DNA of 64,000 bases from Desulfovibrionales bacterium (GTDB taxonomy: Bacteria > Desulfobacterota > QYQD01): NCBI GenBank assembly GCA_028715605.1, contig JAQURM010000010.1, positions 1 through 64,000 of the forward strand. Reading direction: 5' to 3'. Numbering within the stretch: position 1 is the stretch's first letter; each line of letters starts with the position of its first letter. Of the stretch, positions 1 to 64,000 are shown piece after piece. A program made the position numbers and the translations under genes. The notes under the pieces are model-generated. The model did no database searches and was not told where the DNA came from. It saw only the letters and a program-made list of their open reading frames with translations.

Positions 1-435
1 CCGCTTGGATTCATGGGATTACTTTATACTCCGTCAGCAATGGTGACAGCCCAGAGCATCCTCGCTTTTCCCATTGTGGCCTCTCTTTGCCACTCGGCTA
101 TTGTAAGTGTAGATCCTATTATCAGACAGGCCTCCCGGGCACTCGGGGCTACGCCTTTTCAGATAACACTCACTGTAATCAATGAGGCCCGCTACGGGAT
201 AATGTCCGGGATAACTGCCGCCTTCGGAAGGGTAATGGCAGAGGTGGGCGCGATACTCATTGTGGGCGGAAATATCGCAGGCTATACCAGGGTTATGACG
301 ACGACCATAGCGCTTGAGACGGATAAGGGAAATTTTGAGCTTGCCCTGGCCCTGGGGATGATACTTTTAACCATCTCATTAATTATAAACGCGGCCCTCT
401 ATTTAATTCAAAAAAAGGGAATGGTGGCGAGGTAA
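1..435 (+). CDS. tupB: Tungstate-type ABC transporter permease, 5' truncated by window edge
   Basis: Inner-membrane permease of an oxyanion ABC importer, most like the TupB subunit of tungstate transporters. The reading frame is open from base 1, so the gene starts upstream; about 144 C-terminal residues are visible. The EAA-type cytoplasmic loop is present (ASRALGATPFQ followed by E-A-R-Y-G-I), which docks on the ATPase. It is followed by the segment VGGNIAGYTRVMTT, characteristic of TupB/WtpB-like permeases, and a final membrane helix. The stop codon abuts the ATPase start at 436, so the two are one operon; a substrate-binding TupA should lie just upstream, out of view. Tungstate rather than molybdate or sulfate is inferred from the family-like motif. 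Tungsten enzymes such as aldehyde ferredoxin oxidoreductase or formate dehydrogenase would be the consumers. Confidence 0.8.
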   Translation, partial: PLGFMGLLYTPSAMVTAQSILAFPIVASLCHSAIVSVDPIIRQASRALGATPFQITLTVINEARYGIMSGITAAFGRVMAEVGAILIVGGNIAGYTRVMTTTIALETDKGNFELALALGMILLTISLIINAALYLIQKKGMVAR

Positions 436-1131
436 ATGAGTACGTCCCGGCGGGCCTTCGACCTGAGATTGACGGCCTTCAATATCTGCAAAAACTATAA
501 CAGGGAGCCTGTTCTTGGAGACTGCTCCTTTTCCTTTGATAAGAGCGGTACTTATGTGCTGATGGGTCCTAACGGCAGCGGCAAGTCAACGTTTTTAAGG
601 ATATGTGCCCTTCTTGAAGAACCGGATGAGGGCGAGATAATGTATTTCTCAGGAGCGGATGCCTTAAAGAAAGACATCGAACTAAGGCGTCGGACAACCC
701 TTTTGTTGCCGAGGGTCGGGGTATTTAACGCCACGGTGTTTAAGAACGTGGCTTATGGGCTGCGGATAAGGGGGATAAAAGGACCGGGAATAAAGGCGAA
801 GGTGGATGAGGCCCTGGAATTTGTCGGCCTGATTCATAAAATGAATCAGAATGCACGGCTTCTTTCCAGCGGAGAGACACAACGGCTTGGTATTGCAAGG
901 TCCATGGTTATTGAGCCTGAGATATTTTTCCTCGATGAACCAACGGCATCCGTTGATCAAAAAAATAAAGATATCATAGAGAATATAATTTTGAAGATGA
1001 AAGAAAGGGGCAAATCCATTGTGGTTATAACCACCCATGATATAGCGCAGGCAAACAGGCTCGCAGATTGGCTGCTTTTGCTAAAAGATGGGAAGGTTAT
1101 TCCCTCTCAAAGATGCGCCGAGGCGAATTAG
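436..1131 (+). CDS. tupC: Tungstate-type ABC transporter ATP-binding protein
   Basis: ATPase of the importer above, 231 residues, a single ABC domain as in TupC. Walker A GPNGSGKST lies near residues 44-52, the signature LSSGETQRLGIA near 142-153, Walker B FFLDEPTAS near 163-171 and the H-loop TTHD near 198. The start follows the permease stop without a gap, so translation is probably coupled. Oddity: the Q-loop glutamine expected a few residues before FNATVFKNV is not visible; the sequence there reads LLLPRVGVFN, with proline at the aligned position. That residue normally couples ATP binding to the permease, so this is either a real substitution or a local sequence error. No CIMP/TOBE regulatory domain follows, unlike ModC. 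Confidence 0.8.
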   Translation: MSTSRRAFDLRLTAFNICKNYNREPVLGDCSFSFDKSGTYVLMGPNGSGKSTFLRICALLEEPDEGEIMYFSGADALKKDIELRRRTTLLLPRVGVFNATVFKNVAYGLRIRGIKGPGIKAKVDEALEFVGLIHKMNQNARLLSSGETQRLGIARSMVIEPEIFFLDEPTASVDQKNKDIIENIILKMKERGKSIVVITTHDIAQANRLADWLLLLKDGKVIPSQRCAEAN

Positions 1132-1136
1132 TTCCC

Positions 1137-1310
1137 ATCCGAAAACCCCGGTTTTCTGGATGGAGCAATCAGCCCTCAGCTATCAGCTCGCCACAATACC
1201 GGCGAATCTTCGACGTTCAGCTTAAGATGCTATTTCTCGTATCCTTTTGCTGACGGCTGACATCTGATCGCTGTAAGCGTGAAGACGGAAACGATAGTTT
1301 CCAGATGAGC
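1137..1310. repeat. Dispersed intergenic repeat, copy 1
   Basis: Non-coding gap between tupC and the convergent GNAT gene. It holds phrases that recur at 6717-6935 in the same order: a CATCCGGAAA-like arm, GAGCAATCAGC..CTCAGCTATC, GCTGACGGCTGA..CTGATCGCTG, and a final hairpin with the TAGTTTCC..GATGA arm. The region has no open frame of interest. It is probably a shared non-coding repeat, with function unknown. Confidence 0.6.
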
Positions 1311-1315
1311 ACGAA

Positions 1316-1786
1316 TTAGAGTTCCATGCGCAGGGCCTTCTGTCCGGCCGGGTAGCGCCAGGGGGCCTCGCCGATAACGCGAAATCCGCATGTTTCAAAG
1401 AAGGAGCGACCGGCCCGGTTGGTTTCCGCCACGGACAGCCTAATCTTCATAGGGTTGCCCCTTTCGGTTGAGTCTTCCTTAAACTGCCTTGCAAACCTTA
1501 TCAGTTCACTCCCGATCCCATGCCGCCGATACTCCTTTGAGACGGCAATAGCCATGATCTCCAGCACAGTCTCTTTGTCCTGCTCATCCCGCATAATGGC
1601 TAACATAATAAAACCGCAGCGGACCTTACTGTTGGTCTCCTTTTCATAGACGAAGGTATAAGTACCTGGGGTGAGGAACCACTTGGCAATGGATAAGTCA
1701 TAGTGGCCATACTGGGAAAATGAATCTCTGGATAAGGGAAGTATAAAAGGAAAGTCGGTTAACTCCGCTTCTCTAACCAGGGTCAT
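1316..1786 (-). CDS. GNAT-family N-acetyltransferase
   Basis: A 156-residue single-domain GNAT acetyltransferase using acetyl-CoA. The acetyl-CoA binding segment is visible as VSKEYRRHGIGSELI (motif A, R/Q-x-x-G-x-G/A) near residues 82-96, followed by the NRAGRSFFETCGFRVIGE strand-helix typical of the C-terminal half. The substrate cannot be read from the sequence. It is the last gene of the cobamide cluster: its ATG overlaps the cobQ stop in an ATGA arrangement, so it is co-translated with cobQ. A role in cobamide metabolism is not established; the coupling may simply reflect operon packing. Confidence 0.75.
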   Translation of the reverse strand: MTLVREAELTDFPFILPLSRDSFSQYGHYDLSIAKWFLTPGTYTFVYEKETNSKVRCGFIMLAIMRDEQDKETVLEIMAIAVSKEYRRHGIGSELIRFARQFKEDSTERGNPMKIRLSVAETNRAGRSFFETCGFRVIGEAPWRYPAGQKALRMEL

Positions 1787-3276
1787 AGCAATCTCAGTAT
1801 CCGTTCCAGGTCACAATTTTCCTGTACCACCCTCGCCAGTTTATCCAGTTGTTCTTGGCGGAAGAGATGGTATGAAAAGCCGGACGTATAAGGGGGAAGG
1901 CCCTTTTGCCGTCGCAGCCAGTTGATAAAACTGCGCCGCGCCTGGTCGCTGTCGAAGACGCCGTGTATGTATGTGCCTAAGACCGGGCTATGGCCTGACA
2001 TGACCGCTATCGCGGTCTCCGGGGTGTCAACCAGCGGCAGGATGCGGTCTTTTATTCTTGTCCGGCCCATGTGTATCTCATATCCGAAGACACTTGTACC
2101 GGCGGGAAAGACGGGCGAAGAAAGCGTCCGATGGCAGACCTGACGCAAGACCTTCTCGCGCTCTATAGTGGTTTCTACCGGTAGAAGCCCCAGTCCCTCT
2201 GTCTCCCGGACGTCGCTCTCGGTCCCGAAGGGATCAAACAGTTTTTCTCCTAACATTTGATAGCCGCCGCAGATACCGACGATGGCTGTGCCCCTGGCGC
2301 AGGCCTCCGTTATGCGCGCATCCCAGCCCTGCTTCCGAAGATGTACGGCATCGGCCAGAGTAGCCTTGCTGCCGGGCAGGATCAGGCAGTCACAGAGATC
2401 AATCTCGGCCGGACTGCGGAGAAAGCGCAGGGAGACATCCGGTTCCAGCGTTAAAGGGGTAAAATCCGTGAAATTGGAGATGCGCGGGGGCACAACTACA
2501 CCGATCACTACTTTTCCCGTATCGACCTCGAATTTTCCGACCTGCGGCGGAATGGCATCTTCTTCATCCACCCAGATATCGCGAAAATAAGGAAAAACGC
2601 CCAGAACCGGCAAGTTGATGCTTTTTTCAAACATCTCTATCCCCGGCTCCAGCAGGGCCCGGTCACCGCGAAATTTATTTATGAGGAACCCCCTGACCAG
2701 GGGTTTATACTCCGCCTGGATAAGGTCATAGGTGCCCTTCATCCAGGCAAAGACCCCGCCCCGGTCAATGTCGCCGACAATGAGTACCCTGGCCCCGGCA
2801 TATTGCGCCATTTGCATATTAACCAGATCGCGGTCCTGCAGGTTAATTTCCGCCGGGCTTCCCGCCCCTTCGATCACTATTACCTCATACTCCCGGGACA
2901 GTTCGTCATAAGCCTTCTGCACTATTTCACGATGTCTCTTATAGCGGCGGTAATAATCCTGGGCATTACGATTGCCGTCCGGCCGGCCCAGGAGGATGAC
3001 CTGCGAGCAGTTGTCGTCCGAGGGTTTTAGGAGGATGGGGTTCATGCGCACGTCCGGCTGAAGACCGCAGGCCTCGGCCTGATAGACCTGGGCCCGGCCC
3101 ATCTCCAGGCCATCGGCCGTGACGTAGGAATTTAGGGCCATATTCTGGGCCTTGAAAGGAGCAACATTAATGCCCATTTCCTTAAGTATCCGGCCAAAGG
3201 CGGCAACGAGAACGCTCTTTCCCACGCCGGAGCCTGTCCCCTGGATCATCAGTGCCTTAGCCCGGTGTTTTTTCAT
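1783..3276 (-). CDS. cobQ: Cobyric acid synthase (adenosylcobyrate amidotransferase)
   Basis: Amidates four side-chain carboxylates of adenosylcobyrinic acid a,c-diamide with glutamine and ATP to give adenosylcobyric acid. At 497 residues it is the usual CobQ/CbiP length. The N-terminal P-loop-like GTGSGVGKSVLVAAF (residues about 13-27) belongs to the dethiobiotin-synthetase-like domain. The C-terminal type I glutamine amidotransferase half has the nucleophile region GICGGYQMLGE, with Cys near residue 335, and the catalytic His in GTYIHGVFD. The ATG overlaps the cobS stop (ATGA), so it belongs to the operon cbiR-cobU-cobT-cobS-cobQ-GNAT. Its presence shows the cell amidates the corrin ring itself and does not only salvage cobinamide. 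Confidence 0.95.
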   Translation of the reverse strand: MKKHRAKALMIQGTGSGVGKSVLVAAFGRILKEMGINVAPFKAQNMALNSYVTADGLEMGRAQVYQAEACGLQPDVRMNPILLKPSDDNCSQVILLGRPDGNRNAQDYYRRYKRHREIVQKAYDELSREYEVIVIEGAGSPAEINLQDRDLVNMQMAQYAGARVLIVGDIDRGGVFAWMKGTYDLIQAEYKPLVRGFLINKFRGDRALLEPGIEMFEKSINLPVLGVFPYFRDIWVDEEDAIPPQVGKFEVDTGKVVIGVVVPPRISNFTDFTPLTLEPDVSLRFLRSPAEIDLCDCLILPGSKATLADAVHLRKQGWDARITEACARGTAIVGICGGYQMLGEKLFDPFGTESDVRETEGLGLLPVETTIEREKVLRQVCHRTLSSPVFPAGTSVFGYEIHMGRTRIKDRILPLVDTPETAIAVMSGHSPVLGTYIHGVFDSDQARRSFINWLRRQKGLPPYTSGFSYHLFRQEQLDKLARVVQENCDLERILRLL

Positions 3277-4004
3277 GGCAAAAATACCCCGGTTAAAAAA
3301 AGCGCGGTCTCTACCAGCTCACTGAGCGCGCCCAGCATGTCTCCGGTTATGCCGCCGATCTTCTTCTTATAAAAGGCCAGGACCGCGGCGGTCATCAGCA
3401 GGAATATGCCGTTCATCCACAGGAAGGTTTTTAGCCCTACCAGGAGGGGGAGTCCCATAAGCGGCGCTACCAGGAGGAACCTAGTAACCCCTTCCTTACT
3501 GACAAAGTCCCTTCCGGTTCCCCCTTCTTTTCGGGCATAAGGGAGGAAATATGTCCCGAAAAGCATAGCCGCCCGGCCGTATGCCGCAGGCAAGACGAGG
3601 CAGGCCCAGGAGGCCTCTCCGCCGCGAGGAAGGTTGGCCAGGGCCGCCCATTTCAGGCCCAGGATAAAGAATAAGGCCATAGCCCCCATGGCCCCGATGT
3701 CGCTGGCCTTCATAATGCGCAGGGCATCTTCCCGCGAGCGATGGGAAAAGAGGCCGTCTGCCGTATCGGCCAGGCCGTCCAGGTGAATGCCTCCGGTAAT
3801 AGCCGCTAGAAAGAGGACGGAGAAAAGAGCGGTTATCTGGACCGGGAAGAGGCGGAGCAGGATATAATCGAAGAGAAAAATAAGGCCGCCGATCACCAGA
3901 CCGACGACCGGAAACCACGGCAGCGTCCCGGCTCCTATCTGTCCTTGGGTCCGGGGTGCAGGCAGGACGGTTAAAAAGGTAAGGGCCGCAAAGAAATTAC
4001 CCAT
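3273..4004 (-). CDS. cobS: Cobalamin synthase (adenosylcobinamide-GDP ribazoletransferase)
   Basis: Integral membrane enzyme that joins adenosylcobinamide-GDP to alpha-ribazole (phosphate) in the last steps of cobamide assembly. From the chosen ATG at 4004 it is 243 residues. This start begins MGNFFAALTFLTVLP, the family's normal N-terminus, and has AAGGGG-like ribosome binding bases; an upstream in-frame start would add 15 atypical residues. The conserved acidic cluster HLDGLADTADGL (about residues 75-90) binds the metal. Several hydrophobic helices follow, including the DMLGA segment near the C-terminus. It overlaps cobT by eight bases. Confidence 0.93.
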   Translation of the reverse strand: MGNFFAALTFLTVLPAPRTQGQIGAGTLPWFPVVGLVIGGLIFLFDYILLRLFPVQITALFSVLFLAAITGGIHLDGLADTADGLFSHRSREDALRIMKASDIGAMGAMALFFILGLKWAALANLPRGGEASWACLVLPAAYGRAAMLFGTYFLPYARKEGGTGRDFVSKEGVTRFLLVAPLMGLPLLVGLKTFLWMNGIFLLMTAAVLAFYKKKIGGITGDMLGALSELVETALFLTGVFLP

Positions 4005-5070
4005 TATTCCCCTTACTGACTTCGGCCTGTCTAAAGGTGTGCACCTCATTAAAGACCCGGCAGGCCGCCTCGATAATGTGCATGGCCAGGGCTGCTCCCG
4101 TCCCTTCCCCGAGACGCAGATCGAGATTTACGATAGGCGCAAGACCGAGGTGGGTCAACATGTGCTTATGTCCTTGCTCCACAGAACAGTGTCCGGCAAA
4201 GGCATATTGAGAGACAAGGGGGCAGAGCGTATGGGCAATCAGCGCGCCGGCCGTGGAGATAAGGCCGTCGATAACCACCGGTTTCTTATGATAGGCCGCC
4301 GCCAGCACTATTCCTGCAATGCCGCCTATCTCAAACCCGCCGACCTTGGAAAGGACGTCTATCCCGTCTGCCGGGTCAGGATGGTTTACAGAGATGGCCG
4401 CCCTGATAATCTCACACTTTTTTTGAAAAGACGCATCGGATATGCCTGTGCCGCGGCCGGTCATATCCTCTACGGACTGCCCCGTAATAACGGCGCCGAT
4501 GGCGCTGGATGGAGTGGTGTTCCCGATCCCCATATCGCCGGTGCCCAGAAGCGTTATTCCCCCGGAAAACATGGCCGCGGCCAGATCAAAACCGGCCAGG
4601 ATAGTCTCTTCCGCCTGCTCCCGGCTCATGGCCGGACCGCTTGTAAAATCATCCGTTCCCGCCGCGATCCTTTTTTTTATAAAACGATTTTCTCCCTGGA
4701 TGACATCCGGCAAATCCGGGACGATACCCATATCAACCACCAGCACCTCGGCAGTAAGCTGACGGGCCAAGGCGTTTATGCCGGCGCCGCCCCGGACAAA
4801 GTTTTTGACCATTTCCCCGGTAACTTCCTGGGGAAAAGCGCTTACACCTTTTTTAACTACCCCGTGGTCACCGGCCATGACCAAAAAACCTTTCTTTTTG
4901 ACGGAAGGATTGAGGCTGCGCGTTATGCCGCACAGCCGTTCGCCGATCTCATGTAATCTCCCGAGGGCACGGGGCGGCATGCACAGTTCGGCGGTGTGAT
5001 TTCTGGCTTTCTCCAGCGCATCCAGGTCGATCGGCTCGATTTTTGCGATAATGTCGTTAAGACGTGTCAT
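3997..5070 (-). CDS. cobT: Nicotinate-nucleotide--dimethylbenzimidazole phosphoribosyltransferase
   Basis: Activates the lower-ligand base by transferring phosphoribose from nicotinate mononucleotide, giving alpha-ribazole phosphate for CobS. At 357 residues it is full length. Recognisable segments are MAGDHGVVKKGVSAFPQEVT (about 62-82), FVRGGAGINALA, GTGDMGIGNTTPSSA (about 178-192), and near the end LDLRLGEGTGAALA containing the catalytic glutamate of the family. It lies between cobU and cobS in the same orientation; with CobU and CobS it completes nucleotide-loop assembly. The choice of base (DMB, other benzimidazoles or purines) cannot be predicted here, and no DMB synthesis gene is in view. 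Confidence 0.95.
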   Translation of the reverse strand: MTRLNDIIAKIEPIDLDALEKARNHTAELCMPPRALGRLHEIGERLCGITRSLNPSVKKKGFLVMAGDHGVVKKGVSAFPQEVTGEMVKNFVRGGAGINALARQLTAEVLVVDMGIVPDLPDVIQGENRFIKKRIAAGTDDFTSGPAMSREQAEETILAGFDLAAAMFSGGITLLGTGDMGIGNTTPSSAIGAVITGQSVEDMTGRGTGISDASFQKKCEIIRAAISVNHPDPADGIDVLSKVGGFEIGGIAGIVLAAAYHKKPVVIDGLISTAGALIAHTLCPLVSQYAFAGHCSVEQGHKHMLTHLGLAPIVNLDLRLGEGTGAALAMHIIEAACRVFNEVHTFRQAEVSKGNNG

Positions 5071-5085
5071 TTTTCCCCTTACCAG

Positions 5086-5604
5086 TTATTTGATTTTGAC
5101 CGGTATGCCGGCTACCAGCCAGTAAACTTCATCGGCACAGGCGGCCAGCGCCTGGTTGATCATACCGGACAGGTCACGAAATCCCCGGGCCAGCCGGTTT
5201 TCCGGGACGATACCGGCTCCGACCTCATTGGTTACCAAGATAAAGGAACAGAGGGATTTTTGCATCCTCTCCGCGAGAGCCCCTACCGAGCGCATTATCT
5301 CTTCTTCGGGCCTATCCCGGAGCAGCATATTGGAGACCCACATGGTGACGCAGTCAATGAGTATGACACCGGCCTTTGCCGCCTCCTGTTCTATAGCGCC
5401 GGCAATATTCAGGGGTTCCTCCACGGTGCGCCAGTCTTGGCCCCGCTGCTTCTGGTGGGCCTTTATTCGTTCTTTCATTTCCTCATCCATGGCCTGTCCC
5501 GTAGCCAGGTATAGCCGGTTTGTAAAGTGACGGTTGGCATAGTCCAGGGCAAAACGGCTCTTGCCGCTCCGGCAGCCTCCGGTTATCAGGATGGTCTTCT
5601 TCAT
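5086..5604 (-). CDS. cobU: Adenosylcobinamide kinase / adenosylcobinamide-phosphate guanylyltransferase
   Basis: Bifunctional enzyme that phosphorylates adenosylcobinamide and then transfers GMP to give adenosylcobinamide-GDP. The P-loop GGCRSGKSRFA is at residues about 8-18. The guanylylated histidine region is expected near AHQKQRG, and VILIDCVTMWVSNML plus VTNEVGAGIVPE are diagnostic CobU motifs. Start chosen at 5604, because it forms an ATGA overlap with the stop of the upstream cbiR gene; an alternative ATG at 5616 would add four residues. CobU needs cobinamide as substrate, which is the product expected from cobamide cleavage by the neighbouring CbiR-like enzyme. Confidence 0.93.
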   Translation of the reverse strand: MKKTILITGGCRSGKSRFALDYANRHFTNRLYLATGQAMDEEMKERIKAHQKQRGQDWRTVEEPLNIAGAIEQEAAKAGVILIDCVTMWVSNMLLRDRPEEEIMRSVGALAERMQKSLCSFILVTNEVGAGIVPENRLARGFRDLSGMINQALAACADEVYWLVAGIPVKIK

Positions 5605-6419
5605 GCCTTTGCCCATAGCCTTTCCAGTATTTCCAGCGAGGTCTGGAGGTGATGAAAGGAAAAGACCTCGATAGAGACCGTGCCCGTATATCCTTTCAAA
5701 AGGCGCAGCCAGTCCAAAAGGGCGGCCTCATCCAGGACATCCAGGCCCAGATGGTCACGGCCTTCATAGACTCCGTGCAGGTGGATGATGGCCGTCTTTT
5801 CCAGATACTTATCCAGGTAACGCAGTGGATCTTCGCCGTTGAGCAATATATGGCCGAGATCAAGGCAGACGGAGAGACCAAAGTCGTTGATAATATCCTC
5901 TACCCGGGTCAAGGGGTAGTCGAGGGTTTCGACAGAAATCATGCCCGGTTTAATCCCTGTCTTCAGGATGTTCCCGGTGCTTTCAGCGATATGTCTCTGC
6001 CATAAAGAAAGATTTTTCTTGCCACAGTCAGCATCACAGACATAGTGCAGCGTATAGGTGGAAGGGGTAAGCCTTTTGGTAAGGGCTATGGCCTCATGGA
6101 CCGCCGCGACTCCCTCTCCCCTTGCCTTGTCCGAAGGATGCCCGAGGAAAATATCCAGGGGAAGGTGCACATTGTAAGATAATCCTTGTTTATTCTGCAA
6201 AGCGGAGAGATCTGATATTTCCTCCCTGTCCGGCAGGTTTTTACTCTCAAAGAGGATTAGCTCCATCTCGTCCAGGTAGGGGGCAAGGCGCATAGCATTG
6301 GGCAGGATACGGTCAGGATAGATAAACGAGGTCGTAGCCAGGCGGAAAGGAGACCGCCGCCGGTAGCTTTTGGAAAATGTTGAATAATTCCCTTTGTCAC
6401 GTTCTACTACAGAAAACAT
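5601..6419 (-). CDS. cbiR: CbiR-like cobamide-remodelling TIM-barrel hydrolase
   Basis: A 272-residue protein of the AP endonuclease 2/xylose isomerase-like TIM-barrel superfamily. It has ordered metal-ligand candidates typical of that fold: YNVHLPLD, LHYVCD, ISVETLDYP, VCLDLGHILL, IIHLHGVYEGRDH and VSIEVFSF. Such a protein embedded in a cob cluster matches CbiR, described in Akkermansia muciniphila as an enzyme that removes the nucleotide loop from cobamides so they can be rebuilt with another lower ligand. Here it is translationally coupled (ATGA) to cobU, which would take up the cobinamide product. Function is inferred from fold motifs plus context. The start at 6419 lies in an 18-bp direct repeat, and no good ribosome binding site is seen. 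Confidence 0.72.
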   Translation of the reverse strand: MFSVVERDKGNYSTFSKSYRRRSPFRLATTSFIYPDRILPNAMRLAPYLDEMELILFESKNLPDREEISDLSALQNKQGLSYNVHLPLDIFLGHPSDKARGEGVAAVHEAIALTKRLTPSTYTLHYVCDADCGKKNLSLWQRHIAESTGNILKTGIKPGMISVETLDYPLTRVEDIINDFGLSVCLDLGHILLNGEDPLRYLDKYLEKTAIIHLHGVYEGRDHLGLDVLDEAALLDWLRLLKGYTGTVSIEVFSFHHLQTSLEILERLWAKA

Positions 6420-6566
6420 AATTTAATTACCGTTTGCGGCTGATGGCTGAAGCCAAGACCTCGCTTACCGAAGTCGTAGGGTGGGCTTTGCCCACCATCA
6501 TTGGCGGCGCAGCGTGGGTTTGGTGGGCGGAGCCCACCCTACATGGCTTTCTACTACAGAAAACAT
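6402..6566. repeat. 18-bp direct repeats flanking a GTAGGGTGGGC hairpin element
   Basis: The 18 bases at 6402-6419 recur exactly at 6549-6566. The first copy contains the ATG of cbiR, and the second also begins with ATG on the minus strand, followed by the same five codons. Between them sits an element with two 22-bp arms, 6476-6497 and 6521-6542, inverted with respect to each other (two mismatches). Each arm is itself nearly palindromic (GTAGGGTGGGC..GCCCACC). This looks like a small hairpin element inserted at the start of cbiR with duplication of its target. Confidence 0.7.
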
Positions 6567-6946
6567 GGCGCTTAACATATTGAGTAGCGGAGGCCGTGTC
6601 AAGGGAAAATGATTTTTGGATAAATTAGTTTTTGACAGCTCGTGCCCCTTTATGTATAAATACTATTTGCTTAATTTTTATAACTTTTTTCCCCTTGAGC
6701 GGTCATGAGGCAGTTTTCATCCGGAAATCCAAAAATTTCGGCCTACGGTCGGCCTAAGGCCGGATGAGCAATCAGCACTCAGCTATCGGCATGAAGCCGA
6801 TCCACCGTTCACTGTTGACCGTTTACCGAAAGAAGATGTCGGACAACGGTTAACGGATAACAATCATGCTGACGGCTGAAAGCTGATCGCTGAGAGCCTT
6901 CATCCGGAAATAGTAGTTTCCGGATGAACATGAGGCAGTAAATTAT
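6567..6946. other. Non-coding stretch with dispersed repeat, copy 2, and 11-bp hairpin
   Basis: No gene is seen between cbiR and the kinase start. 6717-6935 carries the second copy of the repeat found at 1137-1310. It ends in a perfect hairpin with 11-bp arms at 6900-6910 and 6917-6927 around TAGTAG, about 20 bases before the kinase ATG. The phrase CATGAGGCAGT occurs on both sides (6705-6715 and 6929-6939), suggesting a duplicated target around the repeat. The hairpin is close enough to the ribosome binding region to influence translation, but that is speculation. Confidence 0.55.
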
Positions 6947-9379
6947 ATGGAGACAAAAGGATTATCCAACAGGGTGGTGATAGGCACTATCGCCGGTTTG
7001 ACCGGTATCGCCATCCTTCTGTACACCGCCTATCTGTCCCACCGGGAGTTTGAGGAGACCCTGGTTTTCCAGACACAGCAACAACTGTTGACGGTTGCGA
7101 AGACTACTGCAAACAGACTGGAAGAGTTCGCCGGCCATCTCTCGAGGGAGTTAAAGATTCTGGCGAAGGAACCGGCAATCGAAGAAGCAATCAAAAATAA
7201 GACCCGGCAAACAGAATCGCATGGTATTCAGGCGCTCAAAATTCTTTATGGAACCCATCAAGGCGACGTTGATGCACTCACTACACTTGATGGCGGGGGA
7301 ATTATGCTGCACCGGTATCCCTTTATAGCGGACAGACCGGGGAAGGAGCATAGGAATAAACCGGACGTAGCGCATGTCATACGGGAACATAAGCCTCATA
7401 TCAGCGGGTGGTTTTACAACGATCTGGGCCGGCCGGCCATTTCTATCCTGGAGCCGGTATCTTGCCGGGATAAGTTTATAGGGATGGTGCGCTGGATGAT
7501 CAGCCTGGACACCCTTTCTAAAAATTTCATTCAACCCATCAAGGTAGGCAAGGCCGGTTATGCCTGGCTGTTGGATGAAAAAGGAACGATTCTGAGCCAT
7601 CCCGACTCAAAGCAGTTAGGTAAGCATATCATAACTGTAAGAAAAAGTAAGTTTCCCGGACATGACTGGTCAGCCTTAGAACATATTGTAGAGAAGGCGG
7701 GGCGTGGAGAAGAGGGCGCCGGTGTTTATGAGTGTCCGACATCTGGCAAGAGACTTATAGCTTATGCCCCGGTGCATATCGGTAATGAGTTGTGGTCTGT
7801 CGGCGTTTCTATGGATTATTCCGAGATCACCCGCCCCCTTTACAGACATGCCGCAGGGCAGATAACCATTGCCGGACTGGTTATATTGCTGTTTGCGGCC
7901 GGGGGATTTACTTTTTATAAAATTGAAAAGAAAAATGCAGCCGAACTCAGACGGAGGAACGAAGAGTTAAAGCAGAAGGTCATTGAACGTAAGCGGGCGG
8001 AAGAGGCGCTACGGGAAAGCGAGGGGAAACTCGCCGGTATTGTCGATTCGGTGACGGATCAGATGATTATGGTGGACGAACATTTTAATATCGTATGGGG
8101 CAACGATGTGGCCAGGGCCATGTTCGGGCTGGATCTGGTAGGTAAAAAGTGCTATTTTGCCTATCACGGCCGCGAACGCATTTGCGATAAGTGTGTAGTA
8201 AAAGAGTGTTTCGAGGACGGCCGGGTGCACGAATTTGAGAAGGAGATTACAAGGGGTAACGGTATCCCGCGAGTCTTCTGGGGTACGGCCAGTGTGGCCG
8301 CCCGCTATGAAGACGGCCGTCCCAGAATGGTGGTGGAATTCTTGCGCGACATAACGGACCGCAAGCGGGCGGAAAAGGATATTGGGACCTTAAAACAACA
8401 AATGGAGTTCATCCTGGGCGCTACAAAAACCGGCCTTGACATTATCGATTCAGATTTTAGCGTTCGTTATATAGATCCGGAGTGGGGTAAGATATACGGC
8501 GATCCGACCGGAAGAAAGTGTTACGAATATTTTATGGGCCTAAGCGAGATGTGTCCTGGTTGCGGGATCCCTAGGGCCCTGGAGACAAAGTCCATCACCG
8601 TCACCGAAGAAACGCTGGTCAAGGAAGGCAACAGGCCGGTACAGGTTACCACCATACCATTTCAGAGCGAGGAGGGGCAATGGCTGATTGCGGAAGTCAA
8701 TGTGGACATCACCGAGCGGAAGCGGACGGAGGAGCAGGTCAGGGACTCGCTTAGAGAGAAGGAGGTGCTCCTGAAGGAAATCCACCACAGGGTTAAAAAC
8801 AACCTGCAGGTAATTTCCAGCCTGCTCAAACTTCAGTCCCAATATGTGCAGGACAAAGGGGATGTGGAGATTTTTAAAGAGAGCCAGAACCGGATAAAGT
8901 CGATGGCCCTTGTCCATGAAAAGCTTTATCAATCCAAGGACCTGGCGAGCATTAATTTTCATGAATACGTCGGTCTCCTGTTAAATGGTCTGTTCCGGTC
9001 CTATGGAGTTAATACGGACAAAATAGCATTAAAAACGAATATTGAGGACATCATGCTTGGAGTTGATGTTGCTATCCCGTGTGGATTGATTATAAATGAA
9101 CTGGTTTCCAATTCCCTGAAATATGCCTTTCCGGAAGAAAAAGCGGGTGAGATAGAGATTACGCTCCGCACATCAGATGAAGGTGCGATGGAGCTGACGG
9201 TTGCCGATAATGGTGTCGGCCTGCCGGGGGATTGGGACCTGACAAACAGCGGGTCACTGGGTCTGAAACTGGTTAAGATTCTGACCGATCAGATCGACGG
9301 CCGGATAGACCTGGATAGAAGTGAAGGGACTAAGTTCAGGATAGACTTTAAAAAAACAACGTATGCAAAAAGGATTTAA
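6947..9379 (+). CDS. Cache/PAS sensor histidine kinase (HisKA_2 type)
   Basis: Membrane-bound sensor kinase of 810 residues. Order of parts: a membrane helix at about 10-28, an extracytoplasmic Cache-like sensing region to about 300 (including [18 protein letters not shown] and [17 protein letters not shown]), a second helix at about 302-322, and a coiled linker. Two PAS domains (about 355-475 and 480-595) follow, then a HisKA_2 dimerisation domain with phospho-acceptor histidine in [13 protein letters not shown], and a HATPase with ADNGVGLP. Both PAS domains carry clustered cysteines ([12 protein letters not shown] and [10 protein letters not shown]), hinting at redox or metal sensing. The next gene starts five bases after the stop and is a REC-containing hybrid, its likely partner. 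Confidence 0.88.
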
Positions 9380-9383
9380 GACC

Positions 9384-11651
9384 ATGGAAACAAAAATCTT
9401 AGTGGTTGAAGATGAAGGAATTGTTGCCGAAGACATACGCGGCAGCCTGGAGAGTTTGGGATATACGGTCTCATCAGTGGTATCATCCGGACAGGAGGCT
9501 ATTAAAAAGGCGGAAGAGTATAAACCGGATCTGGTGCTGATGGACATTGTGCTGAAGGGTGAGATAGACGGGATTGAGGCGGCCAACCAGATACGTTTGT
9601 GCTTCAACATCCCGGTCGTATATCTTACTGCCTACGCCGACGAAAGGACCCTGGACCGGGCAAAGGTAACCGAGCCGTTAGGATACATTGTCAAGCCGTT
9701 CGAAGATAGAGAATTACGCACGACCATTGAGATGGCCCTGTACAAACACAAGATGGAGAATAGATTAAGGGAACGCGAAGAGTGGCTTTCTACCACCCTC
9801 GGGAGTATCGGCGATGCAGTGATTGCTACGGATGCCCAAGGGCATGTCAGGTTCATGAATCCCGTTGCCGAATCCCTGACCGGATGGGAGGAGGGAGGCG
9901 CAGCCGGAAAGGCCCTGGCCGAGGTCTTTAATATTATAAATGAAGAGACACGCGGGCCGGTCGAGAATCCTGCAACTAAGGTGCTGCGAAAGGGTGTGGT
10001 CGTCGGTCTGGCCAATCATACTTTATTGGTAGCTCGTGATGGGGTTGAGATACCAATTGACGATAGCGGTGCGCCTATCAGGGATGCCAGAGGCGACATC
10101 ATCGGGGTAGTTCTGGTCTTCCGCGACATCCGGGAACGCAGGAAGGCGGAACGGGACCTTCAGGAATCAGAGAAGCGTTACCGCGGCCTGTATGAGACGG
10201 CCCTGGTGGGCCTGTACCGCAGCCGGATCAGTGACGGCAAGATTATCATGGCAAACCAACTGGCTGCCGACATTTTGGGTTATAGCTCGATTGAGGGGCT
10301 AACCACTGAATTTGTATTTGGCGAGCGTTATTCACCGGAGAGAAGGACGGAGTTGTTGCGGAAGTTGGAGGAATGCGGCACGGTCTCTGATTTTGAGATA
10401 CAGGTCACCCGCAAGGATGGAGAAAAAATAGACCTGATGATAACGGCCAGGGCCTATCCGGAAGATGGTTACATTGAGGGCGCCATGATCGATATTACCG
10501 ACAAGAAACACCTTGAAACTCAACTGCTCCAGGCCCAGAAGATGGAGGCCATCGGTACCCTGGCCGGTGGTATTGCCCATGATTTTAACAACCTTCTCAT
10601 GGTGGTGGCGGGATATGCATCCTTGATGCTAAGCGATCTCGATTCAAGCCATCCCCATTATAGCAAGCTAAAACAGATCGAAGAACAGGTCAGAAGCGGG
10701 TCTGATCTGACCGCTCAGCTTTTAGGGTTTGCCCGCCGCGGGAAATATAATGTTAAGCCGCTTGACGTAAACGAGATAATGAGAAACAGCTCCGTCATGT
10801 TCGGCCGCACCAAGAAAGAGATTACCATCAGAGAGAAATATGATCCTGATCTCTGTACCGTAGAGGCCGACCGGGGCCAGATCGAGCAGGTGCTTTTGAA
10901 CCTTTATGTGAACGCCTGGCATGCTATGCCGGCGGGCGGGGATATATATTTAGAGACAAATAATGTCATCCTGGATGAAAGCTACAGCAAGCCCTACAAG
11001 GTCCGACCGGGGAGATATGCCAGGATATCTATTACCGATACGGGTGTTGGTATGGATGAAACAATCCGGAGACGCGTATTTGAGCCTTTCTTTACTACCA
11101 AGGAGATGGGCCGGGGCAGCGGGCTGGGATTGGCTTCGGTCTATGGAATTATAAAGAATCACGGTGGTATTATCAATGTCTATAGCGAAAAGGGCCATGG
11201 CACGACGTTTACTATCTATTTACCGGCATCAGAAAAGGAGGTCGTAAGGGAAAAGGAGATGTCCGTAAAGATGGTAAAGGGAACAGAGACCATCCTGTTT
11301 GTAGATGATGAAGAGATGATCCGGAATGTAGGCCGGGAATTGTTGGAAGAATTGGGCTATAAGGTGTTCATAGCCAGAGACGGAGAAGAAGCGGTCGATA
11401 TTTATAAGGCAAATAAGGGTGGGATTGATCTGGTCATTCTGGATATGATCATGCCGGATACAGGGGGCGGTGAGACCTATGACCGGTTGAAGGAGATCGA
11501 CCCGGGTATAAAAGTTCTCCTTTCCAGTGGATACAGCATTAGTGGCGAAGCCTCCAAGATTTTGGAACGGGGATGCAGCGGGTTTATTCAGAAGCCTTTT
11601 AACATGGGAGGCCTTTCCTGCAAGGTAAGGGAGGTTCTGGATAAGAAGTGA
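9384..11651 (+). CDS. Hybrid two-component protein REC-PAS-PAS-HisKA-HATPase-REC
   Basis: About 755 residues from the ATG at 9384, which follows AAAAGGA and sits just after the upstream kinase stop; a start at 9363 would overlap that gene. An N-terminal receiver has its Asp in [10 protein letters not shown]. Two PAS domains follow, then a histidine kinase with [11 protein letters not shown] as H-box, then ATP-binding boxes [17 protein letters not shown] and [15 protein letters not shown] second receiver has Asp in [10 protein letters not shown]. There is no membrane segment and no DNA-binding output, so it probably acts as a cytoplasmic phosphorelay hub fed by the preceding sensor. The final target is unknown. 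Confidence 0.88.
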
Positions 11652-11669
11652 TGAGCAGAATATAGGAAT

Positions 11670-11876
11670 CGGAATTCAGAATACAGAAGAGCCTCTTGCA
11701 AAAGTCTTGTAAATGGCGTTCTTGTCATTCCGGCGAAAGCCGGAATCCAGTAATTTCAAGCAGTTTAGATGCCTCTGGACAACGGTTTTCACCGGTGTGA
11801 CGATTTTTGCAAGAACCTCAGAATACGGAATTATTCTGACTTCTGTCTCCTGTATTCTGAATTCCGACTTCAGATT
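11670..11876. repeat. Nested repeats: TTGCAAAAG element inside a CAGAATACAGAAG element
   Basis: The outer repeat (11670-11687 and 11819-11876) consists of phrases such as GAATTCAGAATACAGAAG and CTGACTTCTGTCTCCTGTATT that recur elsewhere in the window. It is interrupted by an inner element at about 11688-11818 with inverted ends (CTCTTGCAAAAG near 11694-11705, TTTTTGCAAGAAC near 11804-11816) and an internal ATTCCGGCGAAAGCCGGAAT hairpin. The octamer CAGAATAC occurs at both junctions (11677-11684 and 11819-11826), as expected of a target duplication. Confidence 0.6.
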
Positions 11877-13783
11877 TTAAGCGCTACCTCGGTGGCGCCT
11901 CTCAACGCCGAGCCAAGATTGCCCGGCTGAGAGGCATCACCAATAGCTATTACCTCTTTAATTTTTCCCTTAAGTTCATCTGCCAGGCTGTTTTGCGATC
12001 GCGCGCCAACGGCCAGTATCACCTGATCTGCCTCAATCCGGAGTCTCTGACCGTCCTTTTTTTCCAGGGAAACTATAGCCTCGCTAATCTCTGTAACCCG
12101 GGTATTCGTAAGTATGTTCACCCCTTTATTGGTCAGTCTGGCTAGCAGGCGCGCCCGGGGAATATCTTTCATTCGGCCCAATACCTCCGGCAGCATCTCA
12201 ACCACGGTTACCTCCCTGCCCGGCTCAGCCAGCCAATCCGCAGTTTCACACCCGATATCACCTCCGCCGATAATCACTATTTTCCGACCGGGGAGAACCT
12301 TTTTGGCATAAAGCTCCCGGGCGTCAACCACGATACCGGAATCCATACCGGGAATCGGTGGACGTATCGGATGTGACCCGGTAGCCACTATAACCGCGTC
12401 CGGCGCCATATTGACTATATTTTCTACTGCGCCCGGGTAGTTAAGGCGGGCCTGAGCAGTGCTTTGTTTTAAGGAATGTATCAGGTAGCGTAAGGCCCCG
12501 GACATCTCTTCTTTGAATGGGGCCTTGTCGGCTAAAAGTAGTTGGCCGCCGGGCTCGGCCTCTTTTTCCCAGAGTTCTACTCTGTGCCCCCTCTGACTGG
12601 CTATGACCGCGGCCTGTATGCCGGCCGGGCCGCCTCCGACAATCAGGATTTTTTTCTTTACTGTGACCGGAAGCACATCCCAGCGATATTCAAAACCGGC
12701 AAAGGGATTAACGGTGCAGGCGCGGCCTAAGCCCGGTACTCCTTTGTCGGCGCAGTCTTCTAAGCAATAGGTGCAGGCCCTTATACCGGCAATATTTCCA
12801 GACGCGGCCTTATTGGGAAGATCCGGATCGGCTATTAAGGCCCTGGCCATAGCCACGAAATCGGCCTTGCCTGAGGCGATAATCTCTTCCGCCAGGGCCG
12901 GTGTATTTATCTTACCGATGGCTATGACCGGCAGGTTAACGGCGGCTTTAATCCGGGCGGCGGTCTCTGTCAGCAGACCCGGTGCACAGTCATGCCCGGG
13001 TATGGTAACAAACTTGGTAGCCTTATTGCCGGCATTAGCCATGATGGCATCAGCGCCGGCCTTTTCTATCAATCTGGCCATGGATACGGCCTCATTTACA
13101 GTCAGGCCACCGGGGACAAATTCATCACAGACCAGTTTTACCATTACCGGGAAATCCCGGCCGGCACATTGTTTTGTTTTTTCGATCAGCCGGGTTAAAA
13201 AACGGCAGCGATTTTCCACAGGCCCGCCCATATCATCCGTGCGCTTGTTGAGAAGCGGCGAAAGGAGCTGGGCGATCAAATCGCCGTAACTGGCCTGTAT
13301 CTCTACTCCGTCGTAGCCGACCTCCATGGCCCTTTTAGCCCCGGCAGCCATAACCTCTATTATCTCTGTGGCCTCCTCCCGCGACATGGCATTGGCCAGG
13401 GGAACGACCCAGCTTTCTCCTTTTTTTCTGGCTCCGGGGACCTTTTTATTGAAGATTCTTTCTTTGGGATAATTGAGCTGCATAAAGGCCCTGGCGCCTT
13501 CGGCGTGGATTATGTCCAGCAGCCCGGCGATGCCAGACGCATACTCTTCTGTGTCAAAGCGCAGTTCCTGTGGTCCCTTATAGGCGCGGGGATAATCCAG
13601 ACAGGGGCAGTCCAGCACGATCAGGGCCACTCCGCCCCTGGCTCGAACCTGATAAAAGGCCTTTATCCTGTCGTTTACCTTGCTTTCAGCAGCATACTTG
13701 GTGGGATAGAGCGGCATGATAATACGATTGCGCAGATTACAGGTCCCGATAGTTCCTGGCGTAAAGAGACGGGGAAAGTACAT
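11870..13783 (-). CDS. Old-Yellow-Enzyme/2,4-dienoyl-CoA reductase-type FMN-FeS-FAD oxidoreductase
   Basis: About 637 residues from the ATG at 13783, preceded by AGGAG; longer starts would run back through pgsA. The N-terminal half is an FMN-binding TIM barrel beginning YFPRLFTPGTIGTCNLRNRI, with the QAS-YGDLIAQLLSPLLNKRTD motif of the FadH/OYE family. Next is a 4Fe-4S motif CTYCLEDC...GLGRACTVNP near residue 340-365. An FAD/NAD(P)H half follows, with GGGPAGIQAA and GGGDIGCETA. Members reduce activated C=C bonds, including dienoyl-CoAs and enoates. The substrate here is unknown; the neighbouring pgsA suggests no specific pathway. Last gene of the minus-strand run. Confidence 0.88.
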   Translation of the reverse strand: MYFPRLFTPGTIGTCNLRNRIIMPLYPTKYAAESKVNDRIKAFYQVRARGGVALIVLDCPCLDYPRAYKGPQELRFDTEEYASGIAGLLDIIHAEGARAFMQLNYPKERIFNKKVPGARKKGESWVVPLANAMSREEATEIIEVMAAGAKRAMEVGYDGVEIQASYGDLIAQLLSPLLNKRTDDMGGPVENRCRFLTRLIEKTKQCAGRDFPVMVKLVCDEFVPGGLTVNEAVSMARLIEKAGADAIMANAGNKATKFVTIPGHDCAPGLLTETAARIKAAVNLPVIAIGKINTPALAEEIIASGKADFVAMARALIADPDLPNKAASGNIAGIRACTYCLEDCADKGVPGLGRACTVNPFAGFEYRWDVLPVTVKKKILIVGGGPAGIQAAVIASQRGHRVELWEKEAEPGGQLLLADKAPFKEEMSGALRYLIHSLKQSTAQARLNYPGAVENIVNMAPDAVIVATGSHPIRPPIPGMDSGIVVDARELYAKKVLPGRKIVIIGGGDIGCETADWLAEPGREVTVVEMLPEVLGRMKDIPRARLLARLTNKGVNILTNTRVTEISEAIVSLEKKDGQRLRIEADQVILAVGARSQNSLADELKGKIKEVIAIGDASQPGNLGSALRGATEVALKI

Positions 13784-13797
13784 GGGGCTTCTCCTGG

Positions 13798-14373
13798 TCA
13801 CTTCTGTTCCTCGCCAAATAACCGATAAAAGCGAACAAAATAATCTATCCCGGACCACACCGTCAAAATAAGAGCAAGCCATAACAATGCCTTACCGAAT
13901 TGATGAAAGTTGATGCCCAGGTAAGTAAAGTGAAGCAGGAGGGCGATAAGGGCGCTGATTTGGAAGATAGTTTTGGCCTTACCCAGGCCGCTGGCGTTGA
14001 TAACCACTCCGCCGGTAACCCCGATGCCGCGCAGGCCGGTTACCGCTATCTCCCGCCCGATAATGAGAAATGCCATCCAGGCTTCCACCCGACCTTTGGG
14101 AATAAGCATGATTAAGGCCGCTGAGATGAGAAGTTTATCGGCCAGAGGGTCCAGGAGTTTACCCAGGGCGGTAACACACTTTTGTCTGCGGGCCAGGAAA
14201 CCGTCCAGGAGATCGGTTATAGAGGCCATAGAAAAGAAAAAAGCCGCCCAGAAAGCCGGAAGCGGCTGATCTGAACGGCTAATAAAAAACATAACCAGAG
14301 GGATACAAAAGATGCGGAAGATTGTAAGACTGTTAGGTAGGTTCCAGGTGTTTATACGTCCTGTCTCATCCAT
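13798..14373 (-). CDS. pgsA: CDP-diacylglycerol--glycerol-3-phosphate 3-phosphatidyltransferase
   Basis: Membrane enzyme for the committed step to phosphatidylglycerol and cardiolipin. The CDP-alcohol phosphotransferase signature is complete: ITDLLDGFLARR, eight residues, G, then LDPLADK, near residues 45-80. Four or so hydrophobic helices follow, giving 191 residues. The start is taken at 14373 (MDETGRINTWNLPNSLT, the usual family N-terminus). An in-frame ATG at 14409 would overlap the upstream transglycosylase gene; neither has a clear ribosome binding site. The substrate alcohol, glycerol-3-phosphate, is the commonest for this length class. Confidence 0.88.
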   Translation of the reverse strand: MDETGRINTWNLPNSLTIFRIFCIPLVMFFISRSDQPLPAFWAAFFFSMASITDLLDGFLARRQKCVTALGKLLDPLADKLLISAALIMLIPKGRVEAWMAFLIIGREIAVTGLRGIGVTGGVVINASGLGKAKTIFQISALIALLLHFTYLGINFHQFGKALLWLALILTVWSGIDYFVRFYRLFGEEQK

Positions 14374-14380
14374 GCGGTAA

Positions 14381-15013
14381 TCATAGCATCTTATTTTCCT
14401 GATAACCATATCTATTTTTGTAATTTCGGAAGTACAGCAAGACCCTCTGTACGTAATCCTGCGTCTCCTTAATCATGGGGATTTGTCTTCGGTTCCCAAC
14501 CCTATCCGGGCCGGCATTATAAGCCGCTAAAGCCAAAGGTATATTGCCGTCGAACATGCCTAATAGCCGTTTCAGGTACTTGACCCCGCCGTATATGTTT
14601 TCCGCCGGATCAAAAATATCAAACACGGACATATCCTGTGCCGTCTGAGGCATCAGTTGCATCAGACCCCGTGCTCCCTTCGGCGAAAGCGCCAGGTAGT
14701 TGAAGTTGGATTCGGCCTTGATTATAGCCCGGACCAGATTCGTATCTACACCAAACCGTCGGCAGGCCGCATGAATGACAGGGTCGTATCTTTTAATATC
14801 ACCCGAAAGAGCAGCATAGGAAGTCCGTTCTATGGTCTTTCTGGTGCGGAGGAAGACCCTATAGCGCTCGTCGTTAGGCACATCGGTAAAATGAACTACG
14901 CCCTCGCTATCAGTAAAACAGTAAATATCCGCCCGTGTAGAAATAGGGCCGGCTATCGTTAGGATCGTTAAAAAAAGGAGGAACAACACGGTTCGCAAAG
15001 CATTCGCCTGCAT
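14381..15013 (-). CDS. Secreted lytic transglycosylase (SLT domain) with DUF4124-like N-terminus
   Basis: A 210-residue exported murein lytic transglycosylase cleaving MurNAc-GlcNAc bonds. The signal peptide spans about residues 1-28 (hydrophobic LFLLFLTILTIAGP). A short DUF4124-like strand pair follows (IYCFTDSEGVVHFTDVP), common before SLT domains in this group. The catalytic domain shows the SLT motifs: AIIKAESNFN with the catalytic Glu near residue 109, SPKGARGLMQLMPQTA, and ALAAYNAGP. It is a single small SLT domain with no LysM or membrane-bound domain. The intergenic gap to the transaldolase is short, and pgsA lies downstream. Confidence 0.9.
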   Translation of the reverse strand: MQANALRTVLFLLFLTILTIAGPISTRADIYCFTDSEGVVHFTDVPNDERYRVFLRTRKTIERTSYAALSGDIKRYDPVIHAACRRFGVDTNLVRAIIKAESNFNYLALSPKGARGLMQLMPQTAQDMSVFDIFDPAENIYGGVKYLKRLLGMFDGNIPLALAAYNAGPDRVGNRRQIPMIKETQDYVQRVLLYFRNYKNRYGYQENKML

Positions 15014-15037
15014 CCCTCTGTGACCCCCACTCGAAAA

Positions 15038-15691
15038 TTATTTCTTGGGACTGCCTACTTTCTTCCAGTCCGCCAGAAATTTCTCTATTCCAATATCCGT
15101 AAGCGGATGTTTAGCCAACTGGGCAATAACCTTGAATGGTATAGTGGCTACATCCGCGCCCATCAGGGCCGCCTCTAGGACATGACCGGGGTGACGGATA
15201 CTGGCCACAATGACCTCTGTATCAAAGGCATAGTTGTCATAGATAGAAATAATGTCCCCGACCACATCCATACCCACCTGGGAAATATCGTCCAGCCGGC
15301 CAACAAAGGGGCTGACGTAGGTTGCGCCGGCTTTAGCCGCCAGCAGGGCCTGCACCGGTGAAAAAATGAGCGTGACATTGGTCTTAATGCCCACTTCGCT
15401 GAGCATCCGGGTGGCCTTGATCCCTTCCGTGGTCATGGGCGCCTTGATAACTATATTATCGGCAATTTTGGCCAGATCTTTAGCCTCTCTAACCATTTCT
15501 TTGGCCTCCAGGCTCACCACCTCAGCGCTGATAGGCCCTTTTACTATCTTGCATATCTCAGTCAGGAGCTTCTTGAAGGGCTTGTTTTCCCTGGCAATGA
15601 GCGAGGGGTTTGTAGTTACCCCATCGATCAGGCCCATATCATTGGCCTGCCGGATTTCATCCAAGTTGGCGGTATCGATAAAAAACTTCAT
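15038..15691 (-). CDS. tal: Transaldolase / fructose-6-phosphate aldolase (TalC family)
   Basis: A 217-residue class I aldolase of the short transaldolase family, which moves dihydroxyacetone units between sugar phosphates. Recognisable are the N-terminal [24 protein letters not shown], the Schiff-base lysine segment NIVIKAPMT near residue 85, and [11 protein letters not shown]. The ATG at 15691 is chosen over an upstream GTG because AAAGGAG sits at the proper distance. Short members are split between true transaldolases and fructose-6-phosphate aldolases; the sequence read here does not settle which. No other pentose-phosphate gene adjoins it. Confidence 0.85.
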
Positions 15692-15704
15692 ACACACTCT
15701 CCTT

Positions 15705-15790
15705 TCAGAATATAGAATACAGAAGTCAGTAGTCAGAATTCAGTAGGTTTTATCCTGACTCCTGTTTTCTGTCTCCTGTATTCTATCTAT
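15705..15790. repeat. CAGAATACAGAAGTCAG-type dispersed repeat overlapping a gene end
   Basis: Contains ATAGAATACAGAAGTCAG and its near mirror TCCTGACTCCTGTTTTCTG / TCTCCTGTATTCTATC. The same phrases recur at 11670-11876, 17779-17813, 32318-32416 and 33036-33071. The right part (15740-15790) is translated as the C-terminal tail of the metal-binding membrane protein that ends at 15740. Confidence 0.65.
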
Positions 15791-16027
15791 AAATTTTTGT
15801 TTACATTTTTCACTGCAAAAGTAGTAACTTTTTCCGTCCATAACGGCCGTAAGGGCCTCGTTTTTGGGGCAGTAGGTGTGACAAACCGGGTCTTCCACCA
15901 GCTCTGCGGTTATTGCACTATCATCTTTCTTTCGATTTACTTGTTCAGGTCTGCCCAACTCCCTGCGCACGGCCTTATAAATCTGATAAACAACAAATAT
16001 TAAAATGATATAAATGAGCAGCCTCAT
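15740..16027 (-). CDS. Small membrane-anchored TRASH/YHS-like metal-binding protein (PP0621-like)
   Basis: About 95 residues with one N-terminal membrane helix (LLIYIILIFVVYQIY). After it comes a charged linker and a compact cysteine domain, EDPVCHTYCPKNEAL..YYFCSEKCKQKF, of the TRASH/YHS type that binds a metal through about four cysteines. Related small proteins are common downstream of folK and near dap genes in deltaproteobacteria; the function is unknown. The ATG at 16027 overlaps the folK stop. The last 15 or so residues (QETENRSQDKTY) are encoded by a dispersed repeat, so the natural C-terminus was probably replaced when the repeat arrived. Confidence 0.7.
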   Translation of the reverse strand: MRLLIYIILIFVVYQIYKAVRRELGRPEQVNRKKDDSAITAELVEDPVCHTYCPKNEALTAVMDGKSYYFCSEKCKQKFIDRIQETENRSQDKTY

Positions 16028-16028
16028 C

Positions 16029-16532
16029 TCAGTTTTCAACCTCTATCCGGCGGACTCGCTGCCCGTTTTCCGGCACTTCCCTGAGCAAATCACAAACCCT
16101 TTTTTTGAGCACCGGATGCTCGAAGTCAGGAGACAGTTCGCAAAGGGGCACCAGGACAAAGCGGCGCCTATGCAATCTGGGGTGAGGAATGATTAGCTCC
16201 CCGGTGTCCAGGACCATGTCGTCATAAAATAAAAGGTCGAGGTCGATAATCCGCGGCCCGTATCGGGCTGCCCTTTCCCTTCCCATTTCATCCTCAATAT
16301 GGTGTAAAAGGCAAAATAGATCCTGTGCGGATAGAGGGCTTTTTACCTCGGCCGCGGCGTTGACATACCATCCCTGCGTTTTTAATTCCTGAGGCTCCGT
16401 TAGATACAGAGAAGAGAGGCGTATCTTTAATCTGCTATCAGCCTTAGCCAGGCGACTTGAGGCCTGAAGACAATTGGCCTTGGCGTCGCCCAGGTTGGAT
16501 CCAATACCAATATAGGCCAGGACATCTTCCAA
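16029..16532 (-). CDS. folK: HPPK, 6-hydroxymethyl-7,8-dihydropterin pyrophosphokinase
   Basis: Transfers pyrophosphate from ATP to 6-hydroxymethyl-dihydropterin in folate synthesis. The 167 residues are the usual length. Family motifs are AYIGIGSNLGD at the start, LYLTEPQE, YVNAAAEV, and the metal-binding RYGPRIIDLDLLFYDD near residues 90-105, followed by IPHPRLHRRRFVLVPL. It starts three bases after the dapL stop, so it is carried in the same transcript. No other folate gene is near. Confidence 0.94.
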   Translation of the reverse strand: MEDVLAYIGIGSNLGDAKANCLQASSRLAKADSRLKIRLSSLYLTEPQELKTQGWYVNAAAEVKSPLSAQDLFCLLHHIEDEMGRERAARYGPRIIDLDLLFYDDMVLDTGELIIPHPRLHRRRFVLVPLCELSPDFEHPVLKKRVCDLLREVPENGQRVRRIEVEN

Positions 16533-16534
16533 GG

Positions 16535-17704
16535 TTAAAACCCTACATTCTTAATACGCTGGACGGCCTCCTGGAGGCGTTCTTTTCCCACTGTCAAGGC
16601 CATACGAACATAACCTTCTCCGGGCGCGCCAAAACCATTGCCCGGAGTAGTAACGATACCCGCCTTGCTCAAAAGGTAGGCAGTAAATTCTGCGGAGGTA
16701 TATCTCCGGGGGACTTCAACCCACAGGTAAAAGGTAGCCCTTGGTTTTTCCACATTCAACCCCGCTTCTTTCAGGCCGGCGACTAAAATATCCCGGCGCC
16801 CGGCATAAACAGCCTGCATCTCCCGGACACAGGTCTGATCACCATCCAGGGCTGCCATACCGGCTATCTGGATAGCCTGGAAGACTCCGGAATCAATATT
16901 GCTTTTTACCTGTCCCAATCCGGCGATGACCTCTTTGTTCCCCACAGCAAAGCCTATGCGCCAACCGGTCATGTTATAGGTTTTGGAAAGGGAATGGAGT
17001 TCGATCCCTACCCCCTTGGCTCCCTCGACCTCCAGAAAACTGGGCGGCCTGTAGCCGTCAAAGGCCATCTCGCTATAAGCCGCATCATGGCAGACTATAA
17101 TGTTATATTTTTCAGCAAAGGCCACGATTTCTTTAAAGAAGTCCACCGTAGCCACGGCTGCCGTAGGATTGTTGGGATAATTAATGAACAGGAGGCGGGC
17201 CTTTTCAGCTACCTCCGGAGGGATGGTAGTCAGGTCCGGTAAAAAATGGTTTTCTTTGGTAAGGGGCATATAGTATGGCTCGCCGCCGGCAAATATAGTT
17301 CCGATATGATAAACCGGATAGGCCGGTGACGGCACCAGGGCCACATCACCGGGATTAATGAAAGCGAGGGGGATGTGGGCAATGCCCTCCTTGGAACCAA
17401 TCAGGCTAACGACCTCTGTTTGGGGGTCCAGAGAGACGCCGAAGCGTCTTTCATACCATCCGGCCACGGAAAATTTAAAGCCGTTCATGCCCGAATAAGA
17501 GGGATAACGGTGATTTTGGGGATCGGTCGCCGCTTCATTAAGCCGGGTGATTATATGCGGCGGCGTAGGAATGTCCGGGTCTCCTACGCCGAGGTCAATG
17601 ACATCCAGCCCCCGTGCCTTTACCTCCTCTTTCATCCGATCTATCTCTGCAAAGAGATAAGGCGGCAGCTTCTTTAGTCGTTCCGATTTTTCTATTTTGA
17701 TCAT
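16535..17704 (-). CDS. dapL: LL-diaminopimelate aminotransferase
   Basis: PLP enzyme that converts tetrahydrodipicolinate directly to LL-diaminopimelate with glutamate, bypassing the DapD/DapC/DapE succinylase steps. It has 389 residues, class I/II aminotransferase fold. Key segments are [24 protein letters not shown], the PLP lysine in [17 protein letters not shown] near residue 237, and [13 protein letters not shown] at the end. The assignment is strengthened by the neighbours dapA, dapB, dapF and lysA with no dapD/dapE in view. This route is common in Desulfobacterota, Chlamydiae and some Firmicutes. Confidence 0.93.
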
Positions 17705-17778
17705 ATCTATTAAATACCTTTCTACATATTGACGGCTTAATAAAAAAGGCCATTATATCCGTCCCCAATATATAGTCG

Positions 17779-17813
17779 ATCGGAGACAGAAATCAGGAGT
17801 CAGAATACAGCTT
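17779..17813. repeat. Dispersed CAGAATACAG-type repeat fragment
   Basis: A short stretch between dapL and the FAH-family gene reads GGAGACAGAAATCAGGAGTC then AGAATACAG. It is the same phrase family as at 15705-15790 and 33036-33071. Nothing else is recognised in the 116-base gap. Confidence 0.5.
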
Positions 17814-17820
17814 TGGGCCT

Positions 17821-18597
17821 TCAGCCTTCAGCTTTCTCCGTCTCCACCGTATTGCGCAGCGTACCGATACTTTCCACAACAATTTCTATGACATCGCCGG
17901 GAACCATAGGGCCGATTCCGGAAGGCGTGCCGGTAGCAATGATATCGCCCGGGAGCAAGGTCATCACTTTAGAGATAAAGCTGACCAGTTCGGCGACCCC
18001 GTAGATAAGATTCCCGGTGTGGGATGACTGGCGGAGTTCCCCGTTGAGGTATGATTCTACCTTGATATGCGAGGGATCCAGCCCGCAGGCAATGCAGGGG
18101 CCGATGGGGGCAAAGGTATCAAAACTTTTGGAACGCGTAAACTGTACATCCTTTCTCTGTAAGTCTCTGGCTGTAACATCGTTTACACAGGTATAGCCAA
18201 GGATGTAGTCATAGGCCTTATCCTGCGGGACAAAGCGGGCCCGCTTGCCGATGACTACACCCAGCTCAGCCTCATAGTCAACCCTCTTGCTCATCCGGGG
18301 ATACATAATGGATGAATCCGGCCCGATGACTGCCGTTCCCGGTTTAAGAAAAATCAACGGCTCGTCCGGGATAGGGAAACCCAACTCCCTGGCATGATCA
18401 CGATAATTCAGGCCCAGGGCAATAATCTTGCCTGGCCGGCAGGGAGGGAGGAGCCGGACATTAGCCGGATCATACTCTTCATTACCTGTTTTAAATTCTG
18501 CGAATATATCGCCTTCTATGCTGCGGATGGTGTTTTTTCCTAGCCGCCCGTATCTGGCAGCGCCATCGGCTTCAAAACGAACGAAGCGCTCTATCAC
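17821..18597 (-). CDS. Fumarylacetoacetate hydrolase-family protein
   Basis: A 258-residue FAH-domain protein. Such enzymes hydrolyse or decarboxylate 2-oxo/acylpyruvate-type compounds using a divalent metal. Visible motifs are IIALGLNYRDHARE with the catalytic-histidine region, then PLIFLKPGTAVIGP, the metal ligands in DYEAELGVVIGKRA, NDVTARDLQRKD, and the closing GDIIATGTPSGIGPM. The start overlaps the dapB stop (ATGA), so it is co-translated with lysine synthesis genes. A role in that pathway is not known. A housekeeping use such as oxaloacetate decarboxylation or repair of a reactive keto acid is possible but unproven. Confidence 0.87.
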   Translation of the reverse strand: MIERFVRFEADGAARYGRLGKNTIRSIEGDIFAEFKTGNEEYDPANVRLLPPCRPGKIIALGLNYRDHARELGFPIPDEPLIFLKPGTAVIGPDSSIMYPRMSKRVDYEAELGVVIGKRARFVPQDKAYDYILGYTCVNDVTARDLQRKDVQFTRSKSFDTFAPIGPCIACGLDPSHIKVESYLNGELRQSSHTGNLIYGVAELVSFISKVMTLLPGDIIATGTPSGIGPMVPGDVIEIVVESIGTLRNTVETEKAEG

Positions 18598-19400
18598 TTC
18601 CTCAGTCCCAGTACATCCTGCATGTCATAGATGCCGTTTTTCTGATTTACGATCCACTTGGCGGCCCGCACGGCCCCGCGGGCAAAATTATCCCGGCTAT
18701 GGGCACGGTGGATGACCTCAATGCGTTCCCCGATACCGGCAAAAAGGACGGTGTGTTCGCCCACAATATCGCCGCCGCGCACAGTCTGTATGCCGATTTC
18801 CTCATTCGTTCGCTGACCGATCATACCATGGCGGGCATAGACCCCAACCTTATCCAAATCGCGGCCTAAGGCCCCGGCCAGCACTTGGGCCAGCTTTACG
18901 GCTGTGCCGCTGGGGGCGTCCTTTTTAAGGCGGTGATGGGCCTCGACAATCTCCACATCATAACCTTCACCCAGGATTCCAGCTACATCTTGTACGACTT
19001 TGTAGAGGACGTTTACACCCACACTCATATTAGGGGCCAGCACACAGCGCACCTTTTTGGCCAGCTTCTTGATCTCTTTCATCTCCTCAGGCGTAAACCC
19101 GGTTGTCCCCACCACAATAGCCTTTTTGTGTTTGGCGGCCAGGGCTACGTGTTCTGCAGACGAGGCATGAAAAGTGAAATCGATGATTACATCCCCCTTT
19201 TTAATGACCGATTCCAGCCCCTCAGAAATCGGGATACCGATCTTTCCCAGGCCGGTTACCTCTCCTACGTCCTGGCCGAGGGCCGGATGTCCCGGCCTTT
19301 CAAAGGCCGCTGCCAGTTTAATTCCTTCGGCCTGATGCACCATATGGATATTGCGTCCGCCCATTTTGCCGGCAGCGCCCGCCACAATAGCTTTTATCAT
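18594..19400 (-). CDS. dapB: 4-hydroxy-tetrahydrodipicolinate reductase
   Basis: NAD(P)H-dependent reduction of hydroxy-tetrahydrodipicolinate to tetrahydrodipicolinate. The ATG at 19400 is chosen because it follows AAGGGGAG and begins MIKAIVAGAAGKMG, the normal Rossmann start; the earlier start would add 11 unrelated residues. The product is 268 residues. Also visible are VIDFTFHASS, VVGTTGF, APNMSVGVNV, and the catalytic EAHHRLKKDAPSGTA near residues 150-165. It lies between dapA and the FAH gene. Confidence 0.94.
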   Translation of the reverse strand: MIKAIVAGAAGKMGGRNIHMVHQAEGIKLAAAFERPGHPALGQDVGEVTGLGKIGIPISEGLESVIKKGDVIIDFTFHASSAEHVALAAKHKKAIVVGTTGFTPEEMKEIKKLAKKVRCVLAPNMSVGVNVLYKVVQDVAGILGEGYDVEIVEAHHRLKKDAPSGTAVKLAQVLAGALGRDLDKVGVYARHGMIGQRTNEEIGIQTVRGGDIVGEHTVLFAGIGERIEVIHRAHSRDNFARGAVRAAKWIVNQKNGIYDMQDVLGLRK

Positions 19401-19416
19401 ATTTTTTCTCCCCTTG

Positions 19417-19466
19417 ATTAGCTGATAGCTCATGGCTCATAGCTGATGGCCAAGAACCATGAGCTA
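19417..19466. repeat. Degenerate AGCTGATAGCTCATGG repeat in the dapA-dapB gap
   Basis: The gap between dapB and dapA carries tandem-like variants of AGCTGATAGCTCATGGC and its mirror CCATGAGCTATGAAC. They can fold into a hairpin. Similar AGCTATCAGC/CTGATCGC phrases occur in the repeats at 1137-1310 and 6717-6935. Function unknown. Confidence 0.45.
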
Positions 19467-19474
19467 TGAACTTT

Positions 19475-20371
19475 TTATTTAATAAGCCCGTAATCCCTGA
19501 GCACAGCCTTCAGGCGTTCCACATTTTTCGGTGACATGGGCGACAGCGGCAGCCTGAGTTCCGGCGAAATCATGCCCATGAGTCCAAGCGCCGTCTTTGC
19601 CGGTATGGGATTGGTCTCATAAAACATGGCTTGGCAAAGCGGGAGAAGTTTATAGTGCAGTTCCTGGGCCTTTTGTCGGTCCTGGGACTCAAAGGCATTA
19701 TAAAGATCGGCCATGTCCTTTGGCGCCACATTGGATACCACGGAGATAACTCCCTTACCACCCACAGCCAGTGTAGGTAAGACCGTAAAGTCGTCTCCGG
19801 ATACCAGACTGAATTTCTTATTGGAGAGGCGTATAACCTCGCTGATTTGCTGTAATGAGCCCGTGGCCTCCTTGATTCCTATGATATTTTTTATCTCAGC
19901 CAGACGGGCCACTGTTTCGGGCAGCATGTTGACACTGGTCCGGCCGGGGACATTATAGAGAACGATGGGGATATCGACTTTATCTGCCACGGCCTTGAAA
20001 TGCTGATAGAGTCCCTCCTGTGTGGGTTTATTATAGTAAGGGGTGATTAACAGCGCCGCATCAGCGCCGGCTTTCTGGGCATGTTTGGTCAATAGTATGG
20101 ATTCAGACGTGCTATTGGAGCCTGTACCGGCCACTACCGGCACCCGGCCGGCCACCGTCTGTACCGTGATCTCAACTACAGACATATGTTCCTCGTGGGA
20201 AAGCGTAGCCGCTTCGCCGGTTGTCCCGCAGGGAATAATAGCGTGCGTGCCGTTTTTAATCTGAAATTCTATGAGCTTTTTTAAGCCCTTCTCATCTACC
20301 TTGCCCTTTTTGAAGGGAGTGACAATAGCCACCATAGCCCCTTTTGCTATCTCTGCTGTTTTCCGTTTCAT
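19475..20371 (-). CDS. dapA: 4-hydroxy-tetrahydrodipicolinate synthase
   Basis: Condenses pyruvate with aspartate semialdehyde, the first committed step of lysine/DAP synthesis. The 298-residue (beta/alpha)8 barrel has GAMVAIVTPF, PCGTTGEAATL, YYNKPTQEGLYQHF, the general-acid tyrosine in LYNVPGRTSVN (near residue 142) and the Schiff-base lysine in IIGIKEATG (near residue 170). The start overlaps the dapF stop (ATGA). The order lysA-dapF-dapA-dapB-FAH-dapL gives the complete DapL route from aspartate semialdehyde to lysine within one block. Confidence 0.95.
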   Translation of the reverse strand: MKRKTAEIAKGAMVAIVTPFKKGKVDEKGLKKLIEFQIKNGTHAIIPCGTTGEAATLSHEEHMSVVEITVQTVAGRVPVVAGTGSNSTSESILLTKHAQKAGADAALLITPYYNKPTQEGLYQHFKAVADKVDIPIVLYNVPGRTSVNMLPETVARLAEIKNIIGIKEATGSLQQISEVIRLSNKKFSLVSGDDFTVLPTLAVGGKGVISVVSNVAPKDMADLYNAFESQDRQKAQELHYKLLPLCQAMFYETNPIPAKTALGLMGMISPELRLPLSPMSPKNVERLKAVLRDYGLIK

Positions 20372-21198
20372 AGTTCTTCCTCCCTTAATAGACCTTCATA
20401 GACAATTTTTGCCTCGCCTTCCAGAAAGACGTGGCTTATGCCCTCCGGGCCGGATTTAAAATAGACGTCAAGTATTTCTCCGCCGCGCGTTTGTACGTGA
20501 ACCGGCGGTACAATCCCGTGTTTCAGAGAGGCGATGATGGCTGCGGCCACTGATCCTGTGCCGCAGGCCAGGGTCTCATCCTCCACCCCCCGCTCGTAGG
20601 TGCGTATGGAGATATTTTGTCTGTCCAAGACCCGGACAAGATTAACGTTGGTGCCGGCCGGCTGAAACTCGGCATGAAAACGGATGCTCCGGCCCCACTC
20701 AGAGACATTTACTTTATCCAGGTCGGGGACAAAATGGACGACATGCGGTACGCCCGTGTTTATGAAATGTACAACGTATTTTCCTTGATTTGTCAAGACT
20801 TTTATATCCATGCGCAGATCCCGCGGGGGCACCATCTCCAGTTTCACCCGATGATCGGTCACTTCGGCCCGGATCAAGCCGGCGATGGTCTCAAAGGTCA
20901 TCTCAGGACCGGCTATCCGGTTTACGTAGGCAAAACGGGCCGCACAGCGCCCGCCGTTACCGCACATCTCGGCCTCGCTGCCATCGGCATTATAAAATCG
21001 CCACTTGAAATCGGCATCGGACATACTGGGAGGTTCGATTAGAATTAAACCGTCGGCCCCTACCGATACCTTGCGGCGGCACAGTCGGCGGGCCCACGCG
21101 GATCCCTCATTGACACCAACTAGACCGGAACGGTTGTCAATAATGATGAAATCATTACCGCTGCCGCTCATTTTATAAAAAGACAGCCTTTTCCCCAT
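20368..21198 (-). CDS. dapF: Diaminopimelate epimerase
   Basis: Cofactor-independent interconversion of LL- and meso-diaminopimelate by two cysteines. Both are present: CGNGGRCAARF (near residue 80) and LACGTGSVAAA (near residue 222). The N-terminus reads FYKMSGSGNDFIIID, typical of the family; 276 residues. It begins three bases after the lysA stop. Its product supplies both peptidoglycan and LysA. Confidence 0.95.
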   Translation of the reverse strand: MGKRLSFYKMSGSGNDFIIIDNRSGLVGVNEGSAWARRLCRRKVSVGADGLILIEPPSMSDADFKWRFYNADGSEAEMCGNGGRCAARFAYVNRIAGPEMTFETIAGLIRAEVTDHRVKLEMVPPRDLRMDIKVLTNQGKYVVHFINTGVPHVVHFVPDLDKVNVSEWGRSIRFHAEFQPAGTNVNLVRVLDRQNISIRTYERGVEDETLACGTGSVAAAIIASLKHGIVPPVHVQTRGGEILDVYFKSGPEGISHVFLEGEAKIVYEGLLREEEL

Positions 21199-21201
21199 GG
21201 A

Positions 21202-22476
21202 CTATTTTACCTGAGAACCTTGCAGAAAATCCGGTATCTTCTCACCCCGAACCAGGGATTGGCGGGTCTCGCGGCGCCGGATGACGGAAAAATCACGGCC
21301 CTTGACCATAACCTCGGCCACCCGCGGCCGGCTGTTATAGTTGGAAGACATGGAAAAACCATAGGCCCCCGCACTCATAACCGCCATAAGATCGCCGGGG
21401 GCAAAATCCGGAAGCTCCCGGTCTCTGGCCAGGAAATCACCGGATTCACAGATAGGCCCCACCACGTCTGCCTTTATCTTTTCTCCGGCATACTTATCTC
21501 TGACCGGCCAGATGGCATGATAGGAGCCGTAAAGACTGGGCCGGGCCAGATCATTCATGCCGGCATCCACGATCAGAAAATGCCTGCTCCCATTATTCTT
21601 GGTGTACAAGACCCTGGTTACCAGCGCCCCGGCATTCCCCACAATCACCCTTCCGGGTTCGAGGATCAGTGTAACGTCCATATCGCGCATGTTTTTTATA
21701 ATGGCCTCGGCATAGGCAAAGGGATGCGGGGGCTCTTCCTGGTCGTAGCGGATGCCCAACCCGCCGCCCAGATCCAGATAACGGATATTAATGCCGTCTG
21801 TTTGCAGTCGGGCAATGAGATCCTTCAACTTTACTAAGGCATCAATGAATGGCGCTACCTCTGTGATCTGGGAGCCGATATGGCAGCTCACGCCTACAAT
21901 TTCTACGTGGGAAAGGCTGCGTGCCTCTCTGTATTCTTTAAGAGAACGCCCGATGTCTATGCCAAATTTATTTTTCTTTAGTCCCGTAGAGATATATGGA
22001 TGTGTCCTGGGGTCAACATCAGGGTTGACCCTCAAGGCAATACGGGCCTTCTTTTTCATCCGGGCCGCTATCTTATTTATGGCCAAAAGCTCCTGAGAAG
22101 ACTCGATATTGAACATCAGGATGCCGGCCCGCAGGGCATCTTGAATCTCATCAGTGCGCTTCCCCACGCCGGAATAGACGACCTTGTCGGGCGAAACACC
22201 GGCCTTGAGGGCCCGGTATAGTTCCCCGCCGGAGACAATATCCGCGCCGCTCCCCAGGTTGGCCAGGAGCCTGACGACAGCCAGGTTCGAGTTGGCCTTT
22301 AGAGCGAAACAGACCAGATGAGGAACTTTGCCGAAGGCCTGGTCAAACGTCTTGAAATGGTGGCTTAATGTGGCGTGGCTGTAGAGGTAAAAAGGGGTCC
22401 CCACCGCCCCGGCAATAGTGGCAACCGGCACGTTTTCACAATATAATTCATCAGCGACGTAGTTAAAGTGATGCAA
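21202..22476 (-). CDS. lysA: Diaminopimelate decarboxylase
   Basis: PLP-dependent decarboxylation of meso-diaminopimelate to L-lysine. The 424 residues are of alanine-racemase-like barrel plus C-terminal beta domain. The PLP lysine is in HLVCFALKANSN near residue 60. Also visible are GSGADIVSGGEL, GVSCHIGSQI, LDLGGGLGIRY, LEPGRVIVGNAG, and the substrate-binding CESGDF near residue 345. It heads the lysine block after a FN3 lipoprotein gene and a 24-base gap. Confidence 0.95.
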   Translation of the reverse strand: MHHFNYVADELYCENVPVATIAGAVGTPFYLYSHATLSHHFKTFDQAFGKVPHLVCFALKANSNLAVVRLLANLGSGADIVSGGELYRALKAGVSPDKVVYSGVGKRTDEIQDALRAGILMFNIESSQELLAINKIAARMKKKARIALRVNPDVDPRTHPYISTGLKKNKFGIDIGRSLKEYREARSLSHVEIVGVSCHIGSQITEVAPFIDALVKLKDLIARLQTDGINIRYLDLGGGLGIRYDQEEPPHPFAYAEAIIKNMRDMDVTLILEPGRVIVGNAGALVTRVLYTKNNGSRHFLIVDAGMNDLARPSLYGSYHAIWPVRDKYAGEKIKADVVGPICESGDFLARDRELPDFAPGDLMAVMSAGAYGFSMSSNYNSRPRVAEVMVKGRDFSVIRRRETRQSLVRGEKIPDFLQGSQVK

Positions 22477-22500
22477 GCCTTTTCCCCTCTCAAAAAGATA

Positions 22501-23565
22501 CTACTCGGCCCATACCCTGACCTCAAGGGACATCATACTTTCATTCTGCCGGGGCGAAGAATCCAGGGCGGTTACCGCATAATGATACACTTCCCCTTTG
22601 CGTACCTCTTTGTCTGTATAGCGTCCTGATTTCTCCGGCTCCCGGGAAAGGCATCGCCACTTGTCTTCTTCTTTCGTCCGCCTATAGACGCGATAACCGG
22701 CCAGATCAGACTCTGTATTGTCTATCCATCTTAGGACGATGCCTTCCGGTGAAGCTATGGCCGATAGACCCGTAGGCGGGGCCGGCGGCGTCATATCTTT
22801 AGGGAGGGCTGTAACCTCGTCGCTCTCCGGGCCTTCAATAAGGGTAGTTTTTACTGACCGTACGGCGCGTACCCTATAGGTGTAAAACGCATCATTGGCT
22901 ATTGCGGTATCTGTAAATGCAGTATTGGAAAGGAGTCCGGCCGCCGGCAGACGCTCGTACGGCCCGTCTCCTTCGCGCCGGTAAATATAATAAGAAAGCG
23001 GCTCACCCACGGCTGACCCGTCTGATAACCTTTCCGGGGCCTTCCAGCTAAGTACAATCTGACCATCTCCGGTCTGGACGTTGAAGGCTGCCGGCGGACC
23101 GGGTGGCGCGTCCCAATAGATGATTACGGGCCTGGCTTCCTCTCCTATACGGCCGTCATCATCTACGGCCTGTATGGTATAGACATATTTATAGCCGTAG
23201 GCCGGATCGGTATCGACAAATTGCACCAGATTATCACCGGCTGTTTCCTTGTTTGGGCCGGGCCACCTGACATTGAAGATGTCTGTATAGTGTACGGGGC
23301 ATCTGGGACAATCTTCGGCAAATGTATAGCTAGCTCTCAGCACCCGGAAACCGGAAAGGCGGGTTAAAGGAGAACCATCCTTGCGTTTTATGGGCGGCTT
23401 CCAGGCGAGCACGATGGCCTTTTCCGCCAAACGGGCGGAAACCCCGGTCACGGCCTGAGGGACTACCTCCCGCGGCGGGCGGGGCGGCATCTTCTTGCCG
23501 CAGGCCAGGAGGCCAAGCGCCAGGCCGGTAATAATAACCATTCTCCAGGCCAAAGACTTTGTCAC
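22501..23565 (-). CDS. Lipoprotein with tandem fibronectin type III domains
   Basis: A 354-residue putative outer-surface or periplasmic lipoprotein. The N-terminus has a signal peptide with lipobox LGLLACG, so Cys22 would be lipidated. A proline-rich linker ([13 protein letters not shown]) follows, then about three FN3-like beta-sandwich repeats, recognisable from repeated VLAWKPP / VLSWKAPE / VLRWIDN strands and [11 protein letters not shown] / YTYRVRAV / YHYAVTALD strands. It begins with GTG overlapping the argH stop (GTGA). Binding partner unknown. Its position between argH and lysA is common packing in this lineage and not evidence of a metabolic role. Confidence 0.82.
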
Positions 23566-24941
23566 TTAAGCTCCTTCTCGGCGGCCTTAAGGGCCGCCAG
23601 TACCAGTCTGCGGGCCGTTCCTCCGGTTGAGGCCCGGCTTTCTACTGACTTTTCCAGGCGGATATATTCGAAGACATCGGCCTCAACCCTATCCGAAAAT
23701 TTTTTAAGTTCATCCAAGGATAAGTCGGTAAGTTCGCAACCCTTATCCAGGCAATAACGCACTATCCGGCCGACGATAGCATGGGCCTCCCGGAAAGGCA
23801 CTTCCCGTAAAACCAGGTAGTCCGCCAGGTCCGTAGCCGTCAGAAATCCCTTCCGCACGGCCTTATTTATCTTATCCCGCCGGATATCGATCTGCCCCAG
23901 CATGGCGCTATAGACGGTCAATACCCGGGCAACTGTATCCACCGCATCAAAGAGGGCCTCCTTGTCTTCCTGCATGTCCCGGTTATAGGCCAGAGGCAAC
24001 CCCTTCATCACGGTGAGCAGGGAAAGAAGATGGCCGAAGACTCGTCCGGCCTTTCCCCGTACCAGTTCCGGGACATCAGGGTTTTTCTTCTGCGGCATTA
24101 TGCTGCTGCCTGTACAAAAGGCATCGCCTATCTCAATAAAGGAGAACTCGCTGCTCGACCAGAGGATAAGTTCTTCCGAAAGGCGGCTCAAATGTACCAT
24201 GAGGATAGAGCAGTCCGCCAGAAACTCCAGAGCAAAGTCCCTGTCGCTTACTGCATCGATGCTGTTGGCGGAGACTGAGGGGAAATCCAGCAGTTTGGCC
24301 ACATAGCGCCGGTCAATGGGAAGCCCCGTGCCGGCCAGGGCCGCGCTCCCCAGGGGAAGGACGTTAACCCGCTTGAGACATTCGGAAAACCGCTCCCGGT
24401 CCCTTTTTAACATCTCGTAATAAGCGAGGAGGTGATGCGCCAGGAGCACCGGCTGGGCCCTTTGCAGGTGCGTGTATCCGGGCATAATGACGTCGTTGTA
24501 CCGGCGGGACAGACCTACCAAGCTTTGCTGTAATTCTTTAATCAGGCCGATAATCTCCTGCACCTTATCCCGCAGGTAAAGCCGCACATCAGTGGCCACC
24601 TGGTCATTGCGGCTTCTGGCGGTATGCAGTTTTTCCCCGGCCGGCCCGATTTTGTCAACGAGGGCCTTTTCAATATGCATATGGATGTCTTCCAGGGAAG
24701 GGGTAAAAAGAAATTGGCCCCGGTCAATCTCTTTCTTTATGGCCCGGAGGCCGTTAATGATAAGCCTGGCTTCATCTTTAGTGATGAGCTTCTGTCTGGC
24801 CAGCATCCGGCAGTGGGCAATGCTGCCTTCGATATCATAGGGATAAAGCCTGCGGTCAAAATGGATGGAGGCTGTAAATTCCTCTACCAACCCGGATGTT
24901 TTTTGGCGAAACCGGCCGCCCCAGGGTTTTTTCTGTGTCAT
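23562..24941 (-). CDS. argH: Argininosuccinate lyase
   Basis: Splits argininosuccinate to arginine and fumarate. At 459 residues it belongs to the fumarase/aspartase superfamily. The signature loop [12 protein letters not shown] with the catalytic serine lies near residues 277-288. Also present are [26 protein letters not shown] and [13 protein letters not shown]. It follows argG by three bases in the order argB-argD-argF-argG-argH, which covers arginine synthesis from acetylglutamate to arginine apart from argC/argJ/argA. Confidence 0.96.
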
Positions 24942-24944
24942 ATC

Positions 24945-26156
24945 TTATGAACGCCTCTTTCTTTGTAAGGCCTGCACTTTTAGCCGCAATCCGTTCAGGC
25001 GTATAAAACCCTCGGCATCCTTTTGTCGATAGATATCATCTTCTTCAAAGGTGGCCAGTTCCTGCATGTAAAGCGACTGTTCAGATTTGCGGCCTACGAC
25101 CGTGCAGTTGCCTTTATAGAGTTTGAGCCGCACCGTTCCCGTCACCGTGGTCTGGGTCTCGTCCATAGTCTTTTGCAGGAGGCGCATCTCCGGCGAAAAC
25201 CAGAAACCGTAATAGATCATCTCGGCGTAGCGGGGGATGAGGCCGTCGCGGATGTGCATGACCTCCCGGTCCATGGTGATCGATTCCAGGGCCTGATGGG
25301 CTATGCGCAGGATTGTCCCGCCCGGGGTTTCATATACCCCGCGCGATTTCATGCCCACAAAGCGATTTTCGACAATGTCCACCCGGCCGATACCGTTTAA
25401 CCCCCCGAGCTCGTTTAATCCGGTCAGGAGGTCAACGGGCTGTATGGCTAACCCGTCTATGGCCACGGGGTCTCCCTTAGCAAAGTCAATTTCTATATAA
25501 GTCGGTTTTGACGGCGCCTTTTCCGGCGAGCGAGTAAGGGCGAACATATCCTGTGGCGGTTCTTGCCATGGGTCCTCCAGGATGCCCCCTTCATAACTTA
25601 TGTGCAGGAGATTGCAGTCACAGCTATAAGGTTTTTTCTTGGTAGTGGGGACGGGGATGCCGTGCTTCCGGGCGAATTTGATGAGGTCCTGACGTGCTCT
25701 AAAATCCCATTCCCGCCAGGGGGCAATGATAATCAGGCCGGGGTCGATAGCCATATAGCTCAGCTCGAAACGCACCTGGTCGTTACCTTTACCTGTGGCC
25801 CCATGGCTGACGGCATTGGCCTTTTCTTTTCTGGCGATCTCCACCTGGCGGCGGGCGATAAGCGGCCGGGCCAGTGATGTGCCGAGGAGATAGCCGCTCT
25901 CATAGACCACATTGGCCCGAAAGGCAGGGAAGACATAATCACGCACAAAGGTATCCCGCAGGTCATCTATATAGACCTTGTCTGCGCCCGTATCTATGGC
26001 CTTTTTTCTGAGGGCTTCCCAGTCTTCCGGCTGGCCGATGTTGGCCACAAAGGCTGTTACCGGACATCGATAGGTCTCTTTAAGCCATCTCAGTATGACC
26101 GAGGTATCCAGCCCGCCGGAGTAGGCCAGCACAATCTTTTTGACTTTTTCTGCCAT
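24945..26156 (-). CDS. argG: Argininosuccinate synthase
   Basis: ATP-dependent joining of citrulline and aspartate. The N-type ATP pyrophosphatase P-loop [11 protein letters not shown] is at residues about 10-20; also [14 protein letters not shown] and [13 protein letters not shown]. Start taken at 26156 ([15 protein letters not shown]), with AGGG just upstream; the longer frame would add 15 residues encoded by the gap. The product is 403 residues. It is separated from argF by a 165-base repeat-containing gap, the only sizable break in the arg block. Confidence 0.96.
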
Positions 26157-26198
26157 TCCAACCCTGCCTAATCTTAATAGATTTGTAAAAAATCTCTT

Positions 26199-26310
26199 CA
26201 CCGCTGAGCACGCAGAGTCCGCAGAGAAAAATTGTAGGTTATTGAATATGTTATCTCAGCGTTCTCCGCGGGCTCTGCGGTATTTTTTACTTTTTATGGA
26301 TTCATCAATC
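26199..26310. repeat. CTGAGCACGCAGAGTCCGCAG dispersed repeat, copy 1
   Basis: Between argF and argG. The left part carries CACCGCTGAGCACGCAGAG, and the right part AATATGTTATCTCAGCG, then GGCTCTGCGG, then TTTTTTACTTTTTATGGA. The same ordered phrases are found at 54961-55185, upstream of the tmc cluster. The internal inverted GC-rich arms could fold in RNA. It may affect argG expression, but nothing shows this. Confidence 0.6.
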
Positions 26311-26321
26311 TTGATCTCAAA

Positions 26322-27230
26322 TCATTTAATCATCATGGCCAGTATGGCCTTGTGGACGTGCATTTTGTTTTCGGCCTGGTCAAATACTACCGACTGCGGC
26401 CCTTCCAGGACTTCGGCAGTTATCTCTTCACCTCTATGTGCCGGCAGACAGTGGAGAACTATAGTATCGCCCTTAGCCCGGCGCAGCAGTTCACTGTTGA
26501 TCTGGTAGGGCCTGAAGACCTTCCGGCGCTCAGCCGCCTCCTCTTCCTGCCCCATGCTGGCCCAGACATCCGTGTTGATAACATCGGCGCCTTCTACCGC
26601 CTTTGCCGGATCCTCGAAAAGCAGGATGGGTTTTTGAGCCTTTTTCAGGGCTGGTTCCAGGACATCTGTTCGTGGTCCATAACCTCTGGGGCAGGCCAGG
26701 GAAAGGGCGAACCCCAGCGTGGCCGCGGCCTCGATCCAGGAGTGGGCCACGTTATTTCCGTCTCCTACCCAGGCCACCTTTAAGTCTTCTATAGCGCCCT
26801 TTTTTTCAATAACGGTCATGACATCGCTTAGAATCTGGCACGGATGGTAGAGGTCAGTAAGACCGTTTATCACCGGGATGGTGGCGTGAGCCGCCAACTC
26901 TCCGACCGTCTCCTGGGCAAAGGTTCGTATCACAAGCCCGTCCAGATACCGGGATAGAACGCGGGCCGTATCAGCCAGCGGCTCCTGACGGGCTAACTGG
27001 GTATCCCGGGTGGACAGGAAAGTGACGTTGCCTCCGAGCTGGAACATGGCGGCCTCAAAAGAGACGCGGGTACGGGTGGAGGCCTTTTCAAAGATGAGGC
27101 CGATGGTCTTACCGACCAGCGGCCGGTAAGAAGTATCCCCTTTATCTTTCTTAAAGGCCATAGCCCGCGTGATAATAGCCCGTATATCTTCCTTCGTCAG
27201 GTCGTTGATACCCAAAAGGTCTTTTTTCAT
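26322..27230 (-). CDS. argF: Ornithine carbamoyltransferase
   Basis: Forms citrulline from ornithine and carbamoyl phosphate. The carbamoyl phosphate motif FEKASTRTRVSFE is near residue 45-57, HPCQILSDVMT near 130, and the ornithine-binding HCLPAHRGEEI near 265. From the ATG at 27230 (ATGA overlap with the argD stop, beginning MKKDLLGINDL) it is 302 residues. It belongs to the anabolic single-domain OTC group by context, with argD upstream and argG downstream. Confidence 0.95.
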   Translation of the reverse strand: MKKDLLGINDLTKEDIRAIITRAMAFKKDKGDTSYRPLVGKTIGLIFEKASTRTRVSFEAAMFQLGGNVTFLSTRDTQLARQEPLADTARVLSRYLDGLVIRTFAQETVGELAAHATIPVINGLTDLYHPCQILSDVMTVIEKKGAIEDLKVAWVGDGNNVAHSWIEAAATLGFALSLACPRGYGPRTDVLEPALKKAQKPILLFEDPAKAVEGADVINTDVWASMGQEEEAAERRKVFRPYQINSELLRRAKGDTIVLHCLPAHRGEEITAEVLEGPQSVVFDQAENKMHVHKAILAMMIK

Positions 27231-28429
27231 AGTCTTTTCCTGCATTCTTCGTCCAGGGCGCCAAGGAGCAAATCGATTTCCGTCCTGGTTACTATAAGGG
27301 GCGGCGTAAACCGCAATATATTCCCCTGGGTACAGTTTATGAGGAAACCTTTATCGAGAAGGTTTGTTACAAAATCAGCGCCATCGACTTTTAGCCCCAG
27401 CCCCAGGATAAGTCCCAGGCCGCGCACTTCCTTAATGAGAGAAGGATAGCGGGCAGTCAGATCCTCCAGCCCCTGTTTGAAATATCCGCCCATTTCCCGG
27501 CAGTGTGAAAGGAAGTTGCCTTCCAGCAGGGTCTTTAGAACCACGGTAGCGGCCGCACAGACTACCGGATTGCCGCCAAAGGTCGAGGCATGCGTGCCCG
27601 GCGTAAAGGAACCGGCAACCTCTTCCCGGGCCAAAAATGCGCCCAGAGGAAGTCCGTTGGCCAGGGCCTTGGCCAGGGTCATCATGTCCGGTTTTATCCC
27701 GTAATGCTCATAGGCAAACAGGGTCCCGGTACGGCCCATACCGACCTGAACCTCGTCCAGAATAAGGAGCAGCCCGTGCGCATCGCACAATTTTCTAACT
27801 GCCGGTAAATAGTCGGGAGAAAACAATACGACCCCGCCTTCACCCTGGATCGGTTCCATAAGGATGGCGCAGGTCTTCGCAGTTATGGCCTGTTTCATGG
27901 CTCCTAAGTCACCGGCCGGCACGTGCCTAAAGCCGTCCACAAGGGGCTCAAAACCCTTGTGGAATTTTTCCTGCCCGGTGGCCGAGAGGGTAGCCAGAGT
28001 GCGGCCATGAAATGATCCCTGGAGGCAGATAATTTCGTAACGGCCCTCGCCAAAACGGTCTCGTGAATATTTTCGCGCCAGTTTGATAGCCGCCTCATTG
28101 GCCTCTGCCCCGCTGTTACAGAAGAAGACCTGGTCGGCAAAGGAGTGTTCGATCAGCAGTTCGGCCAGTTCTATCTGGGGCACGGTATAGTAAAGGTTTG
28201 AGACATGTACGAGTTTCTGTGCCTGGCGGCGCACGGCCTCCGCGACCTCAGGGTGGGCATGCCCCAGGCTACAGACCGCAATCCCGGCCACAAAATCAAG
28301 ATACATCTTCCCGTCGGAGTCGAATACCCGGCAGCCCTTTCCTTCTACCAGGGTAACCGGGCTACGGCCATAGGTGTGCATAATATAACGGTCCGATAAA
28401 CTCATCCAGTCTTTCTTGCCTGCGTCCAT
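27227..28429 (-). CDS. argD: Acetylornithine aminotransferase
   Basis: PLP class III aminotransferase that makes N-acetylornithine from the semialdehyde; family members often also serve DapC activity, unnecessary here because dapL is present. It has 400 residues. Motifs: FVAGIAVCSLGHAHP, FCNSGAEANEAAIKLAR, SFHGRT, ILDEVQVGMGRTGTLFA, and the PLP lysine in TLAKALANGLPLGA near residue 250. It sits between argB and argF. Confidence 0.94.
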   Translation of the reverse strand: MDAGKKDWMSLSDRYIMHTYGRSPVTLVEGKGCRVFDSDGKMYLDFVAGIAVCSLGHAHPEVAEAVRRQAQKLVHVSNLYYTVPQIELAELLIEHSFADQVFFCNSGAEANEAAIKLARKYSRDRFGEGRYEIICLQGSFHGRTLATLSATGQEKFHKGFEPLVDGFRHVPAGDLGAMKQAITAKTCAILMEPIQGEGGVVLFSPDYLPAVRKLCDAHGLLLILDEVQVGMGRTGTLFAYEHYGIKPDMMTLAKALANGLPLGAFLAREEVAGSFTPGTHASTFGGNPVVCAAATVVLKTLLEGNFLSHCREMGGYFKQGLEDLTARYPSLIKEVRGLGLILGLGLKVDGADFVTNLLDKGFLINCTQGNILRFTPPLIVTRTEIDLLLGALDEECRKRL

Positions 28430-28440
28430 ATTTCGTCTTC

Positions 28441-29322
28441 CTATGGTATGACCTGGGTGCCGACCCCGCTCTGGGTAAATATCTCCAGGAGGACGGCATG
28501 CTCAATCCGGCCATCGATAATATGGGCCTTTTCTACGCCTTCGGTTAACGCCTTAAGGCAGCAGTTGACCTTGGGGATCATCCCGCCGGTAATAAAACCA
28601 TCAGACAGCATTTTTCCGGCCTGCTCCGTAGTCAGCGATTGAACCAGCTCCCCGTCTTTATCCAACACCCCCGAAACGTCCGTGAGCAGGATGAGCTTGG
28701 CCGCCTTTAAAGCGCCGGCCACTGCTCCGGCTACGAGGTCGGCATTAATATTGTATGATTCTCCCTCTGCCCCTACCCCTATAGGGGCGATGACCGGTAT
28801 AAACTGGCTGTCTTCAAGGGCCTTAAGGACTGCGGCATCTACAGCCGTGATCTCACCGATCATGCCCGCGTCTATAATCTCAGGGGGCAGGTCTTCCCCC
28901 CGTGACTGGTAAACATGCATCTTTTTGGCCTGTAGTAAGCGCCCATCCTTACCGCCCAGACCCACGGCCCGGCCCCCGCTCTGATTGATAAGAGTGACGA
29001 TCTCTTTGTTGACCTTGCCTCCCAGCACCATTTCTACAACGCTCATGGTCTCACTGTCCGTGACGCGCAGACCCTGAACAAAGGTGGACTGGATGCCCAT
29101 GCGTTTCAGAACTTCGCCTATCTGCGGGCCGCCGCCATGAATAACTATGGGACGCAGGCCGATATAACGCATGAGGACCACGTCCCGGGCAAAGCTTTTT
29201 TTGAGGTGGTTGTTGACCATGGCGTGTCCGCCATATTTTATGACCACCGTCTTTCCGTAAAATGTCTGAATGTAGGGCAGGGCCTCGATCAATACCCTGG
29301 CCTTTTCCACCCACTCTTCCAT
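28441..29322 (-). CDS. argB: Acetylglutamate kinase
   Basis: Phosphorylates N-acetylglutamate; usually the arginine-inhibited step in organisms with the cyclic pathway. Amino-acid kinase fold: [10 protein letters not shown] near residue 26, [18 protein letters not shown] near 63, and [15 protein letters not shown] near 205. The ATG at 29322 ([11 protein letters not shown]) is the normal start, giving 293 residues. First of the arg genes, 20 bases after hslU. The N-terminal helix [21 protein letters not shown] resembles that of arginine-sensitive hexameric NAGKs, so feedback by arginine is likely. Confidence 0.95.
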
Positions 29323-29342
29323 TCGGCACACCATATTCGTTA

Positions 29343-30719
29343 TTATAAAATAAACCGGCTGAGGTCCTCATCCTTGACGATCTCGTTTAATCTGTCACGG
29401 ACGTAACCGGCCGTTATCGTAAAAGACATATTGGTCATCTCCGGGGCATTAAACGATATCTCATCAAGAAGTTTTTCCATGACCGTGTGCAGCCGCCGCG
29501 CGCCGATGTTCTCGGTACGTTCGTTAACCACTGTGGCTATGGAGGCGATTTCCTCAATGCCGTCGGGCTCGAATATAAGTTCTACTTTTTCCGTGGCCAT
29601 GAGGGACTGGTACTGGGTAACCAGCGCATTTTGCGGCTCGGTCAAAATACGTACAAAATCACCCTTGCCCAGGGCCTTTAGTTCTACCCTTATAGGGAAA
29701 CGGCCCTGCAACTCGGGAATCAGGTCCGAGGGCTTGGCCATATGAAAGGCCCCGCTGGCGATGAAAAGGATATGATCGGTTTTGACCAGGCCATACTTGG
29801 TATTGACCGTTGTCCCCTCCACGACGGGCAAGAGGTCTCTCTGTACGCCGAGGCGCGATACGTCAGGGCCATGTCCGTGCTCATGGCTGGCTATCTTGTC
29901 GATCTCATCCAGAAAGATAATGCCGGTCTGCTCAACACGTTTTCTGGCCTGCTCCGTAACCGCGTCCATATCAATCAGGCGCTGGCTTTCTTCCTGGGCC
30001 AGAATCTCCAGGGCCTCCGGCACCTTTACCTTCCGTTTCTTTGTCTTTGCAGGGAAGAGATTCCCGAACATCTCTTTTAAATTAATATCCATGTCTTCCA
30101 GGCCTGCGGCAGAAAATACCTCAACTACGGGCACAGCCCTCTGTGAGACCTCAAGATCTACATAACGATCGTTTAACTTCCCATTGCGAAGAAGCTTACG
30201 TAATTTTTCGCGGGTCTCAGTCCTTTCCGCTGACGGCTGGGGCGGCTGCTCCGGCGGTAACGTCCCGGAAAGCGGCGCTGGAGCGGTTCCCCGCACCGGC
30301 GGCAGAAGGATATCCAGCAGTTTCTCCTCAGCGATCTCCGCGGCCTTGACCTTTACCTTTTCCCGTTCCTCAGCCTTGACCATGTTTACCGCCAGCTCGG
30401 TCAGGTCGCGAATCATAGACTCCACATCCCGGCCCACATAGCCTACTTCGGTAAACTTACTGGCTTCTATTTTTAAGAATGGCGACTGGGTAAGCTTGGC
30501 CAGACGTCTGGCGATCTCGGTCTTGCCCACACCCGTAGGCCCGATCATGATTATGTTCTTGGGGGCGATTTCATCGCGCAGTTCCTCAGGAACCTGTTGC
30601 CGCCGCCAGCGGTTTCGAAGCGCAATGGCTACCGCGCGTTTAGCCTCGGCCTGTCCGACTACGTACTTGTCCAGTTCAGCTACAATCTGGCGCGGGGTTA
30701 AGGTCTCCATGTCGATCAT
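29343..30719 (-). CDS. hslU: HslU, ATPase subunit of the HslUV protease
   Basis: AAA+ unfoldase that feeds the HslV peptidase. The 458 residues are standard. Walker [14 protein letters not shown] is near residues 57-69, the pore motif GYVGRD near 92, an inserted I-domain spans about 110-240 with a proline-rich stretch, and Walker [13 protein letters not shown] is near 262. The conserved C-terminal tail DLSRFIL, which docks into HslV, is intact. The ATG overlaps the hslV stop (ATGA). xerC-hslV-hslU is a classical order shared with several phyla. Confidence 0.96.
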
Positions 30720-31261
30720 AATTTTTCTACCACTATTATTTCGTTAGTATAGATGCAGACTGAAGCGGCAATGCGCATGGCCTCTCTGGCAATACTCTCG
30801 GCATCAAGGTCTGAAGACGAGACCAGGGCCCGGGCCGCGGCCAGGGCATAGGGGCCGCCGGAACCTATGGCCAGAACCCCGTCATCCGGTTCGATAACGT
30901 CGCCTGCCCCGGAAATAAGAAAGGAATGTTCCATATCCACGGCTATTAAGAAGGCCTCCAGGCGCCTAAGTATCCGGTCTGTCCGCCAATCTTTGGCCAG
31001 TTCCACTACGGAACGGACCAGGTTGCCGGAGTGTTTTTCCAGCTTTTGTTCCAGCCGCTCAAACAAGGTAAAGGCATCGGCGGTAGCCCCGGCAAAACCG
31101 GTAATGACCTTATCCTGGTACAGGCGGCGCACCTTACGGGCCTGGTGCTTCATGATGGTGTTGCCCAGGGTTACCTGACCGTCTCCGGCCACCACTACCT
31201 CTCCTCTGTGGCGCACGGCCAGTATCGTCGTCCCTCTTATGTCTTCCGGGGCATTTTTCAT
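30716..31261 (-). CDS. hslV: HslV, threonine peptidase subunit of the HslUV protease
   Basis: Proteasome-like double-ring peptidase with an N-terminal threonine nucleophile. The mature start is visible as [23 protein letters not shown]-like sequence, with the Thr-Thr pair at residues 11-12. The usual propeptide is one or a few residues, whereas here ten residues ([10 protein letters not shown]) precede it. No nearer ATG/GTG start is seen, so either a longer prosegment is processed or an unusual start codon is used. 181 residues in all. It lies between xerC and hslU. Confidence 0.94.
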
Positions 31262-31278
31262 TTATGCAGACTCCTCAC

Positions 31279-32175
31279 TTACTTATTGCCTTTGGCCTTG
31301 GGATGGGCGCTGTCGTAAACGGCCATCAGTTTGTCCAGGCCGACATGGGTGTATTTCTGTGTGGTAGAAAGGCTGACATGGCCGAGCATCTCCTGCACGG
31401 AGCGCAGGTCCGCGCCCATGTCCAGGAGATGGGTGGCGAACGTATGCCTTAAGGCATGCGGATACACGTGCTTGAATAGCCCGGCCATCTCGCCATATTT
31501 TCCGACCAGCCGTTCTACACTCCTGGCAGTAAGCCGGCCGCCGCGGCTATTGATAAAAAGCGGATCCACATCCTGCGCGCCGGTTTTGCGCATGGTTTTC
31601 TGACTTTTCTCCTTGTACTCCTTAAGGGCCTCCAATGCCCGGCTGCCGACGGGCACGATGCGCTCCTTACCACCCTTGCCCATCACGCGCGCTATACCCA
31701 GGGGAAAATCTATGCTATCCGTATTCATGGCCACAAGTTCACCGACACGCAGACCGCAAGAATAAAGGAGTTCCAGGATAGCCCGGTCCCGTAAGGTCAA
31801 AAACTCGTTCCCTTTCGGCGATTCCACCAGGGCAAAAATCTCATCCACAGGCAAGAACGTAGGCAGAAATTTTTCCTGTTTGGGGCTGGAAACCAGTTCC
31901 GCGGGATTATGCGGCAAAAACCCGCGTTTGACCAGGTAACGGAAAAAACTGCGGATGGAGGCAAGTTTGCGCCCTATGGAGGAACGCTTATTCCTGGCGT
32001 ATAAGTGGGCCAGAAAATTGCGGATGGACAGATGGTCGATGGCCTCAATAGTCGCCTTATCACCCAGAAAAGAGGCAAATTGTAAAAGATCGCTCTCATA
32101 ATTGCGCAGGGTATGCGGAGAGTAGTTCTTTTCTATCTTTAGATAGGAAAGGAATATGGAAATATGTTTTTTCAC
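31279..32175 (-). CDS. xerC: Tyrosine recombinase XerC/XerD family
   Basis: Site-specific recombinase that resolves chromosome dimers at dif. A SAM-like N-terminal core-binding domain occupies residues 1-90. The catalytic domain has all active residues: Arg in SCGLRVGELVA (near 150), Lys in GKGGKERIVP (near 176), HALRHTFATHLL, then LGHVSLSTTQKYTHV with the nucleophilic Tyr near residue 281. At 298 residues, adjacent to hslVU as in many bacteria, it is probably the chromosomal Xer and not a phage integrase. Confidence 0.9.
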   Translation of the reverse strand: MKKHISIFLSYLKIEKNYSPHTLRNYESDLLQFASFLGDKATIEAIDHLSIRNFLAHLYARNKRSSIGRKLASIRSFFRYLVKRGFLPHNPAELVSSPKQEKFLPTFLPVDEIFALVESPKGNEFLTLRDRAILELLYSCGLRVGELVAMNTDSIDFPLGIARVMGKGGKERIVPVGSRALEALKEYKEKSQKTMRKTGAQDVDPLFINSRGGRLTARSVERLVGKYGEMAGLFKHVYPHALRHTFATHLLDMGADLRSVQEMLGHVSLSTTQKYTHVGLDKLMAVYDSAHPKAKGNK

Positions 32176-32563
32176 AACCAGCCCTGAAAGTTAAGAAAAA
32201 TAGGATATTATTACTAACATATCCGTTGTAATTTTCAAATAAAAAACGGTAACACTAAAGCTTTCGTGAAAGACAATGAAACTACAGAGGGCACCGAGAA
32301 ATAAAAGGGGGGGCAAAAGTCAGAAGCCTGAACACAGAATACAGAAGGGGTTAAGAAAAAATGGGCCCCCGGTATCGTGTCTCCTGTCTTCCGACTCCTG
32401 AATTATACATTCTGAACACTTACGGAGGAAATGGAAATAAAAACTAAGAGGTCACGGAGGGTATGGAATAAAGAATTATCTAACGCCTTGTTATTAAAGA
32501 AATTCTCTGTGTGCTCTGTGCTTAAAAGGGTAAGGGCGTGCCGTACGGCACGCCCGATAGCGG
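32176..32563. repeat. Non-coding gap made mostly of two dispersed repeat families
   Basis: Upstream of xerC and downstream of hsp20. 32271-32305 and 32436-32530 hold GAGGGCACCGAGA and CTCTGTGTGCTCTGTG-type phrases, shared with 40310-40350 and 40913-41022. 32318-32416 holds AAGTCAGAAGCC..ACAGAATACAGAAG and TGTCTCCTGTCTTCCGACTC, the family also seen at 11670-11876 and 15705-15790. GTGCCGTACGGCACG near 32538-32552 is a perfect palindrome close after the hsp20 stop and may act in transcript ending. No gene is seen. Confidence 0.55.
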
Positions 32564-33010
32564 TTATTCTATATTCACTTTTATTTGCTTAGGCTTGGCT
32601 TCTTCCTGTTTAGGGACGATGATTTCCAGTACCCCATTTGAGAATTTCGCCTTGATCTTGTCCGCCTCCAGACTAGCGGGCAGGGCAAAAGAACGGGTAA
32701 ATACCCCGTAAGAACGCTCGATACGGTGGTAGTTTTCCTGTTTAACATCTTTCTGGAATCTCCGTTCCCCGCTCAGGGCAAGGGTGTTATCCTTCATCTC
32801 CACCCGGATGTCTTCCTGATTCAAGCCAGGCAGGTCGGCCTGTATGACTATCGCCTCTGCTGTCTCATAAATATCCACCGGGGGCGCCCAACTGCCCTGG
32901 ATTAATTCCTCTCTTTTTCCCGTGCGGCCCAGGCTTTCCTCGAAAAGTCGATTCATCCTCTCCTGTAAAGACAATAAATCCCTGAAAGGTTCCCATTTGA
33001 CAATCGGCAT
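32564..33010 (-). CDS. Hsp20/alpha-crystallin small heat-shock protein
   Basis: ATP-independent holdase. The 148 residues have an N-terminal arm (FRDLLSLQERMNRLFEE), a central alpha-crystallin domain from about residue 45 (PPVDIYETAEAIVIQADLPG), and the family A-x-x-x-n-G-v-L motif as KAKFSNGVLEIIVPK near residue 125. The C-terminal tail lacks an obvious I-x-I but ends KQIKVNIE. It lies directly downstream of clpB across a 65-base gap containing a repeat, so it may be read from the clpB transcript. Good ribosome binding site (AAAGGAGG). Confidence 0.93.
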   Translation of the reverse strand: MPIVKWEPFRDLLSLQERMNRLFEESLGRTGKREELIQGSWAPPVDIYETAEAIVIQADLPGLNQEDIRVEMKDNTLALSGERRFQKDVKQENYHRIERSYGVFTRSFALPASLEADKIKAKFSNGVLEIIVPKQEEAKPKQIKVNIE

Positions 33011-33035
33011 AAGTAAATCCTCCTTTGAGATATGT

Positions 33036-33071
33036 TTTATCTGACTTCTGTCTCCTGTATTCTGAATTCTG
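33036..33071. repeat. CTTCTGTCTCCTGTATTCTG repeat in the clpB-hsp20 gap
   Basis: Nearly identical to 11838-11873 (CTGACTTCTGTCTCCTGTATT followed by CTGAATTC). It occupies half of the short gap between clpB and hsp20, immediately upstream of the hsp20 ribosome binding site. Confidence 0.65.
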
Positions 33072-33075
33072 CATC

Positions 33076-35670
33076 TTACGCTGCTTTCTTAAAGACGATT
33101 TCTTTCTTATCGTCCGTGTCTATCAGGATCGAATCTCCTTCCTGAAATGCCCCTTCCAGCAATTTCAGGGCGAGGCCGTCCTGTATATACTTCTGGATAG
33201 CCCTCTTAAGGGGCCTGGCCCCGAAGACCGGATCGAAGCCGACCCTGGCCAGGAATTCCTTGACCCCGTCGGTCAGCTTGATCTTGAAGTGCCGGTCGGC
33301 GAGACGCTTCTTCAGGAGTTCGATCTGGATGTCGATAATCTTTTCCAATTGTTCCATCTCCAGGCCGTGGAAAATGATTATCTCGTCGATCCGGTTCAGA
33401 AATTCCGGTCTGAACTGTGTATGCAAGGCATCCATGACCCTTCGCACCATCTCCTCCCGGTCTTTTTCGCCCAAATCCTGTATATATTGGCTGCCTATAT
33501 TGGAGGTCATGATGATAATGGTGTTCTTGAAGTCCACGGTTCGCCCCTGACCATCGGTCATGCGGCCGTCATCCAGTATCTGCAGGAGTGAATTAAAGAC
33601 CTCGGGATGGGCCTTCTCTATCTCGTCAAAGAGCAGTACGGTGTAGGGCCGGCGGCGTACCGCTTCCGTTAGATACCCCCCTTCTTCATAGCCGACGTAC
33701 CCCGGAGGGGCGCCGATAAGTCTGGCCACGGAGTGTTTCTCCATAAATTCGGACATATCCAGGCGCACCATGGCCTGTTCGTCGTCAAACATAAACTCGG
33801 CCAGGGCCTTGGCCAGCTCGGTCTTGCCTACACCCGTCGGTCCCATAAAGATGAAAGAGCCGATGGGGCGGTTGGGATCCTGGAGGCCGGAACGGGCCCG
33901 GCGCACGGCATTGGCTACGGCGCGGATGGCGTCTTCCTGGCCGATTACGCGCCGGCGCAGGCGGTCTTCCATGTGGATGAGCTTTTGTTTCTCGCTTTCC
34001 ATCATACGGGAGACCGGTATCCCGGTCCAACGAGAAACCACCTCGGCTATGTCTTCTTCATCCACCTCTTCTTTAAGCATCTTCTGATCGGCCTGCAATT
34101 CTTCCAGTTCCTTTTTATTCGCCTCGAGTTGTTTCTCCAGATCCGGAAGCAGGCCGTAGCGAATCTCTGCGGCCCTGGCCAAGTCGCCGTTTCTTTCGGC
34201 CTGGGCCTCTTTATTCTTGGCCTCTTCAATCTTTTCCTTAATGGAGCGTATATTCTGGATAACCTCTTTTTCCCTATGCCAGTGGGCCTTCATGGCATCG
34301 CTTTTTTCACGCAAATCCGCTAATTCCTTCTCGATCTTCTCCAATCTTTCCCTGGAGGCCACATCTGTCTCCTTGCGCAGGGCCTCACGCTCGATCTCAA
34401 GTTGTACGGCCTTTCTTTGTACCTCATCAATTTCGCCGGGGAGGCTGTCTATCTCGATGCGCAGTTTAGAGGCCGCCTCATCGATGAGATCAATGGCCTT
34501 GTCCGGTAAAAAGCGGTCGGTTATATACCGGTTTGATAAGGTGGCGGCCGCTACTATGGCCGAGTCCTTAATGCGTACGCCGTGATGAACCTCATATTTT
34601 TCTTTAAGCCCGCGTAAGATAGATATGGTGTCTTCCTCGTTCGGTTCGGTGACCAGTACCGGCTGGAACCTGCGTTCCAGGGCCGCGTCCTTCTCGATAT
34701 GTTTTCTGTATTCATCGAGCGTGGTGGCCCCGATACAATGCAGCTCACCACGGGCCAGGGCCGGTTTGAGCATGTTTGAGGCATCAATAGCCCCCTCGGC
34801 CGCCCCGGCGCCGACCAGGGTATGCATCTCGTCGATAAACAGGATTATCTGGCCGTGTTTCTCCTGAATCTCTTTTAATACGGCCTTCAAACGATCCTCA
34901 AACTCCCCCCGGTATTTAGCGCCGGCGACCAGGGCGCCCATGTCCAGGGTTACCACCTGTTTGTCTTTCAGGGTCTCCGGTATATCCCCGCCGACAATGC
35001 GCTGGGCCAGGCCTTCTACAATAGCGGTCTTGCCGACCCCGGGTTCACCGATAAGTACCGGGTTGTTTTTGGTCCGTCTGGAAAGCACCTGGATAACGCG
35101 GCGGATCTCTTCATCGCGGCCTATGACCGGGTCAAGCTTACCTGACCGGGCCTGGGTCGTAAGGTCCCGGCCGTAGCGTTCCAGGGCCTGATATTTTTCC
35201 TCCGGGTTCGGATCGGTCACCCTCTGACTGCCCCGGATACTGAGAAGGGCCTGCATCACCGTCTCGCGGCTGATGCCTTTTTGCTGGAGGATATCCGCTA
35301 TTGCTGAGCCTTTTGTCTCCAGCATGGCCATGAGGAGATGTTCCTGACTGACGTAGTCGTCCCGCATCTCCTCGGCTATCTTAAGGGAGCGGTCCAGCAT
35401 ACTTTTTAAGAGGGGCGAGATATAGGCCCCTTGAAAGCCTGTGCCGGAAACCTTGGAGAGACTTTCCAACCGTTGCTCCACTCCGGCCATAACCGCTTTC
35501 GGATCGACGCCTGTTTTTTTCAAGATAGCGGGGACAAGACCCTCCGGTTGTTCCAGAAGCGCGGCCATCAGATGTTCCGGCTCTATCTGCTGATGCCCCT
35601 TGCTTTCCGCGAGTTGCTGGGCGCTTTGTATGGCTTCCTGGGATTTTATGGTTAATTTTTCGAATCGCAT
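33076..35670 (-). CDS. clpB: ClpB disaggregase
   Basis: Hexameric AAA+ chaperone that rescues aggregated proteins together with DnaK. The 864 residues show the full order: N-terminal double repeat domain (about 1-145), NBD1 with [13 protein letters not shown] (near 205), the coiled-coil middle domain (about 405-530, rich in Glu/Lys/Arg heptads), and NBD2 with [14 protein letters not shown] (near 610). Substrate loops KYRGEFE and GYVGYEEGG are also present. No IGF/L ClpP-docking motif was noticed, which agrees with ClpB and not ClpA/ClpC. Followed by hsp20, a common stress pairing. Confidence 0.96.
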
Positions 35671-35727
35671 AATTCCTCCACAAAATCTGCGTTCCTTTTC
35701 ATCCTAAAAAGAATTTTCTATGCCACC

Positions 35728-35756
35728 AAGTTAAGCATCCGGACAGGGCCTGTCAA
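35728..35756 (-). promoter_or_regulatory. Candidate sigma-70 promoter for clpB
   Basis: On the minus strand TTGACA (35756-35751) is followed after exactly 17 bases by TAACTT (35733-35728), about 55 bases upstream of the clpB ATG. The -35 hexamer is perfect and the -10 is weak. GACAGGCCCTGTC, overlapping the -35, is a 13-base palindrome that could be an operator. No CIRCE element was seen. Confidence 0.45.
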
Positions 35757-35763
35757 GCTATGG

Positions 35764-36537
35764 TCAGGACTTCAATATATCCTTTAGAATCTTTGCCTGG
35801 CGCATGCGGTTCAATTCGGTATGGTTGGTGAGGTCGAAGTGCAGGGGCGTAATGGATATCAGGTTGCGGGAGAGGGCCCAGGTATCTATGTCTTTTCCCT
35901 CCCGCATGAAATGGGTTTCTCCCGCCTGCCAGTAATAAACATTATCTCTGGGATCCATACGTTTGTCAAACCGTTCCACAAAGCGGGAAATTCCCTGACG
36001 GGTTAATGCGATGCCGCGGATATCCTCCGGCGGGACGGCCGGTATGTTGACGTTAAGTAAGGTGGCCGAGTCCAGCTCCAGTTCAGTTACGTGCCTGATG
36101 AGCTTGCGGATAAAATGAGCGGCAAAGGAAAAGTCGGGGTCTTTAAAGGTATTTAAAGATACGGCTATAGAGGGGATGCCTAATATGGCCCCTTCGGTGG
36201 CCGCGGAGACCGTACCGGAATAAAGGACATTTATCCCCACGTTAGCCCCGAGGTTAATGCCGGAAAGCACGATATCCGGAGGCGTATCCAGGATTTCATT
36301 GATGGCGATCTTTACGCAATCGGCCGGTGTTCCTGAAACCGCCAGGCCGAGGAAATTTTTATTGAGACGTATTTCACGGACGCGGAGGGGATTTAGGAGT
36401 GTGATCGCGTGTCCAACCGCACTTTGCTCACTTTCCGGGGCAACCACGGAGACCCTGTAGTGCGGAGCCAGGGCGTCATAAAGGGCATGGAGTCCCTTGG
36501 CGTGTATCCCGTCATCATTGGTCAAAAGAATATGCAA
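35764..36537 (-). CDS. surE: 5'/3'-nucleotidase SurE
   Basis: Metal-dependent nucleoside 5'/3'-monophosphate phosphatase. The N-terminus ILLTNDDGIHAKG carries the conserved Asp-Asp metal ligands at residues about 8-9. Also visible are SAVGHAITL, VSGTPADCVKIA, LSGINLGANVGINVLYSGTVSAA with the Asn ligand, and NVNIP. 257 residues. First gene of the minus-strand run, so its promoter should lie in 36538-36700. Confidence 0.94.
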   Translation of the reverse strand: MHILLTNDDGIHAKGLHALYDALAPHYRVSVVAPESEQSAVGHAITLLNPLRVREIRLNKNFLGLAVSGTPADCVKIAINEILDTPPDIVLSGINLGANVGINVLYSGTVSAATEGAILGIPSIAVSLNTFKDPDFSFAAHFIRKLIRHVTELELDSATLLNVNIPAVPPEDIRGIALTRQGISRFVERFDKRMDPRDNVYYWQAGETHFMREGKDIDTWALSRNLISITPLHFDLTNHTELNRMRQAKILKDILKS

Positions 36538-36905
36538 GGTAATATCCTCCAGGATTTGTGTATAATTTCAAATTCCAGAATCCAAAGTTCAAATTAATGC
36601 CAAATGACTAAATATCGTGACACCTTAGGTGCTTGAAACAGTCCTGCGCTCAGAAAAGGCTGTTAATCAGGAACTCACGAACTCATGAAAGAACAGAGCA
36701 ACCAGAAGCCGAACTGCTGAAAATCAATTTCTCAAAAATACTTTCCTGATTTCCTGAGTTCCTGATTCAAAACTAAATATCAAGCTTGAGCTTTCAGCTT
36801 CGAACTTGGCTAAATAATAGGTGTTGAAAAAGAATCTTGTCAATGGTTATCTTTCTTGCTAAGAACTATAAGACAATTTCTTTATAGCAGGTGGTTTCTA
36901 AAAGT
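36538..36905. other. Divergent intergenic region, no gene seen
   Basis: Separates surE (minus) from the unrecognised gene (plus), so it must hold both promoters. It contains low-complexity repeat-like phrases (AACTCACGAACTCATGAAAG against CTGATTTCCTGAGTTCCTG near 36735-36765, and AAGCTTGAGCTTTCAGCTTCG). The first pair is partly complementary. No convincing -35/-10 pair with good spacing was found by eye. Confidence 0.4.
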
Positions 36906-37961
36906 ATGGAGAAGCAGAAAGTTAAAGGAGAACCTCTTTCCGCACTCTACTTTCCGTTTACGTATACCCGGGAAGGACTGCTTAAGAGCGTCCTCTTCTT
37001 TTTTGACAGCCTGGTCCTTTATCAGCCCTCCGAATGGCAGTCATCGCCGCTTTATCCGGAGATGGTAAGGTCCGGCCTTCTCCGTCTGGAAGCCCCCCTT
37101 CCGGCCGGTTCTGAGCTGCCGGCCCTGAAGCGAAGAGTGCGGGAGATCCTGTCCTGGGGCGATTTTGTCTTCAACTCCGGCCAGCTTGGCTGTTTGAAGC
37201 ATATCAAGGAGTCAGGGACCGGTGTAGAGGGGTATGGAGAGATAATGGCCGCACTCAGGGGTGAAGAGTCTATGCCGCCGGCCTTTGACGAACTTCCCGC
37301 AATCCAGCTCTTCCTGCACCTGGCGCAGGAACACGACCAGCGGGAAGACGAGACGGCACGCCTGGACTTCAAGGTCAGCATGCAGGAGAGTAAGCTGTGG
37401 TCGGAGCTTTTGATAGATGGAGAAAGGCCTTCTCATGCCGCACCCGCCTCCATACCCGATAGGGAGGATACCATTTCCATTGCCACCCGGCTTAAGGCTT
37501 GGTCACGCCTGTTTGAGGAAGGCTTTCACGGGGCCGGGATACCCTTCACAGACAGGCCTGCGGCGCTGGAGTTGTTACCGCCCAATGAACTCATTTTGAC
37601 GATTCCACTCCCTGATCTGAGCGGCCGGGACTTTCCTGAGGTCTTGGAAATCCGTGAGCAAGGCAGGGCGTCAGAGGCTGTAACTTTGATTAAAGCTTAT
37701 GTAAGGCAGGCAGTTAAACGCCTTGCTACGTCTTCCCGGGCAGGGGAGGACATTAAAGACCTGGACGATGCCCGTTTAAAGGGCGCGCTCCAGACACTGG
37801 GCGAAGAGAGTTCCCGCCTGAGCAACTTACCCCCGTATAACCTTTCTCTTTATATCTTCCCCGGTACTCCCACAGCAGGTCTGTTTTCAAAAGGTGTCTC
37901 TGACGAACGGAACGGGTTCATTTTCCTGCTGACGAAAGGCAGCGCTCATGAAACCATCTGA
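36906..37961 (+). CDS. Protein of unknown function, coupled to the Cys synthase-CysRS fusion gene
   Basis: Not recognised. About 351 residues from the ATG at 36906; a GTG at 36891 is an alternative. No signal peptide, no clear membrane helix, no cysteine cluster. The N-terminus LSALYFPFTYTREGLLKSVLFFFDSLVLYQPSEW looks like a structured alpha/beta start, and the middle is helical and acidic (AQEHDQREDETARLDFKV). A region near residue 225 reads ELILTIPLPDLSGRDFPEV, and the C-terminus holds NLSLYIFPG. The last 14 bases overlap the start of the fusion gene, so the pair is translated together, suggesting a link with cysteine or sulfur metabolism. That link is inference only. Confidence 0.7.
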   Translation: MEKQKVKGEPLSALYFPFTYTREGLLKSVLFFFDSLVLYQPSEWQSSPLYPEMVRSGLLRLEAPLPAGSELPALKRRVREILSWGDFVFNSGQLGCLKHIKESGTGVEGYGEIMAALRGEESMPPAFDELPAIQLFLHLAQEHDQREDETARLDFKVSMQESKLWSELLIDGERPSHAAPASIPDREDTISIATRLKAWSRLFEEGFHGAGIPFTDRPAALELLPPNELILTIPLPDLSGRDFPEVLEIREQGRASEAVTLIKAYVRQAVKRLATSSRAGEDIKDLDDARLKGALQTLGEESSRLSNLPPYNLSLYIFPGTPTAGLFSKGVSDERNGFIFLLTKGSAHETI

Positions 37962-40299
37962 CAGGCTGGAGATCGAAAAATACGGGAATATCCTTGACCA
38001 TATCGGGCGCACCCCTCTTGCACCCATCATACGCATAAATCCTTACCGGAACGTTACCATCCTGGCCAAACTGGAGATGTTCAATCCGGGCGGGTCGATT
38101 AAGGACCGTGTGGCTCTGGCCATGATCGAGGCTGCGGAAGAGACCGGGGGGCTGAAAAAGGGGATGACCGTGCTCGAGGCCACGAGCGGCAATACCGGCA
38201 TCGGCCTGGCCCTGGTAAGCGCGGTCAAGGGCTACCGTTGTATGCTGGTCATGTCTGAATCCGCCAGTATAGAAAGACGTAGGATTTTGGAGGCCTTTGG
38301 GACGGAGATAATCCTCACCCCGGCCAACCTGGGCACGGATGGGGCCATTGAGGAGGCCTATGCCTTGGCCCGCGAATATCCGGAGCGTTATTTTATGACC
38401 GACCAGTTTAATAATGAAAATAACTGGAAGGCCCATTATACAGGCACCGGGCCGGAGATCCGGGAACAGACCGGGGGGCAGGTCAGCGCCATTGTCATTG
38501 GTCTCGGGACGACCGGGACGGCTATGGGTGTTTCCCGTTATATCAAAGAGCAAAATCCGGCCGTGAAAATTATAGGCGTCGAGCCTTACTTAAAGCACAA
38601 GATTCAGGGCCTGAAGAACATGAAGGAATCCTACAAGCCCGGCATCTTCGATAAAAACAGGCTGGATGAGATCATAAATATCCATGATGAAGAGGCCTTT
38701 GCTATGGCCCGCCGCCTGGCCAAAGAAGAGGGGCTTTTTGTCGGCATGAGTTCCGGAGCGGCTATGGCCGCGGCCCTGGAAGTCGCCCGGCGCATGGAAA
38801 AGGGGATTATTGTCACGATCTTCCCCGATGGCGGTGACCGGTATCTGAGCACCGATCTCTTTGCCAAAGAGATCAAAGCACCCTCTAAGGAGACCGCCTC
38901 CCAACTGAAGTTCTACAATACCCTGACCCGAAAAAAAGAGGTCTTCGAATCTATTGCGCCGGGTAAGACAGGTATGTACTCGTGCGGCCCGACCGCGCAT
39001 GAGCTCGCGCACCTGGGGATTTGCCGGCGCTTTATAGCCGCAGATTTAATCAGACGCTACCTGGAGTTCAAAGGCTACGCGGTCACCCATATTATGAACA
39101 TCACGGATATAGACGACAAGACCATCCAGGGTTCCGAGCAGGCCGGACAGTCCTTAAAAGAGTTTACGGAAAGGTATATCCGGGAATTCATGCAGGATAT
39201 AGATACGCTCGGTGTCTTACGGGCCACGGTTTATCCGCGGGCTACCGAGCACGTGGAAGACATGCTGGCCATGACCAGGACCCTTCTCGAAAAGGGTTAT
39301 GCCTATGAAAAACACCACTCCATTTATTACGACCTTTCCAAGTTTCCGCACTATGGACGCCTGTCGCGCATAAAACTGGACAAGATAAAGGTCGGGACTA
39401 CGGTTGATCTCGATGAGTATGAGAAAGACAACCCCATGGATTTTACCCTCCTGAAACGTTCCAGCCTGTCTGAATTGAAAAAGGGTGTTTTTTACAAGAC
39501 TGAATGGGGGAATCTCAGGCCGGGCTGGCACATTGAATGCGCCGCCATGTCCCTCAAGTATCTCGGTCCGACCTTTGATGTCCATACCAGCGGGAGTGAT
39601 CTGATCTTCCCGCATCATGAAAATGAGATCGCCATCGCCGAGGCCTTTACCGGCAAGGCTATGGCCAGATACTGGCTGCACAGCGCCCTGGTCATGGTAA
39701 ACGGCAAGAAGATGTCCCGTTCAGCCGGTAATTTTATTACCTTACGGGACCTGCCGGAAAAGGGATATACCGGCCGGGAGATTCGTTTCCTTCTTATTTC
39801 TACGCATTATCGGAAACCCCTGCGTTTTTCCTACCGGAGCCTCGATGCAGCGCAGAGTTCGCTCAGGAGGCTGGACGATCTCATCCACCGTCTGAATGTG
39901 CTTATCCCCGGAGAACCGCATCCGGAGGCGGCCACGTATGTATCGACCCTGGAGCAGGAATTCATCGTGGCCATGGATGACGACCTGAATGTGGCCGGGG
40001 CCTTGGCCGCCCTTTTCAACTTCATCAAAAAGATAAACCCGATTATGGATGCTCGTAAGCTGGATCGCGACCAGATCGCCTACACCCTGGCCGTCCTGAA
40101 AAAGCTGGATGCCGTGTTCGGAATCATGGATTTCAAGGAAGAGACGCTCGCTCCGGAGATTGCGGCCCTGATTGAGAAGAGGGAAGAGGCCCGCGAGAGA
40201 AAAGATTGGGTACTGGCCGATCAGATGCGCGAACAACTCTCCGCTCATGGTATAATGGTTATCGACACGCCGCGCGGCCCCATCTGGCGGAAGAAATAG
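37948..40299 (+). CDS. Cysteine synthase-cysteinyl-tRNA synthetase fusion
   Basis: One 783-residue polypeptide with two enzymes. Residues 1 to about 315 are a fold-type II PLP cysteine synthase (CysK/CysM/CBS group): PLP lysine in [11 protein letters not shown] (Lys52), [10 protein letters not shown], the phosphate loop [12 protein letters not shown] and SSGAAMAAA. Residues about 321-783 are a complete Cys[10 protein letters not shown] with the first zinc cysteine, [14 protein letters not shown] with the other zinc ligands, and KKMSRSAGN as the KMSKS motif. The HIGH motif is altered to HLGI (355-358); CysRS normally has HxGH or HxGN. The fusion would make cysteine and load it on tRNA-Cys. SD GAAAGG nine bases before ATG. 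Confidence 0.93.
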
Positions 40300-40309
40300 A
40301 GGGAAAGAG

Positions 40310-40523
40310 TTATTCACCACAGAGGCACAGAGGGCACCGAGAGTAAGAGCATTTTGATTTGCCTGGAGATATCCGCAGATCAAATTCCGTAATAAAGGCA
40401 GATTGAAGCTCCCCGCAGCCCGCCTACGGCGGACGGGGAATCTCCGTATGCAAGGTAAAATGCATCGTATTCGCTCGCTAACCCCGCTGCAAGCAGCGGA
40501 AATGCGCTCGCTATGCATGTTCA
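40310..40523. repeat. Repeat block before the GxxExxY gene
   Basis: 40310-40350 is the ACAGAGGCACAGAGGGCACCGAG family. 40402-40523 is a second family, whose inverted copy lies at 63048-63127. Shared phrases are TTGAAGCTCCCC, GGAATCTCCGTATGCAAGG, TAAAATGCATCGTAT and GCTCGCTATGCATGTTCA. The copy here has extra inverted arms (CAGCCCGCCTACGGCGG; CCGCTGCAAGCAGCGG). Its right end provides an upstream ATG for the next gene. Confidence 0.65.
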
Positions 40524-40524
40524 A

Positions 40525-40896
40525 ATGGATATAAACGATCTTTCCGGTGAAGTCATCAGCGCAGCCATTGAGGTTCATAAGATTCTTGGATCCGGCCTAT
40601 TGGAATCTGTTTATGAGGAATGCTTGTGTCGTGAGCTTGAATTAAGGCAAATTCCTTATGAAAGGCAAAAGGAGCTTCCTATAGAGTACAAGGGCATCAA
40701 ATTAGATTGCGGCTATCGTTTGGATGTGCTCGTGGAAAACAGGTTACTTCTTGAATTAAAAGCCTGTGATGCTCTGCAGCCTATACACAAGGCCCAGCTT
40801 TTGACCTATCTAAAATTGACCGGTATCAAAGTAGGTCTCCTAATTAACTTTAATGTGCCTATCTTAAAGCAAGGGATAAAGCGGATGGTCAAGTGA
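40525..40896 (+). CDS. GxxExxY protein (PD-(D/E)XK-like small protein)
   Basis: About 123 residues of the GxxExxY family, seen here as [14 protein letters not shown] near residues 23-36. The family has a nuclease-like core: [16 protein letters not shown] supplies the D...E-x-K pattern of PD-(D/E)XK folds. Its cellular role is unknown; genes of this family are scattered singly through many environmental genomes. The start is taken at 40525 ([17 protein letters not shown], the usual N-terminus). The ATG at 40513 would add four residues encoded wholly by the adjacent dispersed repeat. Confidence 0.85.
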
Positions 40897-40912
40897 GAGA
40901 GGAATGAAGATT

Positions 40913-41022
40913 TATTCACCACTGAGGCACTGAGGTCACAGCGGTTTTTTCTTTCTCCCCATGGGCAAAAACAATATCTCTGTATTCTCTGTGACTCTGT
41001 GGTAAGAAAAAAACTCTTTGCG
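40913..41022. repeat. CACTGAGGCACTGAGG dispersed repeat
   Basis: ATTCACCACTGAGGCACTGA..GTCACAGCGG and TCTCTGTATTCTCTGTGACT..TGTGGTAAG are inverted-like halves of the family also found at 32271-32305, 32436-32530 and 40310-40350. It fills the gap between the GxxExxY gene and the nitroreductase gene. Confidence 0.55.
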
Positions 41023-41039
41023 GTAAAAAAGGAGGGATC

Positions 41040-41705
41040 ATGGATATAGCAGAAGCCGTTCGGAATCGCAGGAGCACACGGGCCTTCCTGCCCAACCCGG
41101 TTCCAAAGACCGTGATTGAGAATATCCTGGATGCGGCCCGCTGGGCCCCTTCCTGGGGCAACACCCAGCCCTGGGAATTTCTGGTCGTGGGCGGAGAGGC
41201 TTTAGGGAAGATCGGTAAGGATTTTTGCTGCCGCCTGGCAGAGGGCGCAAAGGACAATCCCGATATTTCCATGCCGGCGGAGTGGGATGAGCCTTATAAG
41301 GGCCGCTATCAGCAGGTGGGTAGGGGGCTTTTTGAGACCTTCGGTATCGCCCGCGAGGATAAGGCGGCCCGAAATGCACACTATCAGAAGATGTACGCCT
41401 TTTTCGGCGCTCCGGCGGTCATCTTTATCCTCATGGGAGAAAATCTTGGCCACTATTCACTCTTTGACTGCGGGAGCGTCACCCAGACTATCTGCCTCCT
41501 GGCCGGGAGGGAAGGGTTGGGCACCTGCGTTCTGGCCGCCGCCGTTCGCCACCCGGATATCATCCGGGCGCACCTATCCGTGCCCCCCGGCAAGAAGTTC
41601 GTTATCGGCATAGCCGTCGGCTATCCGGATGCAGATTCACCCTACAATAAATTCCGGAGCAACCGCGTGTCGCTGGGGGAGATTGTAAGTTGGGTGGACC
41701 TATAA
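41040..41705 (+). CDS. Nitroreductase-family FMN protein
   Basis: A 221-residue flavoprotein with the nitroreductase fold. The N-terminal AVRNRRSTRAFLPNPV is the FMN-phosphate-binding RRSxR motif, WAPSWGNTQPWEFLVV contributes to FMN binding, and GLGTCVLAAAV lies in the second half. Physiological substrates of such proteins range from quinones and nitro compounds to unknowns. Excellent ribosome binding site (AAAGGAGGG). The following genes are a DUF169 protein and a PfkB kinase in the same direction; no shared pathway is evident. Confidence 0.85.
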   Translation: MDIAEAVRNRRSTRAFLPNPVPKTVIENILDAARWAPSWGNTQPWEFLVVGGEALGKIGKDFCCRLAEGAKDNPDISMPAEWDEPYKGRYQQVGRGLFETFGIAREDKAARNAHYQKMYAFFGAPAVIFILMGENLGHYSLFDCGSVTQTICLLAGREGLGTCVLAAAVRHPDIIRAHLSVPPGKKFVIGIAVGYPDADSPYNKFRSNRVSLGEIVSWVDL

Positions 41706-41735
41706 AAGACGACGGAGTTTTTTGAGGATTGCGTT

Positions 41736-42536
41736 ATGGCGAGAACAGATGACCTTTTTGCCCTGGCTGAAAAAGACAAACTCTCATATCAGGAAGCATC
41801 AGATATATTTGAGAGACTCCTTAAGCTCGACTTCCCGCCGGTCGCGGTGAAGTTTTTCTTTGATGAAGAGGAGATGGGGCAATACAAACCGGACAGGATT
41901 CCGCTGCACCCCATAACCTTCTGCGCCTTCATTGCCGCGTCAAGGTCTTCCGGGTACATTCTGGTAAGCGGGGAAGAAAAACTCCGGTGCGAAAGCGCAA
42001 AATATGTCTTCGGCTGGAGGCCGTTCGATGATAAGGAAGCAGCAAGGCATATGAAGTATGCCAAGGATCGGGGGCAGGCGGAAAAATTCGCCAGGGCCAG
42101 GCCCAGGCTGCCCGAGGGGAAATTAAAAGGCTTTTTGACCTCTCCCCTGGAAAAGACCCCGGTTGCCCCGGATGTTGTTCACGTTACCTGCACCCCCTTT
42201 CAGGCTTATCATATTCTAAACGATTACATGGCGGCGATGGATGTGCATCTCCTGCCTGTTACCCAGATGGTAGGCTCTGCAGTCTGCGGCGGCGATGTGA
42301 TAGCCTATCAAACCGGCAGGGTCAACATGAATACCATGTGCAGCGGGAGTTACACATCGGGAAAGACGGAACGGGGAGAGATGAACGTGGCTGTCCCCGG
42401 TGATCAGATAGAGGCGGTAGCGAAGAGGATGCTGGAAAGGACCATTCGCAACAGGGGAGTCTCGTTCCTGCGCAAAGGGGAATCCTATCCCGGATTTGAT
42501 GTCTGCGGAGGTTGTCCGATGTTGGTGTTCAAGTAA
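41736..42536 (+). CDS. DUF169 family protein
   Basis: A 266-residue protein of the DUF169 family, common in anaerobic bacteria and archaea and without a defined function. Recognisable parts are LKLDFPPVAVKFFFDEEE at the start, FCAFIAASRSSGY, the central LLPVTQMVGSAVCGGDVIAYQTGRVN, and NTMCSGSYTSGKTERGEMNVAVPG near residues 198-222. Several conserved cysteines (FCAF, VCGG, MCSG, VCGGCP) suggest a metal or redox centre; this is inference. Some family members lie near formate or sulfur metabolism genes. It is followed six bases later by a PfkB kinase. Confidence 0.82.
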   Translation: MARTDDLFALAEKDKLSYQEASDIFERLLKLDFPPVAVKFFFDEEEMGQYKPDRIPLHPITFCAFIAASRSSGYILVSGEEKLRCESAKYVFGWRPFDDKEAARHMKYAKDRGQAEKFARARPRLPEGKLKGFLTSPLEKTPVAPDVVHVTCTPFQAYHILNDYMAAMDVHLLPVTQMVGSAVCGGDVIAYQTGRVNMNTMCSGSYTSGKTERGEMNVAVPGDQIEAVAKRMLERTIRNRGVSFLRKGESYPGFDVCGGCPMLVFK

Positions 42537-42541
42537 CCCGA

Positions 42542-43441
42542 ATGCGCTCCTTTCAGGTTTTTGGTCTGGGACAGTGCTGCCTGGATTATATCGGAAAAGT
42601 GGACGCCTATCCTCCGCCGGATGTGAAGTGCGAGTTTTCCGACATGGTCGTGCAGGGCGGCGGGCCGGTGGCTACGGCCCTGGTCGCCCTGGCCCGCTGG
42701 GGCGTTTCGTGTACCTTTGCCGGTGTGGTGGGGGATGATCTGTTCGGCGGCAGCATCAAGGCCTCATTGGATGCTGAAGGCATAGATACCGGTGGTATCC
42801 TGGTCAGGAAGGGGTTTGCCTCTCAGTTCGCTTTTATTGTAGCTGAACCCGGAGTAGGGAGGCGCACGATCTTCTGGCGAAGGCCCACCGGTCCTCCTCC
42901 AACCCCTGAAGAGATCGACTACGGCCTTATCCGCAAGGCCAAAATACTCCACACCGACGGCCTTTTTATCGAGGCCTCCCTTGCCGCTTGTAAGGCCGCC
43001 AAGGAGGCGGGAGTTCAGGTAGTTGTGGACGCCGGCTCCCTCCGCGAGGGCATGCTGGACCTCGCCCGGTTGAGCGATTATTTTCTGGCCTCGGAAACCT
43101 TTGCGAAGGCTTTGGTGGGCGCGGACAAACCGCTGGAGGCCTGCTACAGGCTGGCCGGGCTTGGCCCCCGCGTTGTTGGCGTAACCCTGGGGCCGAAAGG
43201 CTATGTGGCCTTGGCCGAGGGCGCGATTATTGAGCGGCCTGCCTATCCGGTGGAAGCCGTGGATACCACGGGCTGCGGCGATGTCTTTCACGCGGGCTTT
43301 ATTTACGGCCTGACTCAGGGATGGGATGCCTGCAAAAGTCTTGATCTTGCCGCGTGGGCCGCGGCCATGGTCAGCCTTAAGCTGGGAGGCCGGGCCGGCA
43401 TTCCGTCCCGGGAACAACTCAGGGAAAAAGGTTACACCTAA
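42542..43441 (+). CDS. PfkB/ribokinase-family sugar kinase
   Basis: About 299 residues from the ATG at 42542. The PfkB N-terminal signature region is GGGPVATALVALARWG near residues 40-55, and the C-terminal signature with catalytic Asp is DTTGCGDVFHAGFIYGL near residues 246-262. Substrate unknown; ribose, fructose, adenosine and sulfofructose are all possible in the family. The weak ribosome binding site and closeness to DUF169 suggest coupling. The gene stop (43439-43441) lies within the remnant methylase region on the opposite strand. Confidence 0.88.
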   Translation: MRSFQVFGLGQCCLDYIGKVDAYPPPDVKCEFSDMVVQGGGPVATALVALARWGVSCTFAGVVGDDLFGGSIKASLDAEGIDTGGILVRKGFASQFAFIVAEPGVGRRTIFWRRPTGPPPTPEEIDYGLIRKAKILHTDGLFIEASLAACKAAKEAGVQVVVDAGSLREGMLDLARLSDYFLASETFAKALVGADKPLEACYRLAGLGPRVVGVTLGPKGYVALAEGAIIERPAYPVEAVDTTGCGDVFHAGFIYGLTQGWDACKSLDLAAWAAAMVSLKLGGRAGIPSREQLREKGYT

Positions 43442-43560
43442 CCCAGTAGAGTGGGCTTTGCCCCCCCATTGTTCCCGTCTTGGCTCATGGGATTGAGTAC
43501 CATGCCGACCAGAATATCGCGGGCGGTGTCAATACGGCGTTTGATGTCGGTGTCGAGCAT
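43438..43560 (-). pseudogene. 5' stub of a type I restriction-modification DNA methylase (HsdM)
   Basis: On the minus strand an ATG at 43560 begins MLDTDIKRRIDTARDILVG, the conserved N-terminus of HsdM-type N6-adenine methylases. About 27 codons are recognisable, then the frame enters a degenerate GTAGAGTGGGCTTTGCCC repeat (about 43446-43466) and stops after 40 codons inside the PfkB gene. The start lies two bases after the four-helix-bundle gene, the normal order in such loci. The rest of the methylase, and any hsdS/hsdR, are missing here. Confidence 0.7.
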
Positions 43561-43562
43561 GG

Positions 43563-44240
43563 TTATTCCTCAATATTGGTAGACGGGGTGGACTTGGTGG
43601 ACCGGGTGGACGGAGGGCGTGATGACCGTTTTTTGGAACGTACGCGGTAGAGGCGCTCGGTGAAGCCGCCCTCTGTTTCGAACGCCTTAGCCTGTGCGGC
43701 GAGCTGGCGGTCGAGCAGGCTGCAGGCGACCGCCAGCAGCACCAGTGCGGCGTTGGCGGCAAGCTCGGGGTAAGTGGGCACCGTGGATTTCGTAGACTGA
43801 CGCTTTTGTCCACTTAGTCTGTCTCGTCCACGCAGTCCACAATCATGCTCTGCCTGCACCCACTGTACTACTTCATCGGCGGTGGCGCAGCGGAGGTCGA
43901 TCAGTCTTTGCCTGCGGTGGTCGTCACGATCCCAAATCGGCAGGCCGCGCTGGCGCAGAAAATCCTCATAGTCGAGCCGCAGCTCTTCCAGACTGGCCCG
44001 CGCTACATTAGTGAGTTTAATTTCGGTCTTTTTCGAGGTTCCCGATGCTTGACTTCCTTCGGCAATGTTCTGCACCCCCGACCGCGCCGCCTGCACCATC
44101 TGGTCGTGAGTGCGGCTGCGCTTTTCGACATAGCGGTCGCAAAAACGGACCGTTATGTCATAAATCAGTTGCGCCACCTGAAAACTCCTGAGTTTTCGGT
44201 AGCCACCATGCTTCGGTATCAGCGGCTCATTAGTATTCAT
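43563..44240 (-). CDS. Four-helix-bundle protein (23S rRNA IVP-like) with suffix domain
   Basis: A 225-residue protein. Residues 20-110 form the S23/IVP-like four-helix bundle: QLIYDITVRFCDRYVEKR, HDQMVQAARSGVQNIAEGSQASG, and SLEELRLDYEDFLRQRGLP. A suffix region of helices (ELAANAALVLLAVACSLLDRQLAAQAKAF) follows, with Ser/Thr/Lys/Pro-rich linkers on both sides (QSTKST; STRSTKSTPST). In many genomes this longer type sits just before a DNA methylase gene, as here with the HsdM stub two bases downstream. The role is unknown. The linkers are encoded by GTGGAC-type hexamer runs at about 43575-43611 and 43797-43840. Confidence 0.8.
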   Translation of the reverse strand: MNTNEPLIPKHGGYRKLRSFQVAQLIYDITVRFCDRYVEKRSRTHDQMVQAARSGVQNIAEGSQASGTSKKTEIKLTNVARASLEELRLDYEDFLRQRGLPIWDRDDHRRQRLIDLRCATADEVVQWVQAEHDCGLRGRDRLSGQKRQSTKSTVPTYPELAANAALVLLAVACSLLDRQLAAQAKAFETEGGFTERLYRVRSKKRSSRPPSTRSTKSTPSTNIEE

Positions 44241-44317
44241 ATCGTACGTAAGTTCCGGCTTAGAGACCAGTCCGATGGCCCTGTTTTTTTCGATTCACAA
44301 CATGTTGTTAGCGGTCT

Positions 44318-44351
44318 TGGTGGGCAAAGCCTACCCTACATGGCTACTTGG
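44318..44351. repeat. 34-bp inverted repeat, left copy
   Basis: The reverse complement of these 34 bases matches 45389-45422 with two mismatches. It contains the GTAGGGTAGGCTTTGCCCACC hairpin motif also seen at 6476-6497. Together the two copies bracket the single gene at 44363-45250. Confidence 0.8.
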
Positions 44352-44362
44352 AAAAGGAGAAT

Positions 44363-45250
44363 CTATAAAAGTGCTGGTATCTGTAAAACGAGACGTTCCA
44401 CTGTTGCGAGATACTCTGAGTGATGACGTTCGAATAAATGGGTCAATTGGTCCTTCGCATACTTCCCACCCACATAAAGGATTTTGTCCAGGAAAAATGG
44501 CTCCATTCCGATTTCTCTTGCCACAAGCCATGTAAGTATGAACTGCTCTTTTGGTTCTTTGAGTTTCTTGCAGGAGGAAGCTAACTGTTTCAAGAAGTTG
44601 CCAAGATGAACATCGGTTTTGACATAGTACAATAGGCCGAGTTCTTTGAAGAAATTGCATATAAGCGGGGGACCCATCTGAATAATGCCTGAAGAAAACT
44701 CTTTTGCATAGTCAAATGCTTTTCCCGGATGCTGTCGAGAAACCTTGTCGTACATATCCCAAAAGCTTTCAGGGTCTGCCAAAATTTCTTGTTTGACTTT
44801 GGGTAATGCTGTAGCGAGAGATAATACAAGTCTTGGCCTGTGCTTCTTAGTGCTTACTCTACCCTTTAGTATCTCGATTAAACTATTCAAGTTATCTTGT
44901 TCGGGAATTCCAGCTTCTTCTAAAATAGAATTGCCCCAAGACAGGGTGATTCTGACCCAATCATCATATTGATATAATGGTTCGGTACACTTTCTGAAGT
45001 GGCATGACGAATAGTGCCCATCAAATCTGAAGATATCTTCTGGATAAAGGACTTTAAAAGTTTTTCGTACAGCGCTGTAGCTGGCTGCAGCCATTGCCAG
45101 ATTATTCAAAATCTGGTGCTCTTTTGTTTGTTTTGGCCACCTTCGGGTTCGTATTATTTCATACTGCCGGAGCAGATCGGGGTCCTTATTCTTCTGAGTT
45201 TCCTCTGCAATTATTTTTTCTGCTTCAGAGAACAATTCTGAAATTCGCAT
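44363..45250 (-). CDS. Orphan protein with HhH-GPD DNA-glycosylase-like segment
   Basis: A 295-residue protein of no firmly recognised family. Near residues 192-220 it reads QMGPPLICNFFKELGLLY followed by YVKTDVHLGNFL. This resembles the helix-hairpin-helix plus conserved Asp (D-V-H) of OGG1-like HhH-GPD glycosylases. The preceding region (KAFDYAKEFSSGI) could be the helix before it, but no catalytic lysine was placed with confidence. It has several cysteines and no membrane segment. It stands alone between 34-bp inverted repeats (44318-44351 and 45389-45422), next to a decayed restriction-modification locus. It may be a cargo gene, possibly defence- or repair-related; function is inference only. 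Confidence 0.6.
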   Translation of the reverse strand: MRISELFSEAEKIIAEETQKNKDPDLLRQYEIIRTRRWPKQTKEHQILNNLAMAAASYSAVRKTFKVLYPEDIFRFDGHYSSCHFRKCTEPLYQYDDWVRITLSWGNSILEEAGIPEQDNLNSLIEILKGRVSTKKHRPRLVLSLATALPKVKQEILADPESFWDMYDKVSRQHPGKAFDYAKEFSSGIIQMGPPLICNFFKELGLLYYVKTDVHLGNFLKQLASSCKKLKEPKEQFILTWLVAREIGMEPFFLDKILYVGGKYAKDQLTHLFERHHSEYLATVERLVLQIPALL

Positions 45251-45388
45251 TAGCGTTTCCTTTTTTACCGTACTTTGTTAATCCTATCTGCTTCTGCAAG
45301 AGGGGTAACAAGTTATTCCACGGTTTCTGTATATTTCCGCGAGTTGGAAGGAACCCCTCCGGGGTTTCCACACGGCAAGAAGCTTTAG

Positions 45389-45422
45389 CCAAGTAGCCAA
45401 GTAGGGTGGGCTTTGCCCACCA
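45389..45422. repeat. 34-bp inverted repeat, right copy
   Basis: Partner of 44318-44351 (32 of 34 bases agree after reverse complement). The preceding bases AGCC..AAGTAGCC are partly repeated next to it. The right half is the GTAGGGTGGGCTTTGCCCACC hairpin motif, shared exactly with 6476-6496. Confidence 0.8.
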
Positions 45423-45494
45423 TCATCCAATATTCACCGGAAATTTCGCTGGTGTTACATCCCAGTATCGCCGAAATCACTCAGCATTTAGCGC

Positions 45495-45537
45495 AACATA
45501 TTTATTCCATTTAAAATATCCTTGACAAGCTTTTTCT
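45495..45537. repeat. Direct repeat A, copy 1
   Basis: AACATATTTATT..CATTTAAAATATCC then TTGACAAGCTTTTTCT. It recurs at 45923-45967 with only a two-base indel and one or two changes. The TTGACA in it could serve as a -35 element. The two copies bracket the antitoxin-like gene. Confidence 0.75.
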
Positions 45538-45646
45538 AAGATGAATTCAAATGGTAGGTGCGCCACTTGATGTCTGCCGGAACACTTCGTGTGGGGACTG
45601 GCGGGAGAGAAGACCACAGTTACCCGATTATATGTCAGAGCAATTA

Positions 45647-45910
45647 TTATTTTGTATGAGCAGGTGTTCGCCTCTTGGAAGGAATAATCGCAATCAATGA
45701 CCGGAGCGCTTTGTTGACTGATTCCGAGTCCGAAAAATACTTTCTAACATCCGGCTCCAACATAACTGCTCCGTCTTCAAGCTTAAAATATTGGACTGAG
45801 GTAGTGCCGTCCTCTTTATGAATGACTACCTTATGACCGGCACGATATGCCTTATAATATTTTCCTCGCACCGCACCTTTCATGTTTGAAAAATCGTATT
45901 CCGATTTCAT
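45647..45910 (-). CDS. Antitoxin-like protein without visible toxin
   Basis: An 87-residue protein beginning MKSEYDFSNMKGAVRGKYY, a start shared by a widespread family of small proteins annotated as antitoxin-like. The C-terminal part LEPDVRKYFSDSESVNKALRSLI resembles a short DNA-binding or dimerisation domain ending in NKALR-helix. The inserted segment VVIHKEDGTTSVQYFKLEDG may be a beta hairpin. Ribosome binding site GAGGGAC. No toxin gene adjoins it on the same strand, and it is flanked by direct repeats 45495-45537 and 45923-45967. Function is inferred from family resemblance. Confidence 0.6.
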   Translation of the reverse strand: MKSEYDFSNMKGAVRGKYYKAYRAGHKVVIHKEDGTTSVQYFKLEDGAVMLEPDVRKYFSDSESVNKALRSLIAIIPSKRRTPAHTK

Positions 45911-45922
45911 ATAAGTCCCTCT

Positions 45923-45967
45923 AACATATTTATATTCTATTTAAAATATCCTTGACAAGCTTTTTCT
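45923..45967. repeat. Direct repeat A, copy 2
   Basis: Second copy of 45495-45537, here directly upstream of the short ykgJ-like remnant and the RhuM-Fic gene. Duplication of this promoter-like sequence could be the scar of an insertion event or of recombination. Confidence 0.75.
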
Positions 45968-45991
45968 GGGCGTTTACTTCTTTTTGGTGAA

Positions 45992-46054
45992 ATGCTGGAC
46001 ATAGAGGAAAAGAAAGAAAACATCCGGGAGCTTTATGAGATGTGTCCGAGGTAA
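45992..46054 (+). pseudogene. 20-codon remnant resembling the start of the ykgJ-like gene at 47097
   Basis: ATG at 45992 opens MLDIEEKKENIRELYEMCPR and stops at 46054. The intact gene downstream begins MDLEEKKKQLRTLYDEYEEG; the two share D-(I/L)-E-E-K-K and (R/E)-x-L-Y in register. The DNA is also visibly similar (ATAGAGGAAAAGAAAG vs TTAGAGGAAAAGAAAA). It is probably the 5' end of a related gene cut off by the RhuM-Fic gene, whose ATG lies four bases after the stop. Confidence 0.55.
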
Positions 46055-46058
46055 GCGC

Positions 46059-47057
46059 ATGAAGGAAGAATCTAGGAGTGAAATCATCATCTATCGTACC
46101 AAGGACGGCAGGACTGCCCTTGACGTCAACCTGAGCGGAGAGACCCTTTGGTTGAATCAGGGTCAGATGTCCATCCTCTTTGACAGGGACCGGTCCGTCA
46201 TCACAAAGCACTTGAGCAATATATTCAAGAGCGTAGAATTGGATAAAAAAAGCAATGTGCAAAAAATGCACATTGCCGGTTCCGATAAACCTGTAGTTTA
46301 CTATAATCTGGACGTCATTATTTCACTTGGTTACCGCGTGAACTCAAAACGCGGCACGCAGTTCCGCATCTGGGCAACTCAGGTCCTCAAAGATCATATC
46401 CTGAAGGGCTATTCGCTCAACGAGAAGCGACTGAAGGAGCAGAATGCCCGCCTGCTTGAATTGCAGAAGACAGTCAGCCTTATGCAGCGGGTCATGGAAG
46501 GCCGGGAACTGGCCCGCGATGAAGCTACTGGACTTCTCCAGGTGATCACGGATTACTCCTATGCCTTGTCGCTCCTGGACCAGTACGATCACCGGCAGTT
46601 GAAAATCCGGCATACCACCGAAAAGACCCCTTTTGTCCTGACCTACGAAGCAGCGAGGAGAGCTATTGACAAGCTCGGCGAACAGTCGATGAAAAAGGGG
46701 CGGCCCGTTGCATTATTCGGACGGGAAAAGGATCAATCGTTCAAAGGCTCCCTGGGCGCGATCTACCAGACGTTCGACGGGAAAGAGACCTATCCCAGCA
46801 TCGAAGAAAAGGCCGCTCACCTTCTCTATTTCGTGGTCAAGAATCACTCTTTTATTGACGGAAACAAGCGCATCGCTGCTTTCCTGTTCATCTGGTTTCT
46901 GGATGCCAGCGGAATTCTTTACGCCGGTGACGGCCGCAAGCGGATAGGCGACAATACCCTCGTCGCTCTGACCCTTATGATTGCGGAGAGCCGGCCCGAA
47001 GACAAAGACATCATCGTCAAGGTCATCGTGAACCTGATCAACAGGGACAATATATAA
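46059..47057 (+). CDS. RhuM-Fic/DOC fusion protein
   Basis: About 333 residues. The N-terminal 130 or so are the RhuM (virulence-RhuM) domain: LWLNQGQMSILFDRDRSVI, HLSNIF, VYYNLDVIISLGYRVNSKRGTQFRIWAT. A coiled region follows, and then a Fic/DOC domain with HSFIDGNKRIAAFLF near residues 262-276, matching the HxFxxGNKR form typical of Doc-like members. Fic enzymes transfer AMP or phosphate to proteins, and Doc proteins are toxins. No separate antitoxin (Phd) is visible, and no inhibitory (S/T)xxxE(G/N) helix was identified by eye. Probably an accessory cassette inserted beside ykgJ; the target is unknown. Confidence 0.85.
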   Translation: MKEESRSEIIIYRTKDGRTALDVNLSGETLWLNQGQMSILFDRDRSVITKHLSNIFKSVELDKKSNVQKMHIAGSDKPVVYYNLDVIISLGYRVNSKRGTQFRIWATQVLKDHILKGYSLNEKRLKEQNARLLELQKTVSLMQRVMEGRELARDEATGLLQVITDYSYALSLLDQYDHRQLKIRHTTEKTPFVLTYEAARRAIDKLGEQSMKKGRPVALFGREKDQSFKGSLGAIYQTFDGKETYPSIEEKAAHLLYFVVKNHSFIDGNKRIAAFLFIWFLDASGILYAGDGRKRIGDNTLVALTLMIAESRPEDKDIIVKVIVNLINRDNI

Positions 47058-47096
47058 GGGCACATCGTGAAGGGGTATGGGTAATTTTCTAAACAA

Positions 47097-47678
47097 ATGG
47101 ATTTAGAGGAAAAGAAAAAGCAACTTCGGACGTTATACGACGAGTACGAGGAAGGTGTGGCTGAGTTTAAAAAAGCAGCGGCGTGTGAGGCGGGGTGTGC
47201 TGACTGCTGTATAGATGTGGAGGATGTCGATATCATAACCCTGGAAGGCATTATTATCCGGGAACGGATGGCTACGTTTGACAAATCAGTCCAGGCAGAA
47301 ATAAGGGCGAGATTGGCGCAGAACAAGGAAGAAAGAGAGGAGGGGAAACTTTCCCGCTGCGCCTTTCTTAGGGCGGACAATACCTGTATGATCTATGATA
47401 TTCGTCCTTTCAGTTGCCGCCAGCTTTACTCAGTCAAAAGGTGCAACGGCGCGCCGCCCACCATTCACCGTCAGGCCGTGCACCTGGCCAGGCAGACTGT
47501 TGACAAAATGCAGCGGCTTGACTTTGGCGGGTATTCAGGGCATATCAGTTATATCCTCTATTTACTGGCTAAAGAAGACTTCAGAAGGCGGTATCTGCAC
47601 GGTAGGTCTGATCCTCGAAAGATAGTGGATTTTGGGCGAAGCCACGGAATAGTCATTAATCGTTTTGTCTCCGGCTGA
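47097..47678 (+). CDS. YkgJ-family cysteine-cluster protein
   Basis: A 193-residue protein with the zinc/iron-chelating cysteine cluster of the YkgJ (CxxCxxCC-like) family: ACEAGCADCCIDVE near residue 30-43, then CAFLRADNTCMIYDIRPFSCRQLY near residues 88-111 and KRCNG. These eight or so cysteines are predicted to bind metal; the biochemical role is unknown. There is no good ribosome binding site near 47097 (AAGGGG lies about 24 bases upstream). This may reflect disruption of its original leader by the RhuM-Fic insertion, since a similar 5' end survives at 45992. Confidence 0.8.
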   Translation: MDLEEKKKQLRTLYDEYEEGVAEFKKAAACEAGCADCCIDVEDVDIITLEGIIIRERMATFDKSVQAEIRARLAQNKEEREEGKLSRCAFLRADNTCMIYDIRPFSCRQLYSVKRCNGAPPTIHRQAVHLARQTVDKMQRLDFGGYSGHISYILYLLAKEDFRRRYLHGRSDPRKIVDFGRSHGIVINRFVSG

Positions 47679-47691
47679 GGCAATTTTTTTC

Positions 47692-47720
47692 TTGACAAAA
47701 AACGGCCCCTTAGCTATGGT
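47692..47720 (+). promoter_or_regulatory. Strong candidate sigma-70 promoter of the aro operon
   Basis: TTGACA at 47692-47697, a 17-base spacer, and TATGGT at 47715-47720. Transcription would begin near 47727, about 23 bases before the leader peptide and 220 before the first structural gene. The perfect -35 and ideal spacing make this the best promoter in the window. Confidence 0.7.
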
Positions 47721-47749
47721 CGGCTTTGTATATAAAGGGGAACCGGACG

Positions 47750-47833
47750 ATGGGAGAAAAGGGCCGCTGTGGTGGAAGATTTTATTATTTTTGCTACTAT
47801 TATACCATGGTCTGCCCATCGTCTTTGGGATAA
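47750..47833 (+). CDS. Phe/Tyr-rich leader peptide of the aro operon
   Basis: A 27-codon reading frame from ATG 47750 to TAA 47831-47833. It is preceded by AAAGGGG (47734-47740) at a nine-base distance, a good ribosome binding site. The peptide reads MGEKGRCGGR, then F-Y-Y-F-C-Y-Y-Y, then TMVCPSSLG. Seven of eight consecutive codons are Phe (two TTT) or Tyr (four TAT, one TAC). Such clustering is the hallmark of leader peptides that sense charged tRNA by ribosome stalling, as in E. coli pheA and trp. It precedes genes of the shikimate route and prephenate dehydrogenase, whose end product is tyrosine. Other-frame translation of this stretch is treated as a shadow. Confidence 0.82.
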   Translation: MGEKGRCGGRFYYFCYYYTMVCPSSLG

Positions 47834-47929
47834 CTCTTGCAAAATCTCAAGGTCGTGGGCAGGCAAAAAGCTCACGGCCTTTTTATTTAAAGGAAAAGGC
47901 CGTGACAGAGGAATTCTTCACGGCCTTTT
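47810..47929 (+). promoter_or_regulatory. Five-segment transcription attenuator of the aro operon
   Basis: Segments: A 47810-47818, inside the end of the leader peptide; B 47849-47864; C 47870-47883; D 47894-47905; E 47918-47929. A pairs with the 3' part of B (9 bp, 47856-47864, one G-U). B pairs with C (12 bp, 47849-47860 with 47870-47881, two G-U). C pairs with D (12 bp, perfect). D pairs with E (12 bp, perfect). The 12 bases 47872-47883 equal 47918-47929 exactly. Model: a ribosome stalled in the Tyr/Phe run leaves A free, so A:B and C:D form and both terminators are avoided. A ribosome reaching the stop codon covers A, so B:C and D:E form and transcription ends. The pairings are read from the sequence; the mechanism is inferred. 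Confidence 0.75.
47849..47887 (+). terminator. Attenuator terminator 1 (B:C)
   Basis: Hairpin of 12 bp around AGGCAAAAA followed by TTTATTT; strand C ends with the U-rich tract. Mutually exclusive with A:B and C:D pairing. Confidence 0.65.
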
Positions 47930-47934
47930 CTATT
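47894..47934 (+). terminator. Attenuator terminator 2 (D:E)
   Basis: Perfect 12-bp hairpin AAAAGGCCGTGA/TCACGGCCTTTT around a 12-base loop, followed by CTATT. It ends just before the AAAGGAGG ribosome binding site of the first aro gene. Mutually exclusive with C:D pairing. Confidence 0.68.
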
Positions 47935-47949
47935 AAAGGAGGATAAGAG

Positions 47950-48747
47950 ATGACTGGAAAACAGATTCGTATGGAGCGCATCTTCAACCGTAATACTAAA
48001 AAGACGGTTATTGTCCCCATGGACCATGGAGTGACGGTGGGTCCTATCGAAGGGCTTATTGACATGAAGAAGACCGTTAATGCGGTAGCCTCGGGCGGCG
48101 CCAATGCCATAGTCGTGCATAAAGGCATCGTAAGGGCCGGCCACCGTGGGGGGGGGAAAGATGTGGGTTTGATTATTCACCTCTCGGGCAGCACCACTAT
48201 ATCGCCGTATCCCAATGCCAAGACCATGATCTGCACTGTGGAAGAGGCCATAAAGATAGGCGCGGATGCGGTCTCCATCCAGGTCAATGTGGGGAACGGC
48301 AATGATAGTGAGATGTTGAGGGACCTCGGGCAAACGGCCCGGATCGCCAGCGAGTGGGGGATACCGCTACTGGCCATGATGTACCCGCGGGGCGAGAAGA
48401 TTAAAAATGAATATGATCCGGAGATAATCGGGCATGTGGCCAGGCTGGGGGCAGAGCTGGGAGCGGATATCGTCAAGTGTTCTTATACGGGCGACCCGGA
48501 GTCCTTCCGGCGGGTGGTAGAGGGGTGTCCGGTTCCCGTGGTTATTGCCGGAGGTCCGAAGATGTCTTCGGATCGGGAGTTACTGACGATGGTCAGGGAT
48601 GCTATAGACGCCGGGGCATCCGGTCTATCCATCGGCCGCAACATCTTCCAGCATAAGAATCCGCAACACATGACGGCTACGTTGAGCCGTATGGTGCATC
48701 GCCGGTATTCAGTAGAAGAGGCCCTGGAATATCTGGGCAAGGAATAG
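47950..48747 (+). CDS. 2-amino-3,7-dideoxy-D-threo-hept-6-ulosonate (ADH) synthase
   Basis: Class I aldolase of the DhnA/FbaB type, 265 residues. It corresponds to the archaeal AroA' (MJ0400-type) enzyme that makes the six-deoxy-sugar-derived precursor replacing DAHP. Visible are [29 protein letters not shown], the [14 protein letters not shown] strand, and [12 protein letters not shown] with the probable Schiff-base lysine. [13 protein letters not shown] is the phosphate-binding part. It is followed by dehydroquinate synthase II, the partner enzyme, which excludes a role as a glycolytic aldolase. First gene of the attenuator-controlled operon, with a very strong ribosome binding site (AAAGGAGGAT). 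Confidence 0.9.
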
Positions 48748-48763
48748 GGGAAGGAAATCATAT

Positions 48764-49756
48764 ATGAAACAGATCTGGGTGAAGGTTATCCCCTGGAAGA
48801 AGAAGCTGGTAACCACTGCCCTGGAAAATGGGGCGGATGCCCTGGTACTGGCAGAGGGTGATTCAGAGAAGGCTAAAAAACTCGGTCGTATTCCTACGGT
48901 GGCGCCGGATGGGGATCTCAAGTGGGGGGAAGATGTGGTGGAGGTGACCATCCGGGGATCGGAGGATGAAAAAGAGGTTGTCCGATTGGCCCAGACCAGG
49001 AAGGTCGTGGCCACGACCACGGACTGGACGGTTATCCCGCTTGAAAACATCGTCGCTCAAACCAATAATGTCCTCGTGGAGACGTCAAACCTGGAAGACG
49101 CCAGGACGGCCCTGGGGGTCCTGGAAAAAGGGGTAGATGGGGTGGTAATCAACGTCTCGGAACCGGCGGAGCTTAAGAAGATACTGACCTCTTTGCGAGA
49201 GACAGGCGGAGAGGCCCCGCTTACTATAGGCGAGGTGGTTTCCATAAAGACCCTGGGCATGGGAGACCGGGTGTGCATCGATACGTGCACGCAGATGGGG
49301 AAGGGTGAGGGCATGCTTATCGGCAATACCAGTCAGGCCCTTTTTCTGGTACACGCGGAGAGCGTGGAAAATCCGTATGTAGCCACCCGGCCCTTCCGCG
49401 TCAACGCCGGTCCGGTTCACGCCTACGTGCGCGTGCCCGGCGGCAAGACGCGCTACCTTTCCGAACTCAAGAGCGGCGATGAGGTGCTCATGGTCAACAG
49501 CCAGGGCAAGAGCGGACCGGTGGTGGTCGGCCGGGTTAAGATCGAGAAACGTCCCCTGGTTCTCATTGAGGCCCGGGCCGAAGGCAAGGTATTTTCGACT
49601 ATATTGCAAAATGCCGAGACCATACGGCTCACCAGACCGGATGGGGAGCCGGTATCCATCGTTTCCCTTAAGGAGGGAGACCAGGTCTTGATGTCTGTTG
49701 AGGCCGGCGGCCGCCATTTCGGCTACCATATAGAGGAGACGATTACCGAGAAGTGA
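48764..49756 (+). CDS. 3-dehydroquinate synthase II (archaeal type)
   Basis: A 330-residue NAD-dependent enzyme that oxidatively deaminates and cyclises ADH to 3-dehydroquinate, unrelated in sequence to AroB. Diagnostic parts: KQIWVKVIPWKKKLVTTALENGADA at the start (given in short: W-x-K-x-I-P-W), GVDGVVINVSEP, GMGDRVCIDTCTQMGKGEGMLIG near residues 162-185 (split here as GDRVCIDTC and GEGMLIG), and VRVPGGKTRYLSEL. Also found in some Desulfobacterota, for example Desulfovibrio. It overlaps aroD by four bases (GTGA). Confidence 0.93.
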   Translation: MKQIWVKVIPWKKKLVTTALENGADALVLAEGDSEKAKKLGRIPTVAPDGDLKWGEDVVEVTIRGSEDEKEVVRLAQTRKVVATTTDWTVIPLENIVAQTNNVLVETSNLEDARTALGVLEKGVDGVVINVSEPAELKKILTSLRETGGEAPLTIGEVVSIKTLGMGDRVCIDTCTQMGKGEGMLIGNTSQALFLVHAESVENPYVATRPFRVNAGPVHAYVRVPGGKTRYLSELKSGDEVLMVNSQGKSGPVVVGRVKIEKRPLVLIEARAEGKVFSTILQNAETIRLTRPDGEPVSIVSLKEGDQVLMSVEAGGRHFGYHIEETITEK

Positions 49757-50427
49757 TCTGCGTTGCTGTTTCTGCACCCACTATGTCCGGTATGCTGGCC
49801 GCAATCAAAAAGGGACAGAAGGTGGCTGATGCCATAGAGCTGCGGCTGGACGGACTTAAGAATCCGGAACTGGCATCCCTTATTAAGGCAGCCCGGCCCA
49901 GGAAGGTCGTGGTAACCAACCGTTCGTCCAGGGAAGGCGGGCTGTTCGCCGGAAAAGAGGCGGATAGAATCAGTTCTCTTGCTGAGGCCATATCCCTTGG
50001 GGCCGACTACATTGACCTTGAGTGGCGGACGGCGGTGCCAATAAGGGAAAGGCTGCTGGCAAATAAAAGGAAGACAAAGGTCATCTTTTCTTATCATGAC
50101 TTCACCCATACGCCCTCCAGAAGGGCTCTGCTTAATGTACTGAAATCCATGCGTGCGGCCGGGGCCGATGTCGGCAAGATTGTGACCATGGCTACCTCGC
50201 CGGATGACAATATTACGCTTCTCTCTCTCCTTGGCTGGGCCCGTCAGCATAATTTTCCTTTGATTGCCTTCTGTATGGGCGAGATGGGGAAGATCAGTCG
50301 TCTGGCCACCCTGGCCCTGGGAGGCTATATGACCTATGCCTCTCCCGGACGCGGCCGGGAGACAGCGCCGGGGCAGATCAGCGCCTCTACGCTCAGGCAG
50401 ATTATGGAGCAGATGGGCCTTTCCTGA
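49753..50427 (+). CDS. aroD: 3-dehydroquinate dehydratase, type I
   Basis: Schiff-base dehydratase converting dehydroquinate to dehydroshikimate. It has 224 residues, starting with GTG in a GTGA overlap with the previous stop. Motifs: DAIELRLDGL (near 25), TNRSSREGG, DYIDLEWR, IFSYHDFTHTP with the catalytic His (near 115), and GKIVTMATSPDDN with the Schiff-base lysine (near 138). Stop and start overlap with aroE (TGATG). Confidence 0.94.
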   Translation: MICVAVSAPTMSGMLAAIKKGQKVADAIELRLDGLKNPELASLIKAARPRKVVVTNRSSREGGLFAGKEADRISSLAEAISLGADYIDLEWRTAVPIRERLLANKRKTKVIFSYHDFTHTPSRRALLNVLKSMRAAGADVGKIVTMATSPDDNITLLSLLGWARQHNFPLIAFCMGEMGKISRLATLALGGYMTYASPGRGRETAPGQISASTLRQIMEQMGLS

Positions 50428-51260
50428 TGTACCTGATTGATAGCGAAACACGCCTTTATTGTCTGATAGGTAATCCTGTAGCCAAAAGTCTCAGCCCGAT
50501 CCTGCACAATGCGGCGTTCCGGGCCCTGGGTGTTAATGCGGTATATCTCGCCTTTTGCGTGAGCGATCCGGCGGCAGCAGTACAGGGTATAAGGTCTTTA
50601 CCCATACACGGGGTGAGCATCACCATCCCTCACAAAACGGCCATTTTGCCGTATGTGGATGACCTGGAGCCTTTGGCGCGGGCGATGGGGGCGGTAAATA
50701 CCCTTTATTGGCAGGAAGAAAGGCTTATCGGGGCAAATACCGACGGCCTGGGGGCTGTTCTGGCCCTCAAGGAGAAGATGGAACTCCATGGCCGGAGATG
50801 TCTGATCCTTGGGGCAGGCGGCGCGGCCCGTTCTATCGCCTTTGCCCTTAAGACAGAGGGATGTCATGTAGTTCTTACTAATCGAACCGGAGAGAAGGGG
50901 AGGAGGCTGGCCGAAGAGATCGGTGTGGACTGGGTTCCCTTCGGAGAGTTTGCACGGGATAAGGCAGATATACTTATCCAGGCCACAAGCGTGGGCATGT
51001 ACCCGGATGCGGAAGAAAGTCTTGTGCCCCGCCAGGCCCTCGCATCTTTCCCTGTGGTTATGGACATTGTCTATAAACCCCTTGAGACCAGATTGCTGAG
51101 AGAGGCCAGGCAAGCGGGCTGTCTTGCCATTGATGGACTCAATATGCTCAGTTATCAGGCCGCGGCCCAATTCAGGTTGTGGACGGGGAAAGAGGCCCCG
51201 ATTTCTGTGATGCGGCGTGAGGCCGATGACTACCTATCAGGGAAAGGAGTTTCTCGTTGA
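50427..51260 (+). CDS. aroE: Shikimate dehydrogenase
   Basis: NADPH-dependent reduction of dehydroshikimate. 277 residues. The shikimate-binding part is CLIGNPVAKSLSPILHNAAF (near 10-30) and SITIPHKTAILPYVDD with the catalytic Lys (near 67). GAVNTLYW and GANTDGLG follow, then the nucleotide-binding LILGAGGAARSIAFAL (near 125) and TNRTGEK. The start overlaps the aroD stop, so translation is coupled. Confidence 0.95.
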   Translation: MYLIDSETRLYCLIGNPVAKSLSPILHNAAFRALGVNAVYLAFCVSDPAAAVQGIRSLPIHGVSITIPHKTAILPYVDDLEPLARAMGAVNTLYWQEERLIGANTDGLGAVLALKEKMELHGRRCLILGAGGAARSIAFALKTEGCHVVLTNRTGEKGRRLAEEIGVDWVPFGEFARDKADILIQATSVGMYPDAEESLVPRQALASFPVVMDIVYKPLETRLLREARQAGCLAIDGLNMLSYQAAAQFRLWTGKEAPISVMRREADDYLSGKGVSR

Positions 51261-52522
51261 TTACTGTAAGGTCGCAACATCCTATAAAAGCAAGTATTTC
51301 TGTCCCCGGCTCAAAGAGTCTGACCCAACGGGCCCTGGTGACCTCCGCCCTGGCGGACGGCGAGAGCATTATCCGCGGGGCCTTGATCAGTGAAGATACG
51401 AACCTCCTGATAGAGGCGTTAAGGAGTCTCGGCGCTGAGATCGCGGTGGAAGCGGAAGATGTGGTAATAAACGGCACCGGCGGCCTTATAAAGATACCCA
51501 AAAAACCGCTTTACATGGGAAATAACGGGACCGGCATACGTTTTTTGACGGCGGTCAGCGCGCTGGGAGGGGGCCGCGTAGTGCTTACCGGCAGTCAGCG
51601 CATGGAAGAGCGCCCTATTCAGGACCTTCTGGATGTCCTGAACAAACTTGGCGCCGAGGCCATAAGTATAAACGGCACGGGTTGTCCGCCGGTAAAGGTG
51701 ATGTCTCCATCCGGCACACTCCCGGGCGGTCCGGTTGGTATAGCGGGCGGTTCCAGCAGCCAGTTTATATCCGCCATTCTCCTGGTGGCCCCGTATGCCC
51801 GGAGAAAGGTCATTCTGGAGATTGAGGGAGAGATGGTCTCCACTCCCTATGTCTTCATGACCTTAAAGGTGATGAATGATTTTGGCATCTCTGTGCCCTG
51901 CAAAGACTATCGTATTTTCGATGTTCCCCAGGGGAGATACATCTCGCGGGTTTATACGGTAGAAGGAGACGCCTCCAATGCCTCCTATTTCTGGGCGGCG
52001 GCCGCGGTGACCGGCGGCCGGGTATGTGTGGAGAATGTATTTGCCGATACGATACAGGGCGATGCCGCCTTTTTAAATATTTTGGAGAAAATGGGCTGCC
52101 GGGTGGAAAAAGGCGACGACGGCATTACGGTTTCTGGCCCGGAGAGACTGCAAGGTGTAACGGTAGATATGAACAAATGGCCGGATATCGTGCCCACCCT
52201 GGCAGTCGTAGCGGCTCAGGCCGAAACCGAGACCGTTATCAGGAACGTAGCCCATCTGCGCATAAAGGAGACAGACCGCCTCCGTGCTGTAGCTACCGAA
52301 TTAAGAAAGATCGGCGCTCAGGTGGAGGAATTGCCGGATGGCCTGGTTATCCGCAAGGGGGGGCCATGCGGCGGACTTATCGAAACCTATAACGATCACC
52401 GTATAGCCATGAGCTTCGCTGTGGCCGGCCTGGTAACGCCGGATATTTCCATTGCCGGAGAAGAGTGCGTGGCTAAATCATTCCCGAATTTTTGGGAGAC
52501 ATTTGATCAACTCTATGCCTAA
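51257..52522 (+). CDS. aroA: EPSP synthase (3-phosphoshikimate 1-carboxyvinyltransferase)
   Basis: Adds enolpyruvyl from PEP to shikimate-3-phosphate; the glyphosate target. 421 residues, starting with TTG that overlaps the aroE stop and has AAAGGAG upstream. Motifs: SVPGSKSLTQRALVTSALA (near 12-30), NGTGIRFLTA, GSQRMEERPI, GGSSSQFISAILL, and RIKETDRLRAVATELRKIG (near 338). The NGTG loop places it with the N-N-G-T-G-x-x class I/II-like enzymes; the glyphosate class was not determined. Confidence 0.95.
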   Translation: MITVRSQHPIKASISVPGSKSLTQRALVTSALADGESIIRGALISEDTNLLIEALRSLGAEIAVEAEDVVINGTGGLIKIPKKPLYMGNNGTGIRFLTAVSALGGGRVVLTGSQRMEERPIQDLLDVLNKLGAEAISINGTGCPPVKVMSPSGTLPGGPVGIAGGSSSQFISAILLVAPYARRKVILEIEGEMVSTPYVFMTLKVMNDFGISVPCKDYRIFDVPQGRYISRVYTVEGDASNASYFWAAAAVTGGRVCVENVFADTIQGDAAFLNILEKMGCRVEKGDDGITVSGPERLQGVTVDMNKWPDIVPTLAVVAAQAETETVIRNVAHLRIKETDRLRAVATELRKIGAQVEELPDGLVIRKGGPCGGLIETYNDHRIAMSFAVAGLVTPDISIAGEECVAKSFPNFWETFDQLYA

Positions 52523-53054
52523 AAAACCTCTGGCAAAGATCGTTCTTATTGGTTATCGTGGTTCCGGGAAGACCACGGTAGGCCGGAGGTTAGCGGAGAG
52601 ATTGTCGGTGCTATTTACTGACACCGATATCCTGATCGAAGAGAAGGCCGGTATAACCATCAAAGAAATGGTGGAGAAAAAGGGATGGGCTTATTTCCGG
52701 GCAGTGGAAAAAGACGTCATTCGCGGTCTGGCCGGGGATAGGGCCATGGTAGTAGCGGCCGGCGGAGGCGCTGTCCTTGACCCGGAAAACCAGGCGCGCC
52801 TGAGAGAAGACAGTCTGGTTTTTTATCTGGCGGCGGATGAGGCCACGCTGGCCGGGCGTATCGCTAAAGATACCAGGACAGGTGACCAGCGGCCGTCTCT
52901 TACCGGGGAGACGGTAACGGCGGAAATCAGGGCGGTTTTAGAGGAGCGGGAGCCTGTTTATCGTAAGGCGGCCGATTATGTGATAAATACGGAAGGCCGG
53001 ACGGTGGACGATATTGTAGCGGAACTAACCGGTATTATAGAGAATAGAGACTAA
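52515..53054 (+). CDS. aroK: Shikimate kinase
   Basis: ATP-dependent phosphorylation of shikimate. The ATG at 52515 overlaps the end of aroA by eight bases and gives [21 protein letters not shown], the family's normal start; 179 residues. Walker [19 protein letters not shown], shikimate-binding [11 protein letters not shown] and [24 protein letters not shown] and the lid RPSLTGE are all present. Confidence 0.95.
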
Positions 53055-53071
53055 GACAAAAAGAGAGATAT

Positions 53072-54139
53072 ATGGCTGGGAATACATTCGGTAAGGTATT
53101 TAGGGTTACCACGTGGGGGGAATCCCATGGCCGGGCCCTTGGGGTAGTCATAGACGGCTGTCCTCCACTCATTCCTCTGAGCGAGGCGGATATACAGGCC
53201 GATCTGGAGCAGCGTAGGCCGGGAAAGGCCGGGGTGGTTGCGGCTACCAGGCGTAAGGAACCTGACGCGGTAGAGATTCTATCCGGTGTATTTGCCGGGA
53301 AGACCACGGGAACGCCGATTTCGCTTATTATCTTTAACCGTGACGTGGACACCTCGGCCTATGAGCCTATCAAGGACCTCTTTCGTCCGGGGCATGGAGA
53401 TTATACATACCTTAAGAAATATGGTATTCGCGATAACCGGGGGGGCGGCCGGGCCTCCGGACGGGAGACCGTGAGCAGAGTGGCGGCCGGCGCTGTAGCT
53501 CGCAAGCTTCTGGAGCGGGAGGGGGTACGGGTCATGGCCTATACCCTGGAACTGGGCGGCGTGCGCGCGGAAAAGATCGATTTGGCCGCGGTCGAGGAGA
53601 GCTCCCTCTTTTGTCCGGATCCGGAGGCGGCGCTGCGGATGGAGGAAAGAATTAATGAGGTGCGCGCGCGGGGAGATAGCCTTGGCGGCATAGTGGAGAT
53701 AGTGGCCAGGGGTTGCCCGGTTGGTCTTGGTGAGCCGGTCTTTGACAAACTGGACGGTGATCTGGCCAGGGCTATGATGAGTATCGGGGCCGTCAAGGGC
53801 GTGGAGATCGGCTCTGGTTTTGAGGCCGCACGCCGTCCCGGCTCACAGAATAACGACTCCATCCTGCCGCACGGTTTTGCTACCAATAATGCCGGGGGCA
53901 TATTGGCCGGTATCTCAAATGGGGATGACATAGTCGTGCGGGTGGCGGTAAAACCCATCCCATCCATTGCCAGGCCCCAGAAGACCGTAAATATTAACAT
54001 GGAACCACGGGAAATAACGGTCGGCGGTCGGCATGATATCTCGGCTATCCCAAGGATCGTTCCGGTTTGCTCGGCCATGATGCGGCTCACCTTGGCGGAT
54101 CATCTTTTGCGGCAGAGGGCTATCAAATCTCATGGATAA
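53072..54139 (+). CDS. aroC: Chorismate synthase
   Basis: FMN-dependent trans-elimination of phosphate from EPSP to chorismate. 355 residues. Signatures: [19 protein letters not shown] (near 12-30), [41 protein letters not shown] (short parts: [17 protein letters not shown] near 122), and [23 protein letters not shown] near residue 270. The stop overlaps the tyrA-like start by eight bases. Confidence 0.96.
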
Positions 54140-54920
54140 GAAGTCCATTACCATTGGCCTCGTCGGCGGCAGCGGGAGGATGGGGCAATGGTTTAAGCGT
54201 TTTTTTACTGCAGCTGGCTACAGTGTGGAAATAGCCGGTCGAAAGACCGCTATGACCCCGGTTGAACTGGCTAAGAGGAGCCGGGTCTTTATTGTCACCG
54301 TGCCTATTGATGTGACCTGCGCTACTATCAAAGAATTGGGGCCATACCTGGCGAAAGACGCCCTGTTCATGGATCTGACCTCCCTCAAGAAGGAACCGGT
54401 GGAGGCCATGCTTAAGTATTCTAAGGCTGAGGTCATCGGCACCCACCCTTTATTCGGGCCCCGGGAAAGGTCGCTGAAAGGCAAAAATATTGTGCTCTGT
54501 CCGGCCCGGGGCAAGAAATGGCTGCCCTGGTTAAAAGACCTTTTTGGGTCTTACGGCGGACATTTAGAAATAATGTCCCCGGATGAGCACGACCGGGCCA
54601 TGGCCATTGTGCAAGGACTTGTTCATGCGGCGCACATGGCTGTGGGTATGACCGTTGCCGGGAGCAAATTCCCTCTTTCTACCCTTGATAGTGTAGCTAC
54701 ACCCAACTTCAAAAAGAAATTGCAACAAGTACGCCGTCTGTTTAGCCAGGACGCTAACCTCTATGCCCAGATGCTTTTTTACAATCCCTACGTCCTGCCG
54801 CTACTTGAGTCCTATATGGACAATCTGCGCTATTTGGTTTCGGCTGTTCGAGAGAAAGAAACCGTAGCTATCGCGAAGGCCTTTGCCGGGTTTCGCCTCT
54901 ATATCAAAAGTGGAAATTAG
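54132..54920 (+). CDS. tyrA: Prephenate/arogenate dehydrogenase (TyrA-type)
   Basis: Oxidative decarboxylation of prephenate (or arogenate) toward tyrosine. 262 residues. NAD(P) motif [17 protein letters not shown] (near 9-25), then [34 protein letters not shown] with the catalytic His (near 100), and helices ending [12 protein letters not shown]. No chorismate mutase or ACT domain is attached, so control by tyrosine may rest on the operon attenuator and not on an ACT domain. Last gene of the aro operon; its product is the end point that fits the Tyr-rich leader. Confidence 0.9.
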
Positions 54921-55329
54921 CGAACCATTCTTTAATTGATGGTTTCGTAAAAAAGGCTTTTCAACGCTGAGCACACAGAGTCCGCAGAGAAAAACTTTTG
55001 CCACCAAGGCACCAAGACACAAAGTTTAAAAATTCGAATTTCGAAATTAATCTGATCTCTTAGTGGCTTGGTGTCTTAGTAGCTGAATAGTTATAAATTC
55101 CTTTAATATGTTATCGCGGCGTTCTCAGCGACCCCTCACGCCTTCGGCGCATCTGCGAGCGGTAATTTTTACTTTTTGTGAAATCATCTTAATTGCCGTT
55201 ACCTGTCTGGTGCAAAAAAGCAACTCGACGCCATCCAGAATTGCACTATTGCAACCTTCCCATGACCCCGGCCCATCCTATAAATCCAGCAATTAAGGGA
55301 TGTTAGGTAATTTTTTGTGCGAAAATATA
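54921..55329. repeat. Non-coding gap with two interleaved dispersed repeats
   Basis: 54961-54993 and about 55105-55185 are halves of the CTGAGCAC..CAGAGTCCGCAGAG family, present uninterrupted at 26199-26310 (shared AATATGTTATC, GCGGTAATTTTTACTTTTT). Between them sits another repeat, GCCACCAAGGCACCAAGACAC near 54999-55019, mirrored by TAGTGGCTTGGTGTCTTAGT near 55061-55080. An imperfect hairpin CGAACCAT/ATGGTTTCG at about 54921-54951 may end the aro transcript. TTGCACTATTGCAA at 55242-55255 is a palindrome in the region where an activator could bind. No gene is seen. Confidence 0.55.
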
Positions 55330-55346
55330 TTGGCACGTTTTATGCC
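55330..55346 (+). promoter_or_regulatory. Sigma-54 promoter of the tmc cluster
   Basis: TTGGCACG-TTTT-ATGCC has the invariant GG at 55332-55333 and GC at 55344-55345 separated by exactly ten bases, with six of eight flanking -24 bases optimal. It lies 66 bases before tmcB copy 1. A PAS-AAA-Fis sigma-54 activator is encoded at the end of the same cluster, which supports the call. Confidence 0.78.
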
Positions 55347-55411
55347 TTACAGGTATGTTTAACTTGCTAATTAGTCATCTTTTAAACGGTCTTTAAAAGG
55401 AGGATATATTT

Positions 55412-56755
55412 ATGGCAGTACCTGCAACTGAGTTAAAAAAATGGGGAGAGATTATTGATGAGGGATTAGAACAAGGCGCAGCCAGACTTACGTACGAAAA
55501 GATAGAGCAGGTCATCAACCAGGTACTAAAGGGGGAGACCGGGGCGCGCATGAAGGTCTATGTGGATACCTGCATCCACTGTGGATTATGTTCCACCGCC
55601 TGTCATCAGTATCTCTCTAATAATGGCGATCCCGAATTTTCTCCGGTAGCAAAGGTCAAACGGACCATGTGGGAGATGCTCGATAAAAAAGGAAAGGTCA
55701 GCCCGGCGTTTATAAAAAAGGCCTCCGAGATTGCCTCTACAGAATGTAACATGTGCCGCCGCTGCAGTATGTTTTGTCCGTATGGTATTGATATAGCTTA
55801 TATTATGTCCATAGTTCGGAGGATTTGTCATTTGCTGGGGGTTACCCCGCTCTATATTCAGGATACAGCCCACAGCCATGCCGTCACCATGAATCAGATG
55901 TGGGTGAAAGAGGATGAGTGGGCAGATACCTTGCAGTGGCAGGAGGGTGAAGCCCAGGCTGAGATACCCAGTCTTCGCATCCCCCTTGACAAAGAAGGGG
56001 CGGATATCATGTATTCGGTCATCGGTCCGGAACCGAAGTTTTTGGCTCACCTTATCTACAATGCGGCTATTATCATGACCGTAGCCGGCGAGAACTGGAC
56101 CATGCCTTCGCTTCCGGGCTGGGACAACAGCGATATGGCCATGTACACCGGTGACTTTGAGGTGATGGGGCGGGTTAAAAGGACCCATTTTGAGAAGGCT
56201 GCTGAACTGAGGGTGAAAAAAATAGTCATGGGCGAATGCGGTCATGCCTTCCGTTCGGTATATGATGTGGGAAATCGCTGGGCAGGCTGGAAGATGCCGC
56301 CTATACCTATAGTCCATGGCATTGAGTGGTATTATAACCTGATTAAAGACGGCCGGATAAAGATAGCCAGAAAATTCGAAGAGCCGGTTACCCTGCACGA
56401 CCCGTGCAACGTCGTCCGTGGACGGGGATTACACGAGATGGCGAGGTATGTTATTAAGGCCACCTGCAAAAATTTCATAGAGATGTATCCCAACCGGGAA
56501 CATAACTATTGTTGCAATGCCGGGGGTGGGGTTATCAACTGCGGTCCTCCCTGGAAAACAAAGCGGGTAGTGTCCAATAAAATAAAGGCCGAACAACTTG
56601 CTGCCACCGGCGCGCATGTTTTAATCACCCCCTGCCACAACTGCCATTCCGGACTGGAAGACATCGTTAGTTACTATAAATTAGGAATGCATATCGTTTT
56701 TATTAGCGAGATACTGATGAAGACCATGGAAATTCCAGATTCATTGCGAGCCTAA
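55412..56755 (+). CDS. tmcB: TmcB-like iron-sulfur CCG-domain protein, copy 1
   Basis: Cytoplasmic redox subunit of a Tmc-type transmembrane electron-transfer complex, related to HdrD/DsrK. 447 residues. Two 4Fe-4S motifs: CIHCGLCSTACH (near 50) and CNMCRRCSMFCPYG (near 112). Two cysteine-rich CCG-like regions follow: GECGHAFRSV with HDPCN (near 272-328), and YCCNAGGG...TPCHNCHSG (near 368-418), the type that binds a non-cubane cluster in HdrB. About 75 percent of residues appear shared with the second copy at 59062. Strong ribosome binding site AAAGGAGGATAT; the sigma-54 promoter is upstream and a terminator directly downstream. Confidence 0.85.
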   Translation: MAVPATELKKWGEIIDEGLEQGAARLTYEKIEQVINQVLKGETGARMKVYVDTCIHCGLCSTACHQYLSNNGDPEFSPVAKVKRTMWEMLDKKGKVSPAFIKKASEIASTECNMCRRCSMFCPYGIDIAYIMSIVRRICHLLGVTPLYIQDTAHSHAVTMNQMWVKEDEWADTLQWQEGEAQAEIPSLRIPLDKEGADIMYSVIGPEPKFLAHLIYNAAIIMTVAGENWTMPSLPGWDNSDMAMYTGDFEVMGRVKRTHFEKAAELRVKKIVMGECGHAFRSVYDVGNRWAGWKMPPIPIVHGIEWYYNLIKDGRIKIARKFEEPVTLHDPCNVVRGRGLHEMARYVIKATCKNFIEMYPNREHNYCCNAGGGVINCGPPWKTKRVVSNKIKAEQLAATGAHVLITPCHNCHSGLEDIVSYYKLGMHIVFISEILMKTMEIPDSLRA

Positions 56756-56787
56756 GGCGTTTTGGGCTCGACTAAATATGGATAAGG

Positions 56788-56826
56788 CAACGGCCCATTA
56801 GAGAAAATGGGCCGTTGTTGTTTGAA
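56788..56826 (+). terminator. Rho-independent terminator after tmcB copy 1
   Basis: A 12-bp stem, 56788-56799 with 56806-56817 (CAACGGCCCATT/AATGGGCCGTTG), loop AGAGAA, followed by TTGTTTG. It suggests tmcB copy 1 is largely transcribed alone, separate from tmcD-tmcC-tmcB copy 2. Confidence 0.75.
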
Positions 56827-57074
56827 CTCAGAGCCAGGACGCCGTTTTATTGGCCTGCCATAAAAAAAGAACTTGACCACAGCAATTAAGACATGCTAGA
56901 TAGATATGAATCCTTATTCATCTTGTTATGTTTTTTGATGAAGGGTTGACCTTCGTCATGAATGGGTGAGTGATTGCTTTTTAGCATTAAGACCGGCAGT
57001 CTGAGTGAATAACATGAGACCAGCCGTCTCATGCAATAAGGTTAGCTCTAGATGTTTGAAAAGGAGGCGGTACA
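56827..57074. promoter_or_regulatory. Intergenic region with a weaker sigma-54-like site and an inverted repeat
   Basis: TGGGTGAGTGATTGCT around 56963-56978 also has GG-N10-GC spacing (GG 56964-56965, GC 56976-56977) with a good TTGCT but a poor CAC part. ATGAGAC and GTCTCAT (57014-57020, 57026-57032) form a 7-bp inverted repeat around CAGCC, possibly an operator or 5' UTR hairpin. AAAAGGAGG precedes tmcD. Confidence 0.4.
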
Positions 57075-58340
57075 ATGTCCGAATCAAAAAAGTGGGATTG
57101 GGATACGAGCGAAGAACTGATCGCGACTCCCAGTGAATGGAAGACTAAATTTGCCCGGGTGCAAGAGCCGTATGTCAGCCCTGACGGTAAAAAAGTCGCA
57201 GCCATAGTAAGAAATGAGGATGGAACTTATACGGCCTGCGTAAATGGTGAGGCCTGGGAGAACACCTATGATAATATGTGGAACCTGAGATTTGGTCCTG
57301 ATGGTCGCCTGACGGCTATAGTTTCAGAAGCAGGTGAGTGGACGTTAGCTGTAGATGGTGTGCCCTGGGAGAATAAGTTCGCCTATGTCTGGGACACCAA
57401 GTTCAACGAAGATGGTCAGACCATAGCGGTTAAGATTCAGCAGGATACGCGGTATGGATTGGTGGTGAATGACCAGCCGTGGGAGAATTTGTTTGAGCAT
57501 ATCGGTAAGTACGTCATGACGCCGGATGGGCAGCATATGGCCGCGGCAGTACAGGCAGTGCCGCTGGGCCAGGCCGAGGTTTTTAAGTTCAAGGAAGAAG
57601 GGACTTGGACGGTAGCCGTGGACGGCAATGCCTGGGAGAAGATTTTTACCAATGTCTGGGGCCTTGATTGCAGCCCGGATGGAAAGCACGTGGCAGCCGA
57701 GGTCAGGATGGGCCTTTACGATTACACCATCGCTATGGACGGAGAGATGTGGCCGGAGAAATTCAATTGTGTCTGGGAGCCGGTATTCCGGCCCAAGACG
57801 AGTGAAGCGCTGGCCACCGCACCGGTAAGAGCGGCCGGCAAATGGACGCTGGCCGTTAACGGCAAACCCGTCTGGGACAGTAAATTTGTGCAGTGCTGGC
57901 ATCAGACGTACAGCCCGGACGGCAGAAAACTGGCGGCCATTGTGGCCCCGTCTTTTGGACAATGGACGGTAGCTATTGACGGCAAACCGTGGGCAACGAC
58001 ATTTAATGAATTGGTTCAGGATGTTACCTTCAGCCCGGACGGCAATCGTTTGGCAGCCATTGCCAAGGACGACGGTCACTGGAAGATGGTGGTGGATGGT
58101 ACGCCCTGGCCGGCGATGTACGATATGGTATGGCCGCCGGTATTCAGTCCCGATGGTAGTAAGGTGGCGTCCAAGGTAGAGAAGGGCGGCAAATATACGA
58201 TTGCGTTGAATGGAAAGTCTTGGCGTGAATGCGAGGCCCTCTGGAATCCGGTCTTCAGCCCGGACGGAAAGAAGGTCCTGGTTCGATGCATAGAGGATGG
58301 TAAATACTATCGTCGTATCGTGCCGATATCAGAATTTTAG
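57075..58340 (+). CDS. tmcD: TmcD-like tryptophan-rich repeat protein
   Basis: A 421-residue protein built from about eight WD40/beta-propeller-like repeats of some 45 residues. Each has a SPDGKKVAA-type turn and a GxWTxAVDGxPWE-type strand (for example SPDGKKVAAIV at 36, GEWTLAVDGVPWENKF at 93, SPDGNRLAAIAKDDGHW near 325). It is strikingly rich in tryptophan, as is TmcD of Desulfovibrio, where it belongs to the TmcABCD complex of unknown partner specificity. No signal peptide is seen, so it should be cytoplasmic with TmcB. First gene of the unit tmcD-tmcC-tmcB copy 2. Confidence 0.8.
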   Translation: MSESKKWDWDTSEELIATPSEWKTKFARVQEPYVSPDGKKVAAIVRNEDGTYTACVNGEAWENTYDNMWNLRFGPDGRLTAIVSEAGEWTLAVDGVPWENKFAYVWDTKFNEDGQTIAVKIQQDTRYGLVVNDQPWENLFEHIGKYVMTPDGQHMAAAVQAVPLGQAEVFKFKEEGTWTVAVDGNAWEKIFTNVWGLDCSPDGKHVAAEVRMGLYDYTIAMDGEMWPEKFNCVWEPVFRPKTSEALATAPVRAAGKWTLAVNGKPVWDSKFVQCWHQTYSPDGRKLAAIVAPSFGQWTVAIDGKPWATTFNELVQDVTFSPDGNRLAAIAKDDGHWKMVVDGTPWPAMYDMVWPPVFSPDGSKVASKVEKGGKYTIALNGKSWRECEALWNPVFSPDGKKVLVRCIEDGKYYRRIVPISEF

Positions 58341-58357
58341 GTAAGGGGGGAAATATA

Positions 58358-59017
58358 ATGCAGGGTATTTATGAGTTTGTGCGGGGTCCGCTACTGTGGT
58401 TAACCTTTATCGTTTTCATCGGAGGCAGCCTGTATAAGCTGATTCCAATGTATTATCTACTCAAAAAGAAAGAGGCCTTTGTCCTGAGCTATATGAGTCT
58501 CAAATATAGCCTACGCTCCATCCTGCACTGGATTATACCTTTTGCCAGCGCAAATATGAGGCAGCGACCGATAATGACTGTTATGTCCTTTGGCTTTCAT
58601 ATCTGTCTCCTGGTAACACCTGTTTTTCTCCTTTCCCATATTGTCCTCTGGGACGAATCGTGGAACCTAAGCTGGTGGGCGCTGCCGGATTGGATTGCCG
58701 ACATCATGACCCTTGTGGTCATTGGCGCCTGCGTTTTTTTCGCTTTCCGGAGACAGATACTTCCCGAGGTGAAATACGTAACTTCTGTCGCGGATTACGC
58801 GATACTGGCCGTTACCGCCGCTCCGTTTATCACCGGCTTTCTGGCTTACCATCAATGGATCGAGTACAGGACTATGCTTATTCTGCATATTCTGTCCGGG
58901 GAGATTATGCTGATGGCCATCCCCTTCACCCGGTTGGTCCATATGTTCTACTTTTGGCTTACCAGGGCCTATATGGGCTCTGAATTCGGCGGCGTACGGC
59001 ACGCCAGAGATTGGTAA
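58358..59017 (+). CDS. tmcC: TmcC-like membrane cytochrome b-type subunit
   Basis: Integral membrane protein of 219 residues with about five transmembrane helices: LLWLTFIVFIGGSLYKLI, FGFHICLLVTPVFLLSHIVLW, IMTLVVIGACVFFAF, AILAVTAAPFITGFLAY and ILHILSGEIMLMAIPFTRLVHMF (given in parts). Histidines within helices (HICLL, SHIVL, LHILS, LVHMF) are candidate haem b ligands, as in NarI-like subunits. It would carry electrons between the periplasmic side and the cytoplasmic TmcB. The periplasmic cytochrome TmcA expected in the Desulfovibrio complex is not in this window. Confidence 0.82.
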   Translation: MQGIYEFVRGPLLWLTFIVFIGGSLYKLIPMYYLLKKKEAFVLSYMSLKYSLRSILHWIIPFASANMRQRPIMTVMSFGFHICLLVTPVFLLSHIVLWDESWNLSWWALPDWIADIMTLVVIGACVFFAFRRQILPEVKYVTSVADYAILAVTAAPFITGFLAYHQWIEYRTMLILHILSGEIMLMAIPFTRLVHMFYFWLTRAYMGSEFGGVRHARDW

Positions 59018-59061
59018 TTCGCGCTTCTACTTTGCGGAGGTCTTAAAAGGAGGATATACTT

Positions 59062-60402
59062 ATGGCAGTACCTGCAACCAAGTTAAAGGAAAAAAAAGAG
59101 ATAATAGATGTAGGCTTGGAGGAAGGGGCGGCGAGGCTTACGTATGAAAGGATAGAACAGGTCATAAACCGCGTGATTACGGCGGAGATGGCTGCCCGCA
59201 TGAAGGTCTATGTGGATACCTGTATCCACTGCGGCCTGTGCTCCACGGCCTGTCATTATTACCTTTCCCACGGGACTCCCGAATGGGCGCCGGTAGGTAA
59301 GGTCAAACAGACCATGTGGGAAATACTGGAGAAGAAAGGCAAGGTCAGCCCGGAGTTTATAAAGAGGGCCTCGATAATTGCCTCTACGGAGTGTAATGTA
59401 TGCCGGCGCTGCAGTATGTATTGTCCCTATGGTATTGATATAGCCTACATCATGGCCACGGTGCGGCGCATCTGCCATCTGTTGGGGGTAACGCCCCAGT
59501 ACATCCAGGATACGGCCCACAGCCACTCCGCGACCATGAACCAGATGTGGGTGAAAGAGGATGAGTGGATAGACACCCTCCAGTGGCAGGAAGGAGAGGC
59601 CCAGGCCGATATGCCAAGCCTCCGTATCGCTCTCGACAAAGAGGGCGCGGACATTATGTATTCGGTCATCGGCCCTGAGCCCAAATTCCGGGCCCAGCTC
59701 ATATATCAGGCGGCGATCCTCATGACCGCAGCAGGAGTAGACTGGACTATGCCAGCCAGCCCGGGATGGGATAACAGCGATATGTGCATGTTTACCGGCG
59801 ACTTTGAAATGATGGGCCGCGTCAAAAGGACCCACTTTGAGACCGCTGCCAAGCTGAGGGTGAAAAAGATCGTCATGGGTGAATGCGGTCACGCCTTCCG
59901 TTCGGTCTATGACGTGGGCAACCGCTGGCTGGGCTGGAAGATGCCGCCCATTCCGGTCATCCATGCCACACAGTTCTATTATGAACTGCTCAAGGAGGGT
60001 AAGATCAAGATAGCGAGAAAGCTCAAGGAACCGGTTACCCTGCATGACCCGTGTAATATCGTCCGGGGACGTGGGCTCCATGAGATGATGCGTTATTTAG
60101 TCAATGCTACCTGTGAGAATTTTGTAGAGATGTATCCCAACCGGGAACAGAACCATTGTTGTTGCGCCGGTGGAGGCGTAATTAACTGTGGCCCGCCCTG
60201 GAAGACCAAACGTGTCGAGTCCAACAGTATCAAGGCAGAGCAGTTGGCGGCTACGGGGGTGCACATTTGCATCGCTCCCTGCCATAACTGTCACGGAGGA
60301 CTGGAGGATATCATTAATACCTATAAACTTAATATGCACACCATGTTCTTTATCGATGTGCTGATGAAGACTATGGAGATCCCGGATTCATTGAAGGCGT
60401 AG
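59062..60402 (+). CDS. tmcB: TmcB-like iron-sulfur CCG-domain protein, copy 2
   Basis: A 446-residue paralogue of the protein at 55412 with the same domain order: CIHCGLCSTACH, CNVCRRCSMYCPYG, GECGHAFRSV, and the last CCG-like region as HCCCAGGG...APCHNCHGG. The second copy has three consecutive cysteines (CCC) where copy 1 has YCCNAGGG. The ribosome binding site and first ten codons (AAAAGGAGGATAT, MAVPAT) are almost the same in DNA as in copy 1, showing recent duplication or conversion. It follows tmcC by 44 bases and is itself followed by a terminator, so it is the TmcB most likely to be made in step with TmcC and TmcD. Confidence 0.85.
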   Translation: MAVPATKLKEKKEIIDVGLEEGAARLTYERIEQVINRVITAEMAARMKVYVDTCIHCGLCSTACHYYLSHGTPEWAPVGKVKQTMWEILEKKGKVSPEFIKRASIIASTECNVCRRCSMYCPYGIDIAYIMATVRRICHLLGVTPQYIQDTAHSHSATMNQMWVKEDEWIDTLQWQEGEAQADMPSLRIALDKEGADIMYSVIGPEPKFRAQLIYQAAILMTAAGVDWTMPASPGWDNSDMCMFTGDFEMMGRVKRTHFETAAKLRVKKIVMGECGHAFRSVYDVGNRWLGWKMPPIPVIHATQFYYELLKEGKIKIARKLKEPVTLHDPCNIVRGRGLHEMMRYLVNATCENFVEMYPNREQNHCCCAGGGVINCGPPWKTKRVESNSIKAEQLAATGVHICIAPCHNCHGGLEDIINTYKLNMHTMFFIDVLMKTMEIPDSLKA

Positions 60403-60430
60403 CGGCCTGTTTGCTAAATTGCAGGCACAA

Positions 60431-60464
60431 AAAATGGCCCATCCAAAGATGGGCCATTTTTTTC
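60431..60464 (+). terminator. Rho-independent terminator after the tmc unit
   Basis: A 13-bp stem, 60431-60443 with 60448-60460 (AAAATGGCCCATC/GATGGGCCATTTT), loop CAAA, followed by more T. It separates the tmc genes from the activator gene. Confidence 0.85.
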
Positions 60465-60519
60465 TGTAAATTAACAAGCAGGATTTGCAAATCAATAAAA
60501 TAAGAGCTAATTTAATATC

Positions 60520-61917
60520 ATGCCGTTCCAAAAACAACCGGATTGCAAACACGAGATTATCTTAGACAGCATAGCGGATGGTGTATTTACCGTAGATATG
60601 GAATGGAAGATTACCTCCTTCAACCGTGCGGCTGAGAAGATTACCGGCATACCAAGAGAAGAGGCCCTGGGCCGCTTATGCAGCGATGTTTTTCGGGCCA
60701 ATATATGCGAGACGGATTGCGCCTTAAAAAAAACTATGTTGACCAAAAGGCCAATCATCAATAAGCCTGTCTATATAATAAACGACCGGGGTAAAAAGAT
60801 TCCAATAAGCGTCAGCACGACTGTATTTAAAAATGAACGCGGGAAAATTATAGGCGGTGTGGAGACCTTCCGGGACCTTTCTATGGTTGAGGAGCTGCGG
60901 AAGGAATTGACCAAACGGCACCGCCTGGACGACATTATCAGTAAAAATCACGAGATGCAGAAGATTTTTGCCATCTTGCCGGAAATAGCCGCCAGTGAGA
61001 GCACCGTCCTTATCGAAGGCCCCAGCGGCTCCGGCAAGGAACTCTTTGCCAAGGCCATTCATAATCTAAGCCAGCGCCGCAAAAAGCCGTTTGTCGCGGT
61101 AAACTGTGCTGCGATGCCGGATACTCTTTTGGAATCGGAGCTTTTTGGTTACGTGGCCGGGGCCTTTACCGATGCCAAGAAGAATAAGCCGGGCAGGTTT
61201 GCCCTGGCCCAGGGAGGGACCATCTTCCTGGATGAAATCAGCGACATTTCTCCGGCCCTTCAGATTCGGCTCTTGCGGGTCCTGCAGGAAAAGGAATTTG
61301 AACCCCTGGGGGGTACAAGACCAATTAAGGCCGATGTGCGTGTACTGGTCTCCACCAACAAAAGCCTGGAAGTCCTGGTGAAAGAAGGAAGATTTCGGGA
61401 GGACCTCTACTACCGCATCAATGTGATGAAGATCATCCTGCCGCCACTTTTGGAACGGAAAGAGGATATACCCCTGCTGATTGACCATATAATCGATCGT
61501 TTTAACCGGTTACGAGGAAAGGATATCTCCGGGATGTCGGAAGAGACACTCGCCATCCTTATGCATCATGATTACCCTGGAAATGTCCGCGAACTGGAAA
61601 ACATAATCGAACATGCCTTTATACTTTGCAAGTCTGGACTTATTAACCCAAGCCACTTGCCCTCCCATCTAATACCAAAGGGGTCGGGTCAAGTGTTCGC
61701 CCAGGTCGAAGATACGCCTGGGCGTGCGAATCTGCCTGCGGCACGACCGGTAAGGGCCAGTTTAACTGCAATGGAACGCCGGTTCATTTATGAGACCCTT
61801 ATGAGTAACAATTGGAACCGGTTGGCCACAGCCCGGGAGCTTGGCATCAATAAAACCACATTATGGCGTAAAATGAAGAAGCTGAATATCAGCGCGCCGA
61901 AGTCGGGTCAGAGGTGA
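60520..61917 (+). CDS. PAS-AAA-Fis sigma-54-dependent activator
   Basis: A 465-residue enhancer-binding protein. An N-terminal PAS domain (about 5-125) contains a cysteine cluster LCSDVFRANICETDC, a pattern that may sense redox state. The AAA+ domain (about 145-370) has Walker A GPSGSGKELFAKA, Walker B GGTIFLDEI, and a second-region VREL motif (PGNVRELENII). The sigma-54 contact loop reads GAFTDA in place of the usual GAFTGA. The C-terminal Fis-type HTH is ATARELGINKTTLWRKMKKL. It lies downstream of the tmc genes, whose first promoter has a GG-N10-GC site, so it is the probable regulator of that cluster. It has no receiver domain, so control is likely through PAS ligand or redox state. Confidence 0.9.
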   Translation: MPFQKQPDCKHEIILDSIADGVFTVDMEWKITSFNRAAEKITGIPREEALGRLCSDVFRANICETDCALKKTMLTKRPIINKPVYIINDRGKKIPISVSTTVFKNERGKIIGGVETFRDLSMVEELRKELTKRHRLDDIISKNHEMQKIFAILPEIAASESTVLIEGPSGSGKELFAKAIHNLSQRRKKPFVAVNCAAMPDTLLESELFGYVAGAFTDAKKNKPGRFALAQGGTIFLDEISDISPALQIRLLRVLQEKEFEPLGGTRPIKADVRVLVSTNKSLEVLVKEGRFREDLYYRINVMKIILPPLLERKEDIPLLIDHIIDRFNRLRGKDISGMSEETLAILMHHDYPGNVRELENIIEHAFILCKSGLINPSHLPSHLIPKGSGQVFAQVEDTPGRANLPAARPVRASLTAMERRFIYETLMSNNWNRLATARELGINKTTLWRKMKKLNISAPKSGQR

Positions 61918-61922
61918 TCGTT

Positions 61923-62258
61923 ATGGAGAGATTCCGTAATTATGTGGGCAAAACTGTTGTTCTGGAGAAGGTTAGGGAGGCAGTGGCGCAAAATGCCTAC
62001 GGGCTGGCCGGCCGGTACCTGCCCGATCCACCGGAAGATTTTGATGAATTTGAGTTTATCACCGATTGGGATGGAGAAAATAAACTGGCGTTGATGGTGA
62101 CCGTGGAGATGATGAAGGTTAAAAGAATATTTTTTGGGATATCGTCCCCTGAGAATCCCGATGTGGTTAGAGGCTTATCCGATACAGAGCTGAAAGAACT
62201 CCTGGAGAAAAAAGGGGGCGTATTCGTAAGCTTTTTTGATCATATTACTCGAGGCTAG
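61923..62258 (+). CDS. Small protein of unknown function after the activator gene
   Basis: Not recognised. The 111 residues from the ATG at 61923 are preceded by GAGGTG; a GTG at 61914 would add three residues. Soluble, acidic in the middle (DPPEDFDEFEFITDWDGE) and with a C-terminal helix LSDTELKELLEKKGG. It contains no cysteine or membrane segment. The start lies six bases after the activator's stop, so it is probably co-translated. Its 3' end overlaps the convergent C_GCAxxG_C_C gene by 14 bases. A role linked to the activator is inference only. Confidence 0.65.
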   Translation: MERFRNYVGKTVVLEKVREAVAQNAYGLAGRYLPDPPEDFDEFEFITDWDGENKLALMVTVEMMKVKRIFFGISSPENPDVVRGLSDTELKELLEKKGGVFVSFFDHITRG

Positions 62259-62736
62259 CCCGGCTGCCTGCCAGGATCAGACTGGATTCCAATTCCTGTT
62301 CGTCTCTTATTTGCCTTGTTAGCCCCACGGTTTCCAGTAACTCCAGGGTGATATGAATCGCACCGACAATAAGTGGGTAGCAGACCTCAGTTGGTATTTT
62401 TGAAGGATCATGCTCCAGAATATCGGCGCATGTATTACCCGGATATTTGCCGATTAATTTATTAAATCGGGCCTCCATTTCTTCGATCAACAGATAAACG
62501 CCTCTATCTATCTTATCTACGGCAGCAAAGGTTAAGAGACAGCCCGCTCCGGTCAGGGCGCCGCAGGTTACCCCCTGGAAGCCCATGGCTCCAACCAGAC
62601 CGCCGGCCGCCTTGATCACATCATGGCTGTAGATGCCCAGTTCGCCGAGGCCGATATCAATAACGATCTGGCTACACAGAAGACCCCGTGCCGCGGCCTT
62701 TTTTACCTCTTCGTTAATGTATGCAAGTGATGGCAT
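62245..62736 (-). CDS. C_GCAxxG_C_C family redox protein
   Basis: Small cysteine protein of the C_GCAxxG_C_C family, found mostly in anaerobes and thought to be redox-active. The core VTCGALTGAGCLL is near residues 56-68, after GGLVGAMGFQG. An upstream Cys is in LLCSQIVIDIGLG and later ones are in NTCADIL and TEVCYPL. The ATG at 62736 gives 163 residues; a GTG at 62754 is possible but neither has a clear ribosome binding site. It is transcribed away from the HdrA-like gene at 63276. Exact role unknown. Confidence 0.72.
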   Translation of the reverse strand: MPSLAYINEEVKKAAARGLLCSQIVIDIGLGELGIYSHDVIKAAGGLVGAMGFQGVTCGALTGAGCLLTFAAVDKIDRGVYLLIEEMEARFNKLIGKYPGNTCADILEHDPSKIPTEVCYPLIVGAIHITLELLETVGLTRQIRDEQELESSLILAGSRASLE

Positions 62737-62754
62737 AACCGTTTTTCTATCCAC

Positions 62755-63275
62755 TTTTTGTGACGCTCCATTTTGCCGGGATGAATAAACAAGATTAGAT
62801 GGTCACATATAATGGATGACATTGTTCCGGTCAAGCTTTTTGTTGCACCCTGATCCACCGGCAAGGCATCATCTGCGGCGTTGCCTTCGATCGCTCCTCC
62901 TTGCGACGTATTGCTCCATACGCCTTAGTCGTCGCTCCTCGGCGCCTTGCATCTAATACCTTGCCGGTGATCAGGAATACTTCATAACCTGCTGATTTTA
63001 ATCTTGATAGCCAAATAAGCGGGGGATTTGGGTGCAGCTTTTAAGGCTGAACATGCATAGCGAGCGCATACGATGCATTTTACCTTGCATACGGAGATTC
63101 CACGCAGCTTGCTGGGGGAGCTTCAATTTATCTAATAGGGGGTTTACTTTCTTAACTAATATGTGATAAAAAAAGACATTCTGCTTTTGAGCAGCATGGC
63201 AATACAGGTGAGGGCGGCCGGCAGGAAGACTTGATGGGTCGCCGGCAAGAGGCCGATTAACCGGAGGCGAAGGGA
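62755..63275. repeat. Non-coding region with two dispersed repeats
   Basis: 62852-62972 is an element with inverted ends, GATCCACCGGCAAGGCA and TACCTTGCCGGTGATC (62852-62868 and 62957-62972), enclosing TTGCGACGTATTGCTCCATA-type sequence. 63048-63127 is an inverted copy of the repeat at 40402-40523. The remaining bases hold the promoter region of the HdrA-like gene; no clear promoter was found by eye. Confidence 0.6.
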
Positions 63276-64000
63276 ATGACAGTAGAAAGCACTTCCTCAG
63301 CAGTAAATAAACCGCGCATAGGCGTGTGGATATGTGATTGTCAGGGGCGCGTTTCCACGAACGTAGATACCGTGTCCCTTGTTGAGAGGGCGCGAGAGAT
63401 GGACGGCGTGGTCACGGTGAGGCGCGTGGATGCGCTGTGCAACACAGAGGAACTGACCCGGCTCCGGGCCGAACTTAAGGAGAACAACATCAATCGGTTC
63501 CTTTTTGCCGGATGTTCTGCGCGGTCGTCGCTCCGTTTTCCCGAACAGCAGATCAGCGCCGTGCTGGAAAGCACAGAGATAGACAAGGCCATGTTCGAGG
63601 TGGCGAACATCCGGGAACAGTGCGCCTGGGTCCATGACGACCGGAAGGCAGCGACGGCCAAGGCCCTTGACGTGCTCCGCATGGCTCATGTCAGATTGAA
63701 ATTGGACACCCCGCGTGCGCCGGCGACTAAAATCGTACCCAGGTCCCTGGTTATAGGCGGCGGGCCGGCCGGTTTACAGACCGCCCAGGATCTTGCCGCC
63801 CTTGGTCAGCAGGTAACACTGGTAGAACAGGCTTCATACCTGGGGGGACGCATGTGTCAGATTCCCTTTCTCTTCCAGACCGAAAACTGGCCTGGGCGTT
63901 GCGTGAGTACCTGCGTAGGTCCGGTTCAGGCTGCAGGCAGCATGTTTCACCCGAATGTGGAATGCCTTACATCTTCGGAGGTTGCTGATATCGAAAGAGT
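63276..64000 (+). CDS. HdrA-like iron-sulfur flavoprotein, 3' truncated by window edge
   Basis: ATG at 63276 with GGAGGCGAAGGG upstream; about 241 residues are visible and the frame runs off the end. The N-terminal domain is HdrA-like: IGVWICDCQGR, FLFAGCSARSS, then VANIREQCAWVHDD. From about residue 150 an FAD-binding Rossmann fold begins, LVIGGGPAGLQTAQDLAALGQ, followed by YLGGRMCQIP. A cysteine pair CVSTC and HPNVECLTSSEV match the HdrA pattern. HdrA bifurcates or transfers electrons to HdrBC-like partners, and such partners probably follow outside the window. Close kin also occur as QmoA/QmoB in sulfate reducers; the full length is needed to decide. Confidence 0.8.
   Translation, partial: MTVESTSSAVNKPRIGVWICDCQGRVSTNVDTVSLVERAREMDGVVTVRRVDALCNTEELTRLRAELKENNINRFLFAGCSARSSLRFPEQQISAVLESTEIDKAMFEVANIREQCAWVHDDRKAATAKALDVLRMAHVRLKLDTPRAPATKIVPRSLVIGGGPAGLQTAQDLAALGQQVTLVEQASYLGGRMCQIPFLFQTENWPGRCVSTCVGPVQAAGSMFHPNVECLTSSEVADIER

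Follow-up and report, generated by a model that had tools for sequence, protein, structure and literature searches.

Two decayed REP-RAYT cassettes very probably account for a transposon-like bracket around a putative Ogg-like HhH gene

Introduction

Does a gene that lies between two long inverted repeats move together with them? This question is raised by positions 44318-45422 of the window, the whole stretch of 64,000 nucleotides analysed here, where two arms of 34 nt each (44318-44351 and 45389-45422) face each other in inverted orientation at a spacing of 1037 nt, with 32 of the 34 positions paired (94% complementary). The initial annotation described these ends as enclosing a single gene of about 0.9 kb, in agreement with the reading frame found here, and interpreted the arrangement as a potential non-autonomous mobile unit. 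The features on which the question turns are the following:

44363..45250, minus strand: orphan gene, intact ORF of 295 aa, assigned by homology to a putative undescribed Ogg-like HhH family; no Pfam, NCBIfam or PADLOC assignment
44318..44351, minus strand: left arm, REP with the GTAG head at 44336-44339 and the tail leftward; it closes, on the right-hand side, a decayed RAYT cassette that starts at 43446
45389..45422, plus strand: right arm, REP with the GTAG head at 45401 and the tail rightward; terminus of another RAYT cassette, likewise decayed
6476..6542, no strand assigned: REP doublet (BIME-like) near cbiR with the heads outward, the common genomic form of the repeat

Results and Discussion

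The bracketing repeats are GTAG-class REPs

Both arms are REPs that consist of a GTAG head and the hairpin GGTGGGC-nnn-GCCCACC. They share a motif with the element at cbiR, as had been noticed in the initial annotation, since GTAGGGTGGGC recurs at 6476/6532. Shuffles of the window gave an expectation of 0 for the complete hairpin pattern, indicating that the arms exceed chance, and the reversed pattern, which served as control, yielded no match across five genomes. The source genome contains 46 exact copies and approximately 59 copies with up to 2 mismatches, as counted after removal of palindrome double counts, and the four congeners harbor 7-21 copies per genome.

The repeat thus displays the hallmarks of the GTAG class, namely the GTAG head, a GC-rich and imperfectly palindromic stretch that encloses a short loop, dispersal at high copy number including 16 inverted (tail-to-tail) doublets, and RAYT genes with this REP on both sides (Y1_Tnp genes on contigs C8, C9 (two), and C18). 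Likewise, the GTAG REP/BIME/REPtron systems described before (PMC2817692, PMC3733652) comprise a GTAG head, a GC-rich hairpin with a 3-base loop, dozens of intergenic copies, inverted doublets, and REP-flanked RAYT genes. Moreover, published REPs of H. influenzae and H. parasuis are near-identical to the one found here (GTAGGGTGGGCTTtAGCCCACC; GTAGGGTGGGTCTTGACCCACC). The set of repeats and transposases in this genome is the REP/RAYT system of these reports.

The arms do not delimit a mobile unit

The orientation of the two arms is opposite to that of every RAYT cassette and close REP doublet in this genome: the GTAG heads are outermost in four of four RAYT cassettes and in 16 of 16 close pairs, whereas they are innermost in the 44318/45422 pair. 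In a REPtron the GTAG heads lie outside and the RAYT gene inside; here, the heads point inward and the enclosed gene does not encode a Y1 transposase. In addition, the genome has facing REP pairs 0.4-2 kb apart at other loci, next to unrelated genes, exemplified by a 1,089-bp pair on C1 and a 1,534-bp pair on C9, both of which, by eye, enclose MNT/HEPN-like pairs. The initial annotation had named two observations that would speak against mobility. Repeats equally common beside unrelated genes are indeed what we observed; conservation of the gene in place is not, as the gene is accessory and missing from four congeners. The MNT/HEPN-like toxin-antitoxin pairs seen by eye between facing REPs are at L043 14751-15543 and L041 1018-1672.

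No target duplication was detected outside 44318 and 45422, the longest common word at the outer junctions being 3 bp. Under the Y1 mechanism a target duplication is not expected, and IS200/IS605-type elements make none. The orphan gene is present in a single copy in the source genome, and neither several copies nor an empty site set by the element ends, as a cargo transposon should leave, were found; instead, the arms or their counterparts persist in gene-free relatives. A comparison of homologues with and without flanking repeats, which had been suggested in the initial annotation, gave a uniform result: GTAG hairpins were absent around the homologues in all 22 locus sequences (approximately 20 distinct places), while a positive control was detected. 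Although MITEs with cargo and IS elements with terminal inverted repeats likewise carry a gene between inverted repeats, this locus differs from them by the lack of a target duplication, by a repeat orientation that is wrong for the family, and by repeats that are dispersed independently of the gene.

Both arms, or their counterparts, occur in gene-free sister species

The orphan gene was absent from all four congeners searched (G001-G004). At this locus their DNA is approximately 90-95% identical outside a variable pocket (in G003, the left side alone is joined on one contig), which has a PfkB-type kinase gene on one side and a YkgJ-like gene on the other. Within and next to this pocket the window contains:

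43446..43466, plus strand: degenerate REP with 2 mismatches that forms the left end of the first RAYT cassette; G001 has the same junction
43563..44240, minus strand: gene for a four-helix-bundle 'suffix' protein (23S rRNA IVP-like; TIGR04258, E 4.9e-20; PF05635, E 2.4e-8)
45423..45470, minus strand: RAYT C-terminal remnant, YWDVTPAKFPVNIG-stop versus DWGVTPTEFPVDIGGE-stop in G002
45303..45539, minus strand: genus-specific intergenic repeat of ~190 bp upstream of the orphan gene, in pieces 45303-45391 and 45488-45539 interrupted by the REP/RAYT remnant

The site in G001 consists of a REP, a truncated RAYT gene, and a second REP without the orphan gene; its left junction coincides with position 43446 of the window, and its right end is orthologous to 44293-44345 (90.6%, E 4e-15). 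Since this arrangement matches the junctions in the window, the left arm is what a decayed RAYT cassette has left at its right end. The gene-free site in G002 has a REP with a RAYT 3' fragment behind it and represents the counterpart of the right arm. Correspondingly, the window contains directly after the right arm a 38-bp match to the RAYT 3' end of G002 (33/38, score 51 versus a shuffle maximum of 23). Thus, the sites in G001 and G002 reveal that each arm, or a counterpart of it, exists where the gene is missing.

Between 43446 and 44339 the REP pair is in proper cassette orientation, and the suffix-protein gene lies where G001 has the RAYT gene. The ~190-bp intergenic repeat contains promoter-like motifs (TTGTCAAGGATATTTTAAATAGAATAT) and occurs in several copies per congener ahead of unrelated small genes; it may act as a mobile promoter or leader. 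An Rfam search of the site gave no credible match, and the impression, gained by eye, of a group II intron fragment near 45570-45625 was not confirmed.

Two adjacent decayed cassettes best explain the bracket

The bracket is very probably a coincidence of two adjacent decayed REP-RAYT cassettes (REPtrons), with a horizontally acquired accessory gene between them that most likely encodes an Ogg-like HhH enzyme or a derivative thereof. A first cassette would have occupied 43446-44339 and then decayed, leaving its right-hand REP as the left arm. A second REPtron may have entered the intergenic repeat around 45391-45488 and would have decayed to one REP, the right arm, and the last RAYT codons. 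The accessory gene would have been acquired horizontally in the hypervariable pocket between both cassettes; the order of these events and the route of acquisition are our inference. The REPs themselves are presumed to have spread as described in the literature, through the action of RAYT, a Y1/HuH transposase, on hairpins that carry the GTAG tag in single-stranded DNA.

A detail of the arms counts against the two-cassette model. Six bases, CCAAGT, are common to both arms outside the conserved REP core and absent beside the other REPs compared. The model does not explain these bases, which hint at some local relation of the arms by duplication or recombination. A tandem CCAAGTAG is located at the right arm beside the shared CCAAGT.

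These six additional matching bases, the inverted arrangement of the two REPs, the active-looking RAYT genes in the genome, and the lack of the gene in the congeners could also be reconciled with a non-autonomous transposon, in which a RAYT acting in trans on both REPs moves the gene as cargo. Nevertheless, we consider this reading very improbable: the orientation is opposite to that of every RAYT cassette and REP doublet, sister species have the arms or their counterparts without the gene, the homologues lack REPs, and the single copy is not accompanied by a target duplication (a signature that IS200/IS605-type elements do not leave either). The assemblies sampled comprised one genome per species, so that mobility within a species is conceivable. 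Somewhat less remote, though still unlikely, is that the REPs were causal without being transposon ends, the gene having entered by REP-REP recombination at these homology islands or within a larger island that was later eroded. In line with this idea, the divergence between the source genome (G000) and G001 begins beside the left REP, the source genome has many REPs in its accessory pockets, and the GC content of the gene is unlike that of its neighbourhood. However, the right boundary, near 45589, lies ~170 bp past the right REP, and no donor locus came to light. We favour the two decayed cassettes, a reading which implies that a convincing transposon-like bracket can come from two adjacent REP elements, and that the orientation of the GTAG heads together with gene-free relatives offers a simple check for such brackets.

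The orphan gene may encode an Ogg-like HhH protein without the Schiff-base lysine

The initial designation of the gene as HhH-GPD-like stands in part: profile similarity to Ogg is found at the family level and the Asp is retained, whereas the Schiff-base Lys is missing. When the family profile was compared with solved structures, the best matches were Ogg-type N-glycosylase/DNA lyases (OGG2, AGOG; E 0.006 to 0.23), and five of the six matches were Ogg/AGOG enzymes. In a genome scan the same profile recovered a true Ogg protein in G025, confirmed as Ogg. Alignment of the 7-member family profile with the Ogg profile by hhalign gave a probability of 80% (E 1.3e-5) spanning the HhH and Asp region, as compared with 12% for the window protein and its single orthologue alone.

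With respect to the HhH-GPD signature, K211-x-D213-x-H215 and the hairpin align to Ogg. These three residues are kept in the ten nearest members; in more distant members Lys can be replaced by Arg, and several of them have Glu for Asp. Like Ogg-type HhH-GPD glycosylases (OGG2, AGOG; PF22175), the protein contains a predicted HhH region, a conserved Gly, a catalytic-type Asp followed by His (K-x-D-x-H), and a C-terminal D..hydrophobic..W/Y motif. Unlike these enzymes, it has P/A/T or similar residues in place of the hairpin Lys of OGG (YKEGSHF) and thus lacks the hallmark of a bifunctional OGG; moreover, its N-terminal half is unrelated in sequence and its score falls under the Pfam cut-off. 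The catalytic residues of OGG are Lys and Asp, and Asp268 of hOGG1 was reported to be responsible for monofunctional base removal (PMC3397491). The missing hairpin Lys and the retained Asp, viewed together with this role of Asp268, favour a glycosylase of the monofunctional type or else a derivative that binds DNA.

Judged from these sequence comparisons, the most likely product of the gene is a base-excision enzyme of the Ogg-like HhH type, monofunctional, or a DNA-binding protein derived from such an enzyme, and its assignment to an undescribed Ogg-like family that has kept the catalytic Asp and lost the Schiff-base Lys is partly supported; glycosylase activity would follow from this assignment. 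That the protein is not DNA glycosylase-like and the HhH similarity is due to chance appears improbable. This notion would agree with the missing Pfam/NCBIfam assignment, the hhalign value of 12%, and the unusable AlphaFold2 models (from one and two sequences, pLDDT 39-40), yet it is opposed by the predominance of Ogg/AGOG enzymes among the solved structures, by independent matches to Ogg-HhH, and by the result with the 7-member profile.

Distribution and neighbourhood of the orphan gene

At 41.2%, the GC content of the gene is lower than that of the window (52.2%) and of the kinase gene (60.4%), in keeping with horizontal acquisition. The protein has its nearest relative, with 42% identity, in a deltaproteobacterial MAG. 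Among 395 genomes sampled from the phylum, 7 contained the wider family, although a genuine Ogg accounts for one of these; in the class sample the family was present in 11 of 389 genomes. Searches of plasmids, phages, and viral contigs with the window protein revealed no homologue; with family members, viral scans gave no match, and a distant member was found on a Pseudomonas plasmid. None of the curated families (Pfam, NCBIfam, PADLOC-DB) covers the protein, and such a family without a curated model may include base-excision or DNA-binding proteins of a new kind, which could matter more than the bracket. G039 harbors an Ogg-like family gene in three copies (C45, C57, C97), each ~2 kb from a second diverged member; this arrangement is a repeated two-paralogue cassette.

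As for a defence context, the PADLOC-DB models assigned the orphan protein to no family and hence to no known anti-phage system. The restriction-modification remnant noted initially was not found among the neighbours scanned, which encode RhuM/Fic-type, four-helix-bundle, and GxxExxY/PDDEXK_3 proteins. The RhuM/Fic-type gene at 46035-47057 matches the candidate defence model PDC-S23 (E 5e-136); G002 has it, whereas the stretches aligned from G001 and G004 lack it.

RAYT cassettes are present in several copies

The source genome encodes a Y1/HuH transposase family, four members of which lie inside pairs of the same REP 617-618 bp apart:

C8:16661-17298: REP-RAYT-REP cassette
C9:44910-45548: REP-RAYT-REP cassette
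C9:96285-96923: REP-RAYT-REP cassette
C18:27653-28290: REP-RAYT-REP cassette

Two of the four proteins are identical (one of these copies lies near a contig end, an assembly caveat), and the third and fourth show 94% and 81% identity. The cassettes end sharply at AGCCNNGTAG...CTACNNGGCT, and their flanks are unrelated. RAYTs have been described as single copy and not self-mobilising (PMC3116915; PMC6006769), in contrast to the four cassettes of one family in a single genome, two of them with identical proteins, observed here (compare PMC3116915). These results suggest that the cassettes transpose, against the published single-copy picture. With slightly less than even confidence, we propose for the genus that the whole REP-RAYT-REP cassette, unlike the domesticated RAYTs described so far, is still transposing and that its insertions mark pockets of accessory genes, one of which would hold a member of the undescribed lysine-less Ogg-like HhH family. 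Multicopy cassettes would permit a direct study of RAYT transposition, which could matter more than the bracket itself. When two cassettes were compared with the congeners, the right flank of the cassette at C9 96285 matched G004 and G002 exactly from the cassette end, and the left flank was rearranged.
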